Assembly (NCBI GenBank): GCA_003134045.1 | Contig: PLAH01000077.1 | Span: forward strand, 1 to 64,000 | Source of the DNA: Gammaproteobacteria bacterium | Lineage (GTDB): Bacteria; Pseudomonadota; Gammaproteobacteria; Steroidobacterales; Steroidobacteraceae | Length of the DNA stretch: 64,000 nucleotides | Direction: 5' to 3' | Shown: in pieces, positions 1 to 64,000 of the stretch | Layout: every line of letters starts with the position of its first letter | Numbering within the stretch: the stretch's first letter is position 1 | Translations under genes and position numbers: made by a program | The notes under the pieces: generated by a model | Databases searched by the model: none | Told to the model about the DNA's origin: nothing | Seen by the model: only the letters and a program-made list of their open reading frames with translations

Positions 1-545
1 AACGGACAGCTGCCCCTCCAGGTATCGCCCGGCTTGCGCACGACACGAATGTGTCCGAGCTCGGGATGACCGAACCCGTAAACCGGATACCCGCCGACGA
101 CCAGCCCGACACCCACGCCGGTGCCCACGGTAATGTAGGCGAAATCCGCAAGACCGATGGCCGCTCCCCAGCGCCCCTCTGCCAGCGCGGCGCCGTTCAC
201 GTCCGTATCGAAGCCCACGGGAACGCCGAACGCGCGTGCGAAGCGACCGGCAATGGGCGTATTCCGCCAGCCGGATTTCGGCGTCGAGGTGATCGATCCG
301 TAGCTTGGCGACCGACGGTCGAGATCGACCGGCCCGAACGACGCGATGCCGAGAGCCGCCATGGCACCATGCGCGTCCTGCCAATTCCGCAGCACGCCCT
401 CGATCCGAGTCAGCGTCGCCTCCGAGTTGCTCCCGGTCGGGACCGATACCTGCTCGCGAATGTCGTCGGGTCCGGTGCCGAGGAGACAGACGCACTTGGT
501 CCCGCCGAACTCCACTGCGCCGAGCAACGGTTTGTGCGCCGTCAT
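1..545 (-). CDS. ROK-family sugar kinase (fructokinase-like), partial
   Basis: N-terminal 181 residues of a ROK kinase, which phosphorylates a free hexose such as fructose or mannose with ATP in the cytoplasm. The rest lies beyond the window. Visible are the N-terminal phosphate-binding motif (EFGGTK), the sugar-site segment TDVNGAALAEG, the glycine-rich VGTGVGVGL stretch and the ROK signature GHPELGHI, whose glutamate and histidine belong to the substrate/zinc region. The ATG overlaps the stop of the upstream dipeptidase gene as ATGA, so the two are probably co-transcribed. The ELGHI pattern resembles Mak/ScrK-type fructokinases; the exact sugar is an inference. Confidence 0.85.
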   Translation of the reverse strand, partial: MTAHKPLLGAVEFGGTKCVCLLGTGPDDIREQVSVPTGSNSEATLTRIEGVLRNWQDAHGAMAALGIASFGPVDLDRRSPSYGSITSTPKSGWRNTPIAGRFARAFGVPVGFDTDVNGAALAEGRWGAAIGLADFAYITVGTGVGVGLVVGGYPVYGFGHPELGHIRVVRKPGDTWRGSCP

Positions 546-1666
546 CGGGCCGCAGTGCCAGGGTGGTCGCGATCCTGCGAAGGCGCTCCGCGGACGGCCA
601 AGGCCGCCTGTGCGTTCGGAATAGTCTCGCGGGCTCGGAGATGCTCGAACGTGACGTTGCCGATCGCGTAGTCGTGCCAATCCTGGTAGTCGAAATGCCA
701 CCATTCTTCGGCATAGACCGCGAAGCCCTGCGCCTCCATGGCTGTGCGCAACAGATCGCGCAGGAAACGTTGGCGGCTCGTGCCGCCCGGAAAATCCGCG
801 AAGGAACGCGGCGACATTTCATCGTAGGATCCCGTCATCTCCACCGGCTTGCCGCTCGCCAGTTCGTACAGCGTCAAATCGACGGCGCAACCCCGATTGT
901 GGCGTGAGCCTTCGGCAGGGTCGGCAACGAAAATGTGCGCCGCTGCCGGCGTGGCATCCCAGAACATCTTGGTGACGAACCAGGGTCGGTATGCATCGTG
1001 TACCAATAGACCATAACCGCGGGGCGCCAAACTTTGCGCGGCGCGCCGCAGCGCTTGCGCCGCCGGGCGCTGCAGAAACGCCGCGGGCGTCTCGTACAAC
1101 GGAAACCCCATGAAGTTGTTCGACGTGGCGTAGCGAATGTCGAAGCGTATCGAAGAACCGAGGCTTGCGAGGTCGACCAAGTCCGTTGCGCGTTTCGGTG
1201 CGGGTTCGACGGGCGGCGTCGCCGCGAGCGCCTTCGCGCGCAATGCGCCCGCGTCGGCGCGGACGCTGGAACGAAAGTGCTCCACCGTATCCCGCCCGAT
1301 GTCGAGGCGCGGCAAACGTTTGTCCCCAACGTCGACATCCACGATTTCACGCAGTCCATCGGCGTCGAATTTCAGATGGACCGAGCGGTGCAGCCCCTTG
1401 CCGGCCTCGTACTCGATCGGCGACAAACGCCGCAGGGCGACGCGGGTCAATCCGTTACCGTCGGCAAAGAGCTGCCCGTCGGATTCATAGATGGTCAGCA
1501 ACGAGTCCGGCGCGCCGTATTCGCCCACCAGGCGTTTCAATTCAGGCGGTGCATCGAGCGGCGCCTGCGGGGTCCGCGCCGACGCGGCGGCGGCAACCGC
1601 GCCCGAATGCAGGAGTGCAAGCGCCATGCATACACCGAACGTCAATCGCGCAACGCTCCTCAGCAT
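542..1666 (-). CDS. D-alanyl-D-alanine dipeptidase, VanX/DdpX family, exported
   Basis: Zinc D,D-dipeptidase that would cleave D-Ala-D-Ala or similar peptidoglycan-derived dipeptides. The 374-residue product starts at MLRSVARL, giving a signal peptide over about residues 1-28; a longer reading back to 1774 adds an unlikely leader. Residues 40-120 form an extra beta-rich domain. The catalytic domain carries SxHxxGxAxD as SRHNRGCAVD (254-263) and EWWH (321-324), the known zinc and catalytic residues. VanX itself is about 200 residues, so this is an extended periplasmic form. It overlaps the downstream ROK kinase by four bases, which suggests a cell-wall or sugar salvage operon. Glycopeptide resistance is not implied, as no vanHA or vanRS neighbours are present. 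Confidence 0.88.
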   Translation of the reverse strand: MLRSVARLTFGVCMALALLHSGAVAAAASARTPQAPLDAPPELKRLVGEYGAPDSLLTIYESDGQLFADGNGLTRVALRRLSPIEYEAGKGLHRSVHLKFDADGLREIVDVDVGDKRLPRLDIGRDTVEHFRSSVRADAGALRAKALAATPPVEPAPKRATDLVDLASLGSSIRFDIRYATSNNFMGFPLYETPAAFLQRPAAQALRRAAQSLAPRGYGLLVHDAYRPWFVTKMFWDATPAAAHIFVADPAEGSRHNRGCAVDLTLYELASGKPVEMTGSYDEMSPRSFADFPGGTSRQRFLRDLLRTAMEAQGFAVYAEEWWHFDYQDWHDYAIGNVTFEHLRARETIPNAQAALAVRGAPSQDRDHPGTAAR

Positions 1667-1764
1667 CGAACCCAAGTAATGTTCCGAGTTCACTGCGCGC
1701 GTTCCAAGTACCTGCGTCGGCGATGGCCTGTTCGTAATTACCATGTCATCGATTCCTGCGCCAG

Positions 1765-1778
1765 CCCCTTTCAAGGGG
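1765..1778. promoter_or_regulatory. short perfect palindrome in divergent promoter region
   Basis: CCCCTTTCAAGGGG is a hairpin or operator with six-base arms. It lies between the dipeptidase start (1666) and the small plus-strand gene at 1894, in the only room for both promoters. It could be a regulator site; no regulator is identified. Confidence 0.3.
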
Positions 1779-1893
1779 TCGGTGCGGCTTGATCATGCCA
1801 ATTTGATCGAAAGTCAACCAAAACGGCGATAAATAGGGCCGCGCGCGACATGCGGCGCCGGTATGATGCGCGCTTCTCAACAGGAAGCAGTAA

Positions 1894-2085
1894 ATGGCAA
1901 AGAAGAAGCGACGTGTAGTAATAGCCTGGTCGAAAGACGATGTGAAGAATCTGCGCGGGTTCGCCAAGGCGAAGCTCTCCGGTACGCAAACGGCGAAAAA
2001 GCTCGGCCGTACGCCGGGCGCTGTCGCGCAGAAGGCGATGAAACTGGGCATCAAGTTTCGTTCCATCAAGCGCAAGGCCCGCTAG
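1894..2085 (+). CDS. small basic helix-turn-helix (SANT/Myb-like) protein
   Basis: 63 residues, very rich in lysine and arginine (MAKKKRR at the N-terminus, SIKRKAR at the C-terminus). The core WSKDDVKNLRGFAKAKLSG followed by TAKKLGRTPGAVAQKAMKLG looks like a SANT/Myb-type three-helix fold; the last helix resembles a DNA-recognition helix. Similar short proteins are common in Proteobacteria without a defined role. A Shine-Dalgarno-like AGGAAG lies about 10 bases before the ATG. It stands alone between a divergent gene and a decayed HAD gene. Nucleic-acid binding is inferred from charge and helix pattern only. Confidence 0.65.
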   Translation: MAKKKRRVVIAWSKDDVKNLRGFAKAKLSGTQTAKKLGRTPGAVAQKAMKLGIKFRSIKRKAR

Positions 2086-2106
2086 CAGCGCTGCCGACGC
2101 GCCGCA

Positions 2107-2275
2107 CGGGCGTTGGACCGCGGCAAGCCGTTCCCCGATCCCTTCCTGGAAGCGGCACGCCGGCTCGATGTGGCGCCCGAGGACTGCCTGGTGTTCGAGG
2201 ACAGCGACTCGGCATCGAAGCTGCGCGGGCGGCGGGGATGCAGCATGTGTTCGTGCGGCGCGGTTTGGGTCAGAA
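2107..2275 (+). pseudogene. HAD-superfamily phosphatase remnant, frameshifted
   Basis: A short relic of a beta-phosphoglucomutase-like HAD hydrolase. One frame reads GKPFPDPFLEAARRLDVAPEDCLVFEDSD, which is HAD motif III/IV; immediately after EDSD the expected continuation LGIEAARAAGMQHVFV is found in another frame, so a frameshift lies near 2208. The N-terminal nucleophile DxD motif and the C-terminus are missing, and the piece runs into the 3' end of nrdB on the other strand. Not functional. Confidence 0.7.
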
Positions 2276-3274
2276 TGCCCGATCGAACGCGACTTCACCC
2301 TGTACCGCGACTTGGTACGACGATACCCTGCGCTCGAAGAAATTGGTCAATTCCTGCACATCCTGCAATTCCATGAACGAGAATGGATTGCGCGAACCAT
2401 ATCGAATCGGCAGGCCGAGCATGGTCAGCCGTTGATCGGCGACATATTGGAGATACTCGCGCATTTCCCGACGCGTCAGTCCCACCACGCCGCCGGACAA
2501 CACGTCGTCGGCGAATGCCGCTTCGCATTCGACGGCTTCTTCGATCATCTGCAGCACCTGTGCGGCCCATCGTGCATCGAAAAGCGCCGGTTCCTCTTCG
2601 CGCACGGTCCGCAGCACTTCATACGCAAACGACATGTGGGCGCTTTCATCGCGAAACACCCAATTGGTGCCGGCCGCGAGCCCGGGCAGCAGGCCGCGCG
2701 AACGCAGGAAATACACGTACGCGAACGCACCGAAGAAGAAGAGGCCCTCGATGCAACTCGCGAAGCAGGTCAAGTTCAGCAGGAACCGCCGACGGTCGTC
2801 GGCGGTGGCGATTCGCCGCAAATCGACGACGGAGTCCGTCCAGCGCCGGCAGAACTCCGCCTTGCGCTGGATGGAAGGGCTGTTGTCGATGGCCGCGAAT
2901 GCCAGGGCGCGGGCGTCCTGATCCGGCACATAGTTGTCGAGCAACGTCAGGTAGAACTGCACGTGCAAGGCTTCCTCGTACAGCTGCCGCGACAGATACA
3001 TGCGAGCTTCCGGCGAGTTGATGTGCTTGTAGAGACTCAAGACCAGGTTGTTCGAGACGATGGAATCGCCGGTCGCGAAGAACGCGACCAAGCGCTCGAT
3101 CAAGTGCCGATCCGCGGGACTCATGCGGCGCTGGATATGGCTCAAATCGATCTGGAAATCGATTTCCTCGACGCTCCAGGTGTTCTTGATGGCCGCCCGA
3201 TACATCTCGTAGAATTTCGGGTACTGCATCGGCCGCAGCGTCAGGTTGAACCCCGGATCGAGCAGGCGCGTCAC
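2270..3274 (-). CDS. nrdB: ribonucleoside-diphosphate reductase beta subunit, class Ia
   Basis: Radical-generating small subunit of aerobic ribonucleotide reductase, 334 residues (usual 320-380). Di-iron ligands and the radical tyrosine are visible: D70, E101-x-x-H104 followed by Y108 (ExxHxxxY), E176 and E210-x-x-H213. The tyrosine supports a class Ia rather than class Ic enzyme. The start is GTG at 3274, overlapping the nrdA stop as GTGA, and gives the N-terminus TRLLDPGFNLTLRPM expected just before the conserved YPKFYEMYR. Translation is probably coupled to nrdA, and both should be under the cobalamin riboswitch at 5080-5255. Confidence 0.93.
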   Translation of the reverse strand: MTRLLDPGFNLTLRPMQYPKFYEMYRAAIKNTWSVEEIDFQIDLSHIQRRMSPADRHLIERLVAFFATGDSIVSNNLVLSLYKHINSPEARMYLSRQLYEEALHVQFYLTLLDNYVPDQDARALAFAAIDNSPSIQRKAEFCRRWTDSVVDLRRIATADDRRRFLLNLTCFASCIEGLFFFGAFAYVYFLRSRGLLPGLAAGTNWVFRDESAHMSFAYEVLRTVREEEPALFDARWAAQVLQMIEEAVECEAAFADDVLSGGVVGLTRREMREYLQYVADQRLTMLGLPIRYGSRNPFSFMELQDVQELTNFFERRVSSYQVAVQGEVAFDRAF

Positions 3275-5055
3275 TGGCAGGCCTCGCAAACCGCGGGATT
3301 TTCCAGGGAGCAGGCGGTCGCAGCCGAATCGGGTTCGGCCCCCGGCATGGGCTCTGCCACGGTGGTCTTCGCGATGCGCGTGGCCGGCCGCGAGCGCAGG
3401 TAGTACGTCGTTTTCAATCCCTGTTTCCAGGCATACATGTACATGCTGGACAGCTGGCCGATATTGGGATTCGCGATGAACAGGTTGAGCGATTGGCTTT
3501 GGTCGATGAACGCGCCGCGCGCCGCGGCCATTTCGATCAACGACTTCATGGGTAATTCCCATGCCGTGCGATAGATGTCCCGCAGTTCCGCGGGAATGGC
3601 TTCGAGCTGTTGAATGGAGCCGTCGGCGAGCTTGATCGCGTCGCGCATCCCGGCCGTCCACAGTCCCAGCTGTTTCAGTTCGTCGACGAGGTAGCCGTTG
3701 ATCTGCAGAAAGTCGCCGGACAACGTTTCGCGTTTGAACAGATTGGAGATCGGCGGCTCGATGCACTCGTAGCAGCCTGCGATCGACGCGATGGTTGCGG
3801 TGGGCGCGATGGCGATCAGCAGACTGTTGCGCAAGCCATGGATTTCGATTTCCCGGGCCAGATGGCGCCACCGCTCGGGATTCGTCGGGGTGGCGCCCCA
3901 GGCGTCGAACTGCAGCTCTCCGCGGGCCGCGCGAGTGTCGGCGAAGTTCGGGTGAGCGCCGTGCAGCCGCGCGAGTTCGTTCGAGGTGCGCAGGGTGTGA
4001 AAATACACGTCCTCGGAGATTTGCCGGGAGAGGGCGCGCGCGGGTTCGCTGTCGAAGGGCAGCCGTAGGCGGAAAAATACATCCTGCAGTCCCATCAAGC
4101 CTAGACCGACCGGGCGCCAACGCAGGTTCGATGCGCGCGCCGTCGCAATCGGATAGAAATTCAGATCGATGACGCTGTCCAGTTGCCGCACGGCGACTTC
4201 GACGGTGTGGGCCAGCTTCTCGAAGTCGAAGCCGGCTGCGCCGACATGCCTGCCCAAATTGATGGAGCCCAGATTGCACACCGCCGTTTCGCCCTGCGAA
4301 CTCACCTCGATGATCTCGGTGCACAGATTCGATAAATGCACCACGGCTCCGGGCTGCGCGGTTTGATTGCAGGCTCTGTTGGACTTGTCCTTGAAGGTCA
4401 TCCAGCCGTTGCCGGTCTGGGCGAGGGTGCGCATCATGCGCGCGTACAAGTCGCGCGCGGGCAGCGTCTTGCGGGCGAGTCCCTGCGCCTCGGCTTGGGC
4501 GTACGCGCGATCGAATTCCCCGCCATACACGTCGGGGAATTCAGGCACATCCTTCGGATCGAACAGCGACCAGTTCTCGCCGGCTTCCACGCGCTTCATG
4601 AACAGGTCGGGCACCCAATTGGCGACGTTCAGGTGATGCGCGCGTCGTGCGTCATCGCCGGTGTTGTCCCGCAGTTCGAGGAAGGCTTCGATATCGGCGT
4701 GCCAGGTTTCCAGATACACGCACGCGGCACCCTTGCGCTTGCCGCCCTGATTGACGGCCGCGACGGATGAATCGAGCGTCTTCAGCCAGGGCACGATTCC
4801 GTTAGACAGGCCGTTGGTGGAGCGGATGAGCGAGCCTTCGGAGCGGACCCGGTGCCAGGCGATGCCGATGCCGCCGGAGAATTTGGACAAGAGGGCGATG
4901 TCCTTGTATTTCTCGTATACCCCTTCGAGAGAGTCCGGCGGCGAATCGAGCAGGAAGCAGCTCGAGAGTTGCTCATGCAAGGTGCCCGCGTTGAACAGGG
5001 TGGGAGAGCTCGGCAGATAGTCGAGCCCCGGCCGCCCTTGCCACGAGAGCTCCAC
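3271..5055 (-). CDS. nrdA: ribonucleoside-diphosphate reductase alpha subunit lacking the N-terminal region
   Basis: Catalytic subunit that reduces NDPs to dNDPs with NrdB. The 594 residues keep every catalytic element: C33 and C260 (redox pair), N243-x-C245-x-E247 (thiyl radical site), Y551-Y552 (radical transfer, in KTTYY) and C-terminal cysteines at 582, 590 and 593. Homology starts abruptly at residue 14 (LPSSPTLFNAGT). Full NrdA proteins have about 200 residues before this point, including the ATP-cone, and even short forms have about 60. In the upstream frame there is a TAA only about 15 bases before the GTG start, and the riboswitch ends about 30 bases upstream. Either a deletion fused the leader to a truncated gene or this is an unusual short form. 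No clear Shine-Dalgarno is visible. Confidence 0.85.
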   Translation of the reverse strand: MELSWQGRPGLDYLPSSPTLFNAGTLHEQLSSCFLLDSPPDSLEGVYEKYKDIALLSKFSGGIGIAWHRVRSEGSLIRSTNGLSNGIVPWLKTLDSSVAAVNQGGKRKGAACVYLETWHADIEAFLELRDNTGDDARRAHHLNVANWVPDLFMKRVEAGENWSLFDPKDVPEFPDVYGGEFDRAYAQAEAQGLARKTLPARDLYARMMRTLAQTGNGWMTFKDKSNRACNQTAQPGAVVHLSNLCTEIIEVSSQGETAVCNLGSINLGRHVGAAGFDFEKLAHTVEVAVRQLDSVIDLNFYPIATARASNLRWRPVGLGLMGLQDVFFRLRLPFDSEPARALSRQISEDVYFHTLRTSNELARLHGAHPNFADTRAARGELQFDAWGATPTNPERWRHLAREIEIHGLRNSLLIAIAPTATIASIAGCYECIEPPISNLFKRETLSGDFLQINGYLVDELKQLGLWTAGMRDAIKLADGSIQQLEAIPAELRDIYRTAWELPMKSLIEMAAARGAFIDQSQSLNLFIANPNIGQLSSMYMYAWKQGLKTTYYLRSRPATRIAKTTVAEPMPGAEPDSAATACSLENPAVCEACQ

Positions 5056-5079
5056 AGCCGAACGGCAACGTTAACGATG

Positions 5080-5255
5080 CCGATCGCGGCAGGTCTTCGG
5101 ACTTCCGGGCGCGCGGCCAAGATGTGGCCGGTTGTCTACTGGATGCCGCTTCCCAATCGTGAACACTCACGGATCAGTGCCAATGGCATCGTTCGTTCCC
5201 AGTTACCGCTGCGGGGCAGTTCCGGATTCGAACCGGATTCCATTTTAGGTCTAGT
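5080..5255 (-). promoter_or_regulatory. cobalamin (B12) riboswitch upstream of nrdAB
   Basis: Reading the minus strand, the conserved blocks occur in order: GGAATCCGG..GAATCCGGAACTG, then CCCCGCAGCGGTAA (the B12-box region), GGCACTG, GGGAAGCGG, and the closing AGTCCGAAGACCTGCC. This is the AdoCbl aptamer pattern. It is followed by TGCCGCGATCGGCA, which can fold and may form part of the expression platform. B12 riboswitches in front of class I nrdAB are known in bacteria that also own the B12-dependent class II enzyme NrdJ; B12 then turns the class I genes off. The exact ends are approximate. Confidence 0.9.
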
Positions 5256-5353
5256 TGTTGTGCTAGACACCGCGACGGGGCACAAGATATGGGGTTTGGT
5301 GGGAAAGGTCAACGATCTTTAGTTGTAGCGATCCTAGCGGTCTGCTTTCGCGT

Positions 5354-5758
5354 CTACGCTCGTGGATCGTCGAGATCTGCGATGAACAGTCGGTCGATTC
5401 GACCGTCCTTGACGGCGACGCCCTCCGCGCGCAACCGCTGTGCCTGTTCCCGGTGTTGCCGCGAGGCCTTCGGAAACACGATGCGGCCGCCGGCGCCGAC
5501 CACGCGGTGCCATGGGACGTTCACGTCTCGTGGCGCCATCCGCAGCGCGAAACCGGCCAACCGCGCGCGGCCCGGCAGACCGGCGGCTCTGGCGACGGCC
5601 CCATACGTCGAAATCTGGCCGCGGGGAATCGCACACACCACGTCCCAGATTGCCTGAAGCGCGGGATTCTCAGCGGCCGCCGGCGATCGGCGTGGCCGCG
5701 AACGGCCGGTTCTGGACGGCAGGAACAATTCCGAGAATGACTTGCCGGAGCGGCGCAT
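5354..5758 (-). CDS. alkyltransferase-like (ATL) protein, MGMT family
   Basis: 134 residues with the O6-alkylguanine-DNA alkyltransferase fold: AIPRGQISTYGAVARAAGLPGRARLAGFALR is the recognition-helix region. The usual active-site PCHR is PWHR here (VPWHRVVGAGGRI). Tryptophan in place of the acceptor cysteine defines ATL proteins such as E. coli YbaZ, which bind alkylated guanine and hand it to nucleotide excision repair without repairing it. The start at MRRSGKSFSELF is chosen because longer starts run into the divergent polymerase gene. Only 70 bases separate it from the start of DNA polymerase II, suggesting shared damage-responsive control, though no LexA box was recognised. Confidence 0.85.
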   Translation of the reverse strand: MRRSGKSFSELFLPSRTGRSRPRRSPAAAENPALQAIWDVVCAIPRGQISTYGAVARAAGLPGRARLAGFALRMAPRDVNVPWHRVVGAGGRIVFPKASRQHREQAQRLRAEGVAVKDGRIDRLFIADLDDPRA

Positions 5759-5828
5759 AAGCGGCGTATGTTGGCCGCGAAGGACGAACTTGTCACCCCC
5801 TGCAATCCACGCGCCACAACCGGCCCGG

Positions 5829-8198
5829 ATGGCGCAAAATGCCGCCGTGACCCAGTTCCGCGGCTTCATTCTTCAAGCAAGTTATCGCGTGGTCGCCCGA
5901 GCGGGCGGAGAACGCGTTCCCGTCATCCACCTCTACGGCCGCTTGGAGACCGGCGAGACGTTTCTGGTACGCGACGATCGGCAGCGGCCACATTTCTATA
6001 TCCGCGCCGCCGACGCCGATCGGGCGCGTCAGGTCAGCGGATGCGAGCCGAACGTCGCCGGCAGACAGACCTTCGACGGCGCGCCCGTCAGTGCGATGTA
6101 CGTGGATGTCCCGCCGGACGTGCCTCCCGTACGCGATCGCCTGCACGCCGCCGGCGTCGACACGTTCGAGGCCGATGTGCGCTTCCCCATCAGGTATCTG
6201 ATCGAACGCGGCGTCAAGGGAGGGTGCGAGATCGACGCCGAACCCGTGCCGGGAACCGGGGTAACCTGGATATTCGACAATCCGTCGCTCGCGCCCGCCG
6301 CCGTCAAGATCGAACCGCGCGTGCTGTCGTTCGACATAGAAACCGACGGCAAGGCCGAGCGCTTGCTGGCGATCTCGATATATGCGCCCGGCGTCGACGA
6401 GGTATTGATCGTGGACGGCAGCGAACGCGCCATGCCCGCTCATGCGATTCGTTGCACGGATGAGTTCGCGGCATTGCAGGCCTTTTGCGACCGCGTTCGA
6501 TCGATCGATCCCGACGTGCTGACGGGCTGGAACATCATCGATTTCGACCTGTCGGTATTGCAGCGGATCGCCGGCCGCGTTCGCCATCCGTTCCTCCTGG
6601 GGCGGGATTCGGGAGCCCTCAGGATTCGCAAGGCGGAGGGCTTCTTCGGCAGCGGGCAGGCCAATGTGCCGGGCCGGCTGGTGCTCGACGGCATCGATCT
6701 GTTGCGCGGCGCGTTCGTGCGCATGGACGAGTATTCGCTCGATGCCGTGGCGCGCGAGGTTCTCGGCGAGGGCAAGGCGGTCGCCGGGGATGTGCGCGAT
6801 CGCATCGCCGAGATCACTCATAACTATCGTCACGATCTCGCGGCGTTCGCGCTCTACGCGCGAACGGATGCGCGGCTGGCCTACGAGATCCTACAGAAGC
6901 TCGATCTCGTGCGCCTCGCCTATGCCCGCAGCCAGCTCGCCGGCATGACGCCGGATCGGGTGGCCGCCAGCATTGCGTCGTTCGACTTTCTCTATCTGAC
7001 TGAACTCGGCAAGCGGCATGTCGTCGCGCCCACCGTGCGCTCGGATGACGCCGATGTCCACGCCTTGCAACAAGGCGGTCATGTACTCGAGCCCATCAGC
7101 GGCTTGCACGGCAATGTCTGGGTGTTCGATTTCACGAGTCTGTACCCGAGCATCATTCGTACCTTCAACATCGATCCGCTCTCCTATGTGGCCGACCCCG
7201 GAGCGGACGCCGACCTGATTCGCACGCCCGGCGGCGCATTTCGGCGTGAGCCGGCAATCCTGCCGCAGATGCTCGACGAATTGTTTCCCCGGCGCGAGGC
7301 GGCCAAGCGAATTGGCGACGCTGTGGCGTCGAACGCCATCAAGATCCTGATGAATTCGTTCTACGGCGTACTGGGCACGCCCGCCTGCCGTTTCTATAAC
7401 CCGGCCCTGGGGAATTCGATCACCGGAACGGGCCGTGAAGTCTTGTTGTGGTCGAAGCGCTGGTTCGAGGCGGCGGGTTTCAACGTGCTGTACGGCGATA
7501 CGGACAGTCTATTCGTTCATTCTCACAGCAGCGACGCCCACCAGGCCCTCGACCAAGGTCGCCGGCTCGCCGCCGCCCTGAACGGCGAACTCGCGCACCA
7601 CATCGGCGAACGCTGGAGAGTGTCCAGCCGGCTGGAACTGAAGTTCGAGAAACTGTATCTGAAATTGTTTCTGCCGCGGGCGCGGCACAGCACGCGCGGC
7701 GCCAGCAAGCGTTACGCGGGCCTGCGCCACGGTGCCGCCATCGACAGTCTCGAGTTCGTCGGCATGGAGGTGGTGCGCCGGGATTGGACGCTGCTTGCCA
7801 AGCAGGTGCAACGCGAGCTCTATGAACGGCTTTTCACGGATCAGGCCGTCGACGTCTATCTTGCCGACGTGGTGACGCGGGTGAGGAACGGTCGATTGGA
7901 TGACGCGCTGGTCTATCGAAAAAACCTGCGCAAGGACGAGGCGGATTATACCGCGACGACTCCGCCGCATGTGGTCGCCGCCCGCAAGTCGACGCAACCG
8001 CTGGGCCGCTCGATCAGCTATGTGATGACCACGGCCGGTCCCGAGCCGACAGACAATGTACGGCATCCGCTCGATCGCGAACATTACGTGCTGAAGCAGA
8101 TCAAGCCCGTATCCGAACCCGTGCTGGCGGCGCTGGGCCTCGATTTCGAGCGCGTCATCGGCGATAGCCGGCAGATCGACTTGTTCGCCGATGTCTAG
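5829..8198 (+). CDS. polB: DNA polymerase II (family B)
   Basis: 789 residues, close to E. coli Pol II (783). Proofreading exonuclease motifs: D169-x-E171 (SFDIETDG), the ExoII motif NIIDFD (about 234-239) and an ExoIII-like YARTDARLAYE (342-352). Polymerase motifs: A DFTSLYPS (433-440), B KILMNSFYG (about 504-512) and C YGDTDS (554-559). The enzyme restarts forks and bypasses lesions. The start at MAQNAAVTQFRGF matches the family N-terminus; a start 87 bases upstream would overlap the divergent ATL gene. The gene converges on the FTR1 gene, and the stop codons overlap by three bases. Confidence 0.95.
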   Translation: MAQNAAVTQFRGFILQASYRVVARAGGERVPVIHLYGRLETGETFLVRDDRQRPHFYIRAADADRARQVSGCEPNVAGRQTFDGAPVSAMYVDVPPDVPPVRDRLHAAGVDTFEADVRFPIRYLIERGVKGGCEIDAEPVPGTGVTWIFDNPSLAPAAVKIEPRVLSFDIETDGKAERLLAISIYAPGVDEVLIVDGSERAMPAHAIRCTDEFAALQAFCDRVRSIDPDVLTGWNIIDFDLSVLQRIAGRVRHPFLLGRDSGALRIRKAEGFFGSGQANVPGRLVLDGIDLLRGAFVRMDEYSLDAVAREVLGEGKAVAGDVRDRIAEITHNYRHDLAAFALYARTDARLAYEILQKLDLVRLAYARSQLAGMTPDRVAASIASFDFLYLTELGKRHVVAPTVRSDDADVHALQQGGHVLEPISGLHGNVWVFDFTSLYPSIIRTFNIDPLSYVADPGADADLIRTPGGAFRREPAILPQMLDELFPRREAAKRIGDAVASNAIKILMNSFYGVLGTPACRFYNPALGNSITGTGREVLLWSKRWFEAAGFNVLYGDTDSLFVHSHSSDAHQALDQGRRLAAALNGELAHHIGERWRVSSRLELKFEKLYLKLFLPRARHSTRGASKRYAGLRHGAAIDSLEFVGMEVVRRDWTLLAKQVQRELYERLFTDQAVDVYLADVVTRVRNGRLDDALVYRKNLRKDEADYTATTPPHVVAARKSTQPLGRSISYVMTTAGPEPTDNVRHPLDREHYVLKQIKPVSEPVLAALGLDFERVIGDSRQIDLFADV

Positions 8199-10129
8199 GT
8201 AGCAGGGGTCGCGCCGCGCCGGTTGACGAAGAAGGCGATAATCACGATCGACAAGATCAGCGCCTGTGCGCCCAGCGATTGCTGCGACGGAAACACGCCA
8301 AGCCAGTCGATTCGCGGAAATGCCACGGATGTCGTGGCAAGCCACCCCGCCTCCTGCAGGGCCTGCATTCCCTTGCCGGTGAGAACCAGCGCCAGAATCA
8401 CGATGAGCAGGGAACTCGCCGCGAAGAAAGTACCGATGGGGAGCCGGCGACTGGTCCGCAACAATATCCACGCCACGGCCACCAGTGCGATCGTTCCCGC
8501 CAAGAGTCCCGCGCCGATCGCGGTCTTTTGGCCCTCGGTCCAGAGCGCCGCATAGAACAAAATCGTTTCGAACACTTCGCGGTAAACGGCAATGAAGGAC
8601 AGCCCAAATAAGAACATCATGGACCGGCGATCGAGTGCCGCGGAGAGTTTGGCGCGCAAATACGCCTGCCAGCGGCCGCCGACACTCTTCTGATGCATCC
8701 AGATGCCAACGCCCAGCAGGACGATGGCCGCGAATAGCGAGGACACTCCTTCAGTGACTTCCCGGCTAGCCCCGCTGACCGCGATGACGTAGGTCGCCAC
8801 CGCCCACGTCGCCGCACCGGCCGCCAACGCCAGCATCCACCCCAGGTGCACGTAGCGCACGGCATCGTTCCGCTGTGCCTTGCGAAGGAACGCGATCATC
8901 GCGACCACGATCAACAATGCCTCCAGACCTTCGCGCACCAGAATGGTAAACGCGCCGAGAAAGGCGGTGGCCGGTGTTGCCTCGCTTGCCGCGAGTTCTT
9001 GATCGGTGGAGTCGAGCAAGCGCTTCAACTCGGCCGCCTGGGCCGTCACGGCGTCGGAGGCGTGATCGAGGATGGCGGTGCGATACTGCGCCATGTGCAT
9101 TTCCAATTGAACGAGCAGAGTGTCGTTTCGAGCCGCCAAGACGGGTTCGATCGGCTCGATGCCGTCGAGATACGCCGATAATGCCAAGCGTGCGGCGTCC
9201 TCCGCTCGGCCGTTCCGATACGCAGCCATGCTCGCGGCCAATCGCGTGCGCGCCAGCGCGATGCCCTGCGGACCGGTCGCGAGCGCTTGCGGATGGCTGC
9301 GCAAATAGCCTAAGGCTGCTGCGGCGTCGGCGGCGCCGAGAAGCGGTGTCCATTGATCTTCACGACCTCGGACCAACGCGCTTAGATCCGGCACATGTGC
9401 CCGCAGCGCGGGATTCTGTCGCCATCGAGCTTCGCCGGCGTCGGCATAGGGCGCGTACGCGAGGCTGCCGGCATAGAACGCCACCGCCCATCGATCCGCC
9501 GTGCTGAGCTGTGGAAAGCCCGGCATGGCGGTACCAGATATGCCGCGGGTGACCGCCTGGTAGAGCGACAGCACGCTGCGCTCGGCAGCCCGCGTGCGAT
9601 CGGTGAAGTCCACCGGTCGGGGTTGCAACTGAGCGCCGACCGGACCATCCCCATGCCCCTCGGCGCCGTGGCATCCGGCGCAGGTGCCCGCGTAGAGACG
9701 TGCACCGCGTGCCAGATCCGGCGCAGCGAGCGGTGCGGTCGGAATAGGGTAGGCGACCAGCAGAGCGTCGGCGAGTGCATGCGCCTGCGTCGCTACCACG
9801 TCGGAGCCAGCCTTATCGGCGATGCTTCGTGCCAGGCGCTCGGCGGCCTCCTGAAGTGTGGGAGACGCCGGTACCGCAGGCAGGGATCGGAGTTGCGTAC
9901 GAACGGTTTGCGCAAACTCCGTCATTTCCGCATATTCGGAAGCGCTCACAACCTTGCCGTCGGCGACCGCTCCTCGGTAATCGTCGGCCAGATAATCGAG
10001 AATTTGCCACGTCTGCGACGCCTGCTCCACGGGCTCGGGCGGGGTGGCGCCGACATTCACGTCCCCTGCACGTGCTGGGACGGTGATCCAAGCACACAGC
10101 ATGCTTATGACAATGAGAAGCGTTCGCAT
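8195..10129 (-). CDS. FTR1-family iron permease with N-terminal cytochrome c domain
   Basis: 644 residues. A signal peptide (1-21) is followed by a helical region and a c-type haem site CAGCH (150-154) with a likely axial methionine in GTAMPGF. The C-terminal half (about 395-640) is the FTR1 permease with about seven membrane helices and two REXXE iron motifs, REGLE (about 405) and REVFE (about 515). FTR1 permeases move ferric iron across the inner membrane, coupled to oxidation of ferrous iron; the fused cytochrome could take those electrons. Such cytochrome-FTR1 fusions are known in Proteobacteria. No Fur box was recognised. The gene is apparently monocistronic and convergent with polB. Confidence 0.9.
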   Translation of the reverse strand: MRTLLIVISMLCAWITVPARAGDVNVGATPPEPVEQASQTWQILDYLADDYRGAVADGKVVSASEYAEMTEFAQTVRTQLRSLPAVPASPTLQEAAERLARSIADKAGSDVVATQAHALADALLVAYPIPTAPLAAPDLARGARLYAGTCAGCHGAEGHGDGPVGAQLQPRPVDFTDRTRAAERSVLSLYQAVTRGISGTAMPGFPQLSTADRWAVAFYAGSLAYAPYADAGEARWRQNPALRAHVPDLSALVRGREDQWTPLLGAADAAAALGYLRSHPQALATGPQGIALARTRLAASMAAYRNGRAEDAARLALSAYLDGIEPIEPVLAARNDTLLVQLEMHMAQYRTAILDHASDAVTAQAAELKRLLDSTDQELAASEATPATAFLGAFTILVREGLEALLIVVAMIAFLRKAQRNDAVRYVHLGWMLALAAGAATWAVATYVIAVSGASREVTEGVSSLFAAIVLLGVGIWMHQKSVGGRWQAYLRAKLSAALDRRSMMFLFGLSFIAVYREVFETILFYAALWTEGQKTAIGAGLLAGTIALVAVAWILLRTSRRLPIGTFFAASSLLIVILALVLTGKGMQALQEAGWLATTSVAFPRIDWLGVFPSQQSLGAQALILSIVIIAFFVNRRGATPAT

Positions 10130-10216
10130 TTATAAGGACTATACCGTACGACTTCATCGCTCGCTACCGGGTCGTTCCGGCGCCAGGATCGGTGAAGCGC
10201 TGACGTAACTTGCCCG

Positions 10217-10480
10217 TCATGATCGCGTTTCCTTCGACACTCGCCGCAGCGCGCGCCGGTGCAGCAACAGATACGCCGCCCGCAGCAGCAGCAGCATGGA
10301 TAGCAGCGGGGCGGTGATCATGCCGCCGACCATGGGCGCCGCGATTCTGCGCATGACTTCGGAGCCGGTACCGCCCCGCAGCATGATGGGCAGAAGACCG
10401 GCGACGATCACCGCGACCGTCATCGCTTTCGGCCTCACTCGAAGCACGGCGCCTTCTTCGATGGGGTCGCCGCCCGACCT
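10217..10480 (-). pseudogene. C-terminal stub of a CusA/CzcA heavy-metal RND pump
   Basis: Reads [49 protein letters not shown], the last transmembrane block of CusA/CzcA-type pumps. About 960 upstream residues are gone; homology begins right after the chrA stop, so a deletion joined the two. The original carries PAAY where this has RAAY. Non-functional relic of a lost metal-efflux operon. Confidence 0.85.
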
Positions 10481-10484
10481 CTGG

Positions 10485-11660
10485 CTACGTGAGGAGGGGC
10501 CCCACGAGCGCGCCCAGGACCACAACGACCAGGGGCGGGGCGCGCCATGCGATCAACAACACAAACCCAATCAATACGACCGAGAAATCCGCAGAAGACT
10601 TCACCGAACTCGTCCACAGCGGGTTATAGAGCGCCGCCCCGAGCAATCCCACCACCGCGGCATTGACCCCGCGCATGATTGCTTGCGCCCCTGTGCGCTG
10701 CCGAAACAATTCCCAAAAGGGCAAAGTCCCGAATAGAATCAAAATGCCCGGAAGAAATATCGCAATGAGTCCGAGCGCCGCACCCGTCACGCCATGCGGC
10801 GAGAGCCGCACGACGGCGCCGAGATAAGCGGCAAACGTGAACAGCGGCCCCGGTACCGCCTGCGCCGCGCCATAGCCCGCGAGAAAAGTATCTTCACTGA
10901 CCCAACCCGGCGCAACAAAGGCGTTGCTCAATAGCGGCAGCACCACATGACCGCCGCCGAACACCAGCGCGCCGGAACGATAAAAGGCGTCGAACATTTG
11001 GAGACCCTGCGACGGGCTGCGCAGGAGAGGGAGCCCGATCAGCAGCAGAGCAAAAGCGCCCAGCGCAAGACTGCCGACTCGACGCGAGATCGTTATCCCG
11101 AGCGAACCCCGCGCTACGGACGCGGTAGCGCGGCAGAGCCATAGGCCCGCAATGCCCCCCAGGGCGATTGCGCCGATCTGGACCGCCGACGCAGTGTGGA
11201 AGAGAAGAATGACGGCCGCGATGCCGGCGATCGATGCCCGCGTACGATCGGGGCATAGCGTGCGCGCCATTCCCCACACGGCTTGCGCGACGATCGCGAC
11301 GGCAACGAGTTTCAAGCCGTGCAGCACGCCCGAACCGATCGGACCGCCCAATGCCCCCACACCGAAGGCAAAGGCGGTGAGCAGGATGGCGGATGGCAGC
11401 GTAAAGCCGATCCAAGCCGCCAGGCCTCCCCAGTAGCCCGCGCGAATCAATCCCAGAGAGACGCCGACCTGACTGCTGGTGGGCCCGGGCAGGAACTGAC
11501 AGAGCGCCACGAGATCGGTGTAGGCGGTGTCCTCGAGCCACCCCCGACGCACGACGAGTTCTTCGCGAAAGTAGCCAATATGCGCGATGGGTCCGCCGAA
11601 CGAGGTGAGCCCAAGCTTCGAGAATGCCAGCAGCACCTCGAGCGTCGAGCGCTCACGCAT
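10485..11660 (-). CDS. chrA: chromate transporter ChrA (long-chain CHR family)
   Basis: 391 residues with two homologous CHR halves of about 190 residues, each opening with [18 protein letters not shown] or [19 protein letters not shown] and a [12 protein letters not shown] or [15 protein letters not shown] motif. About ten to twelve membrane helices. CHR proteins export chromate from the cytoplasm, driven by the membrane potential. No chrB or other chromate gene is adjacent. The context is oxyanion transport (sulfate, molybdate and tungstate genes to the right) and a decayed metal pump to the left, so chromate export alongside sulfate uptake makes sense. Confidence 0.92.
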
Positions 11661-11766
11661 ATTTAGCCAGCGCAGCCATCAAGGGTAACCTGCCAATAAA
11701 CTACCTATGGTTTCGATGCCATGCCGTGCGCAGAAGCATTATTGAGAATGCCATTGCCCAGTAATC

Positions 11767-12093
11767 TTACTTCGCTGCAGGTTGCCTGGCACCCAATTTC
11801 TGTTCGCGAATGGTCACGCGCTGGTCTTGATTGGTCGTGCGCTTTTCCCGCTCGCGCAGGCGCACGCCACGACCACCGACCGTACTCGCACCCCCCTCAC
11901 CGATGAGTTCGACGCCCATGTCCTCCAAGGCCTGCACCACCTTCACGAGTGAATCGACGTTACCTCGAATCAGGCCGCCACTGGTTTCCATGCGTTGGAT
12001 CGTCGGTAGGGACAGCTTTGAGCGTAGCGCCAGGGTGAGTTGGTCTATGCCCAGCAGGGCGCGTGCGGCACGAAGTTGAAATGCGGTTATCAT
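11767..12093 (-). CDS. XRE-family helix-turn-helix regulator
   Basis: 108 residues. The N-terminal HTH runs over 2-60 (FQLRAARALLGIDQLTLALRSKLSLPTIQRME), with a charged tail. It is divergent from the SulP permease gene 107 bases away and probably controls it and itself. A 7-base inverted repeat overlaps its own start codon (12091-12115), as expected for autoregulation. The ligand or signal is unknown; sulfate or molybdate supply is only a guess from the neighbours. Confidence 0.75.
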   Translation of the reverse strand: MITAFQLRAARALLGIDQLTLALRSKLSLPTIQRMETSGGLIRGNVDSLVKVVQALEDMGVELIGEGGASTVGGRGVRLREREKRTTNQDQRVTIREQKLGARQPAAK

Positions 12094-12115
12094 GTATCAA
12101 ACATCAGTATACATG
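12091..12115. promoter_or_regulatory. inverted repeat, probable operator of the XRE regulator
   Basis: CATGTAT at 12091-12097 and ATACATG at 12109-12115 are perfect arms 11 bases apart. The left arm contains the regulator's start codon (minus strand), and the site sits in the divergent XRE/SulP promoter region, so binding would block the regulator and could act on sulP. Confidence 0.5.
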
Positions 12116-12200
12116 TGTAGTGATTGATAATCGAGGTATTTAGGCATAGCATCGCTATGATGATTTTTCAGACCCCCGTTTTGCCGGTGGCTTGCCTCCA

Positions 12201-13898
12201 ATGATCGCGCTGCTCGAAGCGAAGAGCGCAGGTCTATGGTCGCGGCATCACATCGCAAACAACGTGCTGGCGGGCATCGTGGTGGGCATCGTCGCGTTGC
12301 CGCTCGCCATGGCGTTCGCGATCGCCTCCGGCGCGCGTCCAGAGCAAGGTCTTTACACCGCCATCGTTGCGGCGCTGTTGACCTCCCTATTCGGGGGCAC
12401 GCGCTTACAGATAGCGGGCCCTACCGGCGCGTTCATCGCGGTGCTGTCGGTGATCACCGCGACACACGGCATGGCCGGATTGCAGATCGCAACGCTGATG
12501 GCCGGAATTATCTTGGTGGGCTTCGGCGCCGCTCGATTGGGTGCCGTCATCGAGTACATTCCCAGTCCCGTCATCGTGGGCTTTACGGCCGGCATTGGCG
12601 TCATCATTTTTGTCGGGCAGTGGAAGGATTTTTTTGGCCTATCGCCCGCCCCGTCGGGTCTGCACTTTCATGAAAAAATCCTCGTTCTAGTGCAAGCGCT
12701 TCCGACCATTAACCTCGCCACGACGGGCCTTGCGCTCCTGGCTCTCGCCATTCTGATCGTCGGCCCGCGTCTCCTGAAACGAATTCCCGCACCGCTCGTC
12801 GCGATGGTCGTCATCACGGTGGTACAGTCCGTTTTTCATTTTGGCGGTGTGGCGACCATTGGCTCCGCGTTTGGCGGGATCCCGCGGACATTGCCGTCCT
12901 TTGCGCTTCCCTCCGTCCATTTCGCGCAGATCATCTCCCTGGTGGGGCCCGCTTTCACGATTGCACTCCTTGGGTCGATCGAATCGCTCCTCTCAGCCGT
13001 GGTTGCCGATGGCATGGCGGGAACCAAGCACAATTCGAATCAAGAACTGATAGGGCAGGGTATCGCCAATATCGTCGCGCCCCTGTTCGGCGGTTTCGCG
13101 GCCACCGGCGCGATCGCGCGCACGGCAACGAATATCCGTAACGGGGCGACGAGTCCGCTTGCAGGTGTCGTGCATTCGGGGTTTCTCATTTTGGTGATTT
13201 TGCTCCTTTCACCGTTAGCCTCGTCGGTCCCTCTATGTTGTCTCTCGGCCATCCTCTTCGTGGTGGCGTGGAACATGAGCGAAGTGCCCCACTTTATGAG
13301 GCTCGTGCGCGGTTCCCCCGGGACCGACGTAGCGGTGTTGCTCATTACCTTCGCACTCACGGTCTTCGTCGATCTCGTGGTCGCGGTGAACGTCGGCGTC
13401 ATTCTGGCGGCCCTCGTATTCATGCGGCGCATGGCGCTCTCAGTGAATATCGAGCCGCACGTCGAAGGCGCGGACACCGCCCCGAGAACGGCACTGCCTC
13501 CCGGTTCGGTGCCGTCCGGGACTGTTGTCTACAGCATCGAAGGTCCCTTGTTTTTCGGTGCCGCCCAGAAACTCGAGCGCACGCTCGCGCATGTCCAGCG
13601 GCCGGCGACTACATTGGTGCTGCGCATGGGCCAGGTGCCCTTCGTGGATGCCACCGGAATTTCGGCGATCGAGGAGATGATCACCGATTTCCTCAAGCAC
13701 GACGCCACGGTTGTTCTATGCGAAGTCCGCCAGAATGTTCTCCGGAAACTGGAACGTGCCGGCGTCATTGACCATTTGGGTGCGGAAAACGTCTGCGAGA
13801 CGGTGGCACTGGCACTGGCTCGCGCAAAAGCCGTTGATTTGGTGAAGGAGACCTGGACTCGCCTCGGAAAGCGCTCGACGAGTAAATCCCATGAATGA
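12201..13898 (+). CDS. SulP-family anion permease with STAS domain
   Basis: 565 residues, inner-membrane transporter of sulfate or bicarbonate type. About twelve to fourteen membrane helices (21-400) with the SulP signature GLYTAIVAALLTSLFGGTRLQIAGPTGAF, then a C-terminal STAS domain (about 440-550) with the anti-sigma-antagonist-like motif PFVDATGISAIEEM. The start used is ATG at 12201; TTG at 12192 is in frame too. The end overlaps the next gene by 8 bases, so the genes are coupled. In the company of molybdate and tungstate genes the substrate is probably sulfate or a related oxyanion. Some SulP proteins carry bicarbonate, so the substrate is not certain. Confidence 0.88.
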   Translation: MIALLEAKSAGLWSRHHIANNVLAGIVVGIVALPLAMAFAIASGARPEQGLYTAIVAALLTSLFGGTRLQIAGPTGAFIAVLSVITATHGMAGLQIATLMAGIILVGFGAARLGAVIEYIPSPVIVGFTAGIGVIIFVGQWKDFFGLSPAPSGLHFHEKILVLVQALPTINLATTGLALLALAILIVGPRLLKRIPAPLVAMVVITVVQSVFHFGGVATIGSAFGGIPRTLPSFALPSVHFAQIISLVGPAFTIALLGSIESLLSAVVADGMAGTKHNSNQELIGQGIANIVAPLFGGFAATGAIARTATNIRNGATSPLAGVVHSGFLILVILLLSPLASSVPLCCLSAILFVVAWNMSEVPHFMRLVRGSPGTDVAVLLITFALTVFVDLVVAVNVGVILAALVFMRRMALSVNIEPHVEGADTAPRTALPPGSVPSGTVVYSIEGPLFFGAAQKLERTLAHVQRPATTLVLRMGQVPFVDATGISAIEEMITDFLKHDATVVLCEVRQNVLRKLERAGVIDHLGAENVCETVALALARAKAVDLVKETWTRLGKRSTSKSHE

Positions 13899-14706
13899 GA
13901 TCGCCGACAAATTGCTCGTGCTTGCAGAACTCAACAACAACCGGCGCACGGTGTTCAAGTTTTGCGAGCCGGCGGACACGTCGCGCGATGTCTTGTTCAA
14001 CAGCATATTGAATGGCACCTATACGAAGCCTTTTCTGGTCGAGGAATTCGCGCATCGCTCGATGTGCTTCTCACTCGATGGATGCACGCAAAGCGAGATG
14101 CGCCTCGATAACCCCTATGAGTTAGTGAGTGAATACACCCGCAAGATGATGGAATTCCTGGTGCTGCGGCCGCGTCCCGAACGGGTGCTGATCGTCGGCC
14201 TCGGCGGCGGGTCGTTGGTCAAATACTGTCATCGGCATTTGCAGACCACTCAAGTTACCACGGTCGAGATTGACGCGGATGTGATCGCGCTTCGATCCCA
14301 GTTTTTCGTTCCGCCGGACGATGAACGGCTGAAGGTCGTCCATGCCGATGGCGCCGAGCACGTTGCGGCAATGGTCGAGCGAGGCGAGCGTACCGACGCC
14401 ATTCTCGTCGATGCCTACGATCACACCGGAATCGCCAAAGCGGTGGTCGAGCCCTCATTCATCGAAAATGCGAAGAAAGTGCTGGGCACGCGCGGAGTAT
14501 TCGTGATGAATCTGGTCGCCGAATTGGGCGACTGCAAGAAGCACGTCGAAACGATTCGATGCGTGTTCGGCGATCCGGTCCTCGTGATCGCCATGCAATG
14601 CGGCGGCAATTTCGTGGTATTCGCTGGCCAAGCGCTGTGCGACCGGAAACGCGTGGCCCTTGTCGCTCGCACAACCTCAATGGACAAAAGACAGGTAAAT
14701 ACATGA
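13891..14706 (+). CDS. spermidine synthase-like methyltransferase-fold protein
   Basis: 271 residues of the spermidine synthase superfamily (Rossmann fold). Motif I is VLIVGLGGGSLVKYC (about 99-113), followed by TTVEIDADVIAL and the family's active-site region DAILVDAYDHTG. SpeE uses DxxDP; here it is DAYDH. True SpeE is accompanied by speD, which is absent. The gene overlaps sulP and the next gene, so it is part of the oxyanion operon. It may aminopropylate or methylate another substrate, or bind a nucleoside; the function is unknown beyond the fold. Confidence 0.75.
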   Translation: MNEIADKLLVLAELNNNRRTVFKFCEPADTSRDVLFNSILNGTYTKPFLVEEFAHRSMCFSLDGCTQSEMRLDNPYELVSEYTRKMMEFLVLRPRPERVLIVGLGGGSLVKYCHRHLQTTQVTTVEIDADVIALRSQFFVPPDDERLKVVHADGAEHVAAMVERGERTDAILVDAYDHTGIAKAVVEPSFIENAKKVLGTRGVFVMNLVAELGDCKKHVETIRCVFGDPVLVIAMQCGGNFVVFAGQALCDRKRVALVARTTSMDKRQVNT

Positions 14707-15389
14707 AACCCAAGGCACGCCATACCGCACGATACGGTTACGCAGCGCCGTTGCTGCTGCCGCCCAGCCTGCAAACCGTCGGTCAGCTGTCCTTTACAGG
14801 ACAAGATTTCGGGACGCTCGATGCCTGGCTCGCCGAAGAGGGCTGGCCGGACGATCATATGGATGTCGCGATGCTGGAGGGCTACCTGGTTGCCCTGCTG
14901 GTATGGCCGATCGAGCTGGCACCCGGAGCGTGGCTTCCTCGTATCTGGGGAATACGCGGTTGGAAAGTCGCTGCGAAGATCGCGACGCCGGAAGCCTATA
15001 ACCGGTTCATCGCTCTCGTCTTTGGACTGTTTCAAGAGCTCGAACGTCGGCTTGCCGCTTCCACGCCGGTTCGTACCTTTGTTTTGAGAGGTGATGCGCC
15101 GTACACGTCGGCACGGTATTTCGCCGGCGCCGCCTGGGCGACCGGTTTTATGACCGCGCTCCATGAGAATTCGGCCGGGTTAGGATCGCGCTCCGCAGCG
15201 GTACGTGCCGCCGTCGAGAATGTCGCGCAATACGCCTCGCTCCGAGCGGCCGAGCCCAGTGCGTTGACTGCCGTTGCCACGGCGCTGAGTCGCGCCGTGA
15301 GGACCATCATGTCAGAGCGACCCTCGGGCGGACCGGATGCGGTCGCTACCTTGAGGAGCGCGCCGTCCACGAGACCAACGATTGCCTGA
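14703..15389 (+). CDS. UPF0149 (YecA/YgfB-like) family protein
   Basis: 228 residues. The N-terminal segment FGTLDAWLAEEGWPDDHMDVAMLEGYLVALLVWPIELAPGAWLPRIWG is the hallmark of the all-helical UPF0149 fold. The usual C-terminal SEC-C zinc motif is not present. ATG overlaps the preceding stop by four bases (ATGA). Family members are poorly characterised; this one's place among anion transporters gives no direct clue. Confidence 0.75.
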   Translation: MKPKARHTARYGYAAPLLLPPSLQTVGQLSFTGQDFGTLDAWLAEEGWPDDHMDVAMLEGYLVALLVWPIELAPGAWLPRIWGIRGWKVAAKIATPEAYNRFIALVFGLFQELERRLAASTPVRTFVLRGDAPYTSARYFAGAAWATGFMTALHENSAGLGSRSAAVRAAVENVAQYASLRAAEPSALTAVATALSRAVRTIMSERPSGGPDAVATLRSAPSTRPTIA

Positions 15390-15546
15390 CCGATCGAACG
15401 ATAGCCCAAGGTGCCGCTCGCCAAGCAAGGAATTGACGAACACAATCTGCCGAGTTTGCTGCCCGCTATATGCGATGAGATACGGCGTTTTAAGCACTTT
15501 CAGGCCCAATTGGAGATTTGGGATATTTCGTTTTTTTGCTGATACG

Positions 15547-16746
15547 ATGGGCCTGCGGCACCCATCGTCCATGCTCTCAAAACCACCACCAATCGGCCAA
15601 TTCGGCAGAGGCCTATCCGGCAATCGCTTTGACAGAATGGAATGGGCGGGGGCGTTCGGGGACCTCGGCACATTGATTCCGTTTGTGGTCGCGTACATCG
15701 CGGTTCTCAAGATCGACCCCTTGGGAATTCTGTTTTCTTTCGGCGCCGCGATGGTCGTCTGTGGCTTTTATTACAAGACGCCTTTTCCGGTTCAACCGAT
15801 GAAAGCCATCGGTGCCGTGGCCGCTACCCAGGCAGCGCAGACCGCGGTGATCACTCAAGCCACGGTCTATGGCGCGAGCTTGGTCACGGGCATGATTTGG
15901 CTGATTCTGGGGCTCACGGGAGCGGCTACCCATATCGCCAAGCTGGTTCCACGATTCGTAGTGATCGGAGTCGTTTTAGGCCTCGGATTCGGTTTCATGC
16001 TCGAGGGAGTCAAAATGATGGCCGCTGAGTGGCTCGTTGCCGCCGTCGGTCTCATTGGAACCCTGCTGTTGCTGACGAATCGCGCCATCCCGGCCATGTT
16101 TCTCCTCCTGATTTTCGGTGGAGTGTGCGGGGCCATTCAGAACCCAGAGGTATTGAACGCACTGCTCGCAGTGAAGTTCGAGTTTCGCTTGCCGAGCTTT
16201 GCTCTCTCCAGCATCACCTGGCACGACGTGATGGTGGGAACCGTATTCCTGGCTCTCCCCCAGCTACCACTCACGCTCGGCAATGCCGTCATCGCCATCC
16301 GCGAAGAAAATAACCGTCTTTTTCCCGACCGTTCGGTGACCGAGAACTCCATTGCCGCCTCAACAGGGGTGATGAATCTCGCGAGTGCCGCGTTCGGCGG
16401 CGTGCCCATGTGTCATGGCGCGGGGGGAATGGCGGGGCATGTTGCTTTCGGAGCGCGCACCGGCGGCGCACCGATCATTCTCGGGACCGGATTGCTGTTG
16501 CTCGCAGTGTGTTTCAGCGGGTCCATCGAGGCCATTTTCGATGTTTTTCCGCGCGCCGTGCTGGGCGTGATTCTCTTTCTGGCGGGTGCGCAGCTGGCGC
16601 TCGGATCTTGCGATTTCAGCAAGTACAAGACGGAACGATTCATCACCCTCGCCACGGCGGCCTTTGCGATGTGGAATGTCGGGCTCGCCTTTATCGTCGG
16701 AATCGCTTTAGCCCACATCGCCAAACGCGGGCTGTTGCGGTTATAA
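15547..16746 (+). CDS. MOT1-type molybdate/sulfate transporter
   Basis: About 399 residues of a SulP-related permease without a STAS domain. It shows GAFGDLGTLIPFV near the N-terminus, PFPVQPMKAIGAVA, and PQLPLTLGNAVIAI, which are the paired MOT1 signatures known from molybdate transporters. About ten membrane helices. Alternative starts are 15475 and 15571; 15547 keeps a short leader. It lies directly before tupBCA and modA-like genes, strongly favouring molybdate or tungstate as substrate. The 157 bases between this gene and UPF0149 hold no other feature. Confidence 0.82.
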   Translation: MGLRHPSSMLSKPPPIGQFGRGLSGNRFDRMEWAGAFGDLGTLIPFVVAYIAVLKIDPLGILFSFGAAMVVCGFYYKTPFPVQPMKAIGAVAATQAAQTAVITQATVYGASLVTGMIWLILGLTGAATHIAKLVPRFVVIGVVLGLGFGFMLEGVKMMAAEWLVAAVGLIGTLLLLTNRAIPAMFLLLIFGGVCGAIQNPEVLNALLAVKFEFRLPSFALSSITWHDVMVGTVFLALPQLPLTLGNAVIAIREENNRLFPDRSVTENSIAASTGVMNLASAAFGGVPMCHGAGGMAGHVAFGARTGGAPIILGTGLLLLAVCFSGSIEAIFDVFPRAVLGVILFLAGAQLALGSCDFSKYKTERFITLATAAFAMWNVGLAFIVGIALAHIAKRGLLRL

Positions 16747-16763
16747 CGAGACCTGATTCGAGC

Positions 16764-17456
16764 ATGCCGGACAACGTGTCTGCTTTTCATCTTTTGCTCA
16801 CCGGCGATCCGACGTTGTTCGCGATCGTGCGGCTGTCGCTGTTGGTGAGCCTGAGTGCGGGGCTGATTGCCGCGCTGATCGGGGTGCCGCTGGGCGCTCT
16901 GATTGCGCTCACTGCATTTCGCGGCCGGGAGTTGACGATTGTCGTGCTCAACGCCCTGATGGGCCTACCGCCGGTCGTGGTCGGGCTCACCGTGTATCTG
17001 ATGCTGTCGCGATCCGGCCCTCTGGGTTCATGGGGTCTGTTGTTTACGCCCGAGGCAATGGTCGTCGCGCAGGCGCTCCTGGTCACTCCGATCATTGCCG
17101 CTCTTACTCGCCAAACTATCGAGGACTTGTGGGTCGAGTACCGCGACGAACTCGCCGCCATGAACGTCGGCCCCTGGCGCCGGGTGCGGACGCTGATTTG
17201 GGATGCCCGATTTTCCCTCGTGACAGCTCTTTTGGCGGGATTCGGACGGGCGGCCGCGGAGGTCGGCGCGATCATCATCGTGGGCGGCAATATCGAGGGG
17301 TTCACCCGGACCATGACCACCGCGATCGCGCTGGAAACATCCAAAGGAAATCTGGCTCTCGCGATCGGCCTCGGTACCGTATTGATGATTGTCGTCGTTT
17401 TGGTGAGCGGCTTGGCATGGGCCGCTCGTCGCGCCGGCGAACGATTCGCAGGATGA
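16764..17456 (+). CDS. tupB: tungstate ABC transporter permease TupB
   Basis: 230 residues, five or six membrane helices, binding-protein-dependent permease type. The cytoplasmic loop EYRDELAAMNVGPWRRVRTLIWD..TALLAGFGRAAAEVGAIIIVGGNI carries the EAA-like coupling region. Its length and the VGGNIEGFTRTMTTAIALETSKG segment fit TupB rather than ModB. The stop overlaps the ATPase gene as ATGA. It follows the MOT1-type gene by 17 bases. Confidence 0.88.
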   Translation: MPDNVSAFHLLLTGDPTLFAIVRLSLLVSLSAGLIAALIGVPLGALIALTAFRGRELTIVVLNALMGLPPVVVGLTVYLMLSRSGPLGSWGLLFTPEAMVVAQALLVTPIIAALTRQTIEDLWVEYRDELAAMNVGPWRRVRTLIWDARFSLVTALLAGFGRAAAEVGAIIIVGGNIEGFTRTMTTAIALETSKGNLALAIGLGTVLMIVVVLVSGLAWAARRAGERFAG

Positions 17457-18181
17457 GCGTGCGCACGTCCTCGTCGGATCTCCCCATTCGTTTCTTGGAC
17501 GTTGACATTGTCGCGGGCGACGTGACGATCCTCGATCGTCTATCGATCAATATCTCACCAGGGGCACCCACGGTCCTGATCGGACCCAATGGCTCCGGCA
17601 AGACCACCTTTCTGCGGGCCGCCATGGGGCTGATTGCTCCCTCAGGCGGACGCATTACTTGGGGCGGCCGCGAAGTCTCTGTCCCCACGCGGCGCGCCAT
17701 CTTGTTGCAGAGACCGGTGATGTTGAGGCGCAGTGCGGCCGGGAATATCCGCTATGCACTCGCCGCTGCCGGCGTGCCGCGGGCCGATCACGAACAGCGC
17801 GTCACAAAACTGTTATCGCTGGTCGGGCTCCAAGGGCTCGAGGGCCGTCCGGCACGGCGACTATCGGGCGGCGAGCAGCAGCGCCTCTCCCTCGCGCGTG
17901 CGCTGGCGCGCGACCCGGCGGTCCTGTTTCTGGATGAGCCCACCGCGAGTCTCGATCCGGCGGCTACCAAGATGATCGAGGATATCGTGCGAGCGGTGAG
18001 CGCCGGAGGCGTCAAAATCGTGATGGCTACGCACGATCTCGGTGAAGCCAAACGGCTTGCGGGCGACGTCGTGCTGCTGCATCGCGGCCGTATGGTCGAG
18101 ACGGGCCCGGTGGATCTCTTCTTTGCGGCGCCTACCACTCGCGAAGCCAAACGATTCATCGCCGGCGAATTGCTGATCTAA
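17453..18181 (+). CDS. tupC: tungstate ABC transporter ATP-binding protein TupC
   Basis: 242 residues. Walker A GPNGSGKTT, Q-loop ILLQRP, signature RRLSGGEQQRLSLARAL, Walker B AVLFLDEPTASLD and the H-loop ATHD are all intact. It lacks the C-terminal TOBE/mop domain of ModC, which is typical of TupC. It energises TupB in the inner membrane. Confidence 0.88.
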   Translation: MSVRTSSSDLPIRFLDVDIVAGDVTILDRLSINISPGAPTVLIGPNGSGKTTFLRAAMGLIAPSGGRITWGGREVSVPTRRAILLQRPVMLRRSAAGNIRYALAAAGVPRADHEQRVTKLLSLVGLQGLEGRPARRLSGGEQQRLSLARALARDPAVLFLDEPTASLDPAATKMIEDIVRAVSAGGVKIVMATHDLGEAKRLAGDVVLLHRGRMVETGPVDLFFAAPTTREAKRFIAGELLI

Positions 18182-18197
18182 CGAAGGAAGTTGAGCA

Positions 18198-19043
18198 ATG
18201 ATTTTCATACACACTCGCCGAACCCTGATTGCCATCGCCGCACTGGGCTTGGTGCTGGCGGTCGCGCCAACGATGGCGCAAGAGGACCGATCGATCGTAG
18301 TGGCGTCAACCACCTCCACGCAAGACTCCGGTCTATTCGATTATCTGCTGCCGATCATCAAGCAGAAGACCGGCATCACGGTGAAAGTCGTCGCGCAAGG
18401 CACCGGCCAAGCGCTCGACACGGCCCGGCGCGGCGACGCCGACGTGGTCTTCGTGCATGCCAAGGCGGAGGAGCTGAAATTCCTCGCGGAGGGCGAAAGC
18501 CTGAAACGCTATCCCGTGATGTACAACGATTTCGTGCTGCTCGGGCCAAAGAATGATCCCGCTGGCGTCGCGGGCATGAAAGATATCGGCCACGCGCTGC
18601 GAGGGATCAAGGACAGACGAGCGTCGTTCATCTCACGGGGCGACCGTTCCGGTACGCACGTCGCCGAACTCGCTCTATGGAAGGACACGGGTATCGACAT
18701 CGATACGGAGAAGGGGTCCTGGTACAAATCGATCGGGCAGGGCATGGGTGCCGCGCTCAATACCGCGAGCGCCAGCAACGCGTATGTGCTCTGCGACCGG
18801 GCTACCTGGCTTCATTTTAGGAATAAAGGCGAATTGCAAATCGCGGTCGAAGGCGACAGACGAATGTTCAACCAATACGGGGTCATGCTGGTGAACCCGG
18901 ACAAGCATCCGAACGTCAAGAAGCTGCTGGGCCAGGAATTCATCAACTATCTGATCTCACCGGCTGGCCAGAACGACATCGCCAACTATGAGATCGACGG
19001 CCAACCCTTGTTCTATCCGAATGCCAACCAAGCAGGAGCGTGA
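18198..19043 (+). CDS. tupA: tungstate-binding periplasmic protein TupA
   Basis: 281 residues with a signal peptide (about 1-27, cleavage after TMAQ). The mature start ASTTSTQDSGLFDYLLP is the TupA TTTSxxxSGL signature that binds the tungstate ion. A Shine-Dalgarno AAGGAAG precedes the ATG. Its stop overlaps the next gene. TupA proteins bind tungstate tightly in preference to molybdate; which ion is used here cannot be told from sequence. Confidence 0.9.
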   Translation: MIFIHTRRTLIAIAALGLVLAVAPTMAQEDRSIVVASTTSTQDSGLFDYLLPIIKQKTGITVKVVAQGTGQALDTARRGDADVVFVHAKAEELKFLAEGESLKRYPVMYNDFVLLGPKNDPAGVAGMKDIGHALRGIKDRRASFISRGDRSGTHVAELALWKDTGIDIDTEKGSWYKSIGQGMGAALNTASASNAYVLCDRATWLHFRNKGELQIAVEGDRRMFNQYGVMLVNPDKHPNVKKLLGQEFINYLISPAGQNDIANYEIDGQPLFYPNANQAGA

Positions 19044-19852
19044 TGCGCTTACTTTCAGGTCTGATTGCCGCACTTCTTTCCCTCTCGCCTGCTTTCGCAG
19101 CAGAGCCGCCGGCCGTTCGTCTGTATGCCGCGGGAAGTCTCCGCGCTGCGCTGACCGATATCGCGAAAGCCTATTCGGCTGCGTACGGCACGCCCGTCGA
19201 GCCGGTTTTCGGCGGATCCGGTGCCCTCGGGGATCGACTCGCCAAGGGCGAGCCGGGCGATCTGTTCGCCTCCGCTGATATGGGTAACCCGCAATCTCTG
19301 ACGGATGCGGGCAAATCGGGACCCACGGTGCTGTTTGCCCGCAACCATCTCTGCGCGATTCTGCGGCCGGGCCTCGAGGCGACGCCCGCAACCATCCTCG
19401 CCACCATGCTCGACCCATCGGTCCAGATAGGAACCTCCACACCGAAGAACGACCCCGGCGGCGACTACGCGTGGGCCATGTTTCAAAAGGCGGATGCCGT
19501 GAAACCCGGCAGCCGTGCGACGCTCGAAGCCAAAGCGCTCAAGGTGGGCAACGTGCCCGGATCGTTTGCCGTGCCGCCTTCCGCGGGCAATTCCACCGCG
19601 TGGCTGTTTCGAGAAAAGCGACTCGATGTATTTCTCTCTTATTGCACCAACGGGCCCGCCGTCGCGGCAGATTTGCCGGGTGCCACGACGCTTTCCTTGC
19701 CGCCGGCGTTAGGGGTTGCCGCCGCCTATGGGCTGACCGTTTTGAAAGGTAGGAACAGGGACGCGGCGGCGCAGCTGGCTCTCTTTATCCTGTCGCCGAC
19801 CGGCCAGAAAATCTTGGCGGAACACGGGTTCGACGCCCCTTTGCTGCCCTGA
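19043..19852 (+). CDS. modA: ModA-like molybdate-binding periplasmic protein
   Basis: 269 residues (270 from the overlapping GTG at 19040). Signal peptide to about residue 20 (AFAAEPP), then LYAAGSLRAALTDIAKAY and FGGSGALGDRLAKGEPGDLFASAD, the ModA oxyanion-binding pattern. No modB or modC follows, so it probably feeds TupBC as a second binding protein. That gives one ABC permease two receptors, tungstate and molybdate. It ends the oxyanion operon. Confidence 0.82.
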   Translation: MRLLSGLIAALLSLSPAFAAEPPAVRLYAAGSLRAALTDIAKAYSAAYGTPVEPVFGGSGALGDRLAKGEPGDLFASADMGNPQSLTDAGKSGPTVLFARNHLCAILRPGLEATPATILATMLDPSVQIGTSTPKNDPGGDYAWAMFQKADAVKPGSRATLEAKALKVGNVPGSFAVPPSAGNSTAWLFREKRLDVFLSYCTNGPAVAADLPGATTLSLPPALGVAAAYGLTVLKGRNRDAAAQLALFILSPTGQKILAEHGFDAPLLP

Positions 19853-19979
19853 AACCGTGCGTTTTGGGCGTTTGATCGTCCGCAGACATGATTTGGACCC
19901 CGGCATATCGTTGTCGGAATACATACCGATTGTCGCGGCGAGCATGGCGTCAAACATGGGAAATTTCCCCCGGGTCGAT

Positions 19980-20100
19980 GTTGATTCGGCGGTGCCTGAC
20001 CTTTCGCCCAATCGCCGGCGACATTCTTCGCGAAGTCGCGGTAGGAGCGGGGAGCCCGACCGAGCAGCTCGGTGAGGCGTACCACGTCGTGCGCGGTTTA
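19980..20100 (-). pseudogene. C-terminal relic of an NmrA-like SDR oxidoreductase
   Basis: One minus-strand frame reads DVVRLTELLGRAPRSYRDFAKNVAGDW, the usual C-terminal tail of NmrA/NAD(P)H-binding proteins. No start, Rossmann fold or continuous frame survives upstream or downstream. A fragment of about 40 codons in the 19853-20176 gap, which otherwise shows nothing. Confidence 0.4.
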
Positions 20101-20176
20101 GGATCACGTCACCAAATGGCACCTGGTGACTGTTAATGGCATTGACGGTCTAGGCCAAGTAGACGAAACAGCTAAA

Positions 20177-20950
20177 TCAAGCAGGGGTGCTTTGGCGGTA
20201 CCGCACATCGGACAGCAATCGGCCTAATTCTTTTTTGACGACGGCATAGCACTCACAGGCGCCGGCCTCCAATCCAGAGCGTTCTGATACTGAAATGTGG
20301 CCACGACGGTAACGAATTAAGCCGGCGCGCTGCAATTTACCTGCGGCCTGCGAAATGCTTTCACGGCGCACGCCGAATGCGCTCGCGACCAATTCATGCG
20401 TCATGATCAACTCATTCGAGGCCAACCGATCAAGGGTCAACAATAGCCACCGGCACAGTTGCTGCTCTATCGAATGGTGTCGATTGCAGACCACGGTCTG
20501 TGCTACCTGCGTGACCAGCGCCTGAGTATAAAGCAGCAACAATCGCTGCATCAAACCGGCTCGATTGAATTCCTCCTGTAGCAACCGCGCTTCAAGTCGG
20601 TAACCGTAGCCCGCGGCCTGCACGACAGCCGAGCTTGACGTGGTTATGCCTCCCATGAACAGTGAAATACCGAGTACACCTTCGTTGCCAACCGCCGCCA
20701 TTTCGGCCGAGGCGCCGGACTCCGTGATATAGAGCAGTGACACGATGGCGGTCGTAGGGAAATAAGCGTGCTGCAACTCACCACCGGGTTCGTAGAGGGT
20801 TTCACCGAGCGGCATCGGGACCAGTTCTAAACACGACGCCAGGCGTTGGAATTCCGCAGCGGGTAACGCCGCGAGCAGATGGTTGTGATTCGCGTTAGGA
20901 GGCAACGACACGGCGCTCGAAATCCTGCGTGCTAATTCTGAGCGCGGCAT
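20177..20950 (-). CDS. Crp/Fnr-family transcriptional regulator
   Basis: 257 residues. N-terminal cyclic-nucleotide-binding-like beta-barrel (about 25-130) containing PMPLGETLYEPGGELQHAYFPTTAIVSLLY, then a helix and a winged HTH (about 175-235) with MTHELVASAFGVRRESISQAAGKLQRAG. No Fnr cysteine cluster is seen, so the signal is not an Fe-S cluster. The start overlaps the upstream response-regulator gene by 19 bases; it is the third gene of a signalling operon and probably its output. Confidence 0.85.
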   Translation of the reverse strand: MPRSELARRISSAVSLPPNANHNHLLAALPAAEFQRLASCLELVPMPLGETLYEPGGELQHAYFPTTAIVSLLYITESGASAEMAAVGNEGVLGISLFMGGITTSSSAVVQAAGYGYRLEARLLQEEFNRAGLMQRLLLLYTQALVTQVAQTVVCNRHHSIEQQLCRWLLLTLDRLASNELIMTHELVASAFGVRRESISQAAGKLQRAGLIRYRRGHISVSERSGLEAGACECYAVVKKELGRLLSDVRYRQSTPA

Positions 20951-21756
20951 TCCACGCCAATCCCGCGGTAACCAATGAAGGCACAGGCATGGTTAAACAT
21001 CGGTTCCCCGCTGACCAGAAAGCTTTGCTGCGATCCATCAGTATTGACCCGACTGAGTTCGAATTCCAGGAATGGTTGCCGAGCGGCAATCTTTGTTTGC
21101 AGCTCTTCTCGCTCTGCCTCATTCCACCCTGGCATCTCGCCATTGCTGCTGTCACCCATAAAGGGCTCGACCCGGATGCCGAGCATTTCCAAGACCGGAC
21201 CGCATACCTTGGTGAATTTCCCGGCCTCGTTCTGCTCCCAGTACCAATCGGTGGCCAGTTCCGTCAGGCTGCGATAACGCGCCTCACTTTCGCGCAGTTC
21301 CGCTGTCTGTTCTTGAACCATTCGTTCCAGCGCGTTGCTGTAACTCTCGAGTTTTTTGTACAACAGCCGCACTTCGAGCATGTTGTGGATGCGCGTCTTG
21401 ACTTCGAGCAGATCAAACGGCTTGCTGATGAAATCCTTTGCGCCGGTCTGCAACGCGCGCAGCCTGTGAGCCGGTTGGGCGGTAAGCACGATGACTGGAA
21501 GGTAGCTATCAGATTGGTTTGTCTTGAGGCCCGCCATTACTTGGAAACCATCCATGTCGGGCATCTGCAGGTCGAGCAAAATCAGGTCGTAGCCGTTTTT
21601 TCGATGCAGCGCGCAGACCTCCTGTGGATTCATCGTTGAGTCAACGCAGGTGTAGCCAGCCTCACCCAGTAATCGTTCAAGCAGGCTGACATTGGACTCC
21701 TGATCGTCAACAATCAGGATGCTGGCGTTAAGGATGTCGGGCGCGCCTACCCTCAT
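20932..21756 (-). CDS. response regulator with C-terminal PAS domain
   Basis: 274 residues. A REC domain (about 10-130) has the phospho-acceptor Asp in LILLDLQMPDMDGF, acidic pocket VDDQES, the threonine in VIVLTAQ and the lysine in ISKPFD. A coiled-coil linker (YKKLESYSNALERMVQEQTAEL) leads to a PAS domain (about 160-270). There is no output HTH. It starts inside the kinase stop (ATGA) and ends inside the Crp gene, so it probably relays phosphorylation to protein partners. Confidence 0.85.
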   Translation of the reverse strand: MRVGAPDILNASILIVDDQESNVSLLERLLGEAGYTCVDSTMNPQEVCALHRKNGYDLILLDLQMPDMDGFQVMAGLKTNQSDSYLPVIVLTAQPAHRLRALQTGAKDFISKPFDLLEVKTRIHNMLEVRLLYKKLESYSNALERMVQEQTAELRESEARYRSLTELATDWYWEQNEAGKFTKVCGPVLEMLGIRVEPFMGDSSNGEMPGWNEAEREELQTKIAARQPFLEFELSRVNTDGSQQSFLVSGEPMFNHACAFIGYRGIGVECRAQN

Positions 21757-24734
21757 GTTTTTTCCCGTGTATTTGTGCGGGTCGATTGCGCTTTCGCGAA
21801 TTTCAGTGCCACGTCCAGCGTGTCCATGAACTCGTTGACCTTGATTGGCTTGGTGAGATAACGGAAGAATCCTGCCTCCAGACCTTTCTTGATATCGTGG
21901 GGTATTGCATTGGCACTGAGCGCAACCACCGGGATGTGGGCAGTCGTCGGGTCTTCAGCGAGGATTCTCAGCGCTTTGATACCGCCGATACCAGGCAGAT
22001 TGATGTCCATCAGGATGACATCCGGCCGCGAGGCGCGCGCAATCTCGATGCCGCGGTTGCCGTCCCGCGCAGTCAGCAAGCGGATATCGGGCCGGCGCGC
22101 GATGAGATCCTCGACCAGCATCAGATTGGCGGGGTTGTCCTCGACATAGAGCAGGGTGCGCGACTGGGCGTCGGCATGAACCTGCGCCCGGGCGACAGCC
22201 GCGGATTCGGCTGCGCCGGCGGCAGGTTGTGGTTCAGCCGTTAAGTTCAGTTCGATCCAGAACACACTGCCCACACCGACCGTGCTTTCCACGCCGATGA
22301 CGCCCTTCATCAATTCGGTCAGCCGTTTGGTCGTCACCAAGCCGATGCCGGTGCCTTCCACGACGTTCGCCTCTTGTCCCAGACGGTTGAATGGCTGGAA
22401 AAGCTGCGCCAGCTTATCCGCAGACAATCCTTCGCCGCTGTCCTTGACACAAATGCGAATGCGTTCTGGGGTGCTCGTGATGTGTTCGACGACAACCGTC
22501 CCGCCCACCTTGTTATATTTGATCGCATTGGAAAGAAGATTGATGAAAACTTGCTTTACCCGTGTCCGGTCGGCCTGGACAAAGCACGGCATTTCGAAAT
22601 AGGGGAAGGCCACGCTGATGCTGCGCTTTTGCGCCTGTGATTCGATCATGGCCTGGCATTCCTGCATGACTTCGGCGAGCGATATCGGTTCCAGCGACAG
22701 CACCAGTTTCCCGGACTCGATCAGCGCGAGATCGAGGATTTCGTTGATCAGTTCCAACAGGTACCACCCCGCCTTGGTTATCTGATCGATGCTTCGCCTC
22801 TGCGAGGGCGTCGGACCCGGGTTTTCGGACTCCATTAGCTGGCCGAAACCGAGGATCGCGTTCAGCGGCGTGCGCAGCTCGTGGCTCATGCTGGACAGGA
22901 AATCCGATTTGGCGAGGTTGGCCTTTTCCGCCGCGGCGATGGCACTCTCCAGCTCGATGTTATTTTCCTGCAGCGTCAGCTCGAAACGCTTGCGTTCCGT
23001 GACATCGCGCGCCGCGGCAAACACTCCCCGAAGCTTGCGGTCGCGGTCGTGCAAGGTGGTCGCATTGTAGGAAACCACTGTTTCCTTGCCATCCCTGGCG
23101 CGCGCGGTAAGCTCATAATTGGTGACCTTGCTTTCGCGCAAGACCCGCTTGATGCCCGCGTCGGCACGCTCCGGGTCGGTAAAGTAGTTCTTGAATGGCG
23201 CACCGATCAACTCATCACGCGTACAGCCAGTGAGCGCCTCCATTTGCTGGTTGACGTCGGTGATGATGCCGCGCAGATCGGTGATCGTCAGTGGGTCGAT
23301 ATTGGATTCGATCAAAGAGCGCGTGTAGAACTGCTGGTCGCGCAGGCGCTGATCGAGCAGCATCTGCTCTGCTTCCACCTGCTTGCGCACGGTATTATCG
23401 GTGCCAATCAGCAGATAGCCGATGATTCCGCCCTGGGCATCGCGCAGCGCCGTGACCGAGACGACTGCCGGGAACCGGCTGCCATCCTTGCGGATGTAGG
23501 TCAGCTCGTAAATGTCCTCGATCCCGCGCGAAGCCTTGAAGACCAGCGCTTCGAAGCCGGGCGTAATGATCGTCGCGAGTTCGACGCTCAATGCCCCGGC
23601 GCGTGCTATCACCTCCTGCGGATCGGAAATGTCGGCTGGTGTGATCTTGTTCATCACTTCGATGGCCGTGTAGCCCAGCATCCGCTCGGCGCCGACGTTG
23701 AAGATCTGAATCACGCCCTTCGCGTCAGTCGCGATGCTCGAGAAATTTTCACTGTTGAATATCGCGCTCTGCAAGGCACCCGCCTTGAGCAATGCCTCTT
23801 CCGCCTGCTTGCGCGCGGTATTGTCGGTGCCGATCAGCAGATAGCCGATGATTCCGCCCTGGGCATCGCGCAGCGCCGTGACCGAGACGACTGCCGGGAA
23901 CCGGCTGCCATCCTTGCGGATGTAGGTCAGCTCGTAAATGTCCTCGATCCCGCGCGATGCCTTGAAGACCAGCGCTTCGAAGCCGGGCGTAATGGTCGTC
24001 GCAAGTTCGACGCTCAATGCCCCGGCGCGCGCTATCACCTCCTGCGGATCGGAAATGTCGGCTGGTGTGATCTTGTTCATCACTTCGATGGCCGTGTAGC
24101 CCAGCATCCGCTCGGCGCCGACGTTGAAGATCTGAATGACACCCTTCGCGTCGGTAGCGATACTCGAGAAGTTGGCACTGTTGAAAATCGCGCTCTGCAG
24201 GGCACCTGCCTTGAGCAACGCCTCTTCCGCCTGCTGGCGCGCGGTGTTGTCGGTGCCGATCAACAAGTAGCCGATGATCACGTCCTGCGCGTCACGCAAC
24301 GCCGTGACGGACACCACCGCGCCGAACCGGCTCCCATCCTTGCGGATGTAGGTCAGCTCGTAGATATCCTCGATCCCGCGCGCGGCCTTGAAGACCAGGG
24401 CCTCGAAGCCCGGCGTGATCGGGGTTGCGAACTCGACGCTCAGCGCTTTGGCGCGTGCGATCAGCTCCTGCGGATCGGAAATGTCGGCCGGTGTGATCGT
24501 GTTCATCACTTCGGTGGCCGTGTAGCCCAGCATCCGCTCGGCGCCGACGTTGAACAACTGTATGACGCCCTTCTCGTCGGTGGCGATGCTCGAGAAGTTG
24601 GCACTGTTCAGAATCGCGTCCTGCAGTGCCCCTGTCTTGAGCAGCGCCGCTTCGCGCCTGACCTCGGAGATGACTTCCCCCGTACCCGCCTCGCTGTCGT
24701 CGAGCACGTCGGAATCAAGAGCATCAGTGGTCAT
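21753..24734 (-). CDS. hybrid sensor histidine kinase with three repeated PAS units
   Basis: 993 residues (995 from an in-frame TTG at 24740). Order: three near-identical PAS units of 142 residues (about 30-455), a fourth different PAS (about 470-580, ending DVTERKRFE), HisKA with H in SSMSHELRTPLNAILGFGQ, HATPase_c with NLLSNAIKYN, DSGEGLS and GTGIGLV, and a C-terminal REC with VILMDINLP. No membrane segment or signal peptide, so it senses in the cytoplasm. It is followed without a gap by a REC-PAS regulator and a Crp/Fnr protein, forming one module. ATG at 24734 has GAAGG six bases upstream. The signal is unknown. Confidence 0.9.
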   Translation of the reverse strand: MTTDALDSDVLDDSEAGTGEVISEVRREAALLKTGALQDAILNSANFSSIATDEKGVIQLFNVGAERMLGYTATEVMNTITPADISDPQELIARAKALSVEFATPITPGFEALVFKAARGIEDIYELTYIRKDGSRFGAVVSVTALRDAQDVIIGYLLIGTDNTARQQAEEALLKAGALQSAIFNSANFSSIATDAKGVIQIFNVGAERMLGYTAIEVMNKITPADISDPQEVIARAGALSVELATTITPGFEALVFKASRGIEDIYELTYIRKDGSRFPAVVSVTALRDAQGGIIGYLLIGTDNTARKQAEEALLKAGALQSAIFNSENFSSIATDAKGVIQIFNVGAERMLGYTAIEVMNKITPADISDPQEVIARAGALSVELATIITPGFEALVFKASRGIEDIYELTYIRKDGSRFPAVVSVTALRDAQGGIIGYLLIGTDNTVRKQVEAEQMLLDQRLRDQQFYTRSLIESNIDPLTITDLRGIITDVNQQMEALTGCTRDELIGAPFKNYFTDPERADAGIKRVLRESKVTNYELTARARDGKETVVSYNATTLHDRDRKLRGVFAAARDVTERKRFELTLQENNIELESAIAAAEKANLAKSDFLSSMSHELRTPLNAILGFGQLMESENPGPTPSQRRSIDQITKAGWYLLELINEILDLALIESGKLVLSLEPISLAEVMQECQAMIESQAQKRSISVAFPYFEMPCFVQADRTRVKQVFINLLSNAIKYNKVGGTVVVEHITSTPERIRICVKDSGEGLSADKLAQLFQPFNRLGQEANVVEGTGIGLVTTKRLTELMKGVIGVESTVGVGSVFWIELNLTAEPQPAAGAAESAAVARAQVHADAQSRTLLYVEDNPANLMLVEDLIARRPDIRLLTARDGNRGIEIARASRPDVILMDINLPGIGGIKALRILAEDPTTAHIPVVALSANAIPHDIKKGLEAGFFRYLTKPIKVNEFMDTLDVALKFAKAQSTRTNTREKT
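23370..24647. repeat. tandem repeat of three 426-bp PAS-coding units
   Basis: Three head-to-tail units (24222-24647, 23796-24221, 23370-23795) with a period of 426 bases, each encoding 142 residues of PAS plus linker. Blocks such as ATGTCGGCTGGTGTGATC and GTGTAGCCCAGCATCCG recur at the same phase. The second and third units are almost identical; the first is more diverged. This is a recent, in-frame internal duplication. Confidence 0.9.
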
Positions 24735-24740
24735 GGCCAA

Positions 24741-25164
24741 CCTTCGTGTAACTTAAGACATCCAATAAATAGACTGAATCGAGACAGGCCACATCTCCAA
24801 TTTGGATTGGATCACCCCTTCGAGAAGCGCGAGATACAAAAGTGGGTCTGTCTCGCATCGTCCCGGCATCACCCAGAGGTTGCGCCCCTACTCAACATGT
24901 ACAGGCGGGCGAACTCCGCAAACATTCCGGACGTCGTGAGCCTGATAGGAAGAACTGTACGAGACGCCGGCCGGTAACTGCGCCCGAGGATACCATCGAT
25001 CACTATACGGGATATTTCGCGCAATAGGGCTGCTACGCAATGATAGAGACGCTAAAATCGCCGTGGGCGGGTGAAGACACGCTCAGAGCGCTGGCGAAGG
25101 CCGGCGAGGGTCGTAGGCCTTCTACACGAGGGCGGGAATCGCTGGTTGCGCGGCCGGCATCCAA
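24741..25164. other. intergenic region, promoter of the kinase operon
   Basis: About 420 bases between the hybrid kinase start and the end of the multicopper oxidase. It should hold the kinase promoter. A GAGACAG/CTGTCTC inverted pair is about 60 bases apart near 24781-24860. No convincing gene seen. Confidence 0.4.
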
Positions 25165-27018
25165 TCAGCGTGTGACTACGCTTGCGCGAGGTGCGGTCCC
25201 GTGGCTGCCCGGCAGCACTCGCAGCACCGCCATCATGCCGTTATCCTCGTGATCGACCAAGTGGCAGTGAAACGGAATGTCTCCCGCGAGTGCCTCAGGA
25301 AAAAAGAGCTTGATGCGCACGCGCCCTGGCCTCACGGGACCTTCCTTGCTGTGATAACCGGTCGCTTCTGCATACGGCACGTTGACCACGTCGAGCAGCG
25401 GCGGGTTCGTCACGGGCTTGCCGTCAATCGTCAACACGCGAAAATGCACCTGATGGATGTGGAAGGCGTGCAGCTCGTTGGTCCAGTTCTCAATGACCCA
25501 TTCTTCGGTTGTTCCGGCCCGCACCGACATGGTGGGCGGTGATCCCATCCCATAGGGTCGAAGCACCGCGCCCGGCTTTCGTTCCACGATATAGAAGTCG
25601 ACTTGGTCTGTGATACCGGGACGAGGGTACTCCGCCATCGCGATCACCCGTTCCCGATCAGTGTGCCGGGCCACCAGCCCGCTGAACAGATTGCTTCTGG
25701 ATGCCTGAGGCGCCTGCGCCACCACCGCTGGCTCCGCCGTTTGCCCGCTACTTGTGAGCACGGCGAGCCGACGCTCCGGGAGCCGGTCTCCAGCGCAGCC
25801 CGTATCGACGGCGTGAGTCACGAGATAAGCCTTAACGCCCGGCGGCGGAGCAGTAACGAGAACTTCAAGCCGGCCGGCGGGCGGCACGAATTGGGAAGAC
25901 GATGTCGCAACCACGGGCAGCGTGGTACCCGCATCGTCCGTCAGGGCGCTACCGTCGCGCGCCACCACTTCGAGCGGCAACGGCTTTCCATTTTCCTCGA
26001 CGATCGCAAGATCGAGGAATGCGTCGGTCGCGGCGTTCAATATGCGCCAGAGCTGTTTCCGGCCGGCGTGTATTTCGAAGTTTGCCAGTGCGGAATCGGC
26101 TGCTTCGCCGACAGGTACCGGTGTGCCGTTCAAGCTGATCGCATCGATCCCAGAATTCGACCCGCACAGTAGTTCGTGCGCCGTATCGATCGCCGTCGCC
26201 GGCGGCGCATGCCCTGACGCCTTATGCGCAGCCGATGCGGGAGGTGCGGCCGTCATCGCGGCAGCCTGAGTTCTGCCGGCATCCAAGTCCTGCGTCTGAC
26301 GCACGATCAGCACGCGTTCATCGATACCGGCGGCGCGACGCGCATCATCCTGCGGCCCCTCGACCACAATCGCGCCCGTCAGGCCCATCAGCATTTGTGC
26401 TTGCACTTCGCCGTGCACGTGGGGGTGATACCAGTAAAGACCCTCGGTCATGTCGGCGGGCACGTGGAATTGATAAATAAAGGTGCGCTGGCCACAGCGT
26501 TGAGGTCCGACGGCAGGATCCGTGCAGACCGTCAACACGTCGTCCTGCGGTTTCACCGGAGGTACGGCAAATCCGTGCACATGCAGATTGGTCGTGCCCG
26601 TCGCATGATGTTTCATGCCGGGAATCACGGCATAGAAGCCCGGCGATGGCGGGACACGATCCGTCGCTACCGAAAGCTTGCCGGGCCCGGTAACCGCATC
26701 GATAGCCCCCGGGTCCGTGATCTCGTTGCGCAGCGTGATCGTGAGATCCGATCCCAATCTCACGCGGATCGTGGGGGCGTCGGCGCTACCATTCGCGGTA
26801 TAGCACAATCGATCGCGATCCTGCCGAACGGTCAGCGTAAGACCCGCGGGAGTTACCCATACATCGGGTGCCGTGTGACCGGGCGGTGGAACCCCGGCGC
26901 CGCACGGCGCCGCGGCGGTGCTACGCGAATCGAAGGGGGCCGCATCGGCGCCGAGCGCCGTGCTCGCTGCCACTGAAGATAAAAAAACGACCCCCAAAAT
27001 AATGGAAGGTCTTTTCAT
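25165..27018 (-). CDS. multicopper oxidase, exported
   Basis: 617 residues from MKRPSIILGVV (signal peptide to about residue 24; an in-frame start lies 15 bases upstream at 27033). Copper ligands occur in four blocks: TNLHVHG, WYHPHVHGE, HAFHIHQVHF and FHCHLVDHEDNGMM, so type 1, 2 and 3 sites are complete. The insert of about 45 residues around TAAPPASAAHKASGHAPP is low-complexity. Laccase-like oxidases act in the periplasm on cuprous or ferrous ions, or phenols. The last block has a Met-type axial ligand. It converges with no gene and may be with the phosphoesterase gene, 55 bases upstream, in one transcript. Confidence 0.88.
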   Translation of the reverse strand: MKRPSIILGVVFLSSVAASTALGADAAPFDSRSTAAAPCGAGVPPPGHTAPDVWVTPAGLTLTVRQDRDRLCYTANGSADAPTIRVRLGSDLTITLRNEITDPGAIDAVTGPGKLSVATDRVPPSPGFYAVIPGMKHHATGTTNLHVHGFAVPPVKPQDDVLTVCTDPAVGPQRCGQRTFIYQFHVPADMTEGLYWYHPHVHGEVQAQMLMGLTGAIVVEGPQDDARRAAGIDERVLIVRQTQDLDAGRTQAAAMTAAPPASAAHKASGHAPPATAIDTAHELLCGSNSGIDAISLNGTPVPVGEAADSALANFEIHAGRKQLWRILNAATDAFLDLAIVEENGKPLPLEVVARDGSALTDDAGTTLPVVATSSSQFVPPAGRLEVLVTAPPPGVKAYLVTHAVDTGCAGDRLPERRLAVLTSSGQTAEPAVVAQAPQASRSNLFSGLVARHTDRERVIAMAEYPRPGITDQVDFYIVERKPGAVLRPYGMGSPPTMSVRAGTTEEWVIENWTNELHAFHIHQVHFRVLTIDGKPVTNPPLLDVVNVPYAEATGYHSKEGPVRPGRVRIKLFFPEALAGDIPFHCHLVDHEDNGMMAVLRVLPGSHGTAPRASVVTR

Positions 27019-27072
27019 GGTCGCCAGAATCATGGGAGGCAGGATAACTGCCTCCCACGAGGGGTGTTGGCC

Positions 27073-28350
27073 TTATTCCTGAAACAAGTCAGACATTACT
27101 TGAACCCCCGGATCGCATGCGTGGTTGAGGCAAGGCAGTCTGAAGGCGGCGTCCAAAGTCTTCGTCAGCGAGTAGTGATCGTAGAAGTGCGCGCTCTGCA
27201 CGTGATGGTCGCCATAGTTCGTGTCGACGATGGCCACCACCTGATTCGAGGTGATGCGACTGTAGTCATTTTCGTCCCACAGAATCACAATGGCGCTGTG
27301 GCTCTCGGACCATACCGGCGAGGCCTTGATGGCGGTCACAATGCGCTGAACCGCGAGGTCACCCTGCAGAATCAGGGAAGAGTTGAGGCCGGTCTGAGTG
27401 CCATTATCATCGGCATCGAAATTGCAAAACGCGGTGCCGTTGCCTCGGCCATGCATGTCCTCGCACTGGTTCGGCGCAATGAACGCCAGATCGGGCACAT
27501 GTCCGGCCTTCAGGTCCGCATAGAATCCGTGCTGTCCTTCAAATGAGACGACCTGATCGAGGCTCAAGGCGCGATCCTTACCTTCTTGCACGGAGGCGAA
27601 GTACGCAAAGGGATTGTGCTTCACCGCATAGAGGTACACGACGTTGGACGCGCTCACCGGGTTTCCGGTCGTGGACAGGGCGGCAAAGTCCGAGGTGACA
27701 TTGACCCCAGCGGCGTTGTTAGCCCCAATGGTATAGAACCCGTCGCTGACATCGACGCCGTCGGCGCCGATCAAGGGCAGGCCTTCCTGGTAGGACTTCC
27801 AGGATTTGCCTTCATGCACCAACTGGTCCGCGATGGAGATACCCGTGATTGTGGTGCTTGCGGGAATCGCCAACGATCCGTTGATCGTGGTCAATGGCGG
27901 GGTGGATGTTTCGTTCATGCTGGTATCGAGCACGGGGGCGGCCGCATCGGTGCCAATGCCGGCGATGGGGCACACAACACCCGTGTTCGGGTTGTCCGTA
28001 TTGGTGACATGGCCCGGGGTGATGTTCGGCAGGCAGTTCTTGTTATGCCAGTCAGGATATTGATCCGAAAGGTCGTTGAAGTTGGAGCCGCCGACCACCT
28101 CTAAATAGTTGGTGGAACTCGGGTGAGCGATGGCGAAATAGTTCTGCGCCAAATTTGCCTTAGTCATCAGTGAGTTGATGAAAGGTGCCTGGGGATTGCC
28201 GGCGATCTGCGCGTAAGCATGATTTTCCATCATGATGACGAACACGTGATCGAGGCGGGGGATACCTCCGGGCACGGGCCCCTGCTCTGCGTTCGCGGTG
28301 CCCGCGCCAATCAGCGCCGCCATACACGATGCCAGTGCAAACTTCTTCAT
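27073..28350 (-). CDS. secreted phosphoesterase (phospholipase C / acid phosphatase-like)
   Basis: 425 residues. Signal peptide 1-21 (TANAEQ). Phosphoesterase family (PF04185 type): DHVFVIMMENHAY at the N-terminus gives the metal-binding pair, AHPSSTNYLEVVGGSNF the nucleophile region, and IVILWDENDY near the C-terminus further metal ligands. Related enzymes hydrolyse phosphate esters or phospholipids in the periplasm or outside the cell. GGGAG lies about 10 bases before the ATG. An inverted repeat lies upstream at 28476-28493. Confidence 0.82.
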   Translation of the reverse strand: MKKFALASCMAALIGAGTANAEQGPVPGGIPRLDHVFVIMMENHAYAQIAGNPQAPFINSLMTKANLAQNYFAIAHPSSTNYLEVVGGSNFNDLSDQYPDWHNKNCLPNITPGHVTNTDNPNTGVVCPIAGIGTDAAAPVLDTSMNETSTPPLTTINGSLAIPASTTITGISIADQLVHEGKSWKSYQEGLPLIGADGVDVSDGFYTIGANNAAGVNVTSDFAALSTTGNPVSASNVVYLYAVKHNPFAYFASVQEGKDRALSLDQVVSFEGQHGFYADLKAGHVPDLAFIAPNQCEDMHGRGNGTAFCNFDADDNGTQTGLNSSLILQGDLAVQRIVTAIKASPVWSESHSAIVILWDENDYSRITSNQVVAIVDTNYGDHHVQSAHFYDHYSLTKTLDAAFRLPCLNHACDPGVQVMSDLFQE

Positions 28351-28475
28351 TGACTGAGTACTCCCGTTTGTAGGTTTGTTGTTGGGTGGAGGTCACGTTC
28401 CCCCCTTCAAAATTCACGCTGGGATCGCTGCACGGGCATACGAATCCGCATCTGTCCGCATCGTAGGCAAGGACT

Positions 28476-28493
28476 GTGACATTTTGGTGTCAC
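28476..28493. promoter_or_regulatory. inverted repeat upstream of the phosphoesterase gene
   Basis: GTGACA (28476) and TGTCAC (28488) are perfect 6-base arms with a 6-base spacer, about 125 bases before the minus-strand phosphoesterase start. A regulator site is plausible, but it does not match a Pho box. The rest of 28351-28654 shows nothing. Confidence 0.25.
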
Positions 28494-28654
28494 CGGGCTC
28501 ACCACAGGCTAACATCGAGACGCTGGAAAGGCTTACCTGCCGGCATGTCGTGCCCGGTGTCTTCATGACTCATCGGTACATTGCCGTTTTGAGACTGCTT
28601 TTGTAACGCGTCAGCTCTGATTCGCACGCGTCCGCCTGCTGGAATTCAAAACGC

Positions 28655-28816
28655 ATGCATCAGCTGCCACCGACGCTGCGGATCAGCCGGCCGCCGATTG
28701 CGCGCAGCGCGCGCGTATCGCGCTGGCAAGCGGCGGCGTTGATGGATCAACTGGAAGAGGCGGGCGTGCGCGATGTTCGGTGGGAGAGCGTACTGAATGC
28801 ACCGTCCACTCGGTAA
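28655..28816 (+). CDS. short ORF of unknown function, possibly a gene tail
   Basis: 53 codons (MHQLPPTLRISRPP..RWQAAALMDQLEEAGVRDVRWESVLNAP). The second half is helical and acidic, so it looks coding, but the first 15 residues are arginine-proline rich and no ribosome site is obvious. It may be the 3' remnant of a longer gene. Nothing recognisable. Confidence 0.25.
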   Translation: MHQLPPTLRISRPPIARSARVSRWQAAALMDQLEEAGVRDVRWESVLNAPSTR

Positions 28817-28831
28817 CCCGCCCGAGCGCGG

Positions 28832-29113
28832 TTACTTCTTCAAATACTGATGCACGATATCGATGAGTTCCTCGGCAGCGGCCACCTGTGGGGAATCACG
28901 CGGCTCGCGGGGATCGACCATGTGTTCACGGATGTGGTCCTCAATGACCTCCGCGATAAAGCCATCCAAGGCGCCGCGGCAGGCGGTGGCTTGTTGCAGG
29001 ACGGTGGCGCATTCGTTGTCCGCATCAACTGCGCGCTCGATGGCTTCGAGCTGACCGCGCATTCGTCTGATGCGATTCAGTAGCTTGGCTTTTTCTTTTG
29101 CGATGTGACCCAT
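28832..29113 (-). CDS. RcnR/FrmR-type metal-sensing repressor (CsoR superfamily)
   Basis: 93 residues, all-helical DUF156 fold. Sensor residues are His3, Cys35 (DNECATVLQQ), His60 and His64 (DHIREH). This His3-Cys35-His60-His64 set is that of the nickel/cobalt sensor RcnR; the formaldehyde sensor FrmR usually has a glutamate at 64. A GC-tract operator sits at 29141-29157, 28 bases before the start. The natural target would be a Ni/Co exporter, which is not present; neighbours are a small membrane protein and an interrupted NRAMP gene. Metal assignment is from residues only. The in-frame extension upstream is not coding-like. Confidence 0.85.
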   Translation of the reverse strand: MGHIAKEKAKLLNRIRRMRGQLEAIERAVDADNECATVLQQATACRGALDGFIAEVIEDHIREHMVDPREPRDSPQVAAAEELIDIVHQYLKK

Positions 29114-29140
29114 AACTGGTTGAATTCCTATTGCATAGGT

Positions 29141-29157
29141 ATACCGGGGTAGGGTAT
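29141..29157. promoter_or_regulatory. candidate CsoR/RcnR operator
   Basis: ATACC then GGGGTAG then GGTAT: a G-tract flanked by 5-base inverted AT-rich arms, the architecture of CsoR/RcnR operators (RcnR uses TACT and AGTA around a G-run). It precedes the repressor's own start and would also face the plus-strand genes from 29442. Confidence 0.55.
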
Positions 29158-29441
29158 GGTTCGAGCGATTGTAAAGGATGCTGCGACCCAACAACGGCAC
29201 TTTTGCGAAACGCGACCGACTTATTGATTTGACCCGAGATTTTACACGTCCTATGGACCCACAACCTGGTACCCCGATCCTTGATGGTGACCGACAACGC
29301 GTGTTTGTCGGCGGCTCGTCGAGGGTTTGGATCATGGCCCGAGGAAGAGTCACTGATGGCCGGGTGGTGCCGATGCGCTAGCCGATGCCAGTAACTTCTC
29401 TTCGGGCTCGAGCAACCGCATGTAGCGACGAGGAGAGTGCT

Positions 29442-29666
29442 ATGGCTGCGCTTCCGACTGACCGTCTGTTGAGTCCGCGCGCGGGTTTCCCTGCCGCCGG
29501 CTTTTTCCCTATTCCTCGCGTCCGCCGACCCGATCCGATCGAGTTGTCCGAGACGCTCAAGACGATTTGGGGGGTGACCTGCGAGGGGTTGTTGTTGCTC
29601 TGGATGCTCGCCGTCGTCGCCTTCTCCTTGCTGATGGCGGCCGGTGCCGTGGGGTTCCTGGGCTGA
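29442..29666 (+). CDS. small membrane protein of unknown function
   Basis: 74 residues. Proline-rich N-terminus, then one hydrophobic helix (TCEGLLLLWMLAVVAFSLLMAAGAVGFL, about 46-73). GAGGAGAG lies 5 bases before the ATG, a strong ribosome site. Divergent from the metal sensor by 328 bases. No family recognised; association with metal handling is only from neighbours. Confidence 0.5.
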   Translation: MAALPTDRLLSPRAGFPAAGFFPIPRVRRPDPIELSETLKTIWGVTCEGLLLLWMLAVVAFSLLMAAGAVGFLG

Positions 29667-29717
29667 GGAGCTAGGAACCTACTCCGACCATCGTTGCGAG
29701 CACAAATGGGATTCTTC

Positions 29718-30094
29718 ATGATTTCAAATATCAATCCAACCGCGCGCGCGCTGCGGGTCTTCGCTCTTCGAGACAGTGCCTATCTAAGCCACGGGCATTT
29801 TGTCAGTGACCTTAACGCACCGTATGCCGGGCCCAATAGCCTGACCCCGGACCGGGGGAAGGAGACGACCGGTCTGACAGTGTTCCTTGGTGCGCGGCTT
29901 TGGCAGGGAGCGGAGATTTGGATCACGCCGGAAATCGACCAAGGCTTCGGCCTCAATAACACACTTGGCGTCGCCGGGTTCCCGAGTGGTGAGGCTTATG
30001 ACCCGCGCAGCGACTTCCTCAATTGGTCGGCGCGGATGCCTGGGGTGTCACGCCGGTCTCGATCTATGCCGTGCGGTTCCATGCGCAGTTCTAA
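29718..30094 (+). pseudogene. carbohydrate-selective porin (OprB-like) gene with internal deletions
   Basis: Homology blocks are in the right order but too close together: APYAGPNSL..GLTVFLGARLWQGAEIWITPEIDQGFGLNNTLGVAGFPSGEAY, then DPRSDFLNWS, then DAWG, and the barrel end VSIYAVRFHAQF with its terminal Phe. About 55 residues are missing between the first two blocks and most of the barrel (over 200 residues) between DAWG and the end. The last block is in another frame. There is no signal peptide. A dead outer-membrane porin gene. Confidence 0.8.
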
Positions 30095-30136
30095 TGCCAT
30101 CGAGCGACCGAACCATTCTCATCCAGGAATAACGCC

Positions 30137-30880
30137 ATGACCTACAACACTGAAGAAGCCACCCTCCGCACACCTATTCCCTTGGCGCAAAAATTTTCCG
30201 ATCGGGGTGCACAACTCGATGCCGCGCACGTCGGGGATATTCGCGGCGGTTTCGGCACGATTCGCGAACACGATGTGGGCCCCCGCAAAAATTGGTGGGC
30301 GCGCTTTAAAACGTTGCTTGCGATCTTAGGCCCTGGCCTGATCGTCATGGTCGGCGACAATGACGCCGGCGCCTTTGGCACGTATACCCAAGCCGGCCAA
30401 AACTACGGCACGACGCTGCTATGGACGTTATTGATGCTGGTCCCGGTGCTCTACGTCAATCAAGAAATGGTGCTGCGTTTGGGCGCCGTGACTGGAGTTG
30501 GCCACGCGCGTCTGATTCTCGAGCGATTCGGCAAATTCTGGGGCGCGTTCAGCGTCATCGATCTCTTTATATTGAACGCGCTGACCATCGTCACGGAATT
30601 CATTGGCTTGACGTTGGCCTTCGACTATTTGGGCATTCCTAAATTGTGGGGCGTCGTCGTCTCCGCCGTGATCATCATGGGCGCAGCGAGCACAGGCGAT
30701 TTCCGGCGTTTCGAACGCTTCTCCTTGGTGTTGGTGTTTGGCAGTCTGTTACTCGTGCCGATCTTTTTCGATGCGCATGTTCAAGAAATGGGCCGTGAGG
30801 CGGTGGCTCAGGTTAAAGTAGAACTTGGGAAACTCCTTAAGAATGCCTTCCGCGGAAGTAGTGTCATCAACGTAAAATGA
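30137..30880 (+). pseudogene. NRAMP divalent-metal transporter, 3'-truncated
   Basis: 247 codons. The NRAMP core is recognisable: LGPGLIVMVGDNDAGAFGTYTQAGQNYG (the DPGN-like metal site of this subfamily, here GDNDAG), then MLVPVLYVNQEMVLRLGAVTG and GLTLAFDYLGIP. Homology stops at about LVLVFGSLLLVPIFF (30765), after about five helices out of eleven or twelve. The last ~37 codons (VQEMGREAVAQVKVELGKLL..) are unrelated and lead straight into the next gene, whose ATG overlaps this stop. The transporter is almost certainly inactive. Confidence 0.8.
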
Positions 30881-31698
30881 GTCGGCTAACGATTTTCTAT
30901 TCGTGGCAATCAGATACGGACGCACGATCCAATCGCTCCCTAATCCGCGAGGCCTTGAAATCGGCCATTGCAGATCTTGATCTATTGGACGCGAACCGTC
31001 CTGAGATAGATCAAGACACTCGAGGAGTTCTTGGAGCACCGGTTATCGCCGACACGATTTTTGAGAAAATCCGAGGCGCCTCAGTGTTCGTCGCTGACCT
31101 CACGCTGACCGGCAGCACCGCAGCGGGAAAACGACTTTGCAATAGCAACGTTGCCATAGAGCTTGGGTACGCGATTGGTGTGCACGGGGACGATGTTCTT
31201 CTGAATATTATGAATACGCATTACGGGCCGCCGGAACAACTCCCCTTTGACCTCGCTCATCGACGTTGGCCAGTGCGTTATTCATTGGCCGAAGACGCAT
31301 CGACAGCCGATCGAGCGGCGGCCAGAAACGGGTTAGTCGAAGAACTCAAGCCGATTTTGGAGTCTTACATACGTCGAGGAACTAGGGTATCGGCTTCGGA
31401 TCCGACCAGAAAAGCGGCTCTGCGTGCAACCTTTGTAAAGTACGGCAGCAGCAGATACAGGTTCAAGGTATCGAACCTGGGACCCGCTGCAGCACGCGAC
31501 GTGCGACTCGAGTTTCCGGAAGGCAATAACTACATACTCGTTGATGAACGGTTTCCGCTTGAGCTCCTTGAACATCACCAGACGGTCGAGCTTCCCGCGG
31601 CTGTCGGTATGGATACCCCCAGCAAACTCAAAGTGAAATTCATATGGAACGACGATTTCAAGACAGACAATGAGAAAATCGTGTTTGCTACGCTGTAG
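30877..31698 (+). CDS. TIR/deoxyribosyltransferase-fold protein, possible defence effector
   Basis: 273 residues. N-terminal domain (about 1-165) begins LTIFYSWQSD, then DQDTRG, ASVFVADLTL and NVAIELGYAIG; this pattern is shared by a widespread family of TIR-like or nucleoside-deoxyribosyltransferase-like proteins. The glutamate in NVAIELGYA sits where these folds have the catalytic acid. The C-terminal 100 residues (FKVSNLGPAAARDVRLEF..) look like an Ig-like beta-sandwich. Its ATG lies within the stop of the truncated NRAMP gene. Such proteins often occur in defence islands; no partner gene is visible here, so defence is inference. Confidence 0.55.
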   Translation: MSRLTIFYSWQSDTDARSNRSLIREALKSAIADLDLLDANRPEIDQDTRGVLGAPVIADTIFEKIRGASVFVADLTLTGSTAAGKRLCNSNVAIELGYAIGVHGDDVLLNIMNTHYGPPEQLPFDLAHRRWPVRYSLAEDASTADRAAARNGLVEELKPILESYIRRGTRVSASDPTRKAALRATFVKYGSSRYRFKVSNLGPAAARDVRLEFPEGNNYILVDERFPLELLEHHQTVELPAAVGMDTPSKLKVKFIWNDDFKTDNEKIVFATL

Positions 31699-31740
31699 CG
31701 GGTCTGCCAGTTCACGAGCCAAGCATAAGCGCTAAATTGC

Positions 31741-31850
31741 GGACAATGAAACCGGGACGTGGTTTAGCGGACAAGGACATCATTAGTCGGACGCGACAGG
31801 TGGCCATGGACATCAATGGCTGAACTTGGACATCAACTTTTGAACGGGAC
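31741..31850. repeat. cluster of eight GGAC repeats, possible transposon end
   Basis: GGAC begins at 31741, 31755, 31769, 31775, 31789, 31808, 31828 and 31847; five are GGACA, including three GGACATCA. Closely spaced repeats like this are typical of IS21-type terminal binding sites. No transposase gene is attached. It ends 38 bases before the dif site. Confidence 0.35.
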
Positions 31851-31887
31851 AGCATCGCAGGCCGCTTAGGATTCTTTATAATCCATG

Positions 31888-31915
31888 ACTTAACATAATA
31901 TACATTATGCGAAGT
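31888..31915. other. dif: dif site (XerC/XerD recombination site of the chromosome terminus)
   Basis: On the plus strand the XerD arm is ACTTAACATAA, the centre TATACA and the XerC arm TTATGCGAAGT. Read on the other strand, 24 of 28 positions equal E. coli dif; the differences are at positions 1, 2, 4 and 27, outside the core contacts. XerCD with FtsK resolve chromosome dimers here, so the replication terminus is probably close by. The same site is also used by mobile elements that integrate with host Xer recombinases. Confidence 0.88.
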
Positions 31916-32013
31916 GAATATTGTTCTGGAGGGGCGTCCTAGGGACTTAGACGTTGACCTCCCGGCTCGCTTGGCAAATGGACTTGCCTGGCGAGTTTTT
32001 TCTGAGAAGAAAC

Positions 32014-32376
32014 ATGAAGTTGCAAAAACTTCCCTACCTGAATGTCCAATGGCTTTCCCGTATCGAAAAGCTGGACCTGGACCTAAGAAACCTGATGGCT
32101 GAGGTCGATGCACTTTGCAGAGCTAGGCCATTGGGCCGGAACCTGATGTGGTGCTCGGAATTGTTGTGTGCGGGCATCGCCATCAACGAGGCTCGAGAGC
32201 GGCTTGAGGCCATGTGGTTGGCGGACGGCTGGAAAAAGCTCGAAACGCCGGAGCTTGAGAGCGAGACCTGGGGCCAGTGGTTGAATTGACGGCCGTTCGA
32301 GATGCGGCAGGCGCGCAATGCTCGGTGCGCGTGTGGATCGGGCTTGAAGTACAAGCGCTGTTGTGGCGCCGCGTGA
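32014..32376 (+). pseudogene. SEC-C-tailed protein gene interrupted by an in-frame TGA
   Basis: The open frame from MKLQKLPYLNVQWLS runs 91 residues to TGA at 32287-32289 (ending WGQWLN). In the same frame, after the TGA, it continues RPFEMRQARNAR and then CACGSGLKYKRCCGAA, a complete SEC-C zinc motif (CxCxSGxxxKxCCG), to TGA at 32374-32376. The second part therefore belonged to the same gene. Either a nonsense mutation (for example TGG to TGA) truncated it, or the TGA is read through. A GAGAAG site precedes the ATG. The rest of the protein is not recognised. Confidence 0.6.
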
Positions 32377-32381
32377 GGCCG

Positions 32382-32627
32382 TTACGGCTGGCTCAGCTCC
32401 AAGCGCTTTTCCAGCCGCTCTATGCGTTCCAGCAACCGGTCGTAGCGTGAGTGCTGCCCGACTACATCGGCGTACAGATCGGCGAGTTCGCGCCGCATGC
32501 TCGACACGGCAGTCTCTAGGCTGGTGAGGCGAGTCTTCACTTCCCGCGTATCGTCGCGCAGCGCGGTGATATCTCCACGTATGGCGCGCAGATGTTCAAG
32601 GATCAGATTATCGACGTTTTCGGTCAT
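32382..32627 (-). CDS. small coiled-coil protein of unknown function
   Basis: 81 residues, almost entirely heptad repeats: LILEHLRAIRGDITALRDDTREVKTRLTSLETAVSSMRREL..LLERIERLEKRLEL. Cytoplasmic; probably oligomeric. Short proteins of this kind are common near mobile elements and toxin-antitoxin genes, with no known function. It converges with the SEC-C gene. Confidence 0.6.
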   Translation of the reverse strand: MTENVDNLILEHLRAIRGDITALRDDTREVKTRLTSLETAVSSMRRELADLYADVVGQHSRYDRLLERIERLEKRLELSQP

Positions 32628-32999
32628 GAGGGGGTCTCCGGGCTGTATTGTAGCAGGTGAGCTGCGAAACCGAGGAGTGAGCGGAGCGAGCGACGAGGTG
32701 GAGCGGCGACCCGCGCCTGGCGCGTCTTACGCCGCAGGACGCGGCGCTCCAGGGCACAGGGATGGCCGGCGAGGCTTCACCCCCGCAACGCCTCGCACCC
32801 CGTTGGACGGGGCGGGGGGGAAGCTCTTCGTCCTGGATGCGGGTTGCAGGGGCGTGACATGTCCCTCATGGCGCGTCCGTGCTCTACGGAGGCATGGATG
32901 CCGACGCTCTGACCGGGGACGGTTTCGGTTGCTCTGAGCGAAATTTGCGAGCGCCGCCATCCGTGTGCAGCGCTCGTGACAGCTTTGCTGGCGCGGTTT
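32628..32999. other. GC-rich region with no supported gene
   Basis: About 370 bases of very GC-rich DNA. Short direct repeats are seen (GAGCGGAGCGAGCGAC near 32681, several GGCGCTCC/GGCGGG tracts). Possible readings in both strands are arginine-proline rich and unconvincing. No gene is claimed. Confidence 0.4.
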
Positions 33000-33191
33000 T
33001 TAGCGCTGCTCTTTGGCGGCGTTGCGTTGCGCCAGCATGTACGCCACCTGGATCATTTGAAGCTCGCGGATCGCGTTCGCGGCGATTGGGCCGTTGTGCA
33101 ACGTGCCTTGCTCGATGTCGCAATGGATTTGATTGATCGCGAATTCGAGTGCATCGATGCTGGGTTGCACTTCTGTGATTTCGATTTTCAT
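33000..33191 (-). CDS. short acidic-helical protein of unknown function
   Basis: 63 residues (MKIEITEVQPSIDALEFAINQIHCDIEQGTLHNGPIAANAIRELQMIQVAYMLAQ..). The ribosome site GGAGACGAAAG lies just before the ATG on the minus strand. Amphipathic helices, no family recognised. A hairpin lies 18 bases upstream of the start (33209-33240). Confidence 0.45.
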   Translation of the reverse strand: MKIEITEVQPSIDALEFAINQIHCDIEQGTLHNGPIAANAIRELQMIQVAYMLAQRNAAKEQR

Positions 33192-33208
33192 CTTTCGTCT
33201 CCTGTGCG

Positions 33209-33240
33209 TTTTTGACTCTCACAGCGAAGCGAGTCAAAAA
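33209..33240. terminator. 10-bp stem hairpin with flanking A/T runs, bidirectional terminator-like
   Basis: TTTTTGACTC (33209-33218) and GAGTCAAAAA (33231-33240) pair perfectly around a 12-base loop, with T runs on both strands. It could end transcription from either side or be an operator for the gene starting at 33191. Confidence 0.45.
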
Positions 33241-33333
33241 GGCAAACAGGGGACGAGCTAAATTTACGTAAAGACGAGGGGTAGTTAGCAGAGTCGCTGT
33301 CGTCGCGCAAAGCCTAGAAAATACGGTGTTTGT

Positions 33334-34516
33334 ATGCGATTTCGATATGAGCCCTTGTATACATCATGCGAAGGGCTGGCACCACGCTTAGGGGTTCGGT
33401 CGGTCGCCCGCAAGCCTCGCAAAGTGCTGTTGAGCGCCTTGATCTTGTCGCTCGGTCTGGCCTTTTTTGTTACTGCGCTGACCATCCGGGCCTCCATGTT
33501 ATCTACCGTTGACTCGGTTGGCCGAACCAAGAGCTTTGACCTTGGGGTCGGTCTGCGCGCGGCAGAGCCGGTCGACCGACTGAAGGCGTGGGTAGAGGAA
33601 ATACCCGAAGTTCGGCGCGGGGAATACTGGTCGACTGCGGAGGCGACTCTGCACCGAGCGGGACCGCGCTTCAACAATCCAACACCGATTGTCGGGATAC
33701 CCAACGACACGGAGTCCATTCGTCCGGACGTCATCGCGGGTCACTGGATTGAAGCAGCCTTCCCGGCTGGCATTGTCGTCAACCAGATGCTGCTGCGGGA
33801 TGAACCCGACCTACATGGGCGGCGCGTATACGATGGTTGTCGATGGGCATCGCGTCGACGTTACAGTGGTGGGCGTCATCCAAGAATTCAATCCCGGCCG
33901 GATCTATTTTTCGAAGTCACTTCTGGACGGATTGCTCAACCAAGAGGGACGCGCCAATGCCATGGTACTCAGTCTCGACGACGGGAGTTTCGAGGCTCAA
34001 CGGCACGTCGCCAGCAAAATCCAAGCCAGCGCGATCGGATCCGATCGTCAAATCTCCGGCATATTGCTCACTCGGACGCTCGAGATGGTCATTCTCGGCC
34101 ATCTGGATATCTTGACCGGTCTGTTGATGTTGATTGGCGTGATTTCGCTGATGGTCGGCGCGATGGGGGTGGCCTCCACCATCAGCGTCAGCGTGGTCGA
34201 GCGATTCCGGGAAATTGCCGTCCTTAAGGCGATTGGCGGACGTGGCTCGACGATTGCCGCTCTATTTGCCACCGAGGCAGTTGTCATTGCGCTCATCGGT
34301 TGGGCGATCTCAGTGGCCTTGACGCCTTTGCTTAGCCATCCCGTGGTCTCCGCTCTCGGGTCCGCAGTGATCGGCTACAATTTCGAGTACCGCACCAGCC
34401 CGATGGGCGTGGCGCTCGCCTTGGGCGTAGCTATCCTGGTCGCTCTTTTGGCTGCCATCCTACCGATCAGAGCTGCAATGAGGTTGACTATCCGAAATGG
34501 GTTGCACGCTGAATGA
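33334..34516 (+). pseudogene. FtsX/MacB-type ABC permease, 5'-truncated and frameshifted
   Basis: Homology begins at LAPRLGVRSVARKPRKVLLSALILSLGLAFFVTAL (about 33380), normally the middle of an eight-helix FtsX permease. The first frame ends near NQMLLRDEPDLHG; a one-base shift near 33818 moves it to the frame reading MGGAYTMVVDGHRVDVTVVGVIQEF..ISVSVVERFREIAVLKAIGG to the end. The three C-terminal helices and the REIAVLKAIGG coupling motif are intact. These permeases export or extract lipids, lipoproteins or peptides with an ATPase, absent here. Inactive. Confidence 0.75.
33351..33376. other. partial dif-like sequence (central region plus XerC arm) within an inverted repeat
   Basis: TATACATCATGCGAAG (33358-33373) matches the centre and XerC arm of the dif at 31888 with one mismatch in 16. 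The XerD arm is not conserved. GCCCTT and AAGGGC form perfect arms around it. FtsX homology in the next gene starts just after it, so it may mark a past Xer-mediated or other recombination junction. Confidence 0.4.
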
Positions 34517-34574
34517 CGCTTCCCATCGTGGCGCTCTCAGGCCGTGGCTGAACCGTTATTTACGGGACACTACA

Positions 34575-35036
34575 CTAGCTACTGCGACGACGCGATGATG
34601 GCGTGCGAGGCGGCTGCCACTCGCTGAGTGCAATGACGGATCCCGACTCTGTAACCCGGTTGACATACCGAGTATCGGCCGTGACAAACAACCCGTTGTG
34701 TATGAGCGCGAGCGCGTGATAGGCCGCGTCGTAAAACGACACCTCATAGCGACTGGTCAGTTCCAGGGTTTTTGCGAGCCAAGGGGGAGACGGCAGCGCC
34801 TCCTCAAGCCCAAACTTCATCAGCGCAGACAGCCAACCCGAAGCATGCGTCGGGAAGCGTCGTGCAACCGTATTACCAACTTCGTAAAGCCATAAGGCCG
34901 GCAAGAGTGCGTGCACCGCTTCATCCAGGACCGCAGCGCGAAGGAGTAGCGCTTTGTCCGCGTCCGGTTCGTCATCCGATGGCAGCACCCACTTGAGCAA
35001 GACGGATGCATCAGGCACCACCAATGGCGTTTGCAT
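34575..35036 (-). CDS. vapC: VapC-type PIN-domain toxin
   Basis: 153 residues. PIN ribonuclease fold: the first acidic site VVPDASVLLKW, WLYEVGNTVARR in the middle, and FYDAAYHALALIHNGLFVTADTRYVNR at the end with the other Mg-binding aspartates. VapC toxins cleave tRNA or rRNA and are neutralised by VapB. The start overlaps the antitoxin stop as TAATG. Confidence 0.9.
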   Translation of the reverse strand: MQTPLVVPDASVLLKWVLPSDDEPDADKALLLRAAVLDEAVHALLPALWLYEVGNTVARRFPTHASGWLSALMKFGLEEALPSPPWLAKTLELTSRYEVSFYDAAYHALALIHNGLFVTADTRYVNRVTESGSVIALSEWQPPRTPSSRRRSS

Positions 35037-35266
35037 TAATGGCCGCGCTCCCGGTCTTCTCGGATCCACCTCGTCAGTTCGTCCGTGCTAATTTTCGGAA
35101 GTTGCGCGCGCAGGGCCTCCATTTCACGCACCGCGTCGCTGCGTCGGCGCCGCATGGCCCAGGCGCGTAACGCCTCATTGATGGCACGGCTGCGCTCGCC
35201 GGCCGGAACCCTGCCAAGGAATCCCCAGGTATCCTCGTCAATCATTACATTGATGCGCTTGCTCAT
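35036..35266 (-). CDS. vapB: VapB-type ribbon-helix-helix antitoxin
   Basis: 76 residues starting MSKRINVMIDEDTWGFL. The N-terminal ribbon-helix-helix DNA-binding part includes GERSRAINEALRAWAMRRR; the acidic C-terminal tail (STDELTRWIREDRERGH) would bind the toxin. It precedes vapC on the same transcript and probably represses the promoter at the palindrome 35297-35318. A longer in-frame start upstream would include the operator and is unlikely. Confidence 0.85.
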   Translation of the reverse strand: MSKRINVMIDEDTWGFLGRVPAGERSRAINEALRAWAMRRRRSDAVREMEALRAQLPKISTDELTRWIREDRERGH

Positions 35267-35296
35267 TGCAGTGATGCTCCTAGTGAAACCCAGCCT

Positions 35297-35318
35297 AGTG
35301 TGTATATGGTTACACACT
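35297..35318. promoter_or_regulatory. palindromic operator of vapBC
   Basis: AGTGTGTA (35297-35304) and TACACACT (35311-35318) are perfect 8-base arms 6 bases apart, 31 bases before the vapB start. This is the expected position for autoregulation by the VapBC complex. Confidence 0.65.
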
Positions 35319-35640
35319 GAACAACTTTGCGCAAATCATCGAGCACGCCGGATCTTGGCTTTATCGGGCCAACGATTAGGACGGCTTTTGGGCGCAACAA
35401 AGCTTGTCAAAAGATCCCTTATCGAGACCGAATGGTGTTGCGCGACTGCCGACCACAAAGCGCAACAATCGGCACAATTTTCTATCGCAACACCTGCCCG
35501 ATGGAAAAAACGTCGTCCTCAAGTAGCTCGGACCATAAATCGCATAACTATTCGCGCACCATTGACGCAACATTGGGCCGCACTTGCCAAGACTGCGAAG
35601 TCGTACTGTAGAGGCTGTATAGAGATGTTCCCATTGCGCC
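35319..35640. repeat. intergenic region with repeated CGCAACA
   Basis: CGCAACA occurs near 35393, 35461, 35486 and 35567 and its reverse complement near 35437; TTGCGCAA lies near 35331. Spacing is irregular. The motif may be a binding site or chance. No convincing gene seen. Confidence 0.25.
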
Positions 35641-35700
35641 GGATAAAAATGTCCCTTTCTGGGTCATTTTACAGGTGCGGCAATGCAGGGACACCTCACG

Positions 35701-37016
35701 ATGAGCACTCTCGCGCTGGATCGGCTGCAAGTACTCCAAAAGGTTAGGGAACGTCGAATGACCCAAGCCGCGGCGGCTCAGGTGCTGGGTCTGAGCTATC
35801 GCCAGGGCAAGCGATTGATGGCGCGGTTCCGTCGCCAAGGCGCCGCCGGCCTGGTCTCACAGAAACGCGGCAAGCAAGGCAACCATCGGTTGCCGGCGGT
35901 CTACACGGAGCACGTTCTTGACCTCGTGCGCGAGCATTATGCGGACTTTGGTCCGACCTTGGCGCGTGAGAAGCTCTTCGAGCGCCACGGGGTTCTGATC
36001 GGCCGTGAGACGCTCCGCGGATTGATGCGCAACGCCGGCCTATGGCACACCCGAGCCGCGCGGCGCAAAGCCGTCCAGCAGCCTCGAGCGCGGCGGCAAT
36101 ATTTCGGCGAGCTGATCCAGATCGACGGCTCAGAACACCATTGGTTTGAGGATCGGGGTTCCTATTGCACCGTGCTGACCTACGTCGACGACGCGACGAG
36201 CCGGCTGCAGCTGCTCCGGTTCGTCGAAGGCAAGTCAACGTTCGATTATATGCAGGCCACGAAGCTGTACATCGAGCGCTACGGCAAGCCGGTGGCGTTC
36301 TACAGCGACAAACATACGGGTTTCCATGTCAACAAGCGATCGGCGTGGGCGGCAACGGGATGACGCAATACGGTCGTGCGCTGCACGAGCTTGGGATCGA
36401 GATCCTCTGTGCGAACACGCCGGCGGCCAAGGGGCGGGTCGAACGGGCACATGGAACACTGCAAGATCGCCTCGTGAAGGAAATGCGTTTGGAAGGAATT
36501 TCCACGATTGCCGACGCCAATGCCTGGATTGATGGATTCGTCGAGACCTACAACGCAAGATTTTCCAAGCCGCCGAGTTTACCGATCGATCTGCATCGGC
36601 CGTTGATGGATTTCGAGGATCTCGACGACACCTTTACGTGGCAAGAGCAACGTTCACTATCGGCCTCATTGACACTGCAATACGACAACGTGTTGTACCT
36701 TGTGGATCCCAGTCACGAGAACCAAAGGCTCGCCGGCAAACGCGTCACCGTCATCGACTATCCGGATGGACGCATCAAGATCCGTCATGAAGGACGGGAT
36801 CTCGCCTACCGGGAGTTCGACAAACTCACGCAGACTCATCAAGGGGAGGTCGTCAGTCACAAGCGGCTTGGGGCGATGCTGACTTTTCTCGCTGAGAAAA
36901 GCACTGAAGGACCCCAGGAGAAGCGCAGTATCAAATGCCCTACTCCCCGGACGCGCCCCCGCACGTCTTGTTTATTCGATTTGGCTCCCGCTGTCTGCCG
37001 GTTCCGTGCTGATTGA
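35701..37016 (+). mobile_element. ISNCY-type transposase gene, frameshifted, in an IS remnant
   Basis: First frame (to 36363): HTH part MTQAAAAQVLGLSYRQGKRLMARFRRQG and DDE catalytic acids in LIQIDGSEHHWFEDRG, YVDDATSRL and FYSDKHTGF. Near 36333 a single-base change moves the gene to the frame reading GVGGNGMTQYGRALHELGIEILCANTPAAKGRVERAHGTLQDRL, which has the last catalytic Glu, and on to 37016. Upstream, GCGCCGGATAAAAATGTCCC (35637) looks like an IS end; no matching right end was found, so the element is truncated. It lies at the left edge of the catabolic region. Confidence 0.75.
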
Positions 37017-37446
37017 CCAGGCGTGACAATGGCGCCAGTATTCGTCGCTGAATGACTGGTATCTGGAGGCTCGACCGGCAGCAGGCGGCCCCGTAATGCT
37101 TATACGTCATACAAGCTATTCCATCTCGCAAATTGACCGCAATTGAACTTGCCCCCTATTGTGTATCCACTATAAGAATCCAAGAGAAGGCGAGCGAACC
37201 CATTCCACCCGCGGGTATGGCGCGGGTGCGTCACGGAACAGTCTGTTGTTGGGAGTGAAAATGTCCAATCCATTACGAATTGTCGCGGATAAATCTTGGC
37301 TGGCTATTGGCCTGGAGAGACACGCTACCCCCTGCCGGCAGCATGGTCACCTTTACGCTGCAACGCTAAATGCGGTAATAGCGAAGACTTTCTGTGCCGA
37401 TATTAGCCTTTCCGTCGCTGCTCAATCTTGGCTGTGACGAACGCAG
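37017..37446. other. intergenic region right of the IS remnant
   Basis: About 430 bases. A 58-codon frame from ATG 37261 to 37437 has a fair ribosome site (GGGAGTGA) but an unrecognised product (MSNPLRIVADKSWLAIGLERHA..); it is probably not a gene. The promoter for the VOC gene may be here. Confidence 0.3.
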
Positions 37447-37974
37447 ATGAGCCATCTCCCACGAGGCATTGATCACATTGGTCTCACGGTAACGGACATC
37501 CAAACGGCGGAGCGTTTCCTCGTGAATGGACTGGGCGCCGAATTCATTTATGAAACTCTGAACGCGGATCAGCCGCCATTCAAAGGCCGGGATGTGGAAA
37601 TCGCTATCGGGCTGCCGGAAGGCACTGTACTGAACGTCATCCGGATGTACAAGATGCAGCATGGGCCCGGTATCGAACTATTCCAGTACATGCATTGCGA
37701 GCAACGCCCGGCGGCGCGCTGTTGCGATCAAGGGTGGCAACACGTCGCGCTGTATGTTGATGACATGCAAGCGGCCATCGACCGAGCTGTGTCCGCCGGC
37801 GGTGAACTCTTGGCGGTCCCGTGGGACTTGACCCGGGCAGAGAGTGGGCCTGGGAACCGCTTTTGCATGATACGCGCGCCGTTCGGCGCCATCATCGAAT
37901 TAATCACCATCCCATCGCCGCAGCCCTATGAGAATCACACGGAACTGCGCCGTTGGAAACCGCCGGCAACCTAA
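37447..37974 (+). CDS. VOC-superfamily (glyoxalase/dioxygenase-fold) protein
   Basis: 175 residues: two beta-alpha-beta-beta-beta units, GIDHIGLTVTDIQTAERFLVNGLGAEFI at the start and WQHVALYVDDMQAAIDRAVSAGG in the second half. Possible metal ligands are His10, a His in WQHVAL and Glu in AIIELITIP. Members include glyoxalases, isomerases and small dioxygenases. It is the first intact gene after the IS remnant, next to a broken P450 gene; a catabolic role is inferred from neighbours. Confidence 0.7.
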   Translation: MSHLPRGIDHIGLTVTDIQTAERFLVNGLGAEFIYETLNADQPPFKGRDVEIAIGLPEGTVLNVIRMYKMQHGPGIELFQYMHCEQRPAARCCDQGWQHVALYVDDMQAAIDRAVSAGGELLAVPWDLTRAESGPGNRFCMIRAPFGAIIELITIPSPQPYENHTELRRWKPPAT

Positions 37975-37984
37975 CAATTTAATC

Positions 37985-38749
37985 GAGCCACCCGCTGCAA
38001 GTAGACCTGCCGGAGCACGCCGGATATCGCCGCCTGGTCAACAAATATCCTAGCCCCCTGCCGATCAAGGCGACGGAAGCCGCGGTGCGACCCATTGGGA
38101 TTGAAATCATCAATTCCATGATCGCTCAGAGCACTGCAGACTTCGCGCAAGAGTACGCGTATCAATTCTCGACACGGGTGTTATGTAGGCACCTTCACGT
38201 AAAACATGACTGGAATATTTTCAACGATTGGTCTTCGGAGATGGAGCAAGCGACGGGCGCCTCGACTCGCGTGCTGTGCAAGTTTTTGAAGGTCAACGAA
38301 TATTGGCGAATCTACGACGAATGGTCGTCGGAAATTGAAAGATTGACGGGAGCAGGAACAGCGAAACCTGGAACCGCTCTGCCCGCGAGCCTCATTGCTC
38401 AAGTGATTCCGTATCTTCAAGAATTGACCGCCGAGCGTCGGGCGAATCCGGGAACCGACGCCGTTAGTGGAATCATCGCCGGTGACCCCGCCTTGCAGGA
38501 GCCACTGCGCACGAATCCCGGACGCATTAATGATGCAGTCGAGGAGTGCCTTCGCACCGATGCGCCACATCAACGGCAACCGCGAATCGCGACGTCGAAG
38601 TCGAAGTCGAAGTCGACGGTCAGCTCCTCAAAGCGGTCGAGAGCGTTTTTCTCAATTACGGAGCGGCCAATCTGGATGCCGCACGTTGGGAAAATCCGGG
38701 AGTATTCGATATCGACCGGAAAAAGAAATTGCACCGGACTCGCGGATGA
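37985..38749 (+). pseudogene. cytochrome P450 pseudogene with internal duplication
   Basis: P450 segments in order: PLQVDLPEHAGYRRLVNK (helix C region), then FSTRVLCRHLHVKHDWNIFNDWSSEMEQATGA and a second diverged copy of it, then LPYLQELTAERRANPGTDAVSGII and a K-helix-like VEECLRTDAP. The I-helix AGxxT is missing, and a frameshift near 38585 puts the rest (DVEVEVEVDGQLLKAVESVFLNYGAANLDAARWENPGVFDIDRK) in another frame. The haem-cysteine loop is absent. The 93-bp duplication is at 38169-38354 and a GAAGTC hexamer repeat at 38591-38617. Confidence 0.8.
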
Positions 38750-38815
38750 TGAGTATGCCAGATCGGCAATTGTCCCGGATCACATCGCATGACTATCGTG
38801 CACAGGAAGCCTTAC

Positions 38816-39718
38816 ATGCCACATAAATCGATAGCCCACTTCACCAGCCAAATCGTTGAACTAGATGGAACACGAATCCACTGCTGGCGAGGCGGACCAT
38901 CCGGAGGGACCCCGGTCATTCTGTGGCACGGATTTCTAGGAACGAGCTACGCATGGCACAAGGTGGCCCCCGCCTTGGCAGGCGGCGGGATGGATGTGCT
39001 GGTGCCCGATATGCGCGGCTACGGCGACTCTGACAAACCCAGCGGCGTGGAGGGCTATGATGCCCGGGCGCTGGCTGAAGAATGCCGGGCTTTGGCCCAA
39101 CGCCTCGATTTCGGTCAGGGCATGAAAATTGTGCATGTGGGCCATGATATGGGCGCGCATCCCGCGTTGCTTTGGACTGCGGACCATCCGTCGGAAGTTG
39201 CCGGACTGATCTACGCCGAGGTGCCGGTCATGCTGTCGACCGTCATGCGTAACTTGATTGCGTACACACCGAAAGCGATGGCGCATGGATCATTGTGGTG
39301 GTGGGTCTTGGCGCTCGCACCGGATGCGGCTGAACGCCTGATCGTCGGTCACGAGCGCGCCTTCCTGACCTGGTTCTACGAGCGTTTCTGCGTCGATCAG
39401 GGCGCAATCGATGCGGCGACCGTTGACGAATACCTACGCACATTTGCAGGACGGGACGGAGTACTTGGAGCGATGGGCGTCTACCGCGCCGCCTTTAACA
39501 CAATTGCTCAGACGGAACCTCTCATGGCGAACAAGATTCAAGTTCCGATCGTGGCCATGGGCGGCTCGAAGAGTCTAGGCAGCTTCATGGGTCCGATGCT
39601 GGAGCAGATTGGAGCGGACGTGAGAGTTCGTCAAATCGCAGACTGCGGTCATTTCATTCCCGAGGAGGCTCCTAACGCGATCGTTGAGGAGACGCTGGCG
39701 CTTGCATTCGGCAAATGA
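38816..39718 (+). CDS. alpha/beta hydrolase, epoxide-hydrolase-like
   Basis: 300 residues. Oxyanion region HGFLG, nucleophile elbow HVGHDMGAH with aspartate as nucleophile (as in epoxide hydrolases and dehalogenases), PDMRGYGDSDKP, and the catalytic His in DCGHFIPEEAP. AGGAAG before the ATG supports 38816; the upstream in-frame ATG (38789) lacks a site. Two cap tyrosines of epoxide hydrolases cannot be confirmed by eye. It may open an epoxide made by a P450 or cleave an ester or C-C bond in the neighbouring pathway. Confidence 0.75.
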   Translation: MPHKSIAHFTSQIVELDGTRIHCWRGGPSGGTPVILWHGFLGTSYAWHKVAPALAGGGMDVLVPDMRGYGDSDKPSGVEGYDARALAEECRALAQRLDFGQGMKIVHVGHDMGAHPALLWTADHPSEVAGLIYAEVPVMLSTVMRNLIAYTPKAMAHGSLWWWVLALAPDAAERLIVGHERAFLTWFYERFCVDQGAIDAATVDEYLRTFAGRDGVLGAMGVYRAAFNTIAQTEPLMANKIQVPIVAMGGSKSLGSFMGPMLEQIGADVRVRQIADCGHFIPEEAPNAIVEETLALAFGK

Positions 39719-40340
39719 AACGCTGCCTCTCCGCGCGTCAGCGTCGCGCGAGCACCTAGATTAGCAGCGTGAGCAGATATTCATCGCCGCGCTTGCTGAT
39801 GCCGAGTAATCGACCTGCGCTGTGGGTAGTGAAATTTCACCAACCGCCGCGGGTCCGCGCGCATATGTCACTGATGCAGAATATATCGCGTTGCCAAGTT
39901 ACGTTGGGCAGGTCTTGCAAAAGGTGGTTCGCCTATTTTTGGGGCCCTATCCGAACCGCCAGCTTAGTTACTAATTGCGTCTCATATATTGCAGCGTAAT
40001 ACCTGCTATAGCCAGCCGTCATTCGTCGCGGCCGCCACTGCAATATACCATTACAACTATAAGTGGATTCCGCAAAAGTCGTGAGTGCCGTGTGGCATCG
40101 GAGACCTTCCTCCCCCCTATTCACGAGGGCGGATTCGGGCCTTCGGCCGAGCGGATATTTAGCCCGAATATATAAGAACCGGCAACAGCGATTCATCACG
40201 GGGGACTAAAAATGATACGGCAGGGTTCGACGATTGCGGGGCCTCACTGGCCGGTAGCGTGCGGCCTGGGACGACGGCCGGAGTAGTGTCGTTGCTACGG
40301 ATTGTCGATTCAGTGTACAGGACCATAACGGAGGCATCTG
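39719..40340. other. intergenic region, promoter of the MFS gene
   Basis: About 620 bases without a convincing gene. A perfect 12-base palindrome GTGAAATTTCAC is at 39829-39840. The right end holds GGAGG, which serves the next gene. Confidence 0.4.
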
Positions 40341-41678
40341 TTGCACGCGCCCCACCCAGTGTCGAGTGAGACCATTTCAAATCCATCGACCGCCATAGTC
40401 GAACGGGCATATTGGCTCCCTTTCATAATGGTTGCATCGTTGTTTTTAGCGTGGGGCGTCGCCGGAAGCCTCAACGATGTCCTCGTTCGCCAATTTCAAA
40501 AGGCGCTTGCACTCAATCGCACCCAGAGCAGTCTCATTCAATTTGCGTTTTATGTGGGCTATTTCTGCGCCGCCCTTCCCGCCGGACTGGTCATTAGGCG
40601 ATTTGGCTACAAGCGCGCAATCCTCGCAGGGCTTTCCCTCTATGCGGTAGGGGCCATGCTTTTCTATCCGGCGGCTGAATTGGAGCGGTTTTCGATTTTC
40701 TTGGCTGCACTTTATGTCATCGCGATCGGACTGGCGTTTCTGGAGACTGCCGCAAATCCATACGTATCGATTCTGGGTGCTCCGCAGACGGCAGCCTCCA
40801 GGCTCAATCTTGCGCAGTCCTTCTGGTGCGTCGGCGCCACTTTGGGCCCGTTGATCGGTGGCAGATTCATATTTTCTGGCATCGAACACAGTCCCGCGGA
40901 GCTGGCGGCAATGTCGGCCGCGAATCTCGCGGCTTATCGATCTTCCGAGGCACACATGGTACAGGCGCCGTACCTCGTGGTTGCCGGCCTCGTTATCTTA
41001 CTCGCCGTTGCCATAGGGCGCACGCCCTTCCCAGTTCTCGCGGTCGAACGGACCGGTGCCGACGTCACCGGTCGCAGGCCGATTTTTGCCGTTCTTCGGC
41101 ATCGGCAGCTACGTTATGCGGTCCTTGCACAATTCGCCTACACCGGCGCACAAATCGCAATCCTGAGTTTCTTCATTGATTTTACGAAAGCCGTGATGCC
41201 TCACATGCCAGAGCGCACGACGGCATTCTTTTTGTCGAGCAGTCTGGCGCTGATGTTCCTTGGCCGCCTGGTAGGTGTCGTCGTACAGCGAAAAATGCAT
41301 CCGGCCCGCCTACTGTTCTTCTTCTGCTGTGGAGCCATGATGCTTTGTGCTGCCGCCATTTTAACCCATGGAGTCAGTGCGATTGCCTCCCTTTGGGGCA
41401 CAGCATTCTTCATGTCGGTGATCTTTCCGACGGTATTCAGTCTTGGTGTGACAAATCTTGGGGATGAAACTGGGCTGGGCGCCTCCTACCTCATCATGTC
41501 CGTTATCGGGGCGGCGCTCATTCCGCCCCTGACAGGTCTGGTGTCCGATTGGCAAACGGGAATTCAAAAGGCCATGACCCTACCGCTGGTTTGTCTAGCG
41601 GTTTGCGCAGGTTACGCGCTGGCCGCGCCACGGCTAATCGCCGCTGACGGCGCGCAAGCGAGCCGAACCGCGAGGTGA
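40341..41678 (+). CDS. MFS transporter, FucP (sugar:proton symporter) type
   Basis: 445 residues, twelve membrane helices. N-terminal half matches L-fucose/glucose-galactose permeases: FLAWGVAGSLNDVLVRQFQKALALNRTQSSLIQFAFYVGYFCAALPAGLVIRRFGYK and ETAANPYVSILG. TTG start, supported by GGAGG 6 bases upstream. In this setting the substrate may be a sugar or a sugar-like catabolic substrate; no sugar genes adjoin it. Confidence 0.82.
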   Translation: MHAPHPVSSETISNPSTAIVERAYWLPFIMVASLFLAWGVAGSLNDVLVRQFQKALALNRTQSSLIQFAFYVGYFCAALPAGLVIRRFGYKRAILAGLSLYAVGAMLFYPAAELERFSIFLAALYVIAIGLAFLETAANPYVSILGAPQTAASRLNLAQSFWCVGATLGPLIGGRFIFSGIEHSPAELAAMSAANLAAYRSSEAHMVQAPYLVVAGLVILLAVAIGRTPFPVLAVERTGADVTGRRPIFAVLRHRQLRYAVLAQFAYTGAQIAILSFFIDFTKAVMPHMPERTTAFFLSSSLALMFLGRLVGVVVQRKMHPARLLFFFCCGAMMLCAAAILTHGVSAIASLWGTAFFMSVIFPTVFSLGVTNLGDETGLGASYLIMSVIGAALIPPLTGLVSDWQTGIQKAMTLPLVCLAVCAGYALAAPRLIAADGAQASRTAR

Positions 41679-41999
41679 GTTGGCCGCGCACGATCCCAAT
41701 TAGGGCCGACGCAACCTGGATTCCCACCGCAAGTACGCATGCGGGTACGTCTTGCATTTCATCGGCGGGGCGAAGCTCAAGGCTTCGGAGTCGCGGCCTT
41801 TTTACACCAAGCGCTATTTATCGTCGCCATCGCTGGCGCTCATCATGATGCATCGCCGTGGGTTGGCGCATGCTGACGGGCATGTCAATATGCGCACCGA
41901 CGAATGCAGTTCCCGGAGGTGAACGAGTTGCGTAACAAAAGTGGCCCAAAAAGAAATGGCGGCAGCGGGGGCCGTGACACATACGACAAAGGGTCGGGA
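41679..41999. other. intergenic region before the MarR gene
   Basis: About 320 bases. A possible reading HRKYACGYVLHFIGGAKLKASESRPFYTKRYLSSP is not recognised and has no start, so it is not called. An in-frame extension of the MarR gene back to 41904 is possible but lacks the family pattern. Confidence 0.3.
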
Positions 42000-42467
42000 A
42001 TGAAGAAGAGCGACGCGTTGAGAAAGCTCGAGCGCTTCGACCTACTCTCCGCCCCAGGCCACCTACTTCGACGCAATCATCAGCGATCCGTCGATATTTT
42101 CACGCGCGCGGTCGGCGATGACGTAACCCGCCAGCAGATCGGAGCATTGCTTGCGCTGCACCGAAAACCCGGCGCATCGCAGCGCGACCTGGTGGATGCG
42201 ACGGGGATCGACAAGAGTACCCTCAAAGAGATGCTTGGGCGATTGGTGGAGCGGGGCTGGGTAAGACGAGAAAGGGACTCGAATGACAGCCGCGCCTGGA
42301 CGATGCATCTGGCGCCTCGAGGTCTCAATTTGCTGGTCGAACGCATCGAGAAGATCGAAACTGCCCAGCGCGAAATACTCGCGCCCTTGCCGGTACGGGA
42401 CCGCGTCATCTTCTTGCGATATCTGCGCCAATTGACAGGACTTCGTTCGCGATCCGCCGGCGGCTGA
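42000..42467 (+). CDS. MarR-family transcriptional regulator
   Basis: 155 residues from MKKSDALRKLER. Winged helix: TRQQIGALLALHRKPGASQRDLVDATGIDKSTLKEMLGRLVERGWVRRERDSNDSRAWTMHLAPRG is the typical MarR HTH and wing with the D-R pair in the beta hairpin. Dimer helices flank it. It probably senses an aromatic or phenolic compound and controls neighbouring genes; the palindrome at 46359 is a candidate site, without proof. Confidence 0.85.
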   Translation: MKKSDALRKLERFDLLSAPGHLLRRNHQRSVDIFTRAVGDDVTRQQIGALLALHRKPGASQRDLVDATGIDKSTLKEMLGRLVERGWVRRERDSNDSRAWTMHLAPRGLNLLVERIEKIETAQREILAPLPVRDRVIFLRYLRQLTGLRSRSAGG

Positions 42468-42510
42468 AGGCACTCTGCCGTTCGGACGTCACATCTCCGA
42501 AAGTAAAGTG

Positions 42511-42741
42511 CTAGGCTGCCTGCTTGTCGCCACGCATGAAGAACATCCGGATGGCCAGACAAATCACCGAGAGTGACAGCATCTTCACGGCTTCGCGCAG
42601 ATCCGACGGACCCAACACAACTGTCATGGGGATCTGCCCCATCATTTTGCCCTTGATATGAATGTTGCGTTCGCCGGCTTTGATGGACTCCACTTCCATT
42701 AGCAGGACTCCTTCCGAGCCATACAGCTTCATTGTGCTCAC
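42511..42741 (-). CDS. small protein of unknown function with a C-terminal hydrophobic segment
   Basis: 76 residues (GTG start at 42741; ATG at 42732 is possible). MKLYGSEGVLLMEVESIKAGERNIHIKGKMMGQIPMTVVLGP is beta-rich, followed by a hydrophobic helix LSLSVICLAIRMFFM. Proteins of this shape occur in hydrocarbon and steroid catabolic clusters of Proteobacteria without an assigned role. Membrane association likely. Confidence 0.5.
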   Translation of the reverse strand: MSTMKLYGSEGVLLMEVESIKAGERNIHIKGKMMGQIPMTVVLGPSDLREAVKMLSLSVICLAIRMFFMRGDKQAA

Positions 42742-43149
42742 CAGTTTGATGTGATGGATCTTAAGTAATTGGTTTGGACGTACACATCCATTCTAATCGT
42801 GTGGCCGCCTTTCAAGAAGCAGCTTTCGGCGGCCGCGAATTACCTCGTTCCCGCGATTATTGACACGAGCCATTGACACGCGTTGCCAATGGGGTATAAG
42901 CGACGTATACGTCCCTAATGCGGTGGGAATCATGAATTCCAGCAGGGTTACGACGATCTTTGCACAAGTAAAGTGCGGTTTCCAATCGTCTGCATCGTTG
43001 CTCGGGACGGCTTGAGACGAGCCCGAAGAAGCGGGATGAAGGGCCGTGGCTTCGCGGGTAGCAGGCGAGTGTCGATTCCTGACCCGACCAGGTCCGACGC
43101 GCTGAGTGACCGACAGCATTTTTTTCACTTATATTCTTTGGAGGAATCA

Positions 43150-43737
43150 ATGAGCCAAGAAGGTTTCAACGGCGGCAATGCCGCGCTGGTCCTGATCGAT
43201 CACCAGACCGGCACGATGGGCTGGGCACGATCCATCCCTTTCGAGGTCATGAAGCAAAACACGATCATGCTCGCGAAGTCGGCCAAGATACTCCGGATGC
43301 CGATCGTGCTCACCTCGAGCATGGAGGAATTCGTGCAGGGCCCACTGCTCGCCGAACTCGCGACTATCGCGCCGGACGCTTTCGCCAAACGCATCAAGCG
43401 CATGGGCATTGTCAACGCGATGGAAGATGAGGCTTTCGCCGGCGCCGTGCGTGCCACCGGCCGCAAGAAGCTCGTCGTTGCCGGCGTGACCAACGATGTC
43501 TGCACCGTCTTTCCGGTTCTGACCATGCTCAAAGAGGGATTCGATGTGCAGGTCGTCGCCGATGCCGGCGGCTCGCCGACCGACATCGCCGATCGCGTGT
43601 CGCTGAACCGCATGGAGAAGGCCGGCGCCACCATTACGAGCTCCAACCAAGTGGTGGCAGAACTGGTCGGGAGCTGGGCCAGCGAGGAAGGCGGGCAGAT
43701 CGTCCAGCTCATCATGCAGATCCTGATGGCTGCCTGA
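43150..43737 (+). CDS. isochorismatase-family cysteine hydrolase (YcaC-like)
   Basis: 195 residues. Catalytic triad visible: Asp in ALVLIDHQTG, Lys in AFAKRIKRMG, and Cys in VAGVTNDVCTVFP. The TGTMGWARSI segment and length are those of YcaC-type hydrolases, whose substrates are unknown. GGAGGAA before the ATG fixes the start; an upstream in-frame reading is non-coding. Probably an amidase or hydrolase serving catabolism. Confidence 0.85.
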   Translation: MSQEGFNGGNAALVLIDHQTGTMGWARSIPFEVMKQNTIMLAKSAKILRMPIVLTSSMEEFVQGPLLAELATIAPDAFAKRIKRMGIVNAMEDEAFAGAVRATGRKKLVVAGVTNDVCTVFPVLTMLKEGFDVQVVADAGGSPTDIADRVSLNRMEKAGATITSSNQVVAELVGSWASEEGGQIVQLIMQILMAA

Positions 43738-43837
43738 CGAAGCACATTGCCTCTTCGCACGAGCGAGGAGGCGCGGGGCCATGAGTGGACCGGTCCGAGA
43801 GGAGCGGACTACATCGCCCGATGTCCATTAGCGTGCA

Positions 43838-45949
43838 TCAATAGCTGACCGTGAAGCGCAGTCCGAAGGTGCGCGGCGGTTCGAGGTACGTGGTCCCGGG
43901 ACCGGGTACGCCGGCCGCGGCAATCGCCGCAATGACCGCTCGGTTCTGGATGTTTTTGATCCATGCACCCACGCTCCACTTGGTCGCATCGTAGGTGAGC
44001 GAGGCATCGCCCTTATTGGATTTGACCTGCTCCGTGCCCGGAACATGGTTAAAGGTGCCCCACCAGGAACTCTCGAAACGCCAATCGATGTGCGCCCGGA
44101 GCGTCGCGTCGCCCACCGGCGTATTGTGAGTGAAGCCGGCCGTCGCGGTCAGATCCGGTGCGTAGCCCACCTGATATCCCTCGTAACTCTGCCCCTGCGG
44201 CGTGACGAAATCGACGTTGCGTGCGTGCGAATAGCCGACATTGACATTCACCTGGTCATCCCTGAACACGCGCATCAATACGTCCAGCTGATCGCCTCTG
44301 ATAGCCACCTTCTGCGCATTGAAGAGCGGATTATAGGCCGCGGCCACATCGTAGCTTTGTTCCAGAAGATCACGGTAATCGTAGTAATAGGCTTCATCGT
44401 TGACTTGCAGGCGATCGTCCAACCACCGCGATTTGATGCCCACGGTGTAGGAGAGCAGTTTCGACGGCTTAACCTCATTGCTGAAAGTCGGGGTATTCGG
44501 CAACTCATTGAACGTTCCCGGCTGATACCCCGTTTGCACCGTCCCGTACACCATTGCCTTTGGCAAAATGTCATCCTCCAGTCCGACTTTCCAGTCAAGA
44601 TGATCGTAAGTCTTGCCGTAGGTATACGGGTCTCCGCCCAAAGCCTCCGGCTCGAGGCCATTCGAGGAGTGGTCGGTGGAACTCAGCCGGCCGCCGATGA
44701 TGCCGCGAAATGTATCGGTAAAGCTATACTTCAGTTGACCGTAGGCCGCATAGCCCGCCTCCCGGTTCGCTCCGACGCTGTCTTGATTGAAAGCCATCGG
44801 CAAATTGATGAACAATGCCAACGCGCTATAGCTGCGCATGTTGTAGTAGTACAGCCCGGCCAACCAATTGAATGGTCCGCTATCGGTGCCCGCCAATCGC
44901 AGCTCTTGTGAGAATTGGTTGTAGTGGCCGATGTTGCTTGATTCGATGGCGCTGAGCCAGTACGCGGGTCGCGAATCCAAATACAAGTAGGACGGCAGGT
45001 AGCTCAAGGTCGCATCCGCAAATCGGTAGTCTACTTGGCCGCCGATAGTCACGCTCGTGTAGTGATTGGCCTCGGCCGCCGTGGTGCCGAAGGGTCCCGC
45101 ATTAGCTCCCGTTCGAGTGTCATTCCACGGATTGGAGGACAGAAAGCACATCTCGCAAAAGCCGCCCGTGTTTGGACTAGTCCCTTTGTTGACCAGATTG
45201 GCGGACTCACCGTACTTACCCGCGCCCTGCGCCCAAAAATAGGCTGACAGCGCATCGTTGGGATTGTAGAGCGAAGAAAGCCGCAAACTCACGTCGTTCG
45301 CCGAGTCCGCGCCGGTAGTCATGTAGCCTTCGTGCTTGTCGTAATCGAGCGCCGCCCGGAACGCCAAGGTATCGGAGCCTTTGATGTTCTGCGTGACCGT
45401 CCCATGCACCATCGAATAATTGCCCACCTCCAACACCGTGGTACCGTCATCGTTGAAGCCGGGCCGCGCCGGCGTTATGTTGATCGCGCCCCCGGCGGCG
45501 CTTCGTCCATACAGAGTACCCTGCGGGCCGGGCAGCACTTCCAGCTGTTCAAGGTCAAAGAAGGCAGCGCTCGTCGCTTCGCGCGGCACATAGATGCCCG
45601 CCAAATTGAAGGCCACCAATGGTTCGACATTGGCCTCATCGAGGGTCGAGCCAATTCCGCGAACGATGACCTGGGTATTATTCTGCTCCGGCTGGAAGCG
45701 CACAGAGGGCACCAACTTTTGCGCCTCGCGCAAATCCGAGACGCCTTGATCGACCAGCGATTCGGCCGTAACCACGGTCACTGCCGCCTCCACCTTCTGC
45801 AGATTCTGCGTCTGCTTCGTCGCTGTCACCGTAATCTCGGCTAGCGCATCTTCGCCCGCGGCGGGCGCGGCGGCGGCCATGGTTATCTGCGTGCTCAATA
45901 TCGCGCACAACGTGGTGCTCGCGCAAACAGTCAAGGCGTTCCGTAGCAT
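43838..45949 (-). CDS. TonB-dependent outer-membrane receptor
   Basis: 703 residues from MLRNALTVCAST with a signal peptide to about residue 35. Plug domain (about 38-160): ITVTATKQTQNLQKVEAAVTVV, then VIVRGIGS and LYGRSAAGGAINI. The rest is a 22-stranded barrel ending in the aromatic TFGLRFTVSY. Of the type used by sphingomonads and related bacteria for aromatic, terpenoid or other non-siderophore substrates rather than iron; no Fur site seen. Located within the catabolic region, so probably its uptake porin. Confidence 0.9.
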   Translation of the reverse strand: MLRNALTVCASTTLCAILSTQITMAAAAPAAGEDALAEITVTATKQTQNLQKVEAAVTVVTAESLVDQGVSDLREAQKLVPSVRFQPEQNNTQVIVRGIGSTLDEANVEPLVAFNLAGIYVPREATSAAFFDLEQLEVLPGPQGTLYGRSAAGGAINITPARPGFNDDGTTVLEVGNYSMVHGTVTQNIKGSDTLAFRAALDYDKHEGYMTTGADSANDVSLRLSSLYNPNDALSAYFWAQGAGKYGESANLVNKGTSPNTGGFCEMCFLSSNPWNDTRTGANAGPFGTTAAEANHYTSVTIGGQVDYRFADATLSYLPSYLYLDSRPAYWLSAIESSNIGHYNQFSQELRLAGTDSGPFNWLAGLYYYNMRSYSALALFINLPMAFNQDSVGANREAGYAAYGQLKYSFTDTFRGIIGGRLSSTDHSSNGLEPEALGGDPYTYGKTYDHLDWKVGLEDDILPKAMVYGTVQTGYQPGTFNELPNTPTFSNEVKPSKLLSYTVGIKSRWLDDRLQVNDEAYYYDYRDLLEQSYDVAAAYNPLFNAQKVAIRGDQLDVLMRVFRDDQVNVNVGYSHARNVDFVTPQGQSYEGYQVGYAPDLTATAGFTHNTPVGDATLRAHIDWRFESSWWGTFNHVPGTEQVKSNKGDASLTYDATKWSVGAWIKNIQNRAVIAAIAAAGVPGPGTTYLEPPRTFGLRFTVSY

Positions 45950-46632
45950 TTGATAGTTCCCGTAACGAATGGAATTCGGCGTCGCATTCTTCGACACGAG
46001 CATCTCTAGATCCGCACGCAAAATGAGTCAACGCGAGTTGAAACATCAGGTTCACGAAAGACGGAATTGGAGTGTGTTTTCGGCATTTACTTCCCCCGCA
46101 CAATTCATTTATTTATTGGTTCGACGAAGGGATACTATCCATCCTCCCGCCCGACCACTAATGACAATCAGTTATAGACAGTATTTCGTATCGATATAGA
46201 ACGCATCGTCCATCCACCTGAAACATTACATCGCGACAATGTGAAATGCCGTTATTCGGCAGGAGTCGCTCGGAGAATAATCCGGCCATCTGCCGATCGG
46301 GGAATACGGGGGCCTATTCGCCATCGATCGTCGTCATACCATGAGCCGCATAAGCTGTATGACCATTAGTCATTGGTCATGGTATGGAGCGTTAGGCAAT
46401 TTAAGGTGGTGAAGCTTGAGCGAAGAACGTTTCAAGAGCATGTGAAATCGTTGGATAAGACGCTCCAAGCGCCAGGCTCGCCTGCAATGAGCGAAGTTGC
46501 TAGTTAATCCCATGCAACAAAGGACGCCGCCAGCCCCACCCGCCCCCTCTCTTAGCTTTAATCAGTCGCGAACTCTAGCTTTATTGTATGCGGCGGCTAT
46601 TGGAAATAACGCGTGCCCCAGGAAAAACTAAT
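45950..46632. other. divergent promoter region with regulator palindrome
   Basis: About 680 bases between the divergent TonB receptor and the short-chain dehydrogenase, so it should hold both promoters. It includes a perfect 22-bp inverted repeat at 46359-46380. A 42-codon frame at 46379-46507 is not convincing. Confidence 0.5.
46359..46380. promoter_or_regulatory. 22-bp inverted repeat, candidate MarR-type operator
   Basis: ATGACCA and TGGTCAT are perfect 7-base arms around 8 bases (TTAGTCAT). Symmetry, length and position between divergent catabolic genes suggest a dimeric-regulator site. Confidence 0.5.
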
Positions 46633-47397
46633 ATGCACAATGATAGACAGTCAAAGCACGGTAAGGTTGCCCTTGTCACCGGCGCCGGCCGCGGACTCGG
46701 TCTTGCGTTTGCGGAGCGACTTGCCGCTGAAGGCGCGACCGTGATCGCAGCGGATAAGACACCGGCACCGATGCTAGTGGCGGAACTCCTGGCGCGCGGC
46801 GCAAGTGCCGCCGAGTTCTACGCTGCTGATGTCTCGGACGAGCGGCAAGTAAAGCTATTGACTGAGGCGATTTTGGAAAAGTTCGGCCGCTGCGACATTA
46901 TCGTCAATAACGCGGGGATCAGTCCGATGAAGGCGTTTTCCGAGCTATCGATCCAGGACTGGCGCCAGGTCATGTCCGTGAATGTCGAGAGTATGTTTCT
47001 CGTGTGCCACGCACTGATCCCTGCAATGATCGGCCATAAATATGGACGGATCGTTAACATCGCGTCCAACACGCTCGGCCTCGTCATCAACGGCTTCACG
47101 CATTATATCGCGTCAAAGGGCGCGGTCGTCGGATTCACACGAGGGCTCGCCTCGGAGGTTGGTATCCATGGCATCACGGCGAACTGTATCGCGCCCGGTC
47201 TTACCCGAACACCCCATACCAACGCAGCTTTTCCAGACGGAGATGCCTTCCAGCATTTTGCCCAGGCTCAAGCAATCAAGCGTCCGGAACTGCCTGAGGA
47301 TTTGGTCGGCGCGATGTCATTCTTAACGTCGGATGATTCTGCGTTTATTACGGGGCAAACGCTGGTGGTGGATGGTGGGTTACTACGCAGCCTTTAA
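46633..47397 (+). CDS. short-chain dehydrogenase/reductase (3-oxoacyl-reductase type)
   Basis: 254 residues from MHNDRQSK. NAD(P)-binding TGAGRGLG, NNAG, Ser in NIASNT, catalytic YIASK, and the C-terminal GQTLVVDGG. A classical SDR with all active-site residues. It opens the cluster right of the palindrome. Substrate unknown; oxidation or reduction of an alcohol/ketone intermediate of the catabolic pathway is likely. Confidence 0.88.
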   Translation: MHNDRQSKHGKVALVTGAGRGLGLAFAERLAAEGATVIAADKTPAPMLVAELLARGASAAEFYAADVSDERQVKLLTEAILEKFGRCDIIVNNAGISPMKAFSELSIQDWRQVMSVNVESMFLVCHALIPAMIGHKYGRIVNIASNTLGLVINGFTHYIASKGAVVGFTRGLASEVGIHGITANCIAPGLTRTPHTNAAFPDGDAFQHFAQAQAIKRPELPEDLVGAMSFLTSDDSAFITGQTLVVDGGLLRSL

Positions 47398-47477
47398 TCG
47401 ATCACTTCTTTTGCGATGCGGCACTTTTAACGCAATAACGGTTGCAGACAAGTTGGGGGGTTGAGCATTCGAGCGCC

Positions 47478-48248
47478 TCACCAAGCCAGCACACCGCCAT
47501 CCACACGGATGTCCGCGCCCGTGACATAAGAGGCATCGCTACTGGCCAAGAATGCCACGACGCTCGCGACTTCCTCGGGCTGACCCATGCGATTTATCAT
47601 GGCACGTCCCAGCTGCTTTTTGGACCAGACGGGGTCCTCGAGTATCGGTCGCGTCTGGTTGGTTTCGATCGTTCCCGGTGATACGGAGTTGGCCCGGATC
47701 CCATGCAGCCGTCCTTCCATCGCCAGATGGCGGGTCAAAGACAGCACGCCGCCTTTGGCCGCTGAATGGGCAAGGCCCGGCAGCAGCTCGAGCCCCATCC
47801 AAGCGGATATCGACGCCGTGTTCACGATCGCACCCCTGGATTTTACCAACTCGGGCCACGTCGCCCGTGTCAGGAGGAACACCAGGTTCAGTTCCTCGTT
47901 GATGGTCTTGTACCAAGTATCATCGCTCATCTCGCCGATCCACGCGAAATAGGCCATCGCGCCGTTGTTGAAAAGCACGTCGACGCCGCCGAAACGCTTC
48001 ACGGCCTCGGCTACGAGCCGCTCACATTGGTCCTTGTTCGTCAGATCCAACGGATGAACGGAGATCATGCTGCCGCCCGCTTGCTCGACCAATCGCACAG
48101 TCTCGGCCGCTGCCGACACGGCGATGTCACAGCCGACCACGTTGGCGCCCTCGGCCGCGAAGCGCAACGCGGTGGCACGTCCGATGCTGCCTCCCGAACC
48201 GGTCACGATGCAGGTCTTGCCCGCCAACCGCTGATTGATATCGGTCAT
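47478..48248 (-). CDS. short-chain dehydrogenase/reductase with the catalytic Tyr replaced by His
   Basis: 256 residues. Cofactor motif TGSGGSIG and NNGA, Ser146 in NTASISAW and Lys165 are in place, but the catalytic Tyr position reads His161 (AHSAAKGG instead of YxAxK). The rest of the fold and C-terminal GADIRVDGG are intact, so the gene is under selection. It overlaps the SnoaL-like gene as ATGA. Loss of Tyr normally removes dehydrogenase activity, so it may have another function or rely on His. Confidence 0.82.
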   Translation of the reverse strand: MTDINQRLAGKTCIVTGSGGSIGRATALRFAAEGANVVGCDIAVSAAAETVRLVEQAGGSMISVHPLDLTNKDQCERLVAEAVKRFGGVDVLFNNGAMAYFAWIGEMSDDTWYKTINEELNLVFLLTRATWPELVKSRGAIVNTASISAWMGLELLPGLAHSAAKGGVLSLTRHLAMEGRLHGIRANSVSPGTIETNQTRPILEDPVWSKKQLGRAMINRMGQPEEVASVVAFLASSDASYVTGADIRVDGGVLAW

Positions 48249-48655
48249 CGAGAGTTCTCTGCGCTACCGAACAACGGAGCCAAATCGATGAAGATCCAAA
48301 GACGGTCGATTTTACGATCGCCGACTCGTCGCAGGTGGCTTGCCACCGGCATGCTCACCTCGCTACCGTCCTTTCGTATGTACGTAACGACCGCCATCTG
48401 CGCGGCCAGATCGTCCGTTGACACCAGCGCCTCACGTCGATGCCGCATTCCGCTGAGTGAGCTGTAGAACTGTCGGAAGGCTTGCTCCGCCGCCGCCCTT
48501 CCGTGAATCGGCGGTGCATTGCCAAATCGCACTTCGATCGTATCCACATACCACGCCAGCAGTTTCTCGACACTAAGCGTGTCGGCATCGCGAAAAAAAG
48601 CACTCACCCAATCGTCGTAGGCAGTTATCGCGGCAATATTAGCGTTCGAGCTCAT
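48245..48655 (-). CDS. SnoaL/NTF2-like polyketide-cyclase-fold protein
   Basis: 136 residues with the cone-shaped NTF2-like fold: LLAWYVDTIEVRFGNAPPIHGRAAAEQAFRQFYSSLSGMRHRRE, then a beta-sheet half ending WIFIDLAPLF. Includes ketosteroid isomerases, SnoaL cyclases and small dehydratases. GGGGAGAG before the ATG fixes the start. Translationally coupled to the SDR gene. A substrate-binding or isomerase role in a terpenoid or steroid-like route is possible. Confidence 0.72.
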   Translation of the reverse strand: MSSNANIAAITAYDDWVSAFFRDADTLSVEKLLAWYVDTIEVRFGNAPPIHGRAAAEQAFRQFYSSLSGMRHRREALVSTDDLAAQMAVVTYIRKDGSEVSMPVASHLRRVGDRKIDRLWIFIDLAPLFGSAENSR

Positions 48656-48888
48656 AATTCTCTCCCCAGGGCCAGCAGCGACCAGCATGAATTTTCGCAA
48701 AGAATACCCAGTGAAGCGATAGAAACGACAATCACCTTCTGACATACGAGGAATGCCTCTACGGAATACACGGCAACCAGCCATCTTGCGACGTCTTTAT
48801 CGACCCGATAGTGATTGACGGTACCGGAATTGCGTTCTATGGTCTCGCTCCAAAATGTGTTACCGACTTCGCAACTGAGGAGCTGTTA

Positions 48889-50103
48889 ATGGCTGACACA
48901 GAATTGAAGACGGATCCGATTGAGGTGGGTTCATGGAGCTGCTATACGACGGCGCCCGCGCGGTCCCTCGAGCTGTTCGAAGAGGTACGCAGGACGTGCC
49001 CGGTCGCGCACAGCGACGGACACGATGGTTTCTACATGCTGCTCAATTACGACGACGTTAAGCGTGCAATGAACGACTACAAGACGTTCTCCTCCGAACC
49101 TCAGGTGTTGCGCCCCATGCTGCCGCGCAAACCCATCCCCGCTCTCGAAATGGATCCGCCCCGCCACAATCAGTGGCGCGCCATTTTCAATGGTGCGATT
49201 ACCTACAAAACTGCGAAGAGCATGGAAGCTTTCGTGCGCAGCGACATCAATCATCACATCGACGACTTCATCGAGTCGGGCAGCTGCGATCTGATTCGGC
49301 AGCTCGCTGAACCGGTGCCCGCAGAGACCATCTGCCGCATGGTGGGCATTGACGATTCCTTGGTGCCAACCGTGCGCGAAAGAGCCCTGGCCATGTTCGC
49401 GGCACAAGGTGCCCCAGAGGAGTTCGGACGCCGCCAGGCGGCTTTTGCCGAGGTTACGGTGTCAGAGGTACACGCCCGGCGCCGGAAGCCCAGGCTAGAT
49501 TATTTGACGCATCTGGCCAGCGTGGAGATCGACGGTCGGCCGCTCGACGACAACGACTACGTGGTCCTGCTGGCGGCATTTCTTGGAGCGGGTCATCACA
49601 GCACGACCTCCGCCATGGCCAGCCTGATTTACGAAGTATTCTCGAAGCCTGACGTGCGCGATGCTCTCCGGCAAGATGCCAACAAGATCGGCGCCGCCAT
49701 CGAAGAGGCGCTGCGACTGCGACCCCCATTTTTCGGATTTTTTCGACGCACGACTCAGCCCACCACCATGGCGGGTGTGGAAATCCCCGCCGAGGCCACC
49801 GTGTATATGGGATGGGCCGCCGCCAACCGGGACCCACGGATGTTCGACGCGCCCACCGAATTTCGATTGAATCGCCCGAACAATCGCCATCTGAGTTTTG
49901 GCCTCGGCATTCATACCTGTCCTGGCGCTGCCTTGGCCCGCATGGAACTGCGGGTGGTGCTCGAGGAGCTCTTGCGGCGGTTGCCGGATCTAACGATAAC
50001 TTTGGAGAACGCTACATATCAGTTCGGTGGCGGCGACTATTCGTTCCTCGCGCAGCTGCCGGCAACCTTCACTCCCGCTCGCCGCGAGCACGTCGCCTTA
50101 TGA
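48889..50103 (+). CDS. cytochrome P450 monooxygenase
   Basis: 404 residues. I-helix LAAFLGAGHHSTTSAM (with the acid/alcohol pair replaced by HH-STT), K-helix EEALRLRPP (ExxR) and haem loop FGLGIHTCPGAALAR with the cysteine ligand are intact. The soluble bacterial type needs ferredoxin and reductase, which are not adjacent. ATG at 48889 with GAGGAG upstream; the open frame reaches further left without coding signs. Divergent from SnoaL/SDR. Probably hydroxylates a hydrophobic substrate taken up by the TonB receptor. Confidence 0.9.
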   Translation: MADTELKTDPIEVGSWSCYTTAPARSLELFEEVRRTCPVAHSDGHDGFYMLLNYDDVKRAMNDYKTFSSEPQVLRPMLPRKPIPALEMDPPRHNQWRAIFNGAITYKTAKSMEAFVRSDINHHIDDFIESGSCDLIRQLAEPVPAETICRMVGIDDSLVPTVRERALAMFAAQGAPEEFGRRQAAFAEVTVSEVHARRRKPRLDYLTHLASVEIDGRPLDDNDYVVLLAAFLGAGHHSTTSAMASLIYEVFSKPDVRDALRQDANKIGAAIEEALRLRPPFFGFFRRTTQPTTMAGVEIPAEATVYMGWAAANRDPRMFDAPTEFRLNRPNNRHLSFGLGIHTCPGAALARMELRVVLEELLRRLPDLTITLENATYQFGGGDYSFLAQLPATFTPARREHVAL

Positions 50104-50247
50104 CGAGGGGCAGAGAGTCTACCGCGAATTCCTGAGAATCCGAGGGACAGCGGGCTAACTATGCCCGTCGCAAGCCCGACGCCGCCCGTCGCTACTGCGA
50201 ACGCAGTTCATCAAATATCAGGCGTTGTCGCCGTCGGCATCCACGCC

Positions 50248-50724
50248 CTAGGCGTCCTGATTGGCGCGTCCGCGATCATCGACTATGCGGCGCACCGCGG
50301 CCATCGTAGAAGCAACCGCGCCGAGATAGGCTCCTTCCATCGGTGCGAAATGCGCCCGCTCCTCGTCGCTGCCGTCTGGCACCCCATCCTTGGTCAGCCC
50401 AAATGCAAAGGTCAGCGTGAGGTTCCCCGCCTCGTCCTCGCCGATGGTGTTTTCGATCCGGCCACGCTCGATGCCCGCGATGCGTTCGAATACGACTTGG
50501 CGTTCGGGCTCGAAGGTGACTTTTTCGCGGGCAGGCAGGCCGTTGAACTCGATGTCGCGAATGAGCCAGCCGTCGCCCTTCTCGATCACTTCGCACTTCT
50601 TCATCTGCGGAACATACGGTAATGCGTTATTCGCTTTCATGAGCAGACCGGCCCATACATCCTGTCGCGTTAGGACGGATTTCGACGGCTCATTGACGGG
50701 TATGGTTCGCTTCAATTGGTACAC
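50248..50724 (-). CDS. SRPBCC-superfamily protein (DUF1857/AtaL-like)
   Basis: 158 residues, GTG start with GAGGTG just upstream. SRPBCC helix-grip fold pattern: SKSVLTRQDVWAGLLMKANNALPYVPQMKKCEVIEKGDGWLIRDIEFNG..EKVTFEPERQVVFERI..TLTFAFGL and a long C-terminal helix. AtaL-type proteins bind small hydrophobic ligands. Expressed together with the SDR just upstream on the same strand. Confidence 0.72.
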   Translation of the reverse strand: MYQLKRTIPVNEPSKSVLTRQDVWAGLLMKANNALPYVPQMKKCEVIEKGDGWLIRDIEFNGLPAREKVTFEPERQVVFERIAGIERGRIENTIGEDEAGNLTLTFAFGLTKDGVPDGSDEERAHFAPMEGAYLGAVASTMAAVRRIVDDRGRANQDA

Positions 50725-50793
50725 GATTCACCTCGATGAACAACAAAGACTCGGGATTATTGGCTGGCCGTCAGAGACGGTCGACGTTCACGA

Positions 50794-51561
50794 TCAAACG
50801 GCAAGGTAGCCCCCGTCGACGGCCATTGCTGCGCCGTTCATAAACGATGCGTCGCCAGATAAGAGCCATTTTACTGCCTCGCCGATCTCGGCGGGTTCGC
50901 CGAAGCGCCCAATGGGGTGACGTTCCTTGGCTTTGTCGAACATACTCTTAAATCGGGCGTCCTGCGTCAAGCGCGTGATCATGGGTGTCTTGATGATGCC
51001 CGGCAGCACCGCGTTGACCCGGATGCCGCGCGCGCCGTAATCCGCGGCCGCGGCCCGCGTGAGGCCGATGACGCCATGCTTGCTGGCAATGTATTCGGCG
51101 GCATTGGGGATCGCAACCTGGCCGAGCGAGGACGCCGTATTGACGATGGCGCCGCCGCCGGTTGCCAGCATCGCGATCACTTGATACTTCAAGCACCAGA
51201 AGACGCTGGTCAGATCGACCCGGATCGCCCGCTCCCACTGTTCGGTGGTCAATTCATGCAGAGGCCGGCCGCATTGCTCGAGGCCGGCGTTGTTGAAGGC
51301 GCCGTCGAGCCGGCCGTACAGGGCAACGGTCCGTTGCACGAGGTCGCGGACCGCCTCCTCGCGTGCGAGGTCCGCGGGTATGAACTCCGCCACTCCGCCG
51401 GCCGAGCGCACCGCCTCGACGGTGCTCCGGCCCGGTTCCTCGGCGATGTCGGTCACCACGACCTTCGCGCCGGCTTGCGCCAGAACCAAGGAGGCCGCAC
51501 GGCCGATGCCGCCGCCGGCGCCGGTCACGATCACTGATTTGCCCTGAAGTATTCCGGTCAT
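50794..51561 (-). CDS. short-chain dehydrogenase/reductase
   Basis: 255 residues from MTGILQGKSV. Motifs TGAGGGIG, NNAGLEQ, Ser in NTASSLGQ, YIASK and DGGYLAV; a complete classical SDR. Likely oxidises or reduces a pathway alcohol. A start 24 bases upstream is possible. It is separated from the LysR gene by about 120 bases and reads in the same direction. Confidence 0.87.
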   Translation of the reverse strand: MTGILQGKSVIVTGAGGGIGRAASLVLAQAGAKVVVTDIAEEPGRSTVEAVRSAGGVAEFIPADLAREEAVRDLVQRTVALYGRLDGAFNNAGLEQCGRPLHELTTEQWERAIRVDLTSVFWCLKYQVIAMLATGGGAIVNTASSLGQVAIPNAAEYIASKHGVIGLTRAAAADYGARGIRVNAVLPGIIKTPMITRLTQDARFKSMFDKAKERHPIGRFGEPAEIGEAVKWLLSGDASFMNGAAMAVDGGYLAV

Positions 51562-51683
51562 GATACCGAAGGACGCTACGGGCACAGACCGACCGGGTCA
51601 AATCACCTTTCGAAATGCGCCGCATTTCCGGCCGGCATAAGGCCCAGTCGGCGCGCCCTTTTTCGGGTACTCGCTGCGCGTCC

Positions 51684-52652
51684 TCACGTACTCGCAGCTT
51701 GGGCTTGCAGCAAGCTTTGATCGCCGAGGAAGCTCTGCCGCCCATAGAGGCGCGCAAACATCCCACGCAGCCAGCGATTGCCGGGATCGCCGTGGAAACG
51801 CTCGTTCCAGTACTGCGCGATGGGAAAACGGGGAATCTCGATGGGCAGATCGAGCACCGTGACGTCGCCCAAGGCCATGCAGGCCAACGCCAGGCGATGG
51901 GGGACGACGACCAGCAAATCCGTCTTCGAGATGATCGACGTGATTCCCATGGTGTGGGCAACCCGCACCGCGACGCGGCGCGCCACCCCGGCCGACCAGA
52001 AGGCCTTGTCGACCACGCTTTCCTGGGAACCGTGGCCGCCGCCCGAGGGCTGATAAACCAAGTGCGGAGTCTTCAGGAATTGTTCGAAGGTAATGGTGTC
52101 GCGAATGGTGGGATGGTTGTCCCTGACGATGCCGACATAATGTTCCTCGAACAGCACCTGACGATGGATGGAACCTTCGAACTCCTCGAAATAGCCGACG
52201 GCCAGATCCACATCGCCGGATTCGAGCGCCACCCCCCGCATGCGCGACGCTGGCACCTGCACCGTCTGAATATTGACCCCGGGCGCCTCGCGCGAAATGA
52301 GATCCAGCAGCTTGGGCAAGAACACCATTTGCCCCAGATCGCTCAAGTAAATCCTAAATGTCCGATCCGAGGTGTTCGGGTCGAAGCCCAACTGGCGCTC
52401 GATGGCGTTGCGGACGTCGCTCAAGGCCTGACGGATGGGGCCCGCCAACGCTTCCGCGCGCGGTGTCGGCGCCATACCGTCGTTGGTGCGGACGAACAAA
52501 GGATCGTCGAGCAGCTCGCGCAGGCGGTTCAACTGCTTGCTGACCCCGGGTTGCGTCAAATGCAAATTCGACGCGGCCACGGTAACGCTGCGCGCCTGAT
52601 AGATCGCATCGAACACGTGCAATAAGTTCAGATCCAGCCGACTAAAGCTCAT
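51684..52652 (-). CDS. LysR-family transcriptional regulator
   Basis: 322 residues. N-terminal winged HTH LHVFDAIYQARSVTVAASNLHLTQPGVSKQLNRLRELLDDPLFVR, then two-lobed effector domain (95-300). NodD/DntR/NahR type of N-terminus, which often senses aromatic acids. It is divergent from the meta-cleavage operon that starts at 52796, so it almost certainly activates it. Effector unknown. Confidence 0.9.
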   Translation of the reverse strand: MSFSRLDLNLLHVFDAIYQARSVTVAASNLHLTQPGVSKQLNRLRELLDDPLFVRTNDGMAPTPRAEALAGPIRQALSDVRNAIERQLGFDPNTSDRTFRIYLSDLGQMVFLPKLLDLISREAPGVNIQTVQVPASRMRGVALESGDVDLAVGYFEEFEGSIHRQVLFEEHYVGIVRDNHPTIRDTITFEQFLKTPHLVYQPSGGGHGSQESVVDKAFWSAGVARRVAVRVAHTMGITSIISKTDLLVVVPHRLALACMALGDVTVLDLPIEIPRFPIAQYWNERFHGDPGNRWLRGMFARLYGRQSFLGDQSLLQAQAAST

Positions 52653-52795
52653 GATTGTTATACCCCCCCCAGCCGCAGTCTAGCGCTGTTACGCGCGCGC
52701 CGCATCCTGCCGTTGGCTGTATGTCGACAGTGTATTGTCCGTATATCAACTTTTCATTAGACCGGCGCCCTGACACGACGTAACGTGGTCCGGCC
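52653..52795. promoter_or_regulatory. divergent LysR / meta-cleavage operon promoter region
   Basis: 143 bases between lysR and the first operon gene. It contains a GC-rich half with a run of C (TATACCCCCCCC region near 52660) and an AT-rich half, GTATTGTCCGTATATCAAC, suitable for a T-N11-A LysR box. The exact site cannot be fixed by eye. Confidence 0.45.
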
Positions 52796-54262
52796 ATGAA
52801 TAATGCGACATTCCGACACTTCATCAATAACGAATTCGTTCCATCGGCGAGCGGCCGTCAGTTCGACAAGCGCTCTCCCCTCGACGGCAGTTTGCTCGGC
52901 ACCGTCGCCGAGGGCGGCGAAGAGGACGTCCGCGCCGCAGTGCAGGCGGCCCGGGCGGCGCTCGACGGTCCGTGGAAGGGATTCAGCCTGGCGCAGCGCA
53001 CCGAACTCTTGTATGCGGTCGCGAACGAAATCGATAGACGCTTCGACGAATTTCTCGACGCGGAAGTCGCGGACACCGGCAAGCCGCGTTCCGTCGCCTC
53101 GCACGTGGACATCCCGCGCGGCGCGGCCAACTTTCGCGTCTTCGCCGATGCCGTCAAGAACGTACCGACCGAGTTCTTCGAAATGACGACGCCCGAGGGT
53201 CGCAAGGCCTACAACTACTCGGTACGCGTGCCGAGAGGCGTGGTCGCGGTCATTTGCCCGTGGAATCTGCCGCTGCTGCTGATGACCTGGAAAGTCGCGC
53301 CGGCGCTGGCGTGCGGCAATACCGTCGTGGTCAAGCCCTCGGAGGAAACTCCCGGAACGGCCACCTTGCTCGGTGAAGTCATGCACAAGGTGGGCATTCC
53401 CGCCGGTGTCTACAACGTCGTCCACGGATTCGGTGCCGGGTCGGCCGGCGAATACCTGACGACTCATCCCGATGTGTCGGCGATCACCTTCACCGGCGAG
53501 ACCGTCACGGGTGTCGCCATCATGAAGACGGCTGCCCAGGGCATCCGCCCGGTATCGTTCGAGCTGGGCGGAAAGAACCCGGGCATCGTGTTCGCCGATT
53601 GCGATTTCGACGCTGCCGTGGCGGGAATCGCGCGCGCTGCTTTTCTCAATACCGGACAGATCTGCCTGGGTACCGAACGGGTGTATGTCGAACGGCCGAT
53701 ATTCGAGCGCTTTGTCGCCGCGCTGAAACAAAAAGCCGAGTCGATGCGCACCGGGCATCCCTCGGATAAATCCACGGCCATGGGCCCGCTCATCAGCTTG
53801 CAGCATCGCGAGAAAGTCCTGCGATACTACCGGCGCGCCGTCGAGGACGGCGCCACGGTGGTCTGCGGCGGCGGCGTGCCCGTCATGCCGGAGGGTTTGG
53901 CAGGGGGCGCCTGGATTCAGCCGACCATATGGACGGGGCTACCGGAGAGTTCGGCGGTGGTACGCGAGGAAATCTTCGGGCCCTGCTGTCACGTGCGGCC
54001 CTTCGACGACGAGGCCGAAGTCATTCGCTTGGCCAACGATACGCCGTATGGACTCGCCACCACGATCTGGACCCGCGATATCGCGCGTTCGTTTCGCATG
54101 GGCACCAGCATCAACGCCGGAATCGTTTGGATCAATTCCTGGTTCTTGCGCGATCTGCGCACGCCTTTCGGGGGCTCGAAACAATCCGGCATCGGCCGCG
54201 AAGGGGGCGTACATTCGCTCGAATTCTATACGGAGCTGCGCAATGTCTGCGTGGCGACCTGA
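52796..54262 (+). CDS. 2-hydroxymuconic semialdehyde dehydrogenase
   Basis: 488 residues, aldehyde dehydrogenase superfamily (XylG/DmpC type). It oxidises 2-hydroxymuconic semialdehyde with NAD to 4-oxalocrotonate (2-hydroxymuconate). Catalytic Glu in SFELGGKNPG and Cys in NTGQICLGTERVYVER; the CLGTERVYV segment is characteristic of this group. NAD site VAVICPWNLPLLLMTWKVAPALACGN. First gene of the operon; nine bases before the hydratase. Confidence 0.9.
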   Translation: MNNATFRHFINNEFVPSASGRQFDKRSPLDGSLLGTVAEGGEEDVRAAVQAARAALDGPWKGFSLAQRTELLYAVANEIDRRFDEFLDAEVADTGKPRSVASHVDIPRGAANFRVFADAVKNVPTEFFEMTTPEGRKAYNYSVRVPRGVVAVICPWNLPLLLMTWKVAPALACGNTVVVKPSEETPGTATLLGEVMHKVGIPAGVYNVVHGFGAGSAGEYLTTHPDVSAITFTGETVTGVAIMKTAAQGIRPVSFELGGKNPGIVFADCDFDAAVAGIARAAFLNTGQICLGTERVYVERPIFERFVAALKQKAESMRTGHPSDKSTAMGPLISLQHREKVLRYYRRAVEDGATVVCGGGVPVMPEGLAGGAWIQPTIWTGLPESSAVVREEIFGPCCHVRPFDDEAEVIRLANDTPYGLATTIWTRDIARSFRMGTSINAGIVWINSWFLRDLRTPFGGSKQSGIGREGGVHSLEFYTELRNVCVAT

Positions 54263-54271
54263 GGCCACGGC

Positions 54272-55054
54272 ATGACCTTGTCCGACAGCCGCATAGCAGA
54301 ATTCGGCGACGAACTCTTCCAGAGTTTGCGGTCGCGAGTGCCCATCGACCCGCTCACCGAACGCGAACCGACGCTCGACGTGGCGCGGGCCTACAAGATC
54401 CAGGAACACGTGATTGCACGCCGCCTGGCCCTGGGCGACCGTATCGTCGGCAAGAAAATCGGCTTGACGAGCCGCGTCGTCCAGCAGGCACTGGGAGTGG
54501 ACGAACCGGATTTCGGGCAGTTGCTGGCCAGCATGGTGGCCACCGACTCGGTGAGCGCGTCTACGCTGCTCCAGCCGCGCATCGAGGGCGAGGTGGCGTT
54601 TCTCCTCGAACACGACCTTCGCGGGCCGGGCATTACCAACGCCGATGTCATCAAAGCCACCCACTCGGTGCTGCCCTGCTTCGAGATCGTGGATTCCAGG
54701 ATCCGCAACTGGCGCATCAAGCTGGCGGACACGGTATCCGACAACGCCTCCGCCGGCCTGTTCGTCCTGGGAGACCGCGCGGTCGGCCTCGAGGACGTGG
54801 ATCTGTCGACGTGCGGCATGCTGCTCGAGAAGAACGGCGATCTCGTGTGCACGGGCGCCGGCGCTGCCGCGCTCGGCTCCCCGATCAATTGCGTCACCTG
54901 GTTGGCGAATGCGCTGGGCCGGCTGGGCACGCCGCTGCGCGCAGGCGAAATCATCCTCTCGGGCTCCCTGGCCGCCATGGTGCCGGTCGCCGCAGGAGAT
55001 CATTTCCATTTATCGATCGGTGGCTTGGGCTCCGCATCGATTCGATTTACCTGA
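54272..55054 (+). CDS. 2-oxopent-4-enoate (2-keto-4-pentenoate) hydratase
   Basis: 260 residues of the FAH-fold hydratase family (MhpD/XylJ/DmpE). Adds water to 2-hydroxypenta-2,4-dienoate to give 4-hydroxy-2-oxovalerate. Typical motifs: GKKIGLTS, PRIEGEVAFLLE (metal acids), FEIVDSRI and SGSLAAMVPVAAGD. Highly similar in fold to the decarboxylase just downstream; the two form a complex in meta-cleavage pathways. Ten bases separate them. Confidence 0.9.
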   Translation: MTLSDSRIAEFGDELFQSLRSRVPIDPLTEREPTLDVARAYKIQEHVIARRLALGDRIVGKKIGLTSRVVQQALGVDEPDFGQLLASMVATDSVSASTLLQPRIEGEVAFLLEHDLRGPGITNADVIKATHSVLPCFEIVDSRIRNWRIKLADTVSDNASAGLFVLGDRAVGLEDVDLSTCGMLLEKNGDLVCTGAGAAALGSPINCVTWLANALGRLGTPLRAGEIILSGSLAAMVPVAAGDHFHLSIGGLGSASIRFT

Positions 55055-55064
55055 AGGCTCGCGA

Positions 55065-55853
55065 ATGCCCCTATCCACCCCCAGAATCGTAGAACTCGCC
55101 CGGCGCCTCGAATCGGCCGCGCTCGAACGGCGGACCGAGCGCAAGCTCACCGACGCCGAACCCGATTTCACCCTGAGCGATGGCTACGAAGTGCAATGGG
55201 CGTTGCGAAACCTGCGCATTACCGCGGGAGCCAGGCTCTCGGGACTGAAGATGGGCCTGACCTCGCGCGCCAAGATGAAACAGATGGGCGTCGATTCGCC
55301 GATCTACGGGTTTCTGCTCGACGAATTCTATGTGCCGGCCGACTCGCAGATCGCCATGTCAGGGCTCATTCATCCGCGGGTCGAACCTGAAATCGCGCTC
55401 GTGACGAATCGCGATCTGCGCGGTCCCGGCTGTACCATCGCCAACGCCCTGGCGGCCATCGACTTCGCGGTCCCCGCCATGGAAATCATCGATTCGCGCT
55501 ACACGGATTTCAAGTTCGATCTGCCTAGTGTGGTTGCCGACAACGGCTCCTCCGCGCGCTACGTCGTAGGGACTACCGCGCGGCGGGTTCGGGATTTGGA
55601 TTTACGCACCTTGGGTGTCGTCGTCGAGAAGAACGGCGAAGCCGTATCGTTCGGCGCCGGCGCCGCGGTGCTGGGGCACCCGGTATCCAGTCTCGCCATG
55701 CTCGCCAATTTGCTGGCCCTGCGCGAGCAGATCATTCCGGCAGGCACGTACGTCATGACCGGCGGCATCACCGAGGCGATCAAAGCCCAAGCCGGCGATC
55801 ACTTCGTCGCACGTTTTCAGGATTTAGGTTCCCTTTCGACGCGGTTCGTCTAA
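55065..55853 (+). CDS. 4-oxalocrotonate decarboxylase (2-oxo-3-hexenedioate decarboxylase)
   Basis: 262 residues, FAH-fold family (XylI/DmpH). Decarboxylates 4-oxalocrotonate's keto form to 2-hydroxypenta-2,4-dienoate. Motifs LKMGLTSRAKMKQMGVDSPIYGFL, HPRVEPEIALV (metal acids), MEIIDSRY and MTGGITEAIKAQAGD. It is fourth from the pathway's end, after the dehydrogenase and beside the hydratase, which confirms its role. Confidence 0.9.
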   Translation: MPLSTPRIVELARRLESAALERRTERKLTDAEPDFTLSDGYEVQWALRNLRITAGARLSGLKMGLTSRAKMKQMGVDSPIYGFLLDEFYVPADSQIAMSGLIHPRVEPEIALVTNRDLRGPGCTIANALAAIDFAVPAMEIIDSRYTDFKFDLPSVVADNGSSARYVVGTTARRVRDLDLRTLGVVVEKNGEAVSFGAGAAVLGHPVSSLAMLANLLALREQIIPAGTYVMTGGITEAIKAQAGDHFVARFQDLGSLSTRFV

Positions 55854-55867
55854 GGTCAGGTATCTAC

Positions 55868-56059
55868 ATGCCAATCGCCAATCTGCAAATAATTCAGGGA
55901 CGGACTCCACAGGTCAAGGAGTCCTTGATACGCGCGGTCACCTCGGCCATTGCCGATACGCTGAATGCCAAACCCGAAAGCATCCGCGTGATCCTCCAGG
56001 AAGTGCCGCCCGAACACTGGGGAATCGGCGGCGTCAGCGCCAAGGAGCTTGGTCGATGA
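55868..56059 (+). CDS. 4-oxalocrotonate tautomerase
   Basis: 63 residues (62 after removal of Met), with the catalytic N-terminal proline (MPIANLQIIQGR). Arg in this N-terminal region and VTSAIADTLNAKPESIRVILQEV complete the tautomerase fold (XylH/DmpI). It converts the enol form of 2-hydroxymuconate to 4-oxalocrotonate's keto form ahead of the decarboxylase. Overlaps the next gene by four bases. Confidence 0.9.
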   Translation: MPIANLQIIQGRTPQVKESLIRAVTSAIADTLNAKPESIRVILQEVPPEHWGIGGVSAKELGR

Positions 56060-56943
56060 TATCACTCAAGGACATCCGCTACGTTCGGCTCGGCACATCG
56101 AACATCGACGATGCAGTGCGCTACGCCACGAAGATTCTAGGCCTCGAACTCGTACGCCGCGATCGTGGCGGCGCCTACCTGCGATCCGACGATCGCGATC
56201 ACACGCTGGCCTATACCACCGCCGATCCGCACGATCATGTCGTCGCGTTCGAGGTGGGTTCGATAGCGGAGCTGGAGTCGGCCGCCGCCGAGCTCGACAA
56301 CTCCGGCCATGTCGTACGTGCCGCCACGAAGCTCGAATGCGAGCAACGCTGGGTCGATGCCGCGGTGATGTTCACGGACCCCAGCGGCAACGCCATCGAG
56401 CTGACTGCGCGGCCGGCGCATAGTGGCCGGCGCTACTTTCCCTCGCGCGATGCCGGCATCACCGGCTTCTCCCACATCGGCCTGCATTCGACCAACCCCC
56501 GCAAGGATGAGGCCTTCTGGACCACCGTCACGAACGCCCGGGTCAGCGACTGGATCGGCGAGGCGCCGCTGCTGCGCATAGATCCCGTGCATCACCGGAT
56601 GGCGTTGTTTCCGTCGAAGCGTTGCGGCGTGCAGCACGTCAATCACCAGGTGGCGAGTATCGACGACATCATGCGGTCGTACTACTTCCTACGGGAACGG
56701 AACGTCAAAATTCGATTTGGGCCCGGTCGCCATCCGACCTCTGGCGCCACGTTCCTGTACTTCGACGGCCCCGACGGGATGATTTACGAATACTCTTCCG
56801 GCGTGGGCATAATCACCGACGAGGATGCCTATAGACCGCGTCAGTTTCCGGCCGCGCACACGTCGTTTTGCGCCTGGGGGTCGAAGCCCGACATCCCGGA
56901 ATTCGAAGGGGTGGCGTCGTTCGCGGAGACCGTCAATGCCTGA
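56056..56943 (+). CDS. extradiol ring-cleavage dioxygenase (type I, two-domain)
   Basis: 295 residues, two VOC domains as in BphC/catechol 2,3-dioxygenase. Fe(II) ligands H140 (FSHIGLH), H197 (VNHQVAS) and E245 (YEYSSG) are all present. It cleaves a catechol next to the diol to give a semialdehyde or keto-acid. The following dehydrogenase branch indicates a catechol (unsubstituted or lightly substituted) ring. Its 3' end overlaps the aldolase homologue by 8 bases. Confidence 0.85.
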   Translation: MISLKDIRYVRLGTSNIDDAVRYATKILGLELVRRDRGGAYLRSDDRDHTLAYTTADPHDHVVAFEVGSIAELESAAAELDNSGHVVRAATKLECEQRWVDAAVMFTDPSGNAIELTARPAHSGRRYFPSRDAGITGFSHIGLHSTNPRKDEAFWTTVTNARVSDWIGEAPLLRIDPVHHRMALFPSKRCGVQHVNHQVASIDDIMRSYYFLRERNVKIRFGPGRHPTSGATFLYFDGPDGMIYEYSSGVGIITDEDAYRPRQFPAAHTSFCAWGSKPDIPEFEGVASFAETVNA

Positions 56944-57622
56944 CACCGCGGTACCGGGCCCCTCCGCCGCCGTGAGCCGGGTTCGCGTGGCCGCCCGGGC
57001 ACTCGCTCGGGCCGGATTGGTCCATGCGTACGGGCACTGCAGCGTGCGCCTGGATGCGCATCATTTTCTGGTCAGCCCGGCCAAGCCGCTGGGATTGGTG
57101 GCTGCGAGCGATATCCCTGTGAGCGTCGCCATCAGCGGCGCGCTACCGCCCGGAGCGCTCCCCGAGGTCATCGCCCACCAACATATCTATAGCCGCCGCG
57201 GCGACGTGGGCGCGATAGCGCGTTTTCAATCTCCGCAGGTGATGGCGCTCTCTGCCCTGGGGCGTACGCCGCGTGCATTGCACGGCTTCGGCGCCTACTT
57301 TGCGCCGTCCCCTCCCCTGCACCTCGACCCGCGCCTGGTGCGGGACGAGGCAAGCGCCGCGGCGTTGAGCGAGACATTGGGCTCGGCCCGCGCCATCGTC
57401 ATGCGCGGCAACGGCGCCATCACGGTGGGAGCGCGTTTGGAAGAGGCAGTGGCGCTCGCCTGGTATCTCGAGGACGCGGCCCGGGTGGAAATGGCAGTAC
57501 TCGGCACCGGCCTGAATGCGCTGGAGTTCACCGACGCGGAGGTTCGCGACAGAGCCGTCACTGCAGGACGGTTGTTCGAGCGCATGTGGGATTGGATGAC
57601 CATGAACGATCCCGAGTTGTGA
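56936..57622 (+). CDS. class II aldolase/adducin-family protein with altered metal site
   Basis: 228 residues. Aldolase/adducin fold: GLVHAYGHCSVRL at the start, LPEVIAHQHIYSRRGDVGAIARFQS in the middle and MRGNGAITVGARLEEAVALAWYLEDAARV. In zinc aldolases the segment after the loop reads VVHTH (two His ligands); here it reads IARFQ, so R96 and Q98 replace them, though an Glu and His-x-His upstream remain (E77, H81, H83). A zinc aldolase reaction is therefore doubtful. The gene overlaps the dioxygenase gene, so it is part of the operon; its job is unknown. Confidence 0.7.
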   Translation: MPDTAVPGPSAAVSRVRVAARALARAGLVHAYGHCSVRLDAHHFLVSPAKPLGLVAASDIPVSVAISGALPPGALPEVIAHQHIYSRRGDVGAIARFQSPQVMALSALGRTPRALHGFGAYFAPSPPLHLDPRLVRDEASAAALSETLGSARAIVMRGNGAITVGARLEEAVALAWYLEDAARVEMAVLGTGLNALEFTDAEVRDRAVTAGRLFERMWDWMTMNDPEL

Positions 57623-57644
57623 GCAATCATGGGGGGAATAAACG

Positions 57645-58199
57645 ATGAATGAAACTGTATCGACTAGTGAACCGGCCGCGCCGGCGGAGCCGCGCGAGAA
57701 GCCCGAACCGACACTGAAGCTCAGCTTCCTGTCGCATGGCACGCTCGAGAGCAAGGATCTGGATTTCACGCGAAAATTCTACGAAGAATTCATGGGATTC
57801 GAAGTGGTTCGACCGGCCAAGATTTCGATGTGGTTCCGCTTGGGCGGCCAGCACATTTACGTCGTCGTGCAAGTGACGGAGGGCAAGAAAGCGGAAATGT
57901 CCTTCCTCAATCACAACGGCGTCGACGTCGAGACCGAGGAACAGGTCGACGAATGCCATCGACTGGTGGTGCGAGATGCCGAGAAGTGGAAGCTGCACAA
58001 GATCAGCAAGCCCATGGTGCAGCATGGCACCTATAGCTTTTATTTCTGGGACGCGGACGACAATTCTTGGGAGATCCTCGCCAATCCTCCCGGCGGCTAC
58101 ACCTGGATGTTCGAGCGTGGCGACCAAGAAGGATTGGGCCACATGAGTCGAAAATTCGCGCGGCCGGATTCCACCATTCGCAAATCACCCAAGGAGTGA
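57645..58199 (+). CDS. VOC-superfamily protein, second dioxygenase-like member
   Basis: 184 residues, single VOC pair: LSFLSHGTLESKDLDFTRKFYEEFMGFEVVRP, then a mid-part with MSFLNHNGVDV and VQHGTYSFYFWDADDNSWEILANPPGG. Candidate metal ligands are H31, a His in MVQHGT and the Glu in SWEIL. Could be a small extradiol dioxygenase, an isomerase or a binding protein. It lies between the aldolase homologue and the FAH enzyme, and these three are not part of the standard meta pathway. A proline-rich 20-residue head precedes the fold. Confidence 0.7.
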   Translation: MNETVSTSEPAAPAEPREKPEPTLKLSFLSHGTLESKDLDFTRKFYEEFMGFEVVRPAKISMWFRLGGQHIYVVVQVTEGKKAEMSFLNHNGVDVETEEQVDECHRLVVRDAEKWKLHKISKPMVQHGTYSFYFWDADDNSWEILANPPGGYTWMFERGDQEGLGHMSRKFARPDSTIRKSPKE

Positions 58200-58207
58200 G
58201 CGACGCC

Positions 58208-59170
58208 ATGCAGGATGGTTCTTATCGATTGGCCACCTATGCCGACTCGGATCGCTGGCCCCGGGGCGCGATCGTCGTGGACGACCGGGTGGTCGACGCA
58301 ACATCGGCATTGAGGGGCAGCTCGCCCGTGGCGCCAGTCGAGTCGATCAGCGTCCTGTCCATTCTCCAGGACTGGAAGGAGACACACCCGCGGCTGAAGC
58401 AGGCGGCCGTCGGCGTACGCAACGGCGACTCCTCGTTGCAGACCCTGGCGCTGTCGTCCACCGAATTGCTCGCTCCGGTGCTGTATCCCGGCACCATATT
58501 TTGCGCGGGTGCCAATTACAAGGATCACGTCGCGGAAATGTCCAAGGCGCTGAATCTGCCCGCGGAGGCGGACCCGCACGAACTAGGACTCAAGCCCTGG
58601 CATTTCATCAAGCCCTCCGCTCCCTGCGTGCGTGCGACGAACACCCAAATCCCCTTACCCGCCTACTCCAAGCGCGTCGATTGGGAGGCCGAAATCGCCG
58701 TGGTCATCGGCAGCGAATGCCGCAACGTCGACATCGATGATGCCCTCGAGCATGTAGCCGGGCTCAGTATCGTGAACGATTTGTCGGCGCGCGATCATTT
58801 ACGGCGCAACGCGGTGCCGATCGACTCCCCTTTCCGCTACGACTGGATCAGTCAAAAAGCCTTCGATGGCGCGCTGCCATTCGGGCCTTGGATCTGTCCC
58901 ATCGACGAGATCGAGGATCTCGGCAACCTCGGCATCAAGCTCTGGGTGAACGATGAGTTGATGCAGGACTCCTCGAGCGCGAATCTCATTTTCTCCGTGG
59001 CCGAACAGATCTCGCACCTCAGCACGCGGCTGACATTGCGGCCCGGCGATGTCATCGCCACGGGCACTCCGGCGGGCTGCGGCGCGGCGCGCGGACGATT
59101 TCTGCAGCCGGGCGACCGAGTGCGCATCTGGGTGGAGCACGTGGGTACCCTAGTGAACGATTTCTCGTGA
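58208..59170 (+). CDS. fumarylacetoacetate hydrolase-family enzyme
   Basis: 320 residues. The C-terminal FAH domain has [15 protein letters not shown], metal acids in [21 protein letters not shown] and [13 protein letters not shown]; an N-terminal domain of about 100 residues precedes it. Members cleave carbon-carbon bonds of oxo-acids, hydrate or decarboxylate them. It may process a substituted ring-cleavage product that the standard hydratase does not. Nine bases after the VOC gene. Confidence 0.82.
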
Positions 59171-59216
59171 AACCCGCGCCACCCTGCGCGACTGTTCGAT
59201 GGCCGGAGGGCCTGGC

Positions 59217-60146
59217 ATGACCAAAATCAACGTGGCTCTGATCGGCTCGGGCAACATCGGCACGGATCTCATGGTCAAGGCGCTGCGTAGCACGCAGCTG
59301 GCGCCGATCTGGATGGTCGGCATCGATCCGGCGTCCGATGGTCTGAAGCGGGCGCGCGCCGCCGGCTTGAAAACCACGGCCGCGGGCCTCGATGGCCTGT
59401 TGCCTCATCTGGCGGAGGATGGCATCCGCATCGCCTTCGACGCCACCTCAGCCTATGTGCATCACGAGCACGCACGGCGGCTGCGCGAGCACGGCATCGC
59501 GGTGATCGATCTCACACCGGCCGCCGTGGGTCCGTACTGCGTCCCGCCGGTGAATCTTGCCCAGCATGCCGGTCGCGGGGAAATGAACGTGAACATGGTG
59601 AGCTGCGGCGGCCAGGCCACCATTCCCATGGTGGCCGCCATATCGAGCGTGCAGCCGGTGGAGTACGCCGAGATCATCGCCACGGTTGCATCGCGCAGTG
59701 CCGGGCCCGGTACGCGCAAGAACATCGACGAGTTCACACGCACTACCGCGAACGGCATCGAGAATGTGGGCGGCGCCAAGCGGGGCAAGGCGATCATTAT
59801 TTTGAATCCTGCGGAACCACCGTTGCTCATGCGCGACACCGTGCATTGCCTGACCGAAGGCGAACCTGACCGGGAGCGCATTCGCGCGGCCGTGCAGGCC
59901 ATGCTCACCGAAGTGCAGAAATACGTACCCGGGTATCGATTGGCCAACGGGCCTGTATTCGACGGCCGGCGCGTGTCCCTCTTTCTCGAAGTCGCCGGTC
60001 TCGGCGACTACCTGCCGCGCTATGCCGGCAATCTCGACATCATGACGGCGGCCGCGCTACGTACCGGTGAAATGCTGGCATCCGAAATCGTCGCCGGGCG
60101 CTTCGATCCACGGCCGCTCGAAACCGGCCCGGGAGCATCGATATGA
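59217..60146 (+). CDS. acetaldehyde dehydrogenase (acylating)
   Basis: 309 residues, DmpF/MhpF/XylQ type. Converts acetaldehyde plus CoA and NAD to acetyl-CoA. NAD site [13 protein letters not shown], catalytic Cys in [11 protein letters not shown], and the aldolase-contact region near the C-terminus. Works as a complex with the aldolase, whose gene overlaps it by four bases. A start 18 bases upstream (59199) is possible. Confidence 0.93.
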
Positions 60147-61255
60147 ATTTACGCGGTAAGAGAATTCTCCTGCACGATAACTGCCTGCGCGACGGCATGC
60201 ACCCGAAGCGGCATCAGATCTCCATCGAACAAATGGTGAGCGTCGCTGGCGCGCTCGATGTCGCCGGCGTGCCGCTGATCGAGGTGACGCATGGCGACGG
60301 CTTGGGCGGCGCCTCCGTCAATTACGGATTTCCAGCGCACTCGGATGAAGCGTATCTGCGCGCCGTGGTACCGCGTATGACCCAAGCGCGCATCTCGGCG
60401 CTCCTGATTCCCGGAATCGGCACGGTCGACGAACTGCGCCTGGCGCACGACTGCGGCGTCGGCACCATTCGGGTGGCCACGCATTGCACGGAGGCGGACG
60501 TCGCGGAGCAGCACATCGGCCTGGCACGCAAGCTCGGCATCGACACCGTCGGCTTCCTGATGATGGCGCACATGACCGAGCCCGAGGAACTCGCGCGTCA
60601 GGCCGAGCTCATGGAGAGCTACGGTGCGCATTGCGTGTACTGCACCGACTCGGCCGGGTTCATGCTGCCGGACGATGTGACGGCGCGGGTCCAGGCCCTG
60701 CGCGCCGCGCTGCAACCGGGCACCGAAATCGGCTTTCATGGTCACCACAATCTCGCCATGGGCATCGCCAACTCGCTGGCCGCCGTCGAGGCGGGCGCCA
60801 CTCGAATCGACGGCTCCGCGGCAGGGTTGGGCGCTGGCGCCGGCAATACTCCCCTTGAAGTGTTCGCCGCCGTGTGCGAACGCATGGGGGTGCATACCGG
60901 AATCGATCTGTACCGCTTCGTCGATGTCGCCGAAGACCTGGTGGTGCCCATGATGGATCATGCGATTCGCATCGACCGGGATTCACTCATGCTGGGCTAC
61001 GCCGGCGTGTACTCGTCCTTCTTGTTGTTCGCGCAGCGCGCGGCGCGGACCTACGGCGTCTCGGCCCGGGATATTTTGGTGGAAATGGGCAGGCGCAAGG
61101 CCGTGGGCGGCCAGGAAGACCTGATCGAGGAGGTAGCGCTGGAGCTGCAGGCGCGTGCGGCCGGCAAGAGCGCCGCCGACGCCGTGAGGGGCCCGGCCCC
61201 CAGCGGAATGCCCGCCCAGCATGCGCTGCATGCCGAGCAAGAATTGGACGCCTGA
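60143..61255 (+). CDS. 4-hydroxy-2-oxovalerate aldolase
   Basis: 370 residues, DmpG/MhpE type TIM barrel. Splits 4-hydroxy-2-oxovalerate into pyruvate and acetaldehyde, which is channelled to the dehydrogenase. Motifs [16 protein letters not shown] (metal Asp and catalytic Arg; DCTLRDG in most homologues, here DNCLRDG), [16 protein letters not shown] (metal His pair) and a C-terminal contact domain. Completes the pathway to central metabolites. Confidence 0.93.
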
Positions 61256-61279
61256 TACAACTTCTGTTGACGTATCGCC

Positions 61280-62542
61280 ATGTCGCAAGCCATCCAGTTC
61301 ATCAATGTGAGTCCGGTGGATGAAACGGCGCCCGGACGCTATTCGCCGGTCGCGACAGCTCCCAAACTCACCACCATCGTCGCGGCGGCCAGCGACCTCG
61401 TGCCCATGTTGCGCGAGCGGGCGCAGGCGACCGAGGTGGCGCGGCGGGTGTCCGCCGAGACGACGGCGGCGTTTCGCGACGCCGGCTTTTTCCGCTTGAT
61501 GCAGCCGGCTCGCTACGGCGGCTATGAATACGGTTTCACCGCATTCATCGATGTCATCACGGAACTTGGCCGCGGATGCACCTCGTCGGCGTGGGCCTGC
61601 GCCATCGGCACCATTCATCAGTGGCTCATCGCAGGCTTTCCCGAAGAGGCTCAGGACGACGTCTGGCGGAATAACCCGGGCGCCTACGCCTGCGTCTCCT
61701 ACGCGCCTACGGGGACCACGGAAATGGTCGACGGTGGGTGCCTCATTCAAGGCCGCTGGCAATTCGTGTCGAACGTCGACAACTCCGAGTGGGTCATCCT
61801 CGGTGCGCAATTTCCCGCCGCCGACAAGGCATCGCCGCCGGCGCCGGGATTCGTGCTGGTACCGCGCACCGACTGGAGCATCGAGGACAACTGGCATGTC
61901 GCCGGGCAGTCCGGCACGGGTTCGAAGACGGTGCGCATCGACAAGCCCACGTTCGTCCCCGCGCATCGCCGATTGATGATCGCCGACGCCGCCTCCGGCT
62001 CGTCGCCCGGGACGGCCGTGAATACCAATCGGCTGTACCGGGTCCCCATGCTGTCGGCGCTTCCGGTCTGTCTGGTGTCGCCGCTCCTCGGCACCGCGCA
62101 GGGCGCCGTCGAGGAGTTCATCACTCTCTGCGGCACCCGCGTCACACGCGGCGCCGTGGCCGGCGCCGGGAATCGCCTGAGCGAGTTCTTCCCCGTGCAA
62201 TCCCGCTTGGCGGAGGCGTCGGCCATGGCGGATGCTGCGCGTCTTCTCATCAACCGGGACACCGCGGAAGTCGAACGGCTCACCTTGCAAGGCCAACCAC
62301 TCAGCGTCGACCAACGCATCCGCAACCGGCGCGACCACGCTTTCGCGGCGCGCATGGCACGCGACGCCGTCGACGTTCTATTTTCCGCCGTGGGCGGCAA
62401 CGGCCTGGCTCTCGATCAGCCCATTCAGCGCATGTGGCGCGACGCGAGCGCGATCGTCCGCCACATTACGCTCAATTGGGATGCGGTCTCGTCCATGGTG
62501 GGTCAACACCTGCTGGGTCTCACGCCGAAGGGTCAGTACTAG
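61280..62542 (+). CDS. group D flavin monooxygenase, oxygenase component (HsaA/HpaH-like)
   Basis: 420 residues, acyl-CoA-dehydrogenase fold. Features: AFRDAGFFRLMQPARYGGYEYGFTAFIDVITELGRGCTSSAWACAIGTIHQWL (FMN/FAD region), QSGTGSKTVRI and a C-terminal helix bundle. Uses reduced flavin from a partner reductase to ortho-hydroxylate a phenol. HsaA (3-HSA hydroxylase) and p-hydroxyphenylacetate hydroxylase C2 are relatives. Here it would produce the catechol for the extradiol enzyme. Confidence 0.83.
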   Translation: MSQAIQFINVSPVDETAPGRYSPVATAPKLTTIVAAASDLVPMLRERAQATEVARRVSAETTAAFRDAGFFRLMQPARYGGYEYGFTAFIDVITELGRGCTSSAWACAIGTIHQWLIAGFPEEAQDDVWRNNPGAYACVSYAPTGTTEMVDGGCLIQGRWQFVSNVDNSEWVILGAQFPAADKASPPAPGFVLVPRTDWSIEDNWHVAGQSGTGSKTVRIDKPTFVPAHRRLMIADAASGSSPGTAVNTNRLYRVPMLSALPVCLVSPLLGTAQGAVEEFITLCGTRVTRGAVAGAGNRLSEFFPVQSRLAEASAMADAARLLINRDTAEVERLTLQGQPLSVDQRIRNRRDHAFAARMARDAVDVLFSAVGGNGLALDQPIQRMWRDASAIVRHITLNWDAVSSMVGQHLLGLTPKGQY

Positions 62543-62575
62543 CCGGGGCATACAGCCTGCGGCGCGGCATCGGCG

Positions 62576-63121
62576 ATGTATTCATGGGCACTCATCACCG
62601 GAGATACGCCCGTCACGACGGACGCGAGGGCGTTTCGACAATCTCTGGGCACCTTCCCCACCGGTGTTTGCCTGGTAACGACGGTCTCTGCCGAAGGCAA
62701 GCGCGAGGGCATGACCATCAACTCTTTCGCGTCGGTGTCGCTGGCGCCGCCGCTCATCCTCTGGAGCATCCGCGACGATGCGCGCAGTGCCGATGCCTTC
62801 ATCGGCGGCCGCCAATTCGTCCTGAGCGTTCTGGCGGCATCGCAGCGCGAGCTCGCGCTGCACTTCGCTCGTCCCGCGCCGGACAAGTTCACGGCCTGGG
62901 AACGAGAGTTCGAAGACTCGTCGAGTGGTTGCCCACGGTTGCGGCACAGCGTGGCGACCTTCGAATGCACCACATACTCTCGTTACCAAGAGGGGGATCA
63001 CACGATTCTCCTGGGCCGGGTGGAAAAGCATAGGCGAACCGAGACGCCGCCGCTGCTGCTGCACATGGGGCAGATGGGTTCACTGTGGGAATTGGCGCAA
63101 TCGATGGCGAAGCCGACGTAG
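62576..63121 (+). CDS. flavin reductase partner of the monooxygenase
   Basis: 181 residues. Flavin reductase domain: FRQSLGTFPTGVCLVTTVSAEGKREGMTINSFASVSLAPPLILWSIR, NSF and APPL being the FMN-binding motifs. Supplies reduced flavin to the oxygenase encoded 33 bases upstream. Last gene of the operon; no convincing hairpin terminator follows. Confidence 0.88.
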   Translation: MYSWALITGDTPVTTDARAFRQSLGTFPTGVCLVTTVSAEGKREGMTINSFASVSLAPPLILWSIRDDARSADAFIGGRQFVLSVLAASQRELALHFARPAPDKFTAWEREFEDSSSGCPRLRHSVATFECTTYSRYQEGDHTILLGRVEKHRRTETPPLLLHMGQMGSLWELAQSMAKPT

Positions 63122-63167
63122 CGGAGCGTATCGAATGAATGAACGAGGCGCTGGCCTTCGATGCCCT

Positions 63168-63263
63168 TCATCGCATTGACCGTGCGCGCCAGCGGATCGC
63201 TTCAAGCGTTTCGCGGGCCGCGTTTTCGTCGGTGAACATTGGAACGGTGAAGGTGGTTGCCAT
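63168..63263 (-). pseudogene. 5' stub of an IS1595-type transposase
   Basis: 31 codons: MATTFTVPMFTDENAARETLEAIRW, then a premature end (RARSMR). The segment is the start of IS1595-family transposases, which continues WPDGPVCPHCG; that zinc ribbon and the DDE domain are absent. A relic at the right edge of the catabolic region. Confidence 0.65.
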
Positions 63264-63303
63264 GGTGGAGCGCAAACCGATTTGGGTGTTTTTGTGAACG
63301 TCT

Positions 63304-63828
63304 CTAGGCCGATTGCACGGTGGTCGAAAGCAAGTAGCATGGTTCGACGACCTGGGTGGGCGGATAATATTCATCGTGAGAGTAGCGAAAACCAAGATAC
63401 TGCAAAAACTCGCGAGACGCGTCATTTGATGGATGATGCCCGGCGAAAATGGCCGAAGCGCCCAGAGTGCCAAACGCGTAGGCGATGACTGCCTGGGCCG
63501 CCTCACGCCCAAGGCGATGAGACCAAAACGCTCGCCGAAGATGGCATCCGAGTTCCCAGACACCTTTGGATTTGTCTCGGGGATGGATCCCGCAGCATCC
63601 AATGTGCTCGCCGGTTTCAAGGAGAAACATCGGCCAGTATTGCGCTCCCTCTTCTTCCAACGTCGCAATTTCGAGCGCCAGCCTGTCCTCTATCTGCTGC
63701 TTTGACCAGCTTCCCCCGTGATACCGCGTAACTTCAGCGTCTCCCCAAAGTCCCCGAGCGAGTGACAGATCCTCCAGAGACCAGGTGCTAAATCCGATCC
63801 GGCGCGATTGGTGAAAGTAGGGGCGCAT
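63304..63828 (-). CDS. GNAT-family N-acetyltransferase
   Basis: 174 residues, RimJ/RimL-like. IGFSTWSLEDLSLARGLWGDAEVTRYHGG at the start and acetyl-CoA site LGREAAQAVIAYAFGTLGASAIFAGHHPSNDASREFLQYLGFRY. Acetylates an amino group of a protein or small molecule; substrate unknown. Its ATG is next to the DinB gene stop on the same strand, suggesting co-transcription. Confidence 0.88.
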   Translation of the reverse strand: MRPYFHQSRRIGFSTWSLEDLSLARGLWGDAEVTRYHGGSWSKQQIEDRLALEIATLEEEGAQYWPMFLLETGEHIGCCGIHPRDKSKGVWELGCHLRRAFWSHRLGREAAQAVIAYAFGTLGASAIFAGHHPSNDASREFLQYLGFRYSHDEYYPPTQVVEPCYLLSTTVQSA

Positions 63829-64000
63829 TTAGACATTCTGCGGTACGTCTCGAAGAAAGACGGGTAGATCCGTCGTCGGCGGCTCCGCCGGGATTTCGTA
63901 GAAGAGATTAGCAACAAAGCCGTGATGATAGGTCGTGTGATTGACGACGTGCAATAGTATTTCTCCGCGAGTCATTGCACCCTCACCGCCGCCGACGAAC
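63829..64000 (-). CDS. DinB-family protein, C-terminal part
   Basis: 56 visible codons of a DinB/YfiT four-helix protein: MTRGEILLHVVNHTTYHHGFVANLFYEIPAEPPTTDLPVFLR. The HVVNHTTYHHG segment carries two of the usual metal-binding histidines. The N-terminus lies beyond the window. DinB-fold proteins include thiol transferases of uncertain role. Confidence 0.8.
   Translation of the reverse strand, partial: FVGGGEGAMTRGEILLHVVNHTTYHHGFVANLFYEIPAEPPTTDLPVFLRDVPQNV

Follow-up and report, generated by a model that had tools for sequence, protein, structure and literature searches.

The minus strand of the window, the 64,000-nucleotide stretch of DNA analysed here, carries a complete cobalamin riboswitch followed by a class I ribonucleotide reductase operon in which the alpha subunit gene, nrdA, lacks its start and its N-terminal domains. 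We put at roughly 0.68 the probability that this reflects a true deletion of about 0.8 kb with loss of nrdA function, such that the riboswitch controls a defunct nrdA and the class II reductase is relied on instead. The features of the locus and its nearest neighbours are as follows.

5071..5289, minus strand: complete cobalamin riboswitch aptamer (RF00174, 95.1 bits, model positions 1-189 of 189)
5027..5070, minus strand: first 44 nt of the expression platform, homologous by blastn to the platforms of loci L007 and L008
5026..5027, minus strand: putative deletion junction, lacking 764 bp relative to L007 or 820 bp relative to L008, from two blastn blocks per relative
3271..5026, minus strand: nrdA remnant with the barrel domain (PF02867, 635 bits) and the C-terminal CEAC motif, without ATP cone and with the all-alpha domain undetected
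2270..3229, minus strand: nrdB, class I beta subunit, 319 aa, frame intact (PF00268, 254 bits)
5354-5869, minus strand: methylguanine methyltransferase-like gene, divergent from the family B DNA polymerase
5742-8198, plus strand: family B DNA polymerase

A sequence-only reading of this DNA had placed a B12 aptamer on the minus strand at 5080-5255, and the aptamer is real. The cobalamin model matched at full length from 5289 to 5071, enclosing the proposed span, at a score well above the cut-off of 31.5 bits and far beyond what chance would yield (E 2.1e-22); the covariance-model search that had been proposed as a check thus returned a match rather than none. This was the sole match at gathering score when the whole window was scanned against all Rfam families with cmscan. 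The riboswitch lies on the same strand as the nrdA remnant and nrdB, directly 5' of them, and is predicted to bind AdoCbl and change expression. Short pieces of the platform, when folded, gave z values of 0.09, -1.31 and -1.75. Two further cobalamin riboswitches (L001 and L003) were seen in the same genome, 5' of a periplasmic binding protein and a TonB-dependent receptor, gene contexts that would fit B12 uptake.

The same reading took the genes behind the switch for a class I reductase, which holds for the family of both genes; it missed that the first is truncated. The open reading frame is listed as 3271-5055 on the minus strand, with a GTG start inside the riboswitch platform 15 nt past the aptamer. 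HMM scores assign it to the class I alpha subunits (TIGR02506, 667 bits, cut-off 341), and it stays below the cut-off of 400 for the class II model NrdJ_Z (318 bits). The TIGR02506 match begins only at position 60. Pfam searches found the barrel in the window protein, and neither the N-terminal all-alpha domain (PF00317) nor the ATP cone of the subfamily (PF03477); all three were found in the NrdA proteins of L007 and L008. These two loci are the orthologues in the same-genus genomes G018 and G008, respectively, to which the window is 88% and 85% identical in NrdA and 92% and 84% identical in the amino acid sequence of NrdB. The SSC, NLC and CEAC motifs, which have a catalytic role in NrdA, are retained.

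With L007 and L008 as references, the missing segment could be delimited closely. Against L007, blastn returned one block at 476-741, covering aptamer and platform (84%), and a second at 1506-3261, from within nrdA onward (80%); against L008 the blocks fell at 413-682 and 1503-3187. In the window the two blocks abut at 5027|5026, the platform block stopping at 5027 against L007 and at 5028 against L008 (76%), where one base lies between the blocks, whereas the relatives separate them by 764 and 820 bp. The nrdA start, the ATP cone and the larger share of the all-alpha domain fall within the segment absent from the window. The loss amounts to about 217 N-terminal codons, if the first ATG of L007 (position 856) is its start. 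In each of the 80 loci of a wider set (L036-L115), the frame stays open for 207 codons or more 5' of the reductase match; the frames of L039, L062, L063 and L069 among them reach a contig edge. By eye, a possible short upstream frame sits right behind the platform in L007 (742-834, ATG) and L008 (684-716, GTG), and such a frame was not seen in all relatives.

Could the junction be an artefact of assembly or binning, or of mixed strains, in which case the riboswitch would precede a full-length nrdA and the locus would work as first described? The assembly is a draft of 197 contigs (96.8% complete, 6.3% contaminated), which speaks for an artefact, as do the undecayed nrdA remnant and the open frame of nrdB. 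However, the 120-base stretches around the two breakpoints (60 bases either side) have no word longer than 7 bases in common in either L007 or L008, so repeat collapse is no ready explanation; this comparison uses the breakpoints of the two relatives. Furthermore, the missing N-terminal part had no match on any contig of the window's own genome at E values up to 10. The same query matched G008, G018 and G028 at 2.2e-105 or better; it had no match in G023, where the nrdA match begins at a contig end, and none that was convincing in G025 or G031.

The remnant itself shows no sign of decay, in that substitution is not accelerated and no invariant column is changed. Over the 576 codons that the window shares with both orthologues, private amino acid changes number 20 in the window and 21 in G018, and private synonymous changes 70 and 88. 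None of the 200 columns invariant across 81 other sequences is altered in the window. Of 267 columns conserved at 97%, 4 are altered there, while the other sequences have a median of 1 and at most 10, L007 having 3 and L008 having 1; L065, a copy of L008, and the incomplete L009 and L010 were omitted from this test. A long-dead gene would look worse, so the deletion is either recent or not real. Taken with the breakpoint and contig searches, these patterns suggest a recent loss, an assembly fault being the less likely; we regard an artefact as doubtful, with odds well short of even.

Translation of the remnant is likely to be poor, because an in-frame TAA lies at 5073, the GTG is a weak start and no ATG occurs before codon 153. 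Five codons separate the TAA from the GTG at 5055, which is the sole start-type codon ahead of the shared core, and by eye no Shine-Dalgarno-like sequence was seen in the 20 nt before it. Thereafter TTG occurs at codons 26 and 56, and the ATG at codon 153 is the first. We found no plausible translation start for NrdA, and the product would miss the PF00317 domain, which even the class II NrdJ of the same genome has.

A truncated NrdA that works as a short alpha subunit, started from GTG 5055 or another weak codon and free of ATP-cone control, would account for the kept catalytic motifs, the unchanged invariant columns and a substitution count that is not raised. We nevertheless hold it to be very improbable, since the all-alpha domain is present in L007, L008 and the class II enzyme alike, all 80 loci of the wider set read on upstream, and by eye no Shine-Dalgarno-like sequence precedes the GTG. 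Three further candidates were rejected. A restart giving a normal-length NrdA is ruled out by the in-frame TAA and the want of a good start; an N-terminal part encoded elsewhere, as in a split gene or at a contig end, had no match in the window's own genome while the controls G008, G018 and G028 were positive; and the model of a naturally short NrdA subfamily (NF006577, 604 aa) matches L007 from residue 155, across the all-alpha region that is absent from the window. In a bolder version, which we think unlikely, a true recent deletion fused a working B12 switch to a bare NrdA barrel, caught either during loss of class I, with full B12 dependence for DNA precursors, or on its way to a short, cone-less, riboswitch-controlled reductase.

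Reliance on a class II reductase presupposes that the genome has one. The sequence-only reading had predicted an nrdJ gene outside the window, and a genome search located it on contig C29, with an NrdJ_Z score of 570 bits against a cut-off of 399.95; the absence of a class II gene, which would have spoken against that reading, was thus not what we found. The gene is followed by a separate small TSCPD-domain gene. No match to the class III enzyme NrdD was obtained in this genome. Within the genus, NrdJ scored over the cut-off in 20 of 23 genomes, the window's own included (G011, G013 and G014 fell below), and it was matched in all 13 genomes with at least 90% completeness and at most 5% contamination. 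Its identity to the window genome's copy is 95% in G018 and 91% in G008, compared with 88% and 85% for NrdA. A close NrdA (86% or more), on the other hand, was found in only 3 of the 23.

The pairing of switch and class II gene extends to wider relatives. We surveyed the 50 genomes reached from loci L036-L085 of the wider set, with a riboswitch scan whose stricter filters lose weak matches. A riboswitch lies 5' of nrdA in 34 of the 50, with 571-890 bases from the aptamer to the start of the TIGR02504 match, and 38 have a class II score above the cut-off. Switch and class II occur together in 32 genomes, neither occurs in 10, the switch alone in 2 and class II alone in 6 (Fisher p 4e-5, n=50, relatedness uncorrected); 32 of the 34 relatives with a switch before nrdA therefore have a class II gene. 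Against a strict pairing stand G060 and G100, with a switch and no class II over the cut-off, and the six genomes in which class II occurs without a switch; three of their loci (L062, L069 and L074) have less than 700 bp upstream of the match. Fewer than 820 bases, too little to reveal a switch, precede the match in those three and in L039 and L063; without these five loci the counts become 32 with both, 8 with neither, 2 with the switch only and 3 with class II only (p 3e-5). Partial NrdJ_Z matches occur in the genome of L039 (G063), which was scored as lacking class II and has two of them on different contigs, and in that of L063 (G087), which has one. Six Stenotrophomonas genomes (G067, G068, G070, G076, G077 and G083; loci L043, L044, L046, L052, L053 and L059) had neither a class II score above the cut-off nor a switch ahead of nrdA; all six show a weak partial NrdJ_Z match in a frame of 824-923 aa.

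In the 34 switch loci of this survey (L036-L085) we also observed a short hairpin with a GNGG loop, some 45-50 nt past the GACCTGCC of the aptamer; its 3' side often carries GGGGAG, which resembles a Shine-Dalgarno sequence. It keeps a nearly fixed distance from the aptamer, and its stem letters vary between loci with pairing kept. At least five pairs form in 25 of 36 rows, a set to which the window and L007 belong, against about 6 expected from mononucleotide shuffles, the rows being related and that of L037 misplaced. Fewer than five pairs form in the window, L007 and L065.

Riboswitch, nrdA and nrdB sit together among different genes in each genome, like an accessory unit. Homology between the window and the 19.9 kb regions of G018 and G008 extends from roughly 5298 to roughly 2266, or from the riboswitch to the end of nrdB. 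None of six other window ORFs was found in those regions, G018 and G008 have only the riboswitch and nrdAB in common with each other, and no neighbour common to the cassette was detected across the three genus genomes that have it. An empty-site comparison used five same-genus genomes matching the family B polymerase; it defined no clean empty site. A methyltransferase-like gene lies within about 1.5 kb of the polymerase in four of the five (G016, G021, G013 and G017), and nrdA and nrdB had no match in the five polymerase-region stretches. As separate observations, the divergent methyltransferase-like/polymerase order of the window recurs only in G016, four of the five polymerase matches in the other genus genomes contain one or two internal stops, and window 8195-10129 (minus strand) joins an FTR1-family iron permease and a cytochrome c domain in one frame.

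Under the deletion reading that we prefer, riboswitch, nrdA and nrdB would form a compact cassette for an accessory class I reductase made only when adenosylcobalamin is short, and the core class II NrdJ would serve when B12 is present. One deletion event of some 0.8 kb, beginning 44 nt past the aptamer and reaching nrdA codon 217 or thereabouts, would have taken with it the start site, the ATP cone and the greater part of the N-terminal all-alpha domain. The switch would probably still be transcribed and responsive to its ligand, but it would control a defunct nrdA, and the organism would rely on the class II reductase alone. Because the start codon and about 217 N-terminal codons are lost beside the switch, it probably no longer has a functional class I reductase to control.

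These results support, beyond the well-studied case, that a B12 riboswitch before a class I reductase goes with a class II gene elsewhere in that genome. Among the members of this genus, the class I operon under such control appears as a patchy accessory in varying places. The deletion, if true, would offer a snapshot of a B12-independent backup being lost from a lineage turning B12-dependent. The locus also carries a warning: an open frame that follows a convincing riboswitch match need not be a working gene.

Among known systems, the two-gene arrangement on C29, a class II gene with a separate TSCPD gene, is that of Pseudomonas aeruginosa NrdJab. In that species B12 reportedly causes a slight drop in nrd expression that does not depend on regulation by a B12 riboswitch (PMC5962746), whereas here a riboswitch precedes nrdAB. 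Close counterparts are the riboswitch-nrdAB operons of relatives, L036-L038 among them, with L007 and L008 homologous in aptamer, platform start, nrdA barrel and nrdB. Unlike the window, L007 and L008 retain between aptamer and reductase match a stretch containing the nrdA start and ATP cone, and the 34 surveyed relatives keep a comparable distance. A cobalamin riboswitch reportedly belongs to the class Ia nrdABS operon of Streptomyces coelicolor. It controls that operon, and class II nrdJ is present alongside it in the genome, as described in PMC4991794 (citing Borovok et al. 2006, J Bacteriol 188:2512). The window is alike in its cobalamin riboswitch 5' of class I nrdAB, and its genome in having class II nrdJ; unlike in that operon, nrdA here lacks the start and N-terminal domains. 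The locus in relatives looks like the Streptomyces system, from which the direction of control, B12 shutting the class I operon, would be carried over by analogy. The parts of the open-licence literature that were searched held no report of a riboswitch fused to a truncated nrdA. The type of switch is thus a known one, and the deletion is the single new point, making this member of the family unusual and probably defunct.

Follow-up and report, generated by a model that had tools for sequence, protein, structure and literature searches.

Does a 28-bp sequence that resembles dif, found in a draft genome of an uncultured gammaproteobacterium, mark the place where dimers of its chromosome are resolved, or did it come with the mobile DNA whose remains lie beside it? 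The question is raised by positions 31888-31915 of the 64,000-nucleotide stretch of DNA analysed here (the window; positions 1 to 64,000 of contig PLAH01000077.1, from a member of the Steroidobacteraceae), where an initial annotation had recognised a XerCD dif site and, with it, the probable replication terminus. The evidence assembled below argues that these positions are almost certainly the chromosomal dif site, in the terminus region. A second question is how the relics on its two sides came to be there.

The dif sequence and its surroundings

The sequence at 31888-31915, ACTTAACATAATATACATTATGCGAAGT, agrees in 24 of its 28 bases with E. coli dif read as the reverse complement, exactly the match that had been counted in the initial annotation, with the centre and both arms present; the second-best match to E. 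coli dif on either strand of the 121 kb contig (121,430 bp) is 18/28. Because it is the reverse complement that matches, the XerD arm lies on the left and the XerC arm on the right (Table 1), the two putative binding arms being assigned to XerC and XerD as in E. coli. One of the four differences from E. coli is an outer substitution in the XerD arm (position 2), and the remaining three are at outer positions of the XerC arm; the XerC-arm ending GCGAAGT is seen again in several relatives. The site shares with the chromosomal dif of E. coli and other gammaproteobacteria the two 11-bp arms, the TGTATA centre and its single copy, and also shared with those systems are the convergence of KOPS and the presence of XerC, XerD and the FtsK gamma domain. 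All three proteins are encoded in the genome, with matches above cut-off for XerC (363 bits) and for XerD (346 bits; the gene is truncated where its contig ends) and above the curated cut-off for the FtsK gamma domain (95.8 bits).

Dinucleotide shuffling of the window, repeated 100 times, never produced dif within 3 mismatches. The genome assembly is a 197-contig draft of 5.5 Mb (completeness 96.8, contamination 6.3), and no further dif within 3 mismatches was found anywhere in it, leaving 31888-31915 as the sole copy; a better dif elsewhere, which the initial annotation had named as the finding that would speak against its proposal, did not turn up in the draft genome. Given the contamination of 6.3, membership of the contig in the bin is not certain. 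A degenerate dif search of the same genome gave two further 3-mismatch hits, rejected as chance-like, with 6 mismatches to the full core.

The site had also been described as lying in a stretch of broken genes. That description fits the immediate surroundings, with their Nramp, FtsX and transposase remnants, but not the rest of the window, where most of the ORFs tested match ordinary metabolic or transport families well and a few are without a match. Mobile DNA in the window consists of relics only, confined to about 31.7-37 kb (within about 5 kb). A PIN-domain gene at 34575-35069 (- strand) lies between dif and the IS1202-family relic described below; it probably encodes a VapC-like toxin, and a short ORF region beside it may encode an antitoxin.

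Table 1. Positions of dif, its arms and neighbouring features in the window
Feature	Position	Strand	Remarks
KOPS-like GGGNAGGG	13053..13060	+	points to dif
KOPS-like GGGNAGGG	18735..18742	+	points to dif
KOPS-like GGGNAGGG	29147..29154	+	points to dif
Truncated Nramp-family transporter gene	30137-30880		profile positions 2-127 of 357 only
Relic mobile-element end, six GGACA repeats, terminating GAACGGGACA	31741..31851	-	36 bp from XerD arm
XerD-binding arm of dif, ACTTAACATAA on + strand	31888..31898	-	10/11 identical to E. coli XerD arm
Central region of dif, 6 bp, TATACA (TGTATA in E. coli orientation)	31899..31904	-	identical to E. coli hexanucleotide
XerC-binding arm of dif, TTATGCGAAGT on + strand	31905..31915	-	8/11 identical to E. 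coli XerC arm
Partial FtsX permease	33689-34516
Outer 8 bp of dif XerC arm, TGCGAAGT	35594..35601	+	copy without XerD arm
5-bp gap CGTAC between partial XerC arm and IS left end	35602..35606	+	spacing as in PMC10132070 and in relatives
Relic IS1202-family (ISNCY) IS, left end TGTAGAGGCTG...	35607..36930, end approximate	+	transposase in two frames
Transposase, N-terminal part (HTH and start of catalytic domain)	35701..36363	+
Transposase, C-terminal part, other frame	36330..36821	+
KOPS-like GGGNAGGG	40573..40580	-	points to dif
KOPS-like GGGNAGGG	41025..41032	-	points to dif
KOPS-like GGGNAGGG	57310..57317	-	points to dif; three further ones outside the window, same contig

Polarity, conservation and role of the site

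The sequence on both sides of the site is polarised with respect to it. Each of the nine GGGNAGGG (KOPS) octamers that the 121 kb contig contains is directed toward dif: three lie to its left on the + strand, and to its right there are six on the - strand. Near 44 homologous loci in relatives 113 KOPS point toward dif versus 8 that point away. Other G-rich octamers in the contig, obtained as permuted patterns, are polarised too (382 to 189), and the polarity within the contig is therefore not specific to KOPS alone.

For GC skew the analysis covered the 121 kb contig in full and, in the relatives, sampled stretches. In the contig itself, the skew change anticipated near 31.9 kb was borne out in part: skew changes sign across dif and is higher to its left (block-shuffle p = 0.016), but the change is weak, with a mean difference of 0.0135 per base, and the cumulative maximum falls at 43.9 kb, 12 kb to the right of dif, which counts against the chromosomal-dif reading. 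In 28 relatives dif has 5 kb or more of sequence to either side, and in 26 of these skew is higher on the left. In G031, a genome in a single contig from which samples were taken at 240-kb intervals, one side of dif has negative skew over about 1.7 Mb and the other side mostly positive skew. This flip in the relatives, together with the KOPS polarity, is stronger evidence for the proposal of a probable terminus than the skew of the contig itself. A survey of dif sites placed dif near the skew shift and not exactly at it, dif being the place of dimer resolution, with which the end of replication need not coincide exactly (PMC3025954).

The site is also conserved. Sixty relatives drawn from the same genus, family and order were compared, and the 22-bp core of dif was present within 3 mismatches in 43 of them, once each in almost all. 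The flanks of the core in the relatives are mostly unrelated sequence, and a core that is kept amid unrelated flanks is expected of a site selected for itself.

Sequences that resemble dif can have another origin, and here the relics on both sides of the site suggest that it might be the attL or attR of an integrated Xer-exploiting element, or a pdif of the plasmid type belonging to a dif module, and not the primary chromosomal dif. An octamer of the XerC arm does recur 3.7 kb away, in the same orientation and beside the IS1202-family relic, with the PIN-domain toxin-like gene between that relic and dif; toxin-antitoxin genes are frequent in published dif modules (PMC10132070), and the congener G016 has two copies of dif, one of them followed by genes as in a TLC-phage-like element. 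However, an origin of this kind is highly improbable when set against the lack of any second dif within 3 mismatches in the genome, the missing XerD arm and spacer of the copy at 35594, and the convergence at dif of the KOPS of both sides.

As the chromosomal dif, the site would act in the resolution of chromosome dimers, the binding of XerC and XerD and their recombination at dif being attributed to it from the known pathway. In a dimer of joined sister chromosomes, septal FtsK would translocate along the DNA, oriented by KOPS, up to dif, where its gamma domain would activate XerD, and strand exchange by XerC and XerD between the two copies of dif would then yield two monomers. This FtsK- and KOPS-dependent role is the reason why dif is expected in the terminus region of the chromosome. 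The site is of a known type, an ordinary dif of an uncultured gammaproteobacterium, and its identification fixes the terminus region for the chromosome of this organism and provides the dif sequence of the genus.

Some copies of dif in the relatives lie close to the ends of contigs. In G016 there are two perfect dif cores, each close to the end of its contig (L106 = G016:C31 and L107 = G016:C62), and behind one of them lie genes that match the Xer recombination activation factor of the VC1465 family and a replication protein of the G2P type, an arrangement like that of TLC-phage-like elements that have integrated at dif. In L027 (G002:C29) and L028 (G019:C15), from two congeners and unrelated in sequence, the dif core is exactly 116 bp from the start of the contig; a repeat at dif may have produced these starts during assembly.

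IS1202-family elements on the XerC side

A 2023 account by Siguier et al. is said to deal with ISAjo2-type ISs of the IS1202 family as elements that target dif/pdif. The insertion point of elements of this type is 5 bp away from the XerC arm of a dif or pdif site; their orientation is constant, and a 5-bp duplication accompanies insertion (Harmer, Pong and Hall 2023, PMC10132070). The transposase on the XerC side of dif in the window matches NF033594 (ISNCY_2/IS1202 family) at 256.9 bits, with a cut-off of 250, and is split by a frameshift near profile position 203. The layout at its left end is TGCGAAGT-CGTAC-TGTAGAGG, so that a 5'-TGT end is found 5 bp from the partial XerC arm with the transposase reading away from it. 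The element has in common with the ISAjo2-type elements the NF033594 transposase, the TGTAG left end, the XerC-arm sequence 5 bp off and the orientation; it differs from them in its frameshift, in a right end that is unrecognisable, and in its position, 3.7 kb from the intact dif and next to only part of a XerC arm. The searches found no recognisable terminal repeat at the right end and no second CGTAC that could be a target duplication. The element at 35607 is classed here as a relic and not as a full member of the family.

Comparable arrangements, with intact elements of the family among them, occur at dif in several relatives. In G017 an IS1202-family element lies 5 bp from dif with a second copy behind it, in G010 an element lies 5 bp from a degenerate dif whose XerC arm is intact, and in G054 the end of a relic and in G024 an end with the IS1202-type layout are likewise found at 5 bp. 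A survey of named loci, limited to the 76 that had enough upstream sequence, found a dif-like site exactly 5 bp from the TGT end in 39, and in none of the control stretches. The published 5-bp pattern at the XerC arm, described in Acinetobacter, is thereby extended to this lineage and also to many of the Alpha-, Beta- and Gammaproteobacteria surveyed, and IS1202-family elements can thus be used as pointers to dif/pdif sites that are not yet known. On contig C68 of G018, a dif-like site has an ISNCY fragment 2.4 kb off, for which no XerC arm was found at 5 bp. The pair in G017 is a tandem to the right of dif (L039 13427-16665, G017:C538), with transposases that are 75% identical over the matched part.

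How the relic in the window came to lie 3.7 kb from dif can be explained in two ways. The element may have landed directly beside a bare XerC-like half-site at 35594-35601, with no complete dif involved. The octamer TGCGAAGT, which occurs only 6 times on the two strands of the 121 kb contig, stands at exactly the 5-bp spacing of the family, and neither an XerD arm nor a spacer is present ahead of it at 35574-35593, the complete dif being 3.7 kb away. However, where the XerC arm of a survey site is well matched, an XerD arm that is at least recognisable is nearly always retained, and in a relic later loss or replacement could have removed the remaining part of the target. Insertion at a half-site is accordingly the less probable course, though one with an appreciable chance of being right. 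Favoured instead, on the strength of that retained XerD arm in the survey, is a history in which the IS would once have sat at a complete dif and later been parted from it by the intervening 3.7 kb. The two copies of TGCGAAGT (31908 and 35594) were also considered as a duplication around a 3.7 kb insertion; inspection by eye revealed no inverted repeat at the ends of that segment.

The relic on the XerD side

The relic beside the XerD arm is of a different kind. Sixty bp of it (about 31792-31851) are 92% identical to a stretch in the congener G018 that lies about 50 bp from the XerD arm and forms the end of an element next to dif, and in G018 an inverted form of the relic's end motif borders an element that carries tniB and tniQ. 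Because the motif borders such an element there, the relic in the window probably derives from the end of a transposon of the Tni type. Its motif type is that of the TGTCCCGTTCAAAAGTT-type element end, and this terminal motif, shared by the window relic and the G018 element, is the point of likeness to the Tni-type (TniA/TniB/TniQ, Tn402/Tn5053-like) transposons. No tni genes were found in the window, in which only the element end remains.

Tn5053-like elements target res sites. By a similar route, the dif of this genus might be hunted from both sides, by IS1202-family elements at 5 bp on the XerC side and by Tni-type elements on the XerD side. This idea is unlikely to be correct; it is drawn from only two congeners and could be coincidence, and two cases at differing distances (36 bp and about 50 bp) do not show that Tni-type ends target dif. 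If it were true, a Tni-type element that targets dif, as Tn5053-like elements target res, would represent a new class of dif hunter, and the relic beside the XerD arm is a lead worth a broader search.

On the main reading of the site, the nearby mobile relics are bystanders of the chromosomal dif that landed beside it, and the IS1202-family relic probably arrived through the known preference of its family for XerC-bound sites. The suggestion in the initial annotation that dif accounts for a gathering of mobile DNA in the area holds for that one piece, which belongs to a dif-targeting family, but it goes too far for the region as a whole, in which there is little mobile DNA and the other piece is only suggestive.

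A KfrA-like gene paired with a tyrosine recombinase gene was considered as a general dif-associated element and rejected, KfrA having been found in few relatives and not in the window. On the XerD side of dif in G018 (L083 7605-9765) and G054 (L038 2212-3610), two genomes that belong to different families, a KfrA_N gene has a divergent neighbour: in G018 a tyrosine recombinase gene, and in G054 a gene that runs off the end of its contig and matches no Pfam family. The KfrA_N/recombinase pair resembles the tnpT/tnpS resolution pair of Tn4651-like transposons.
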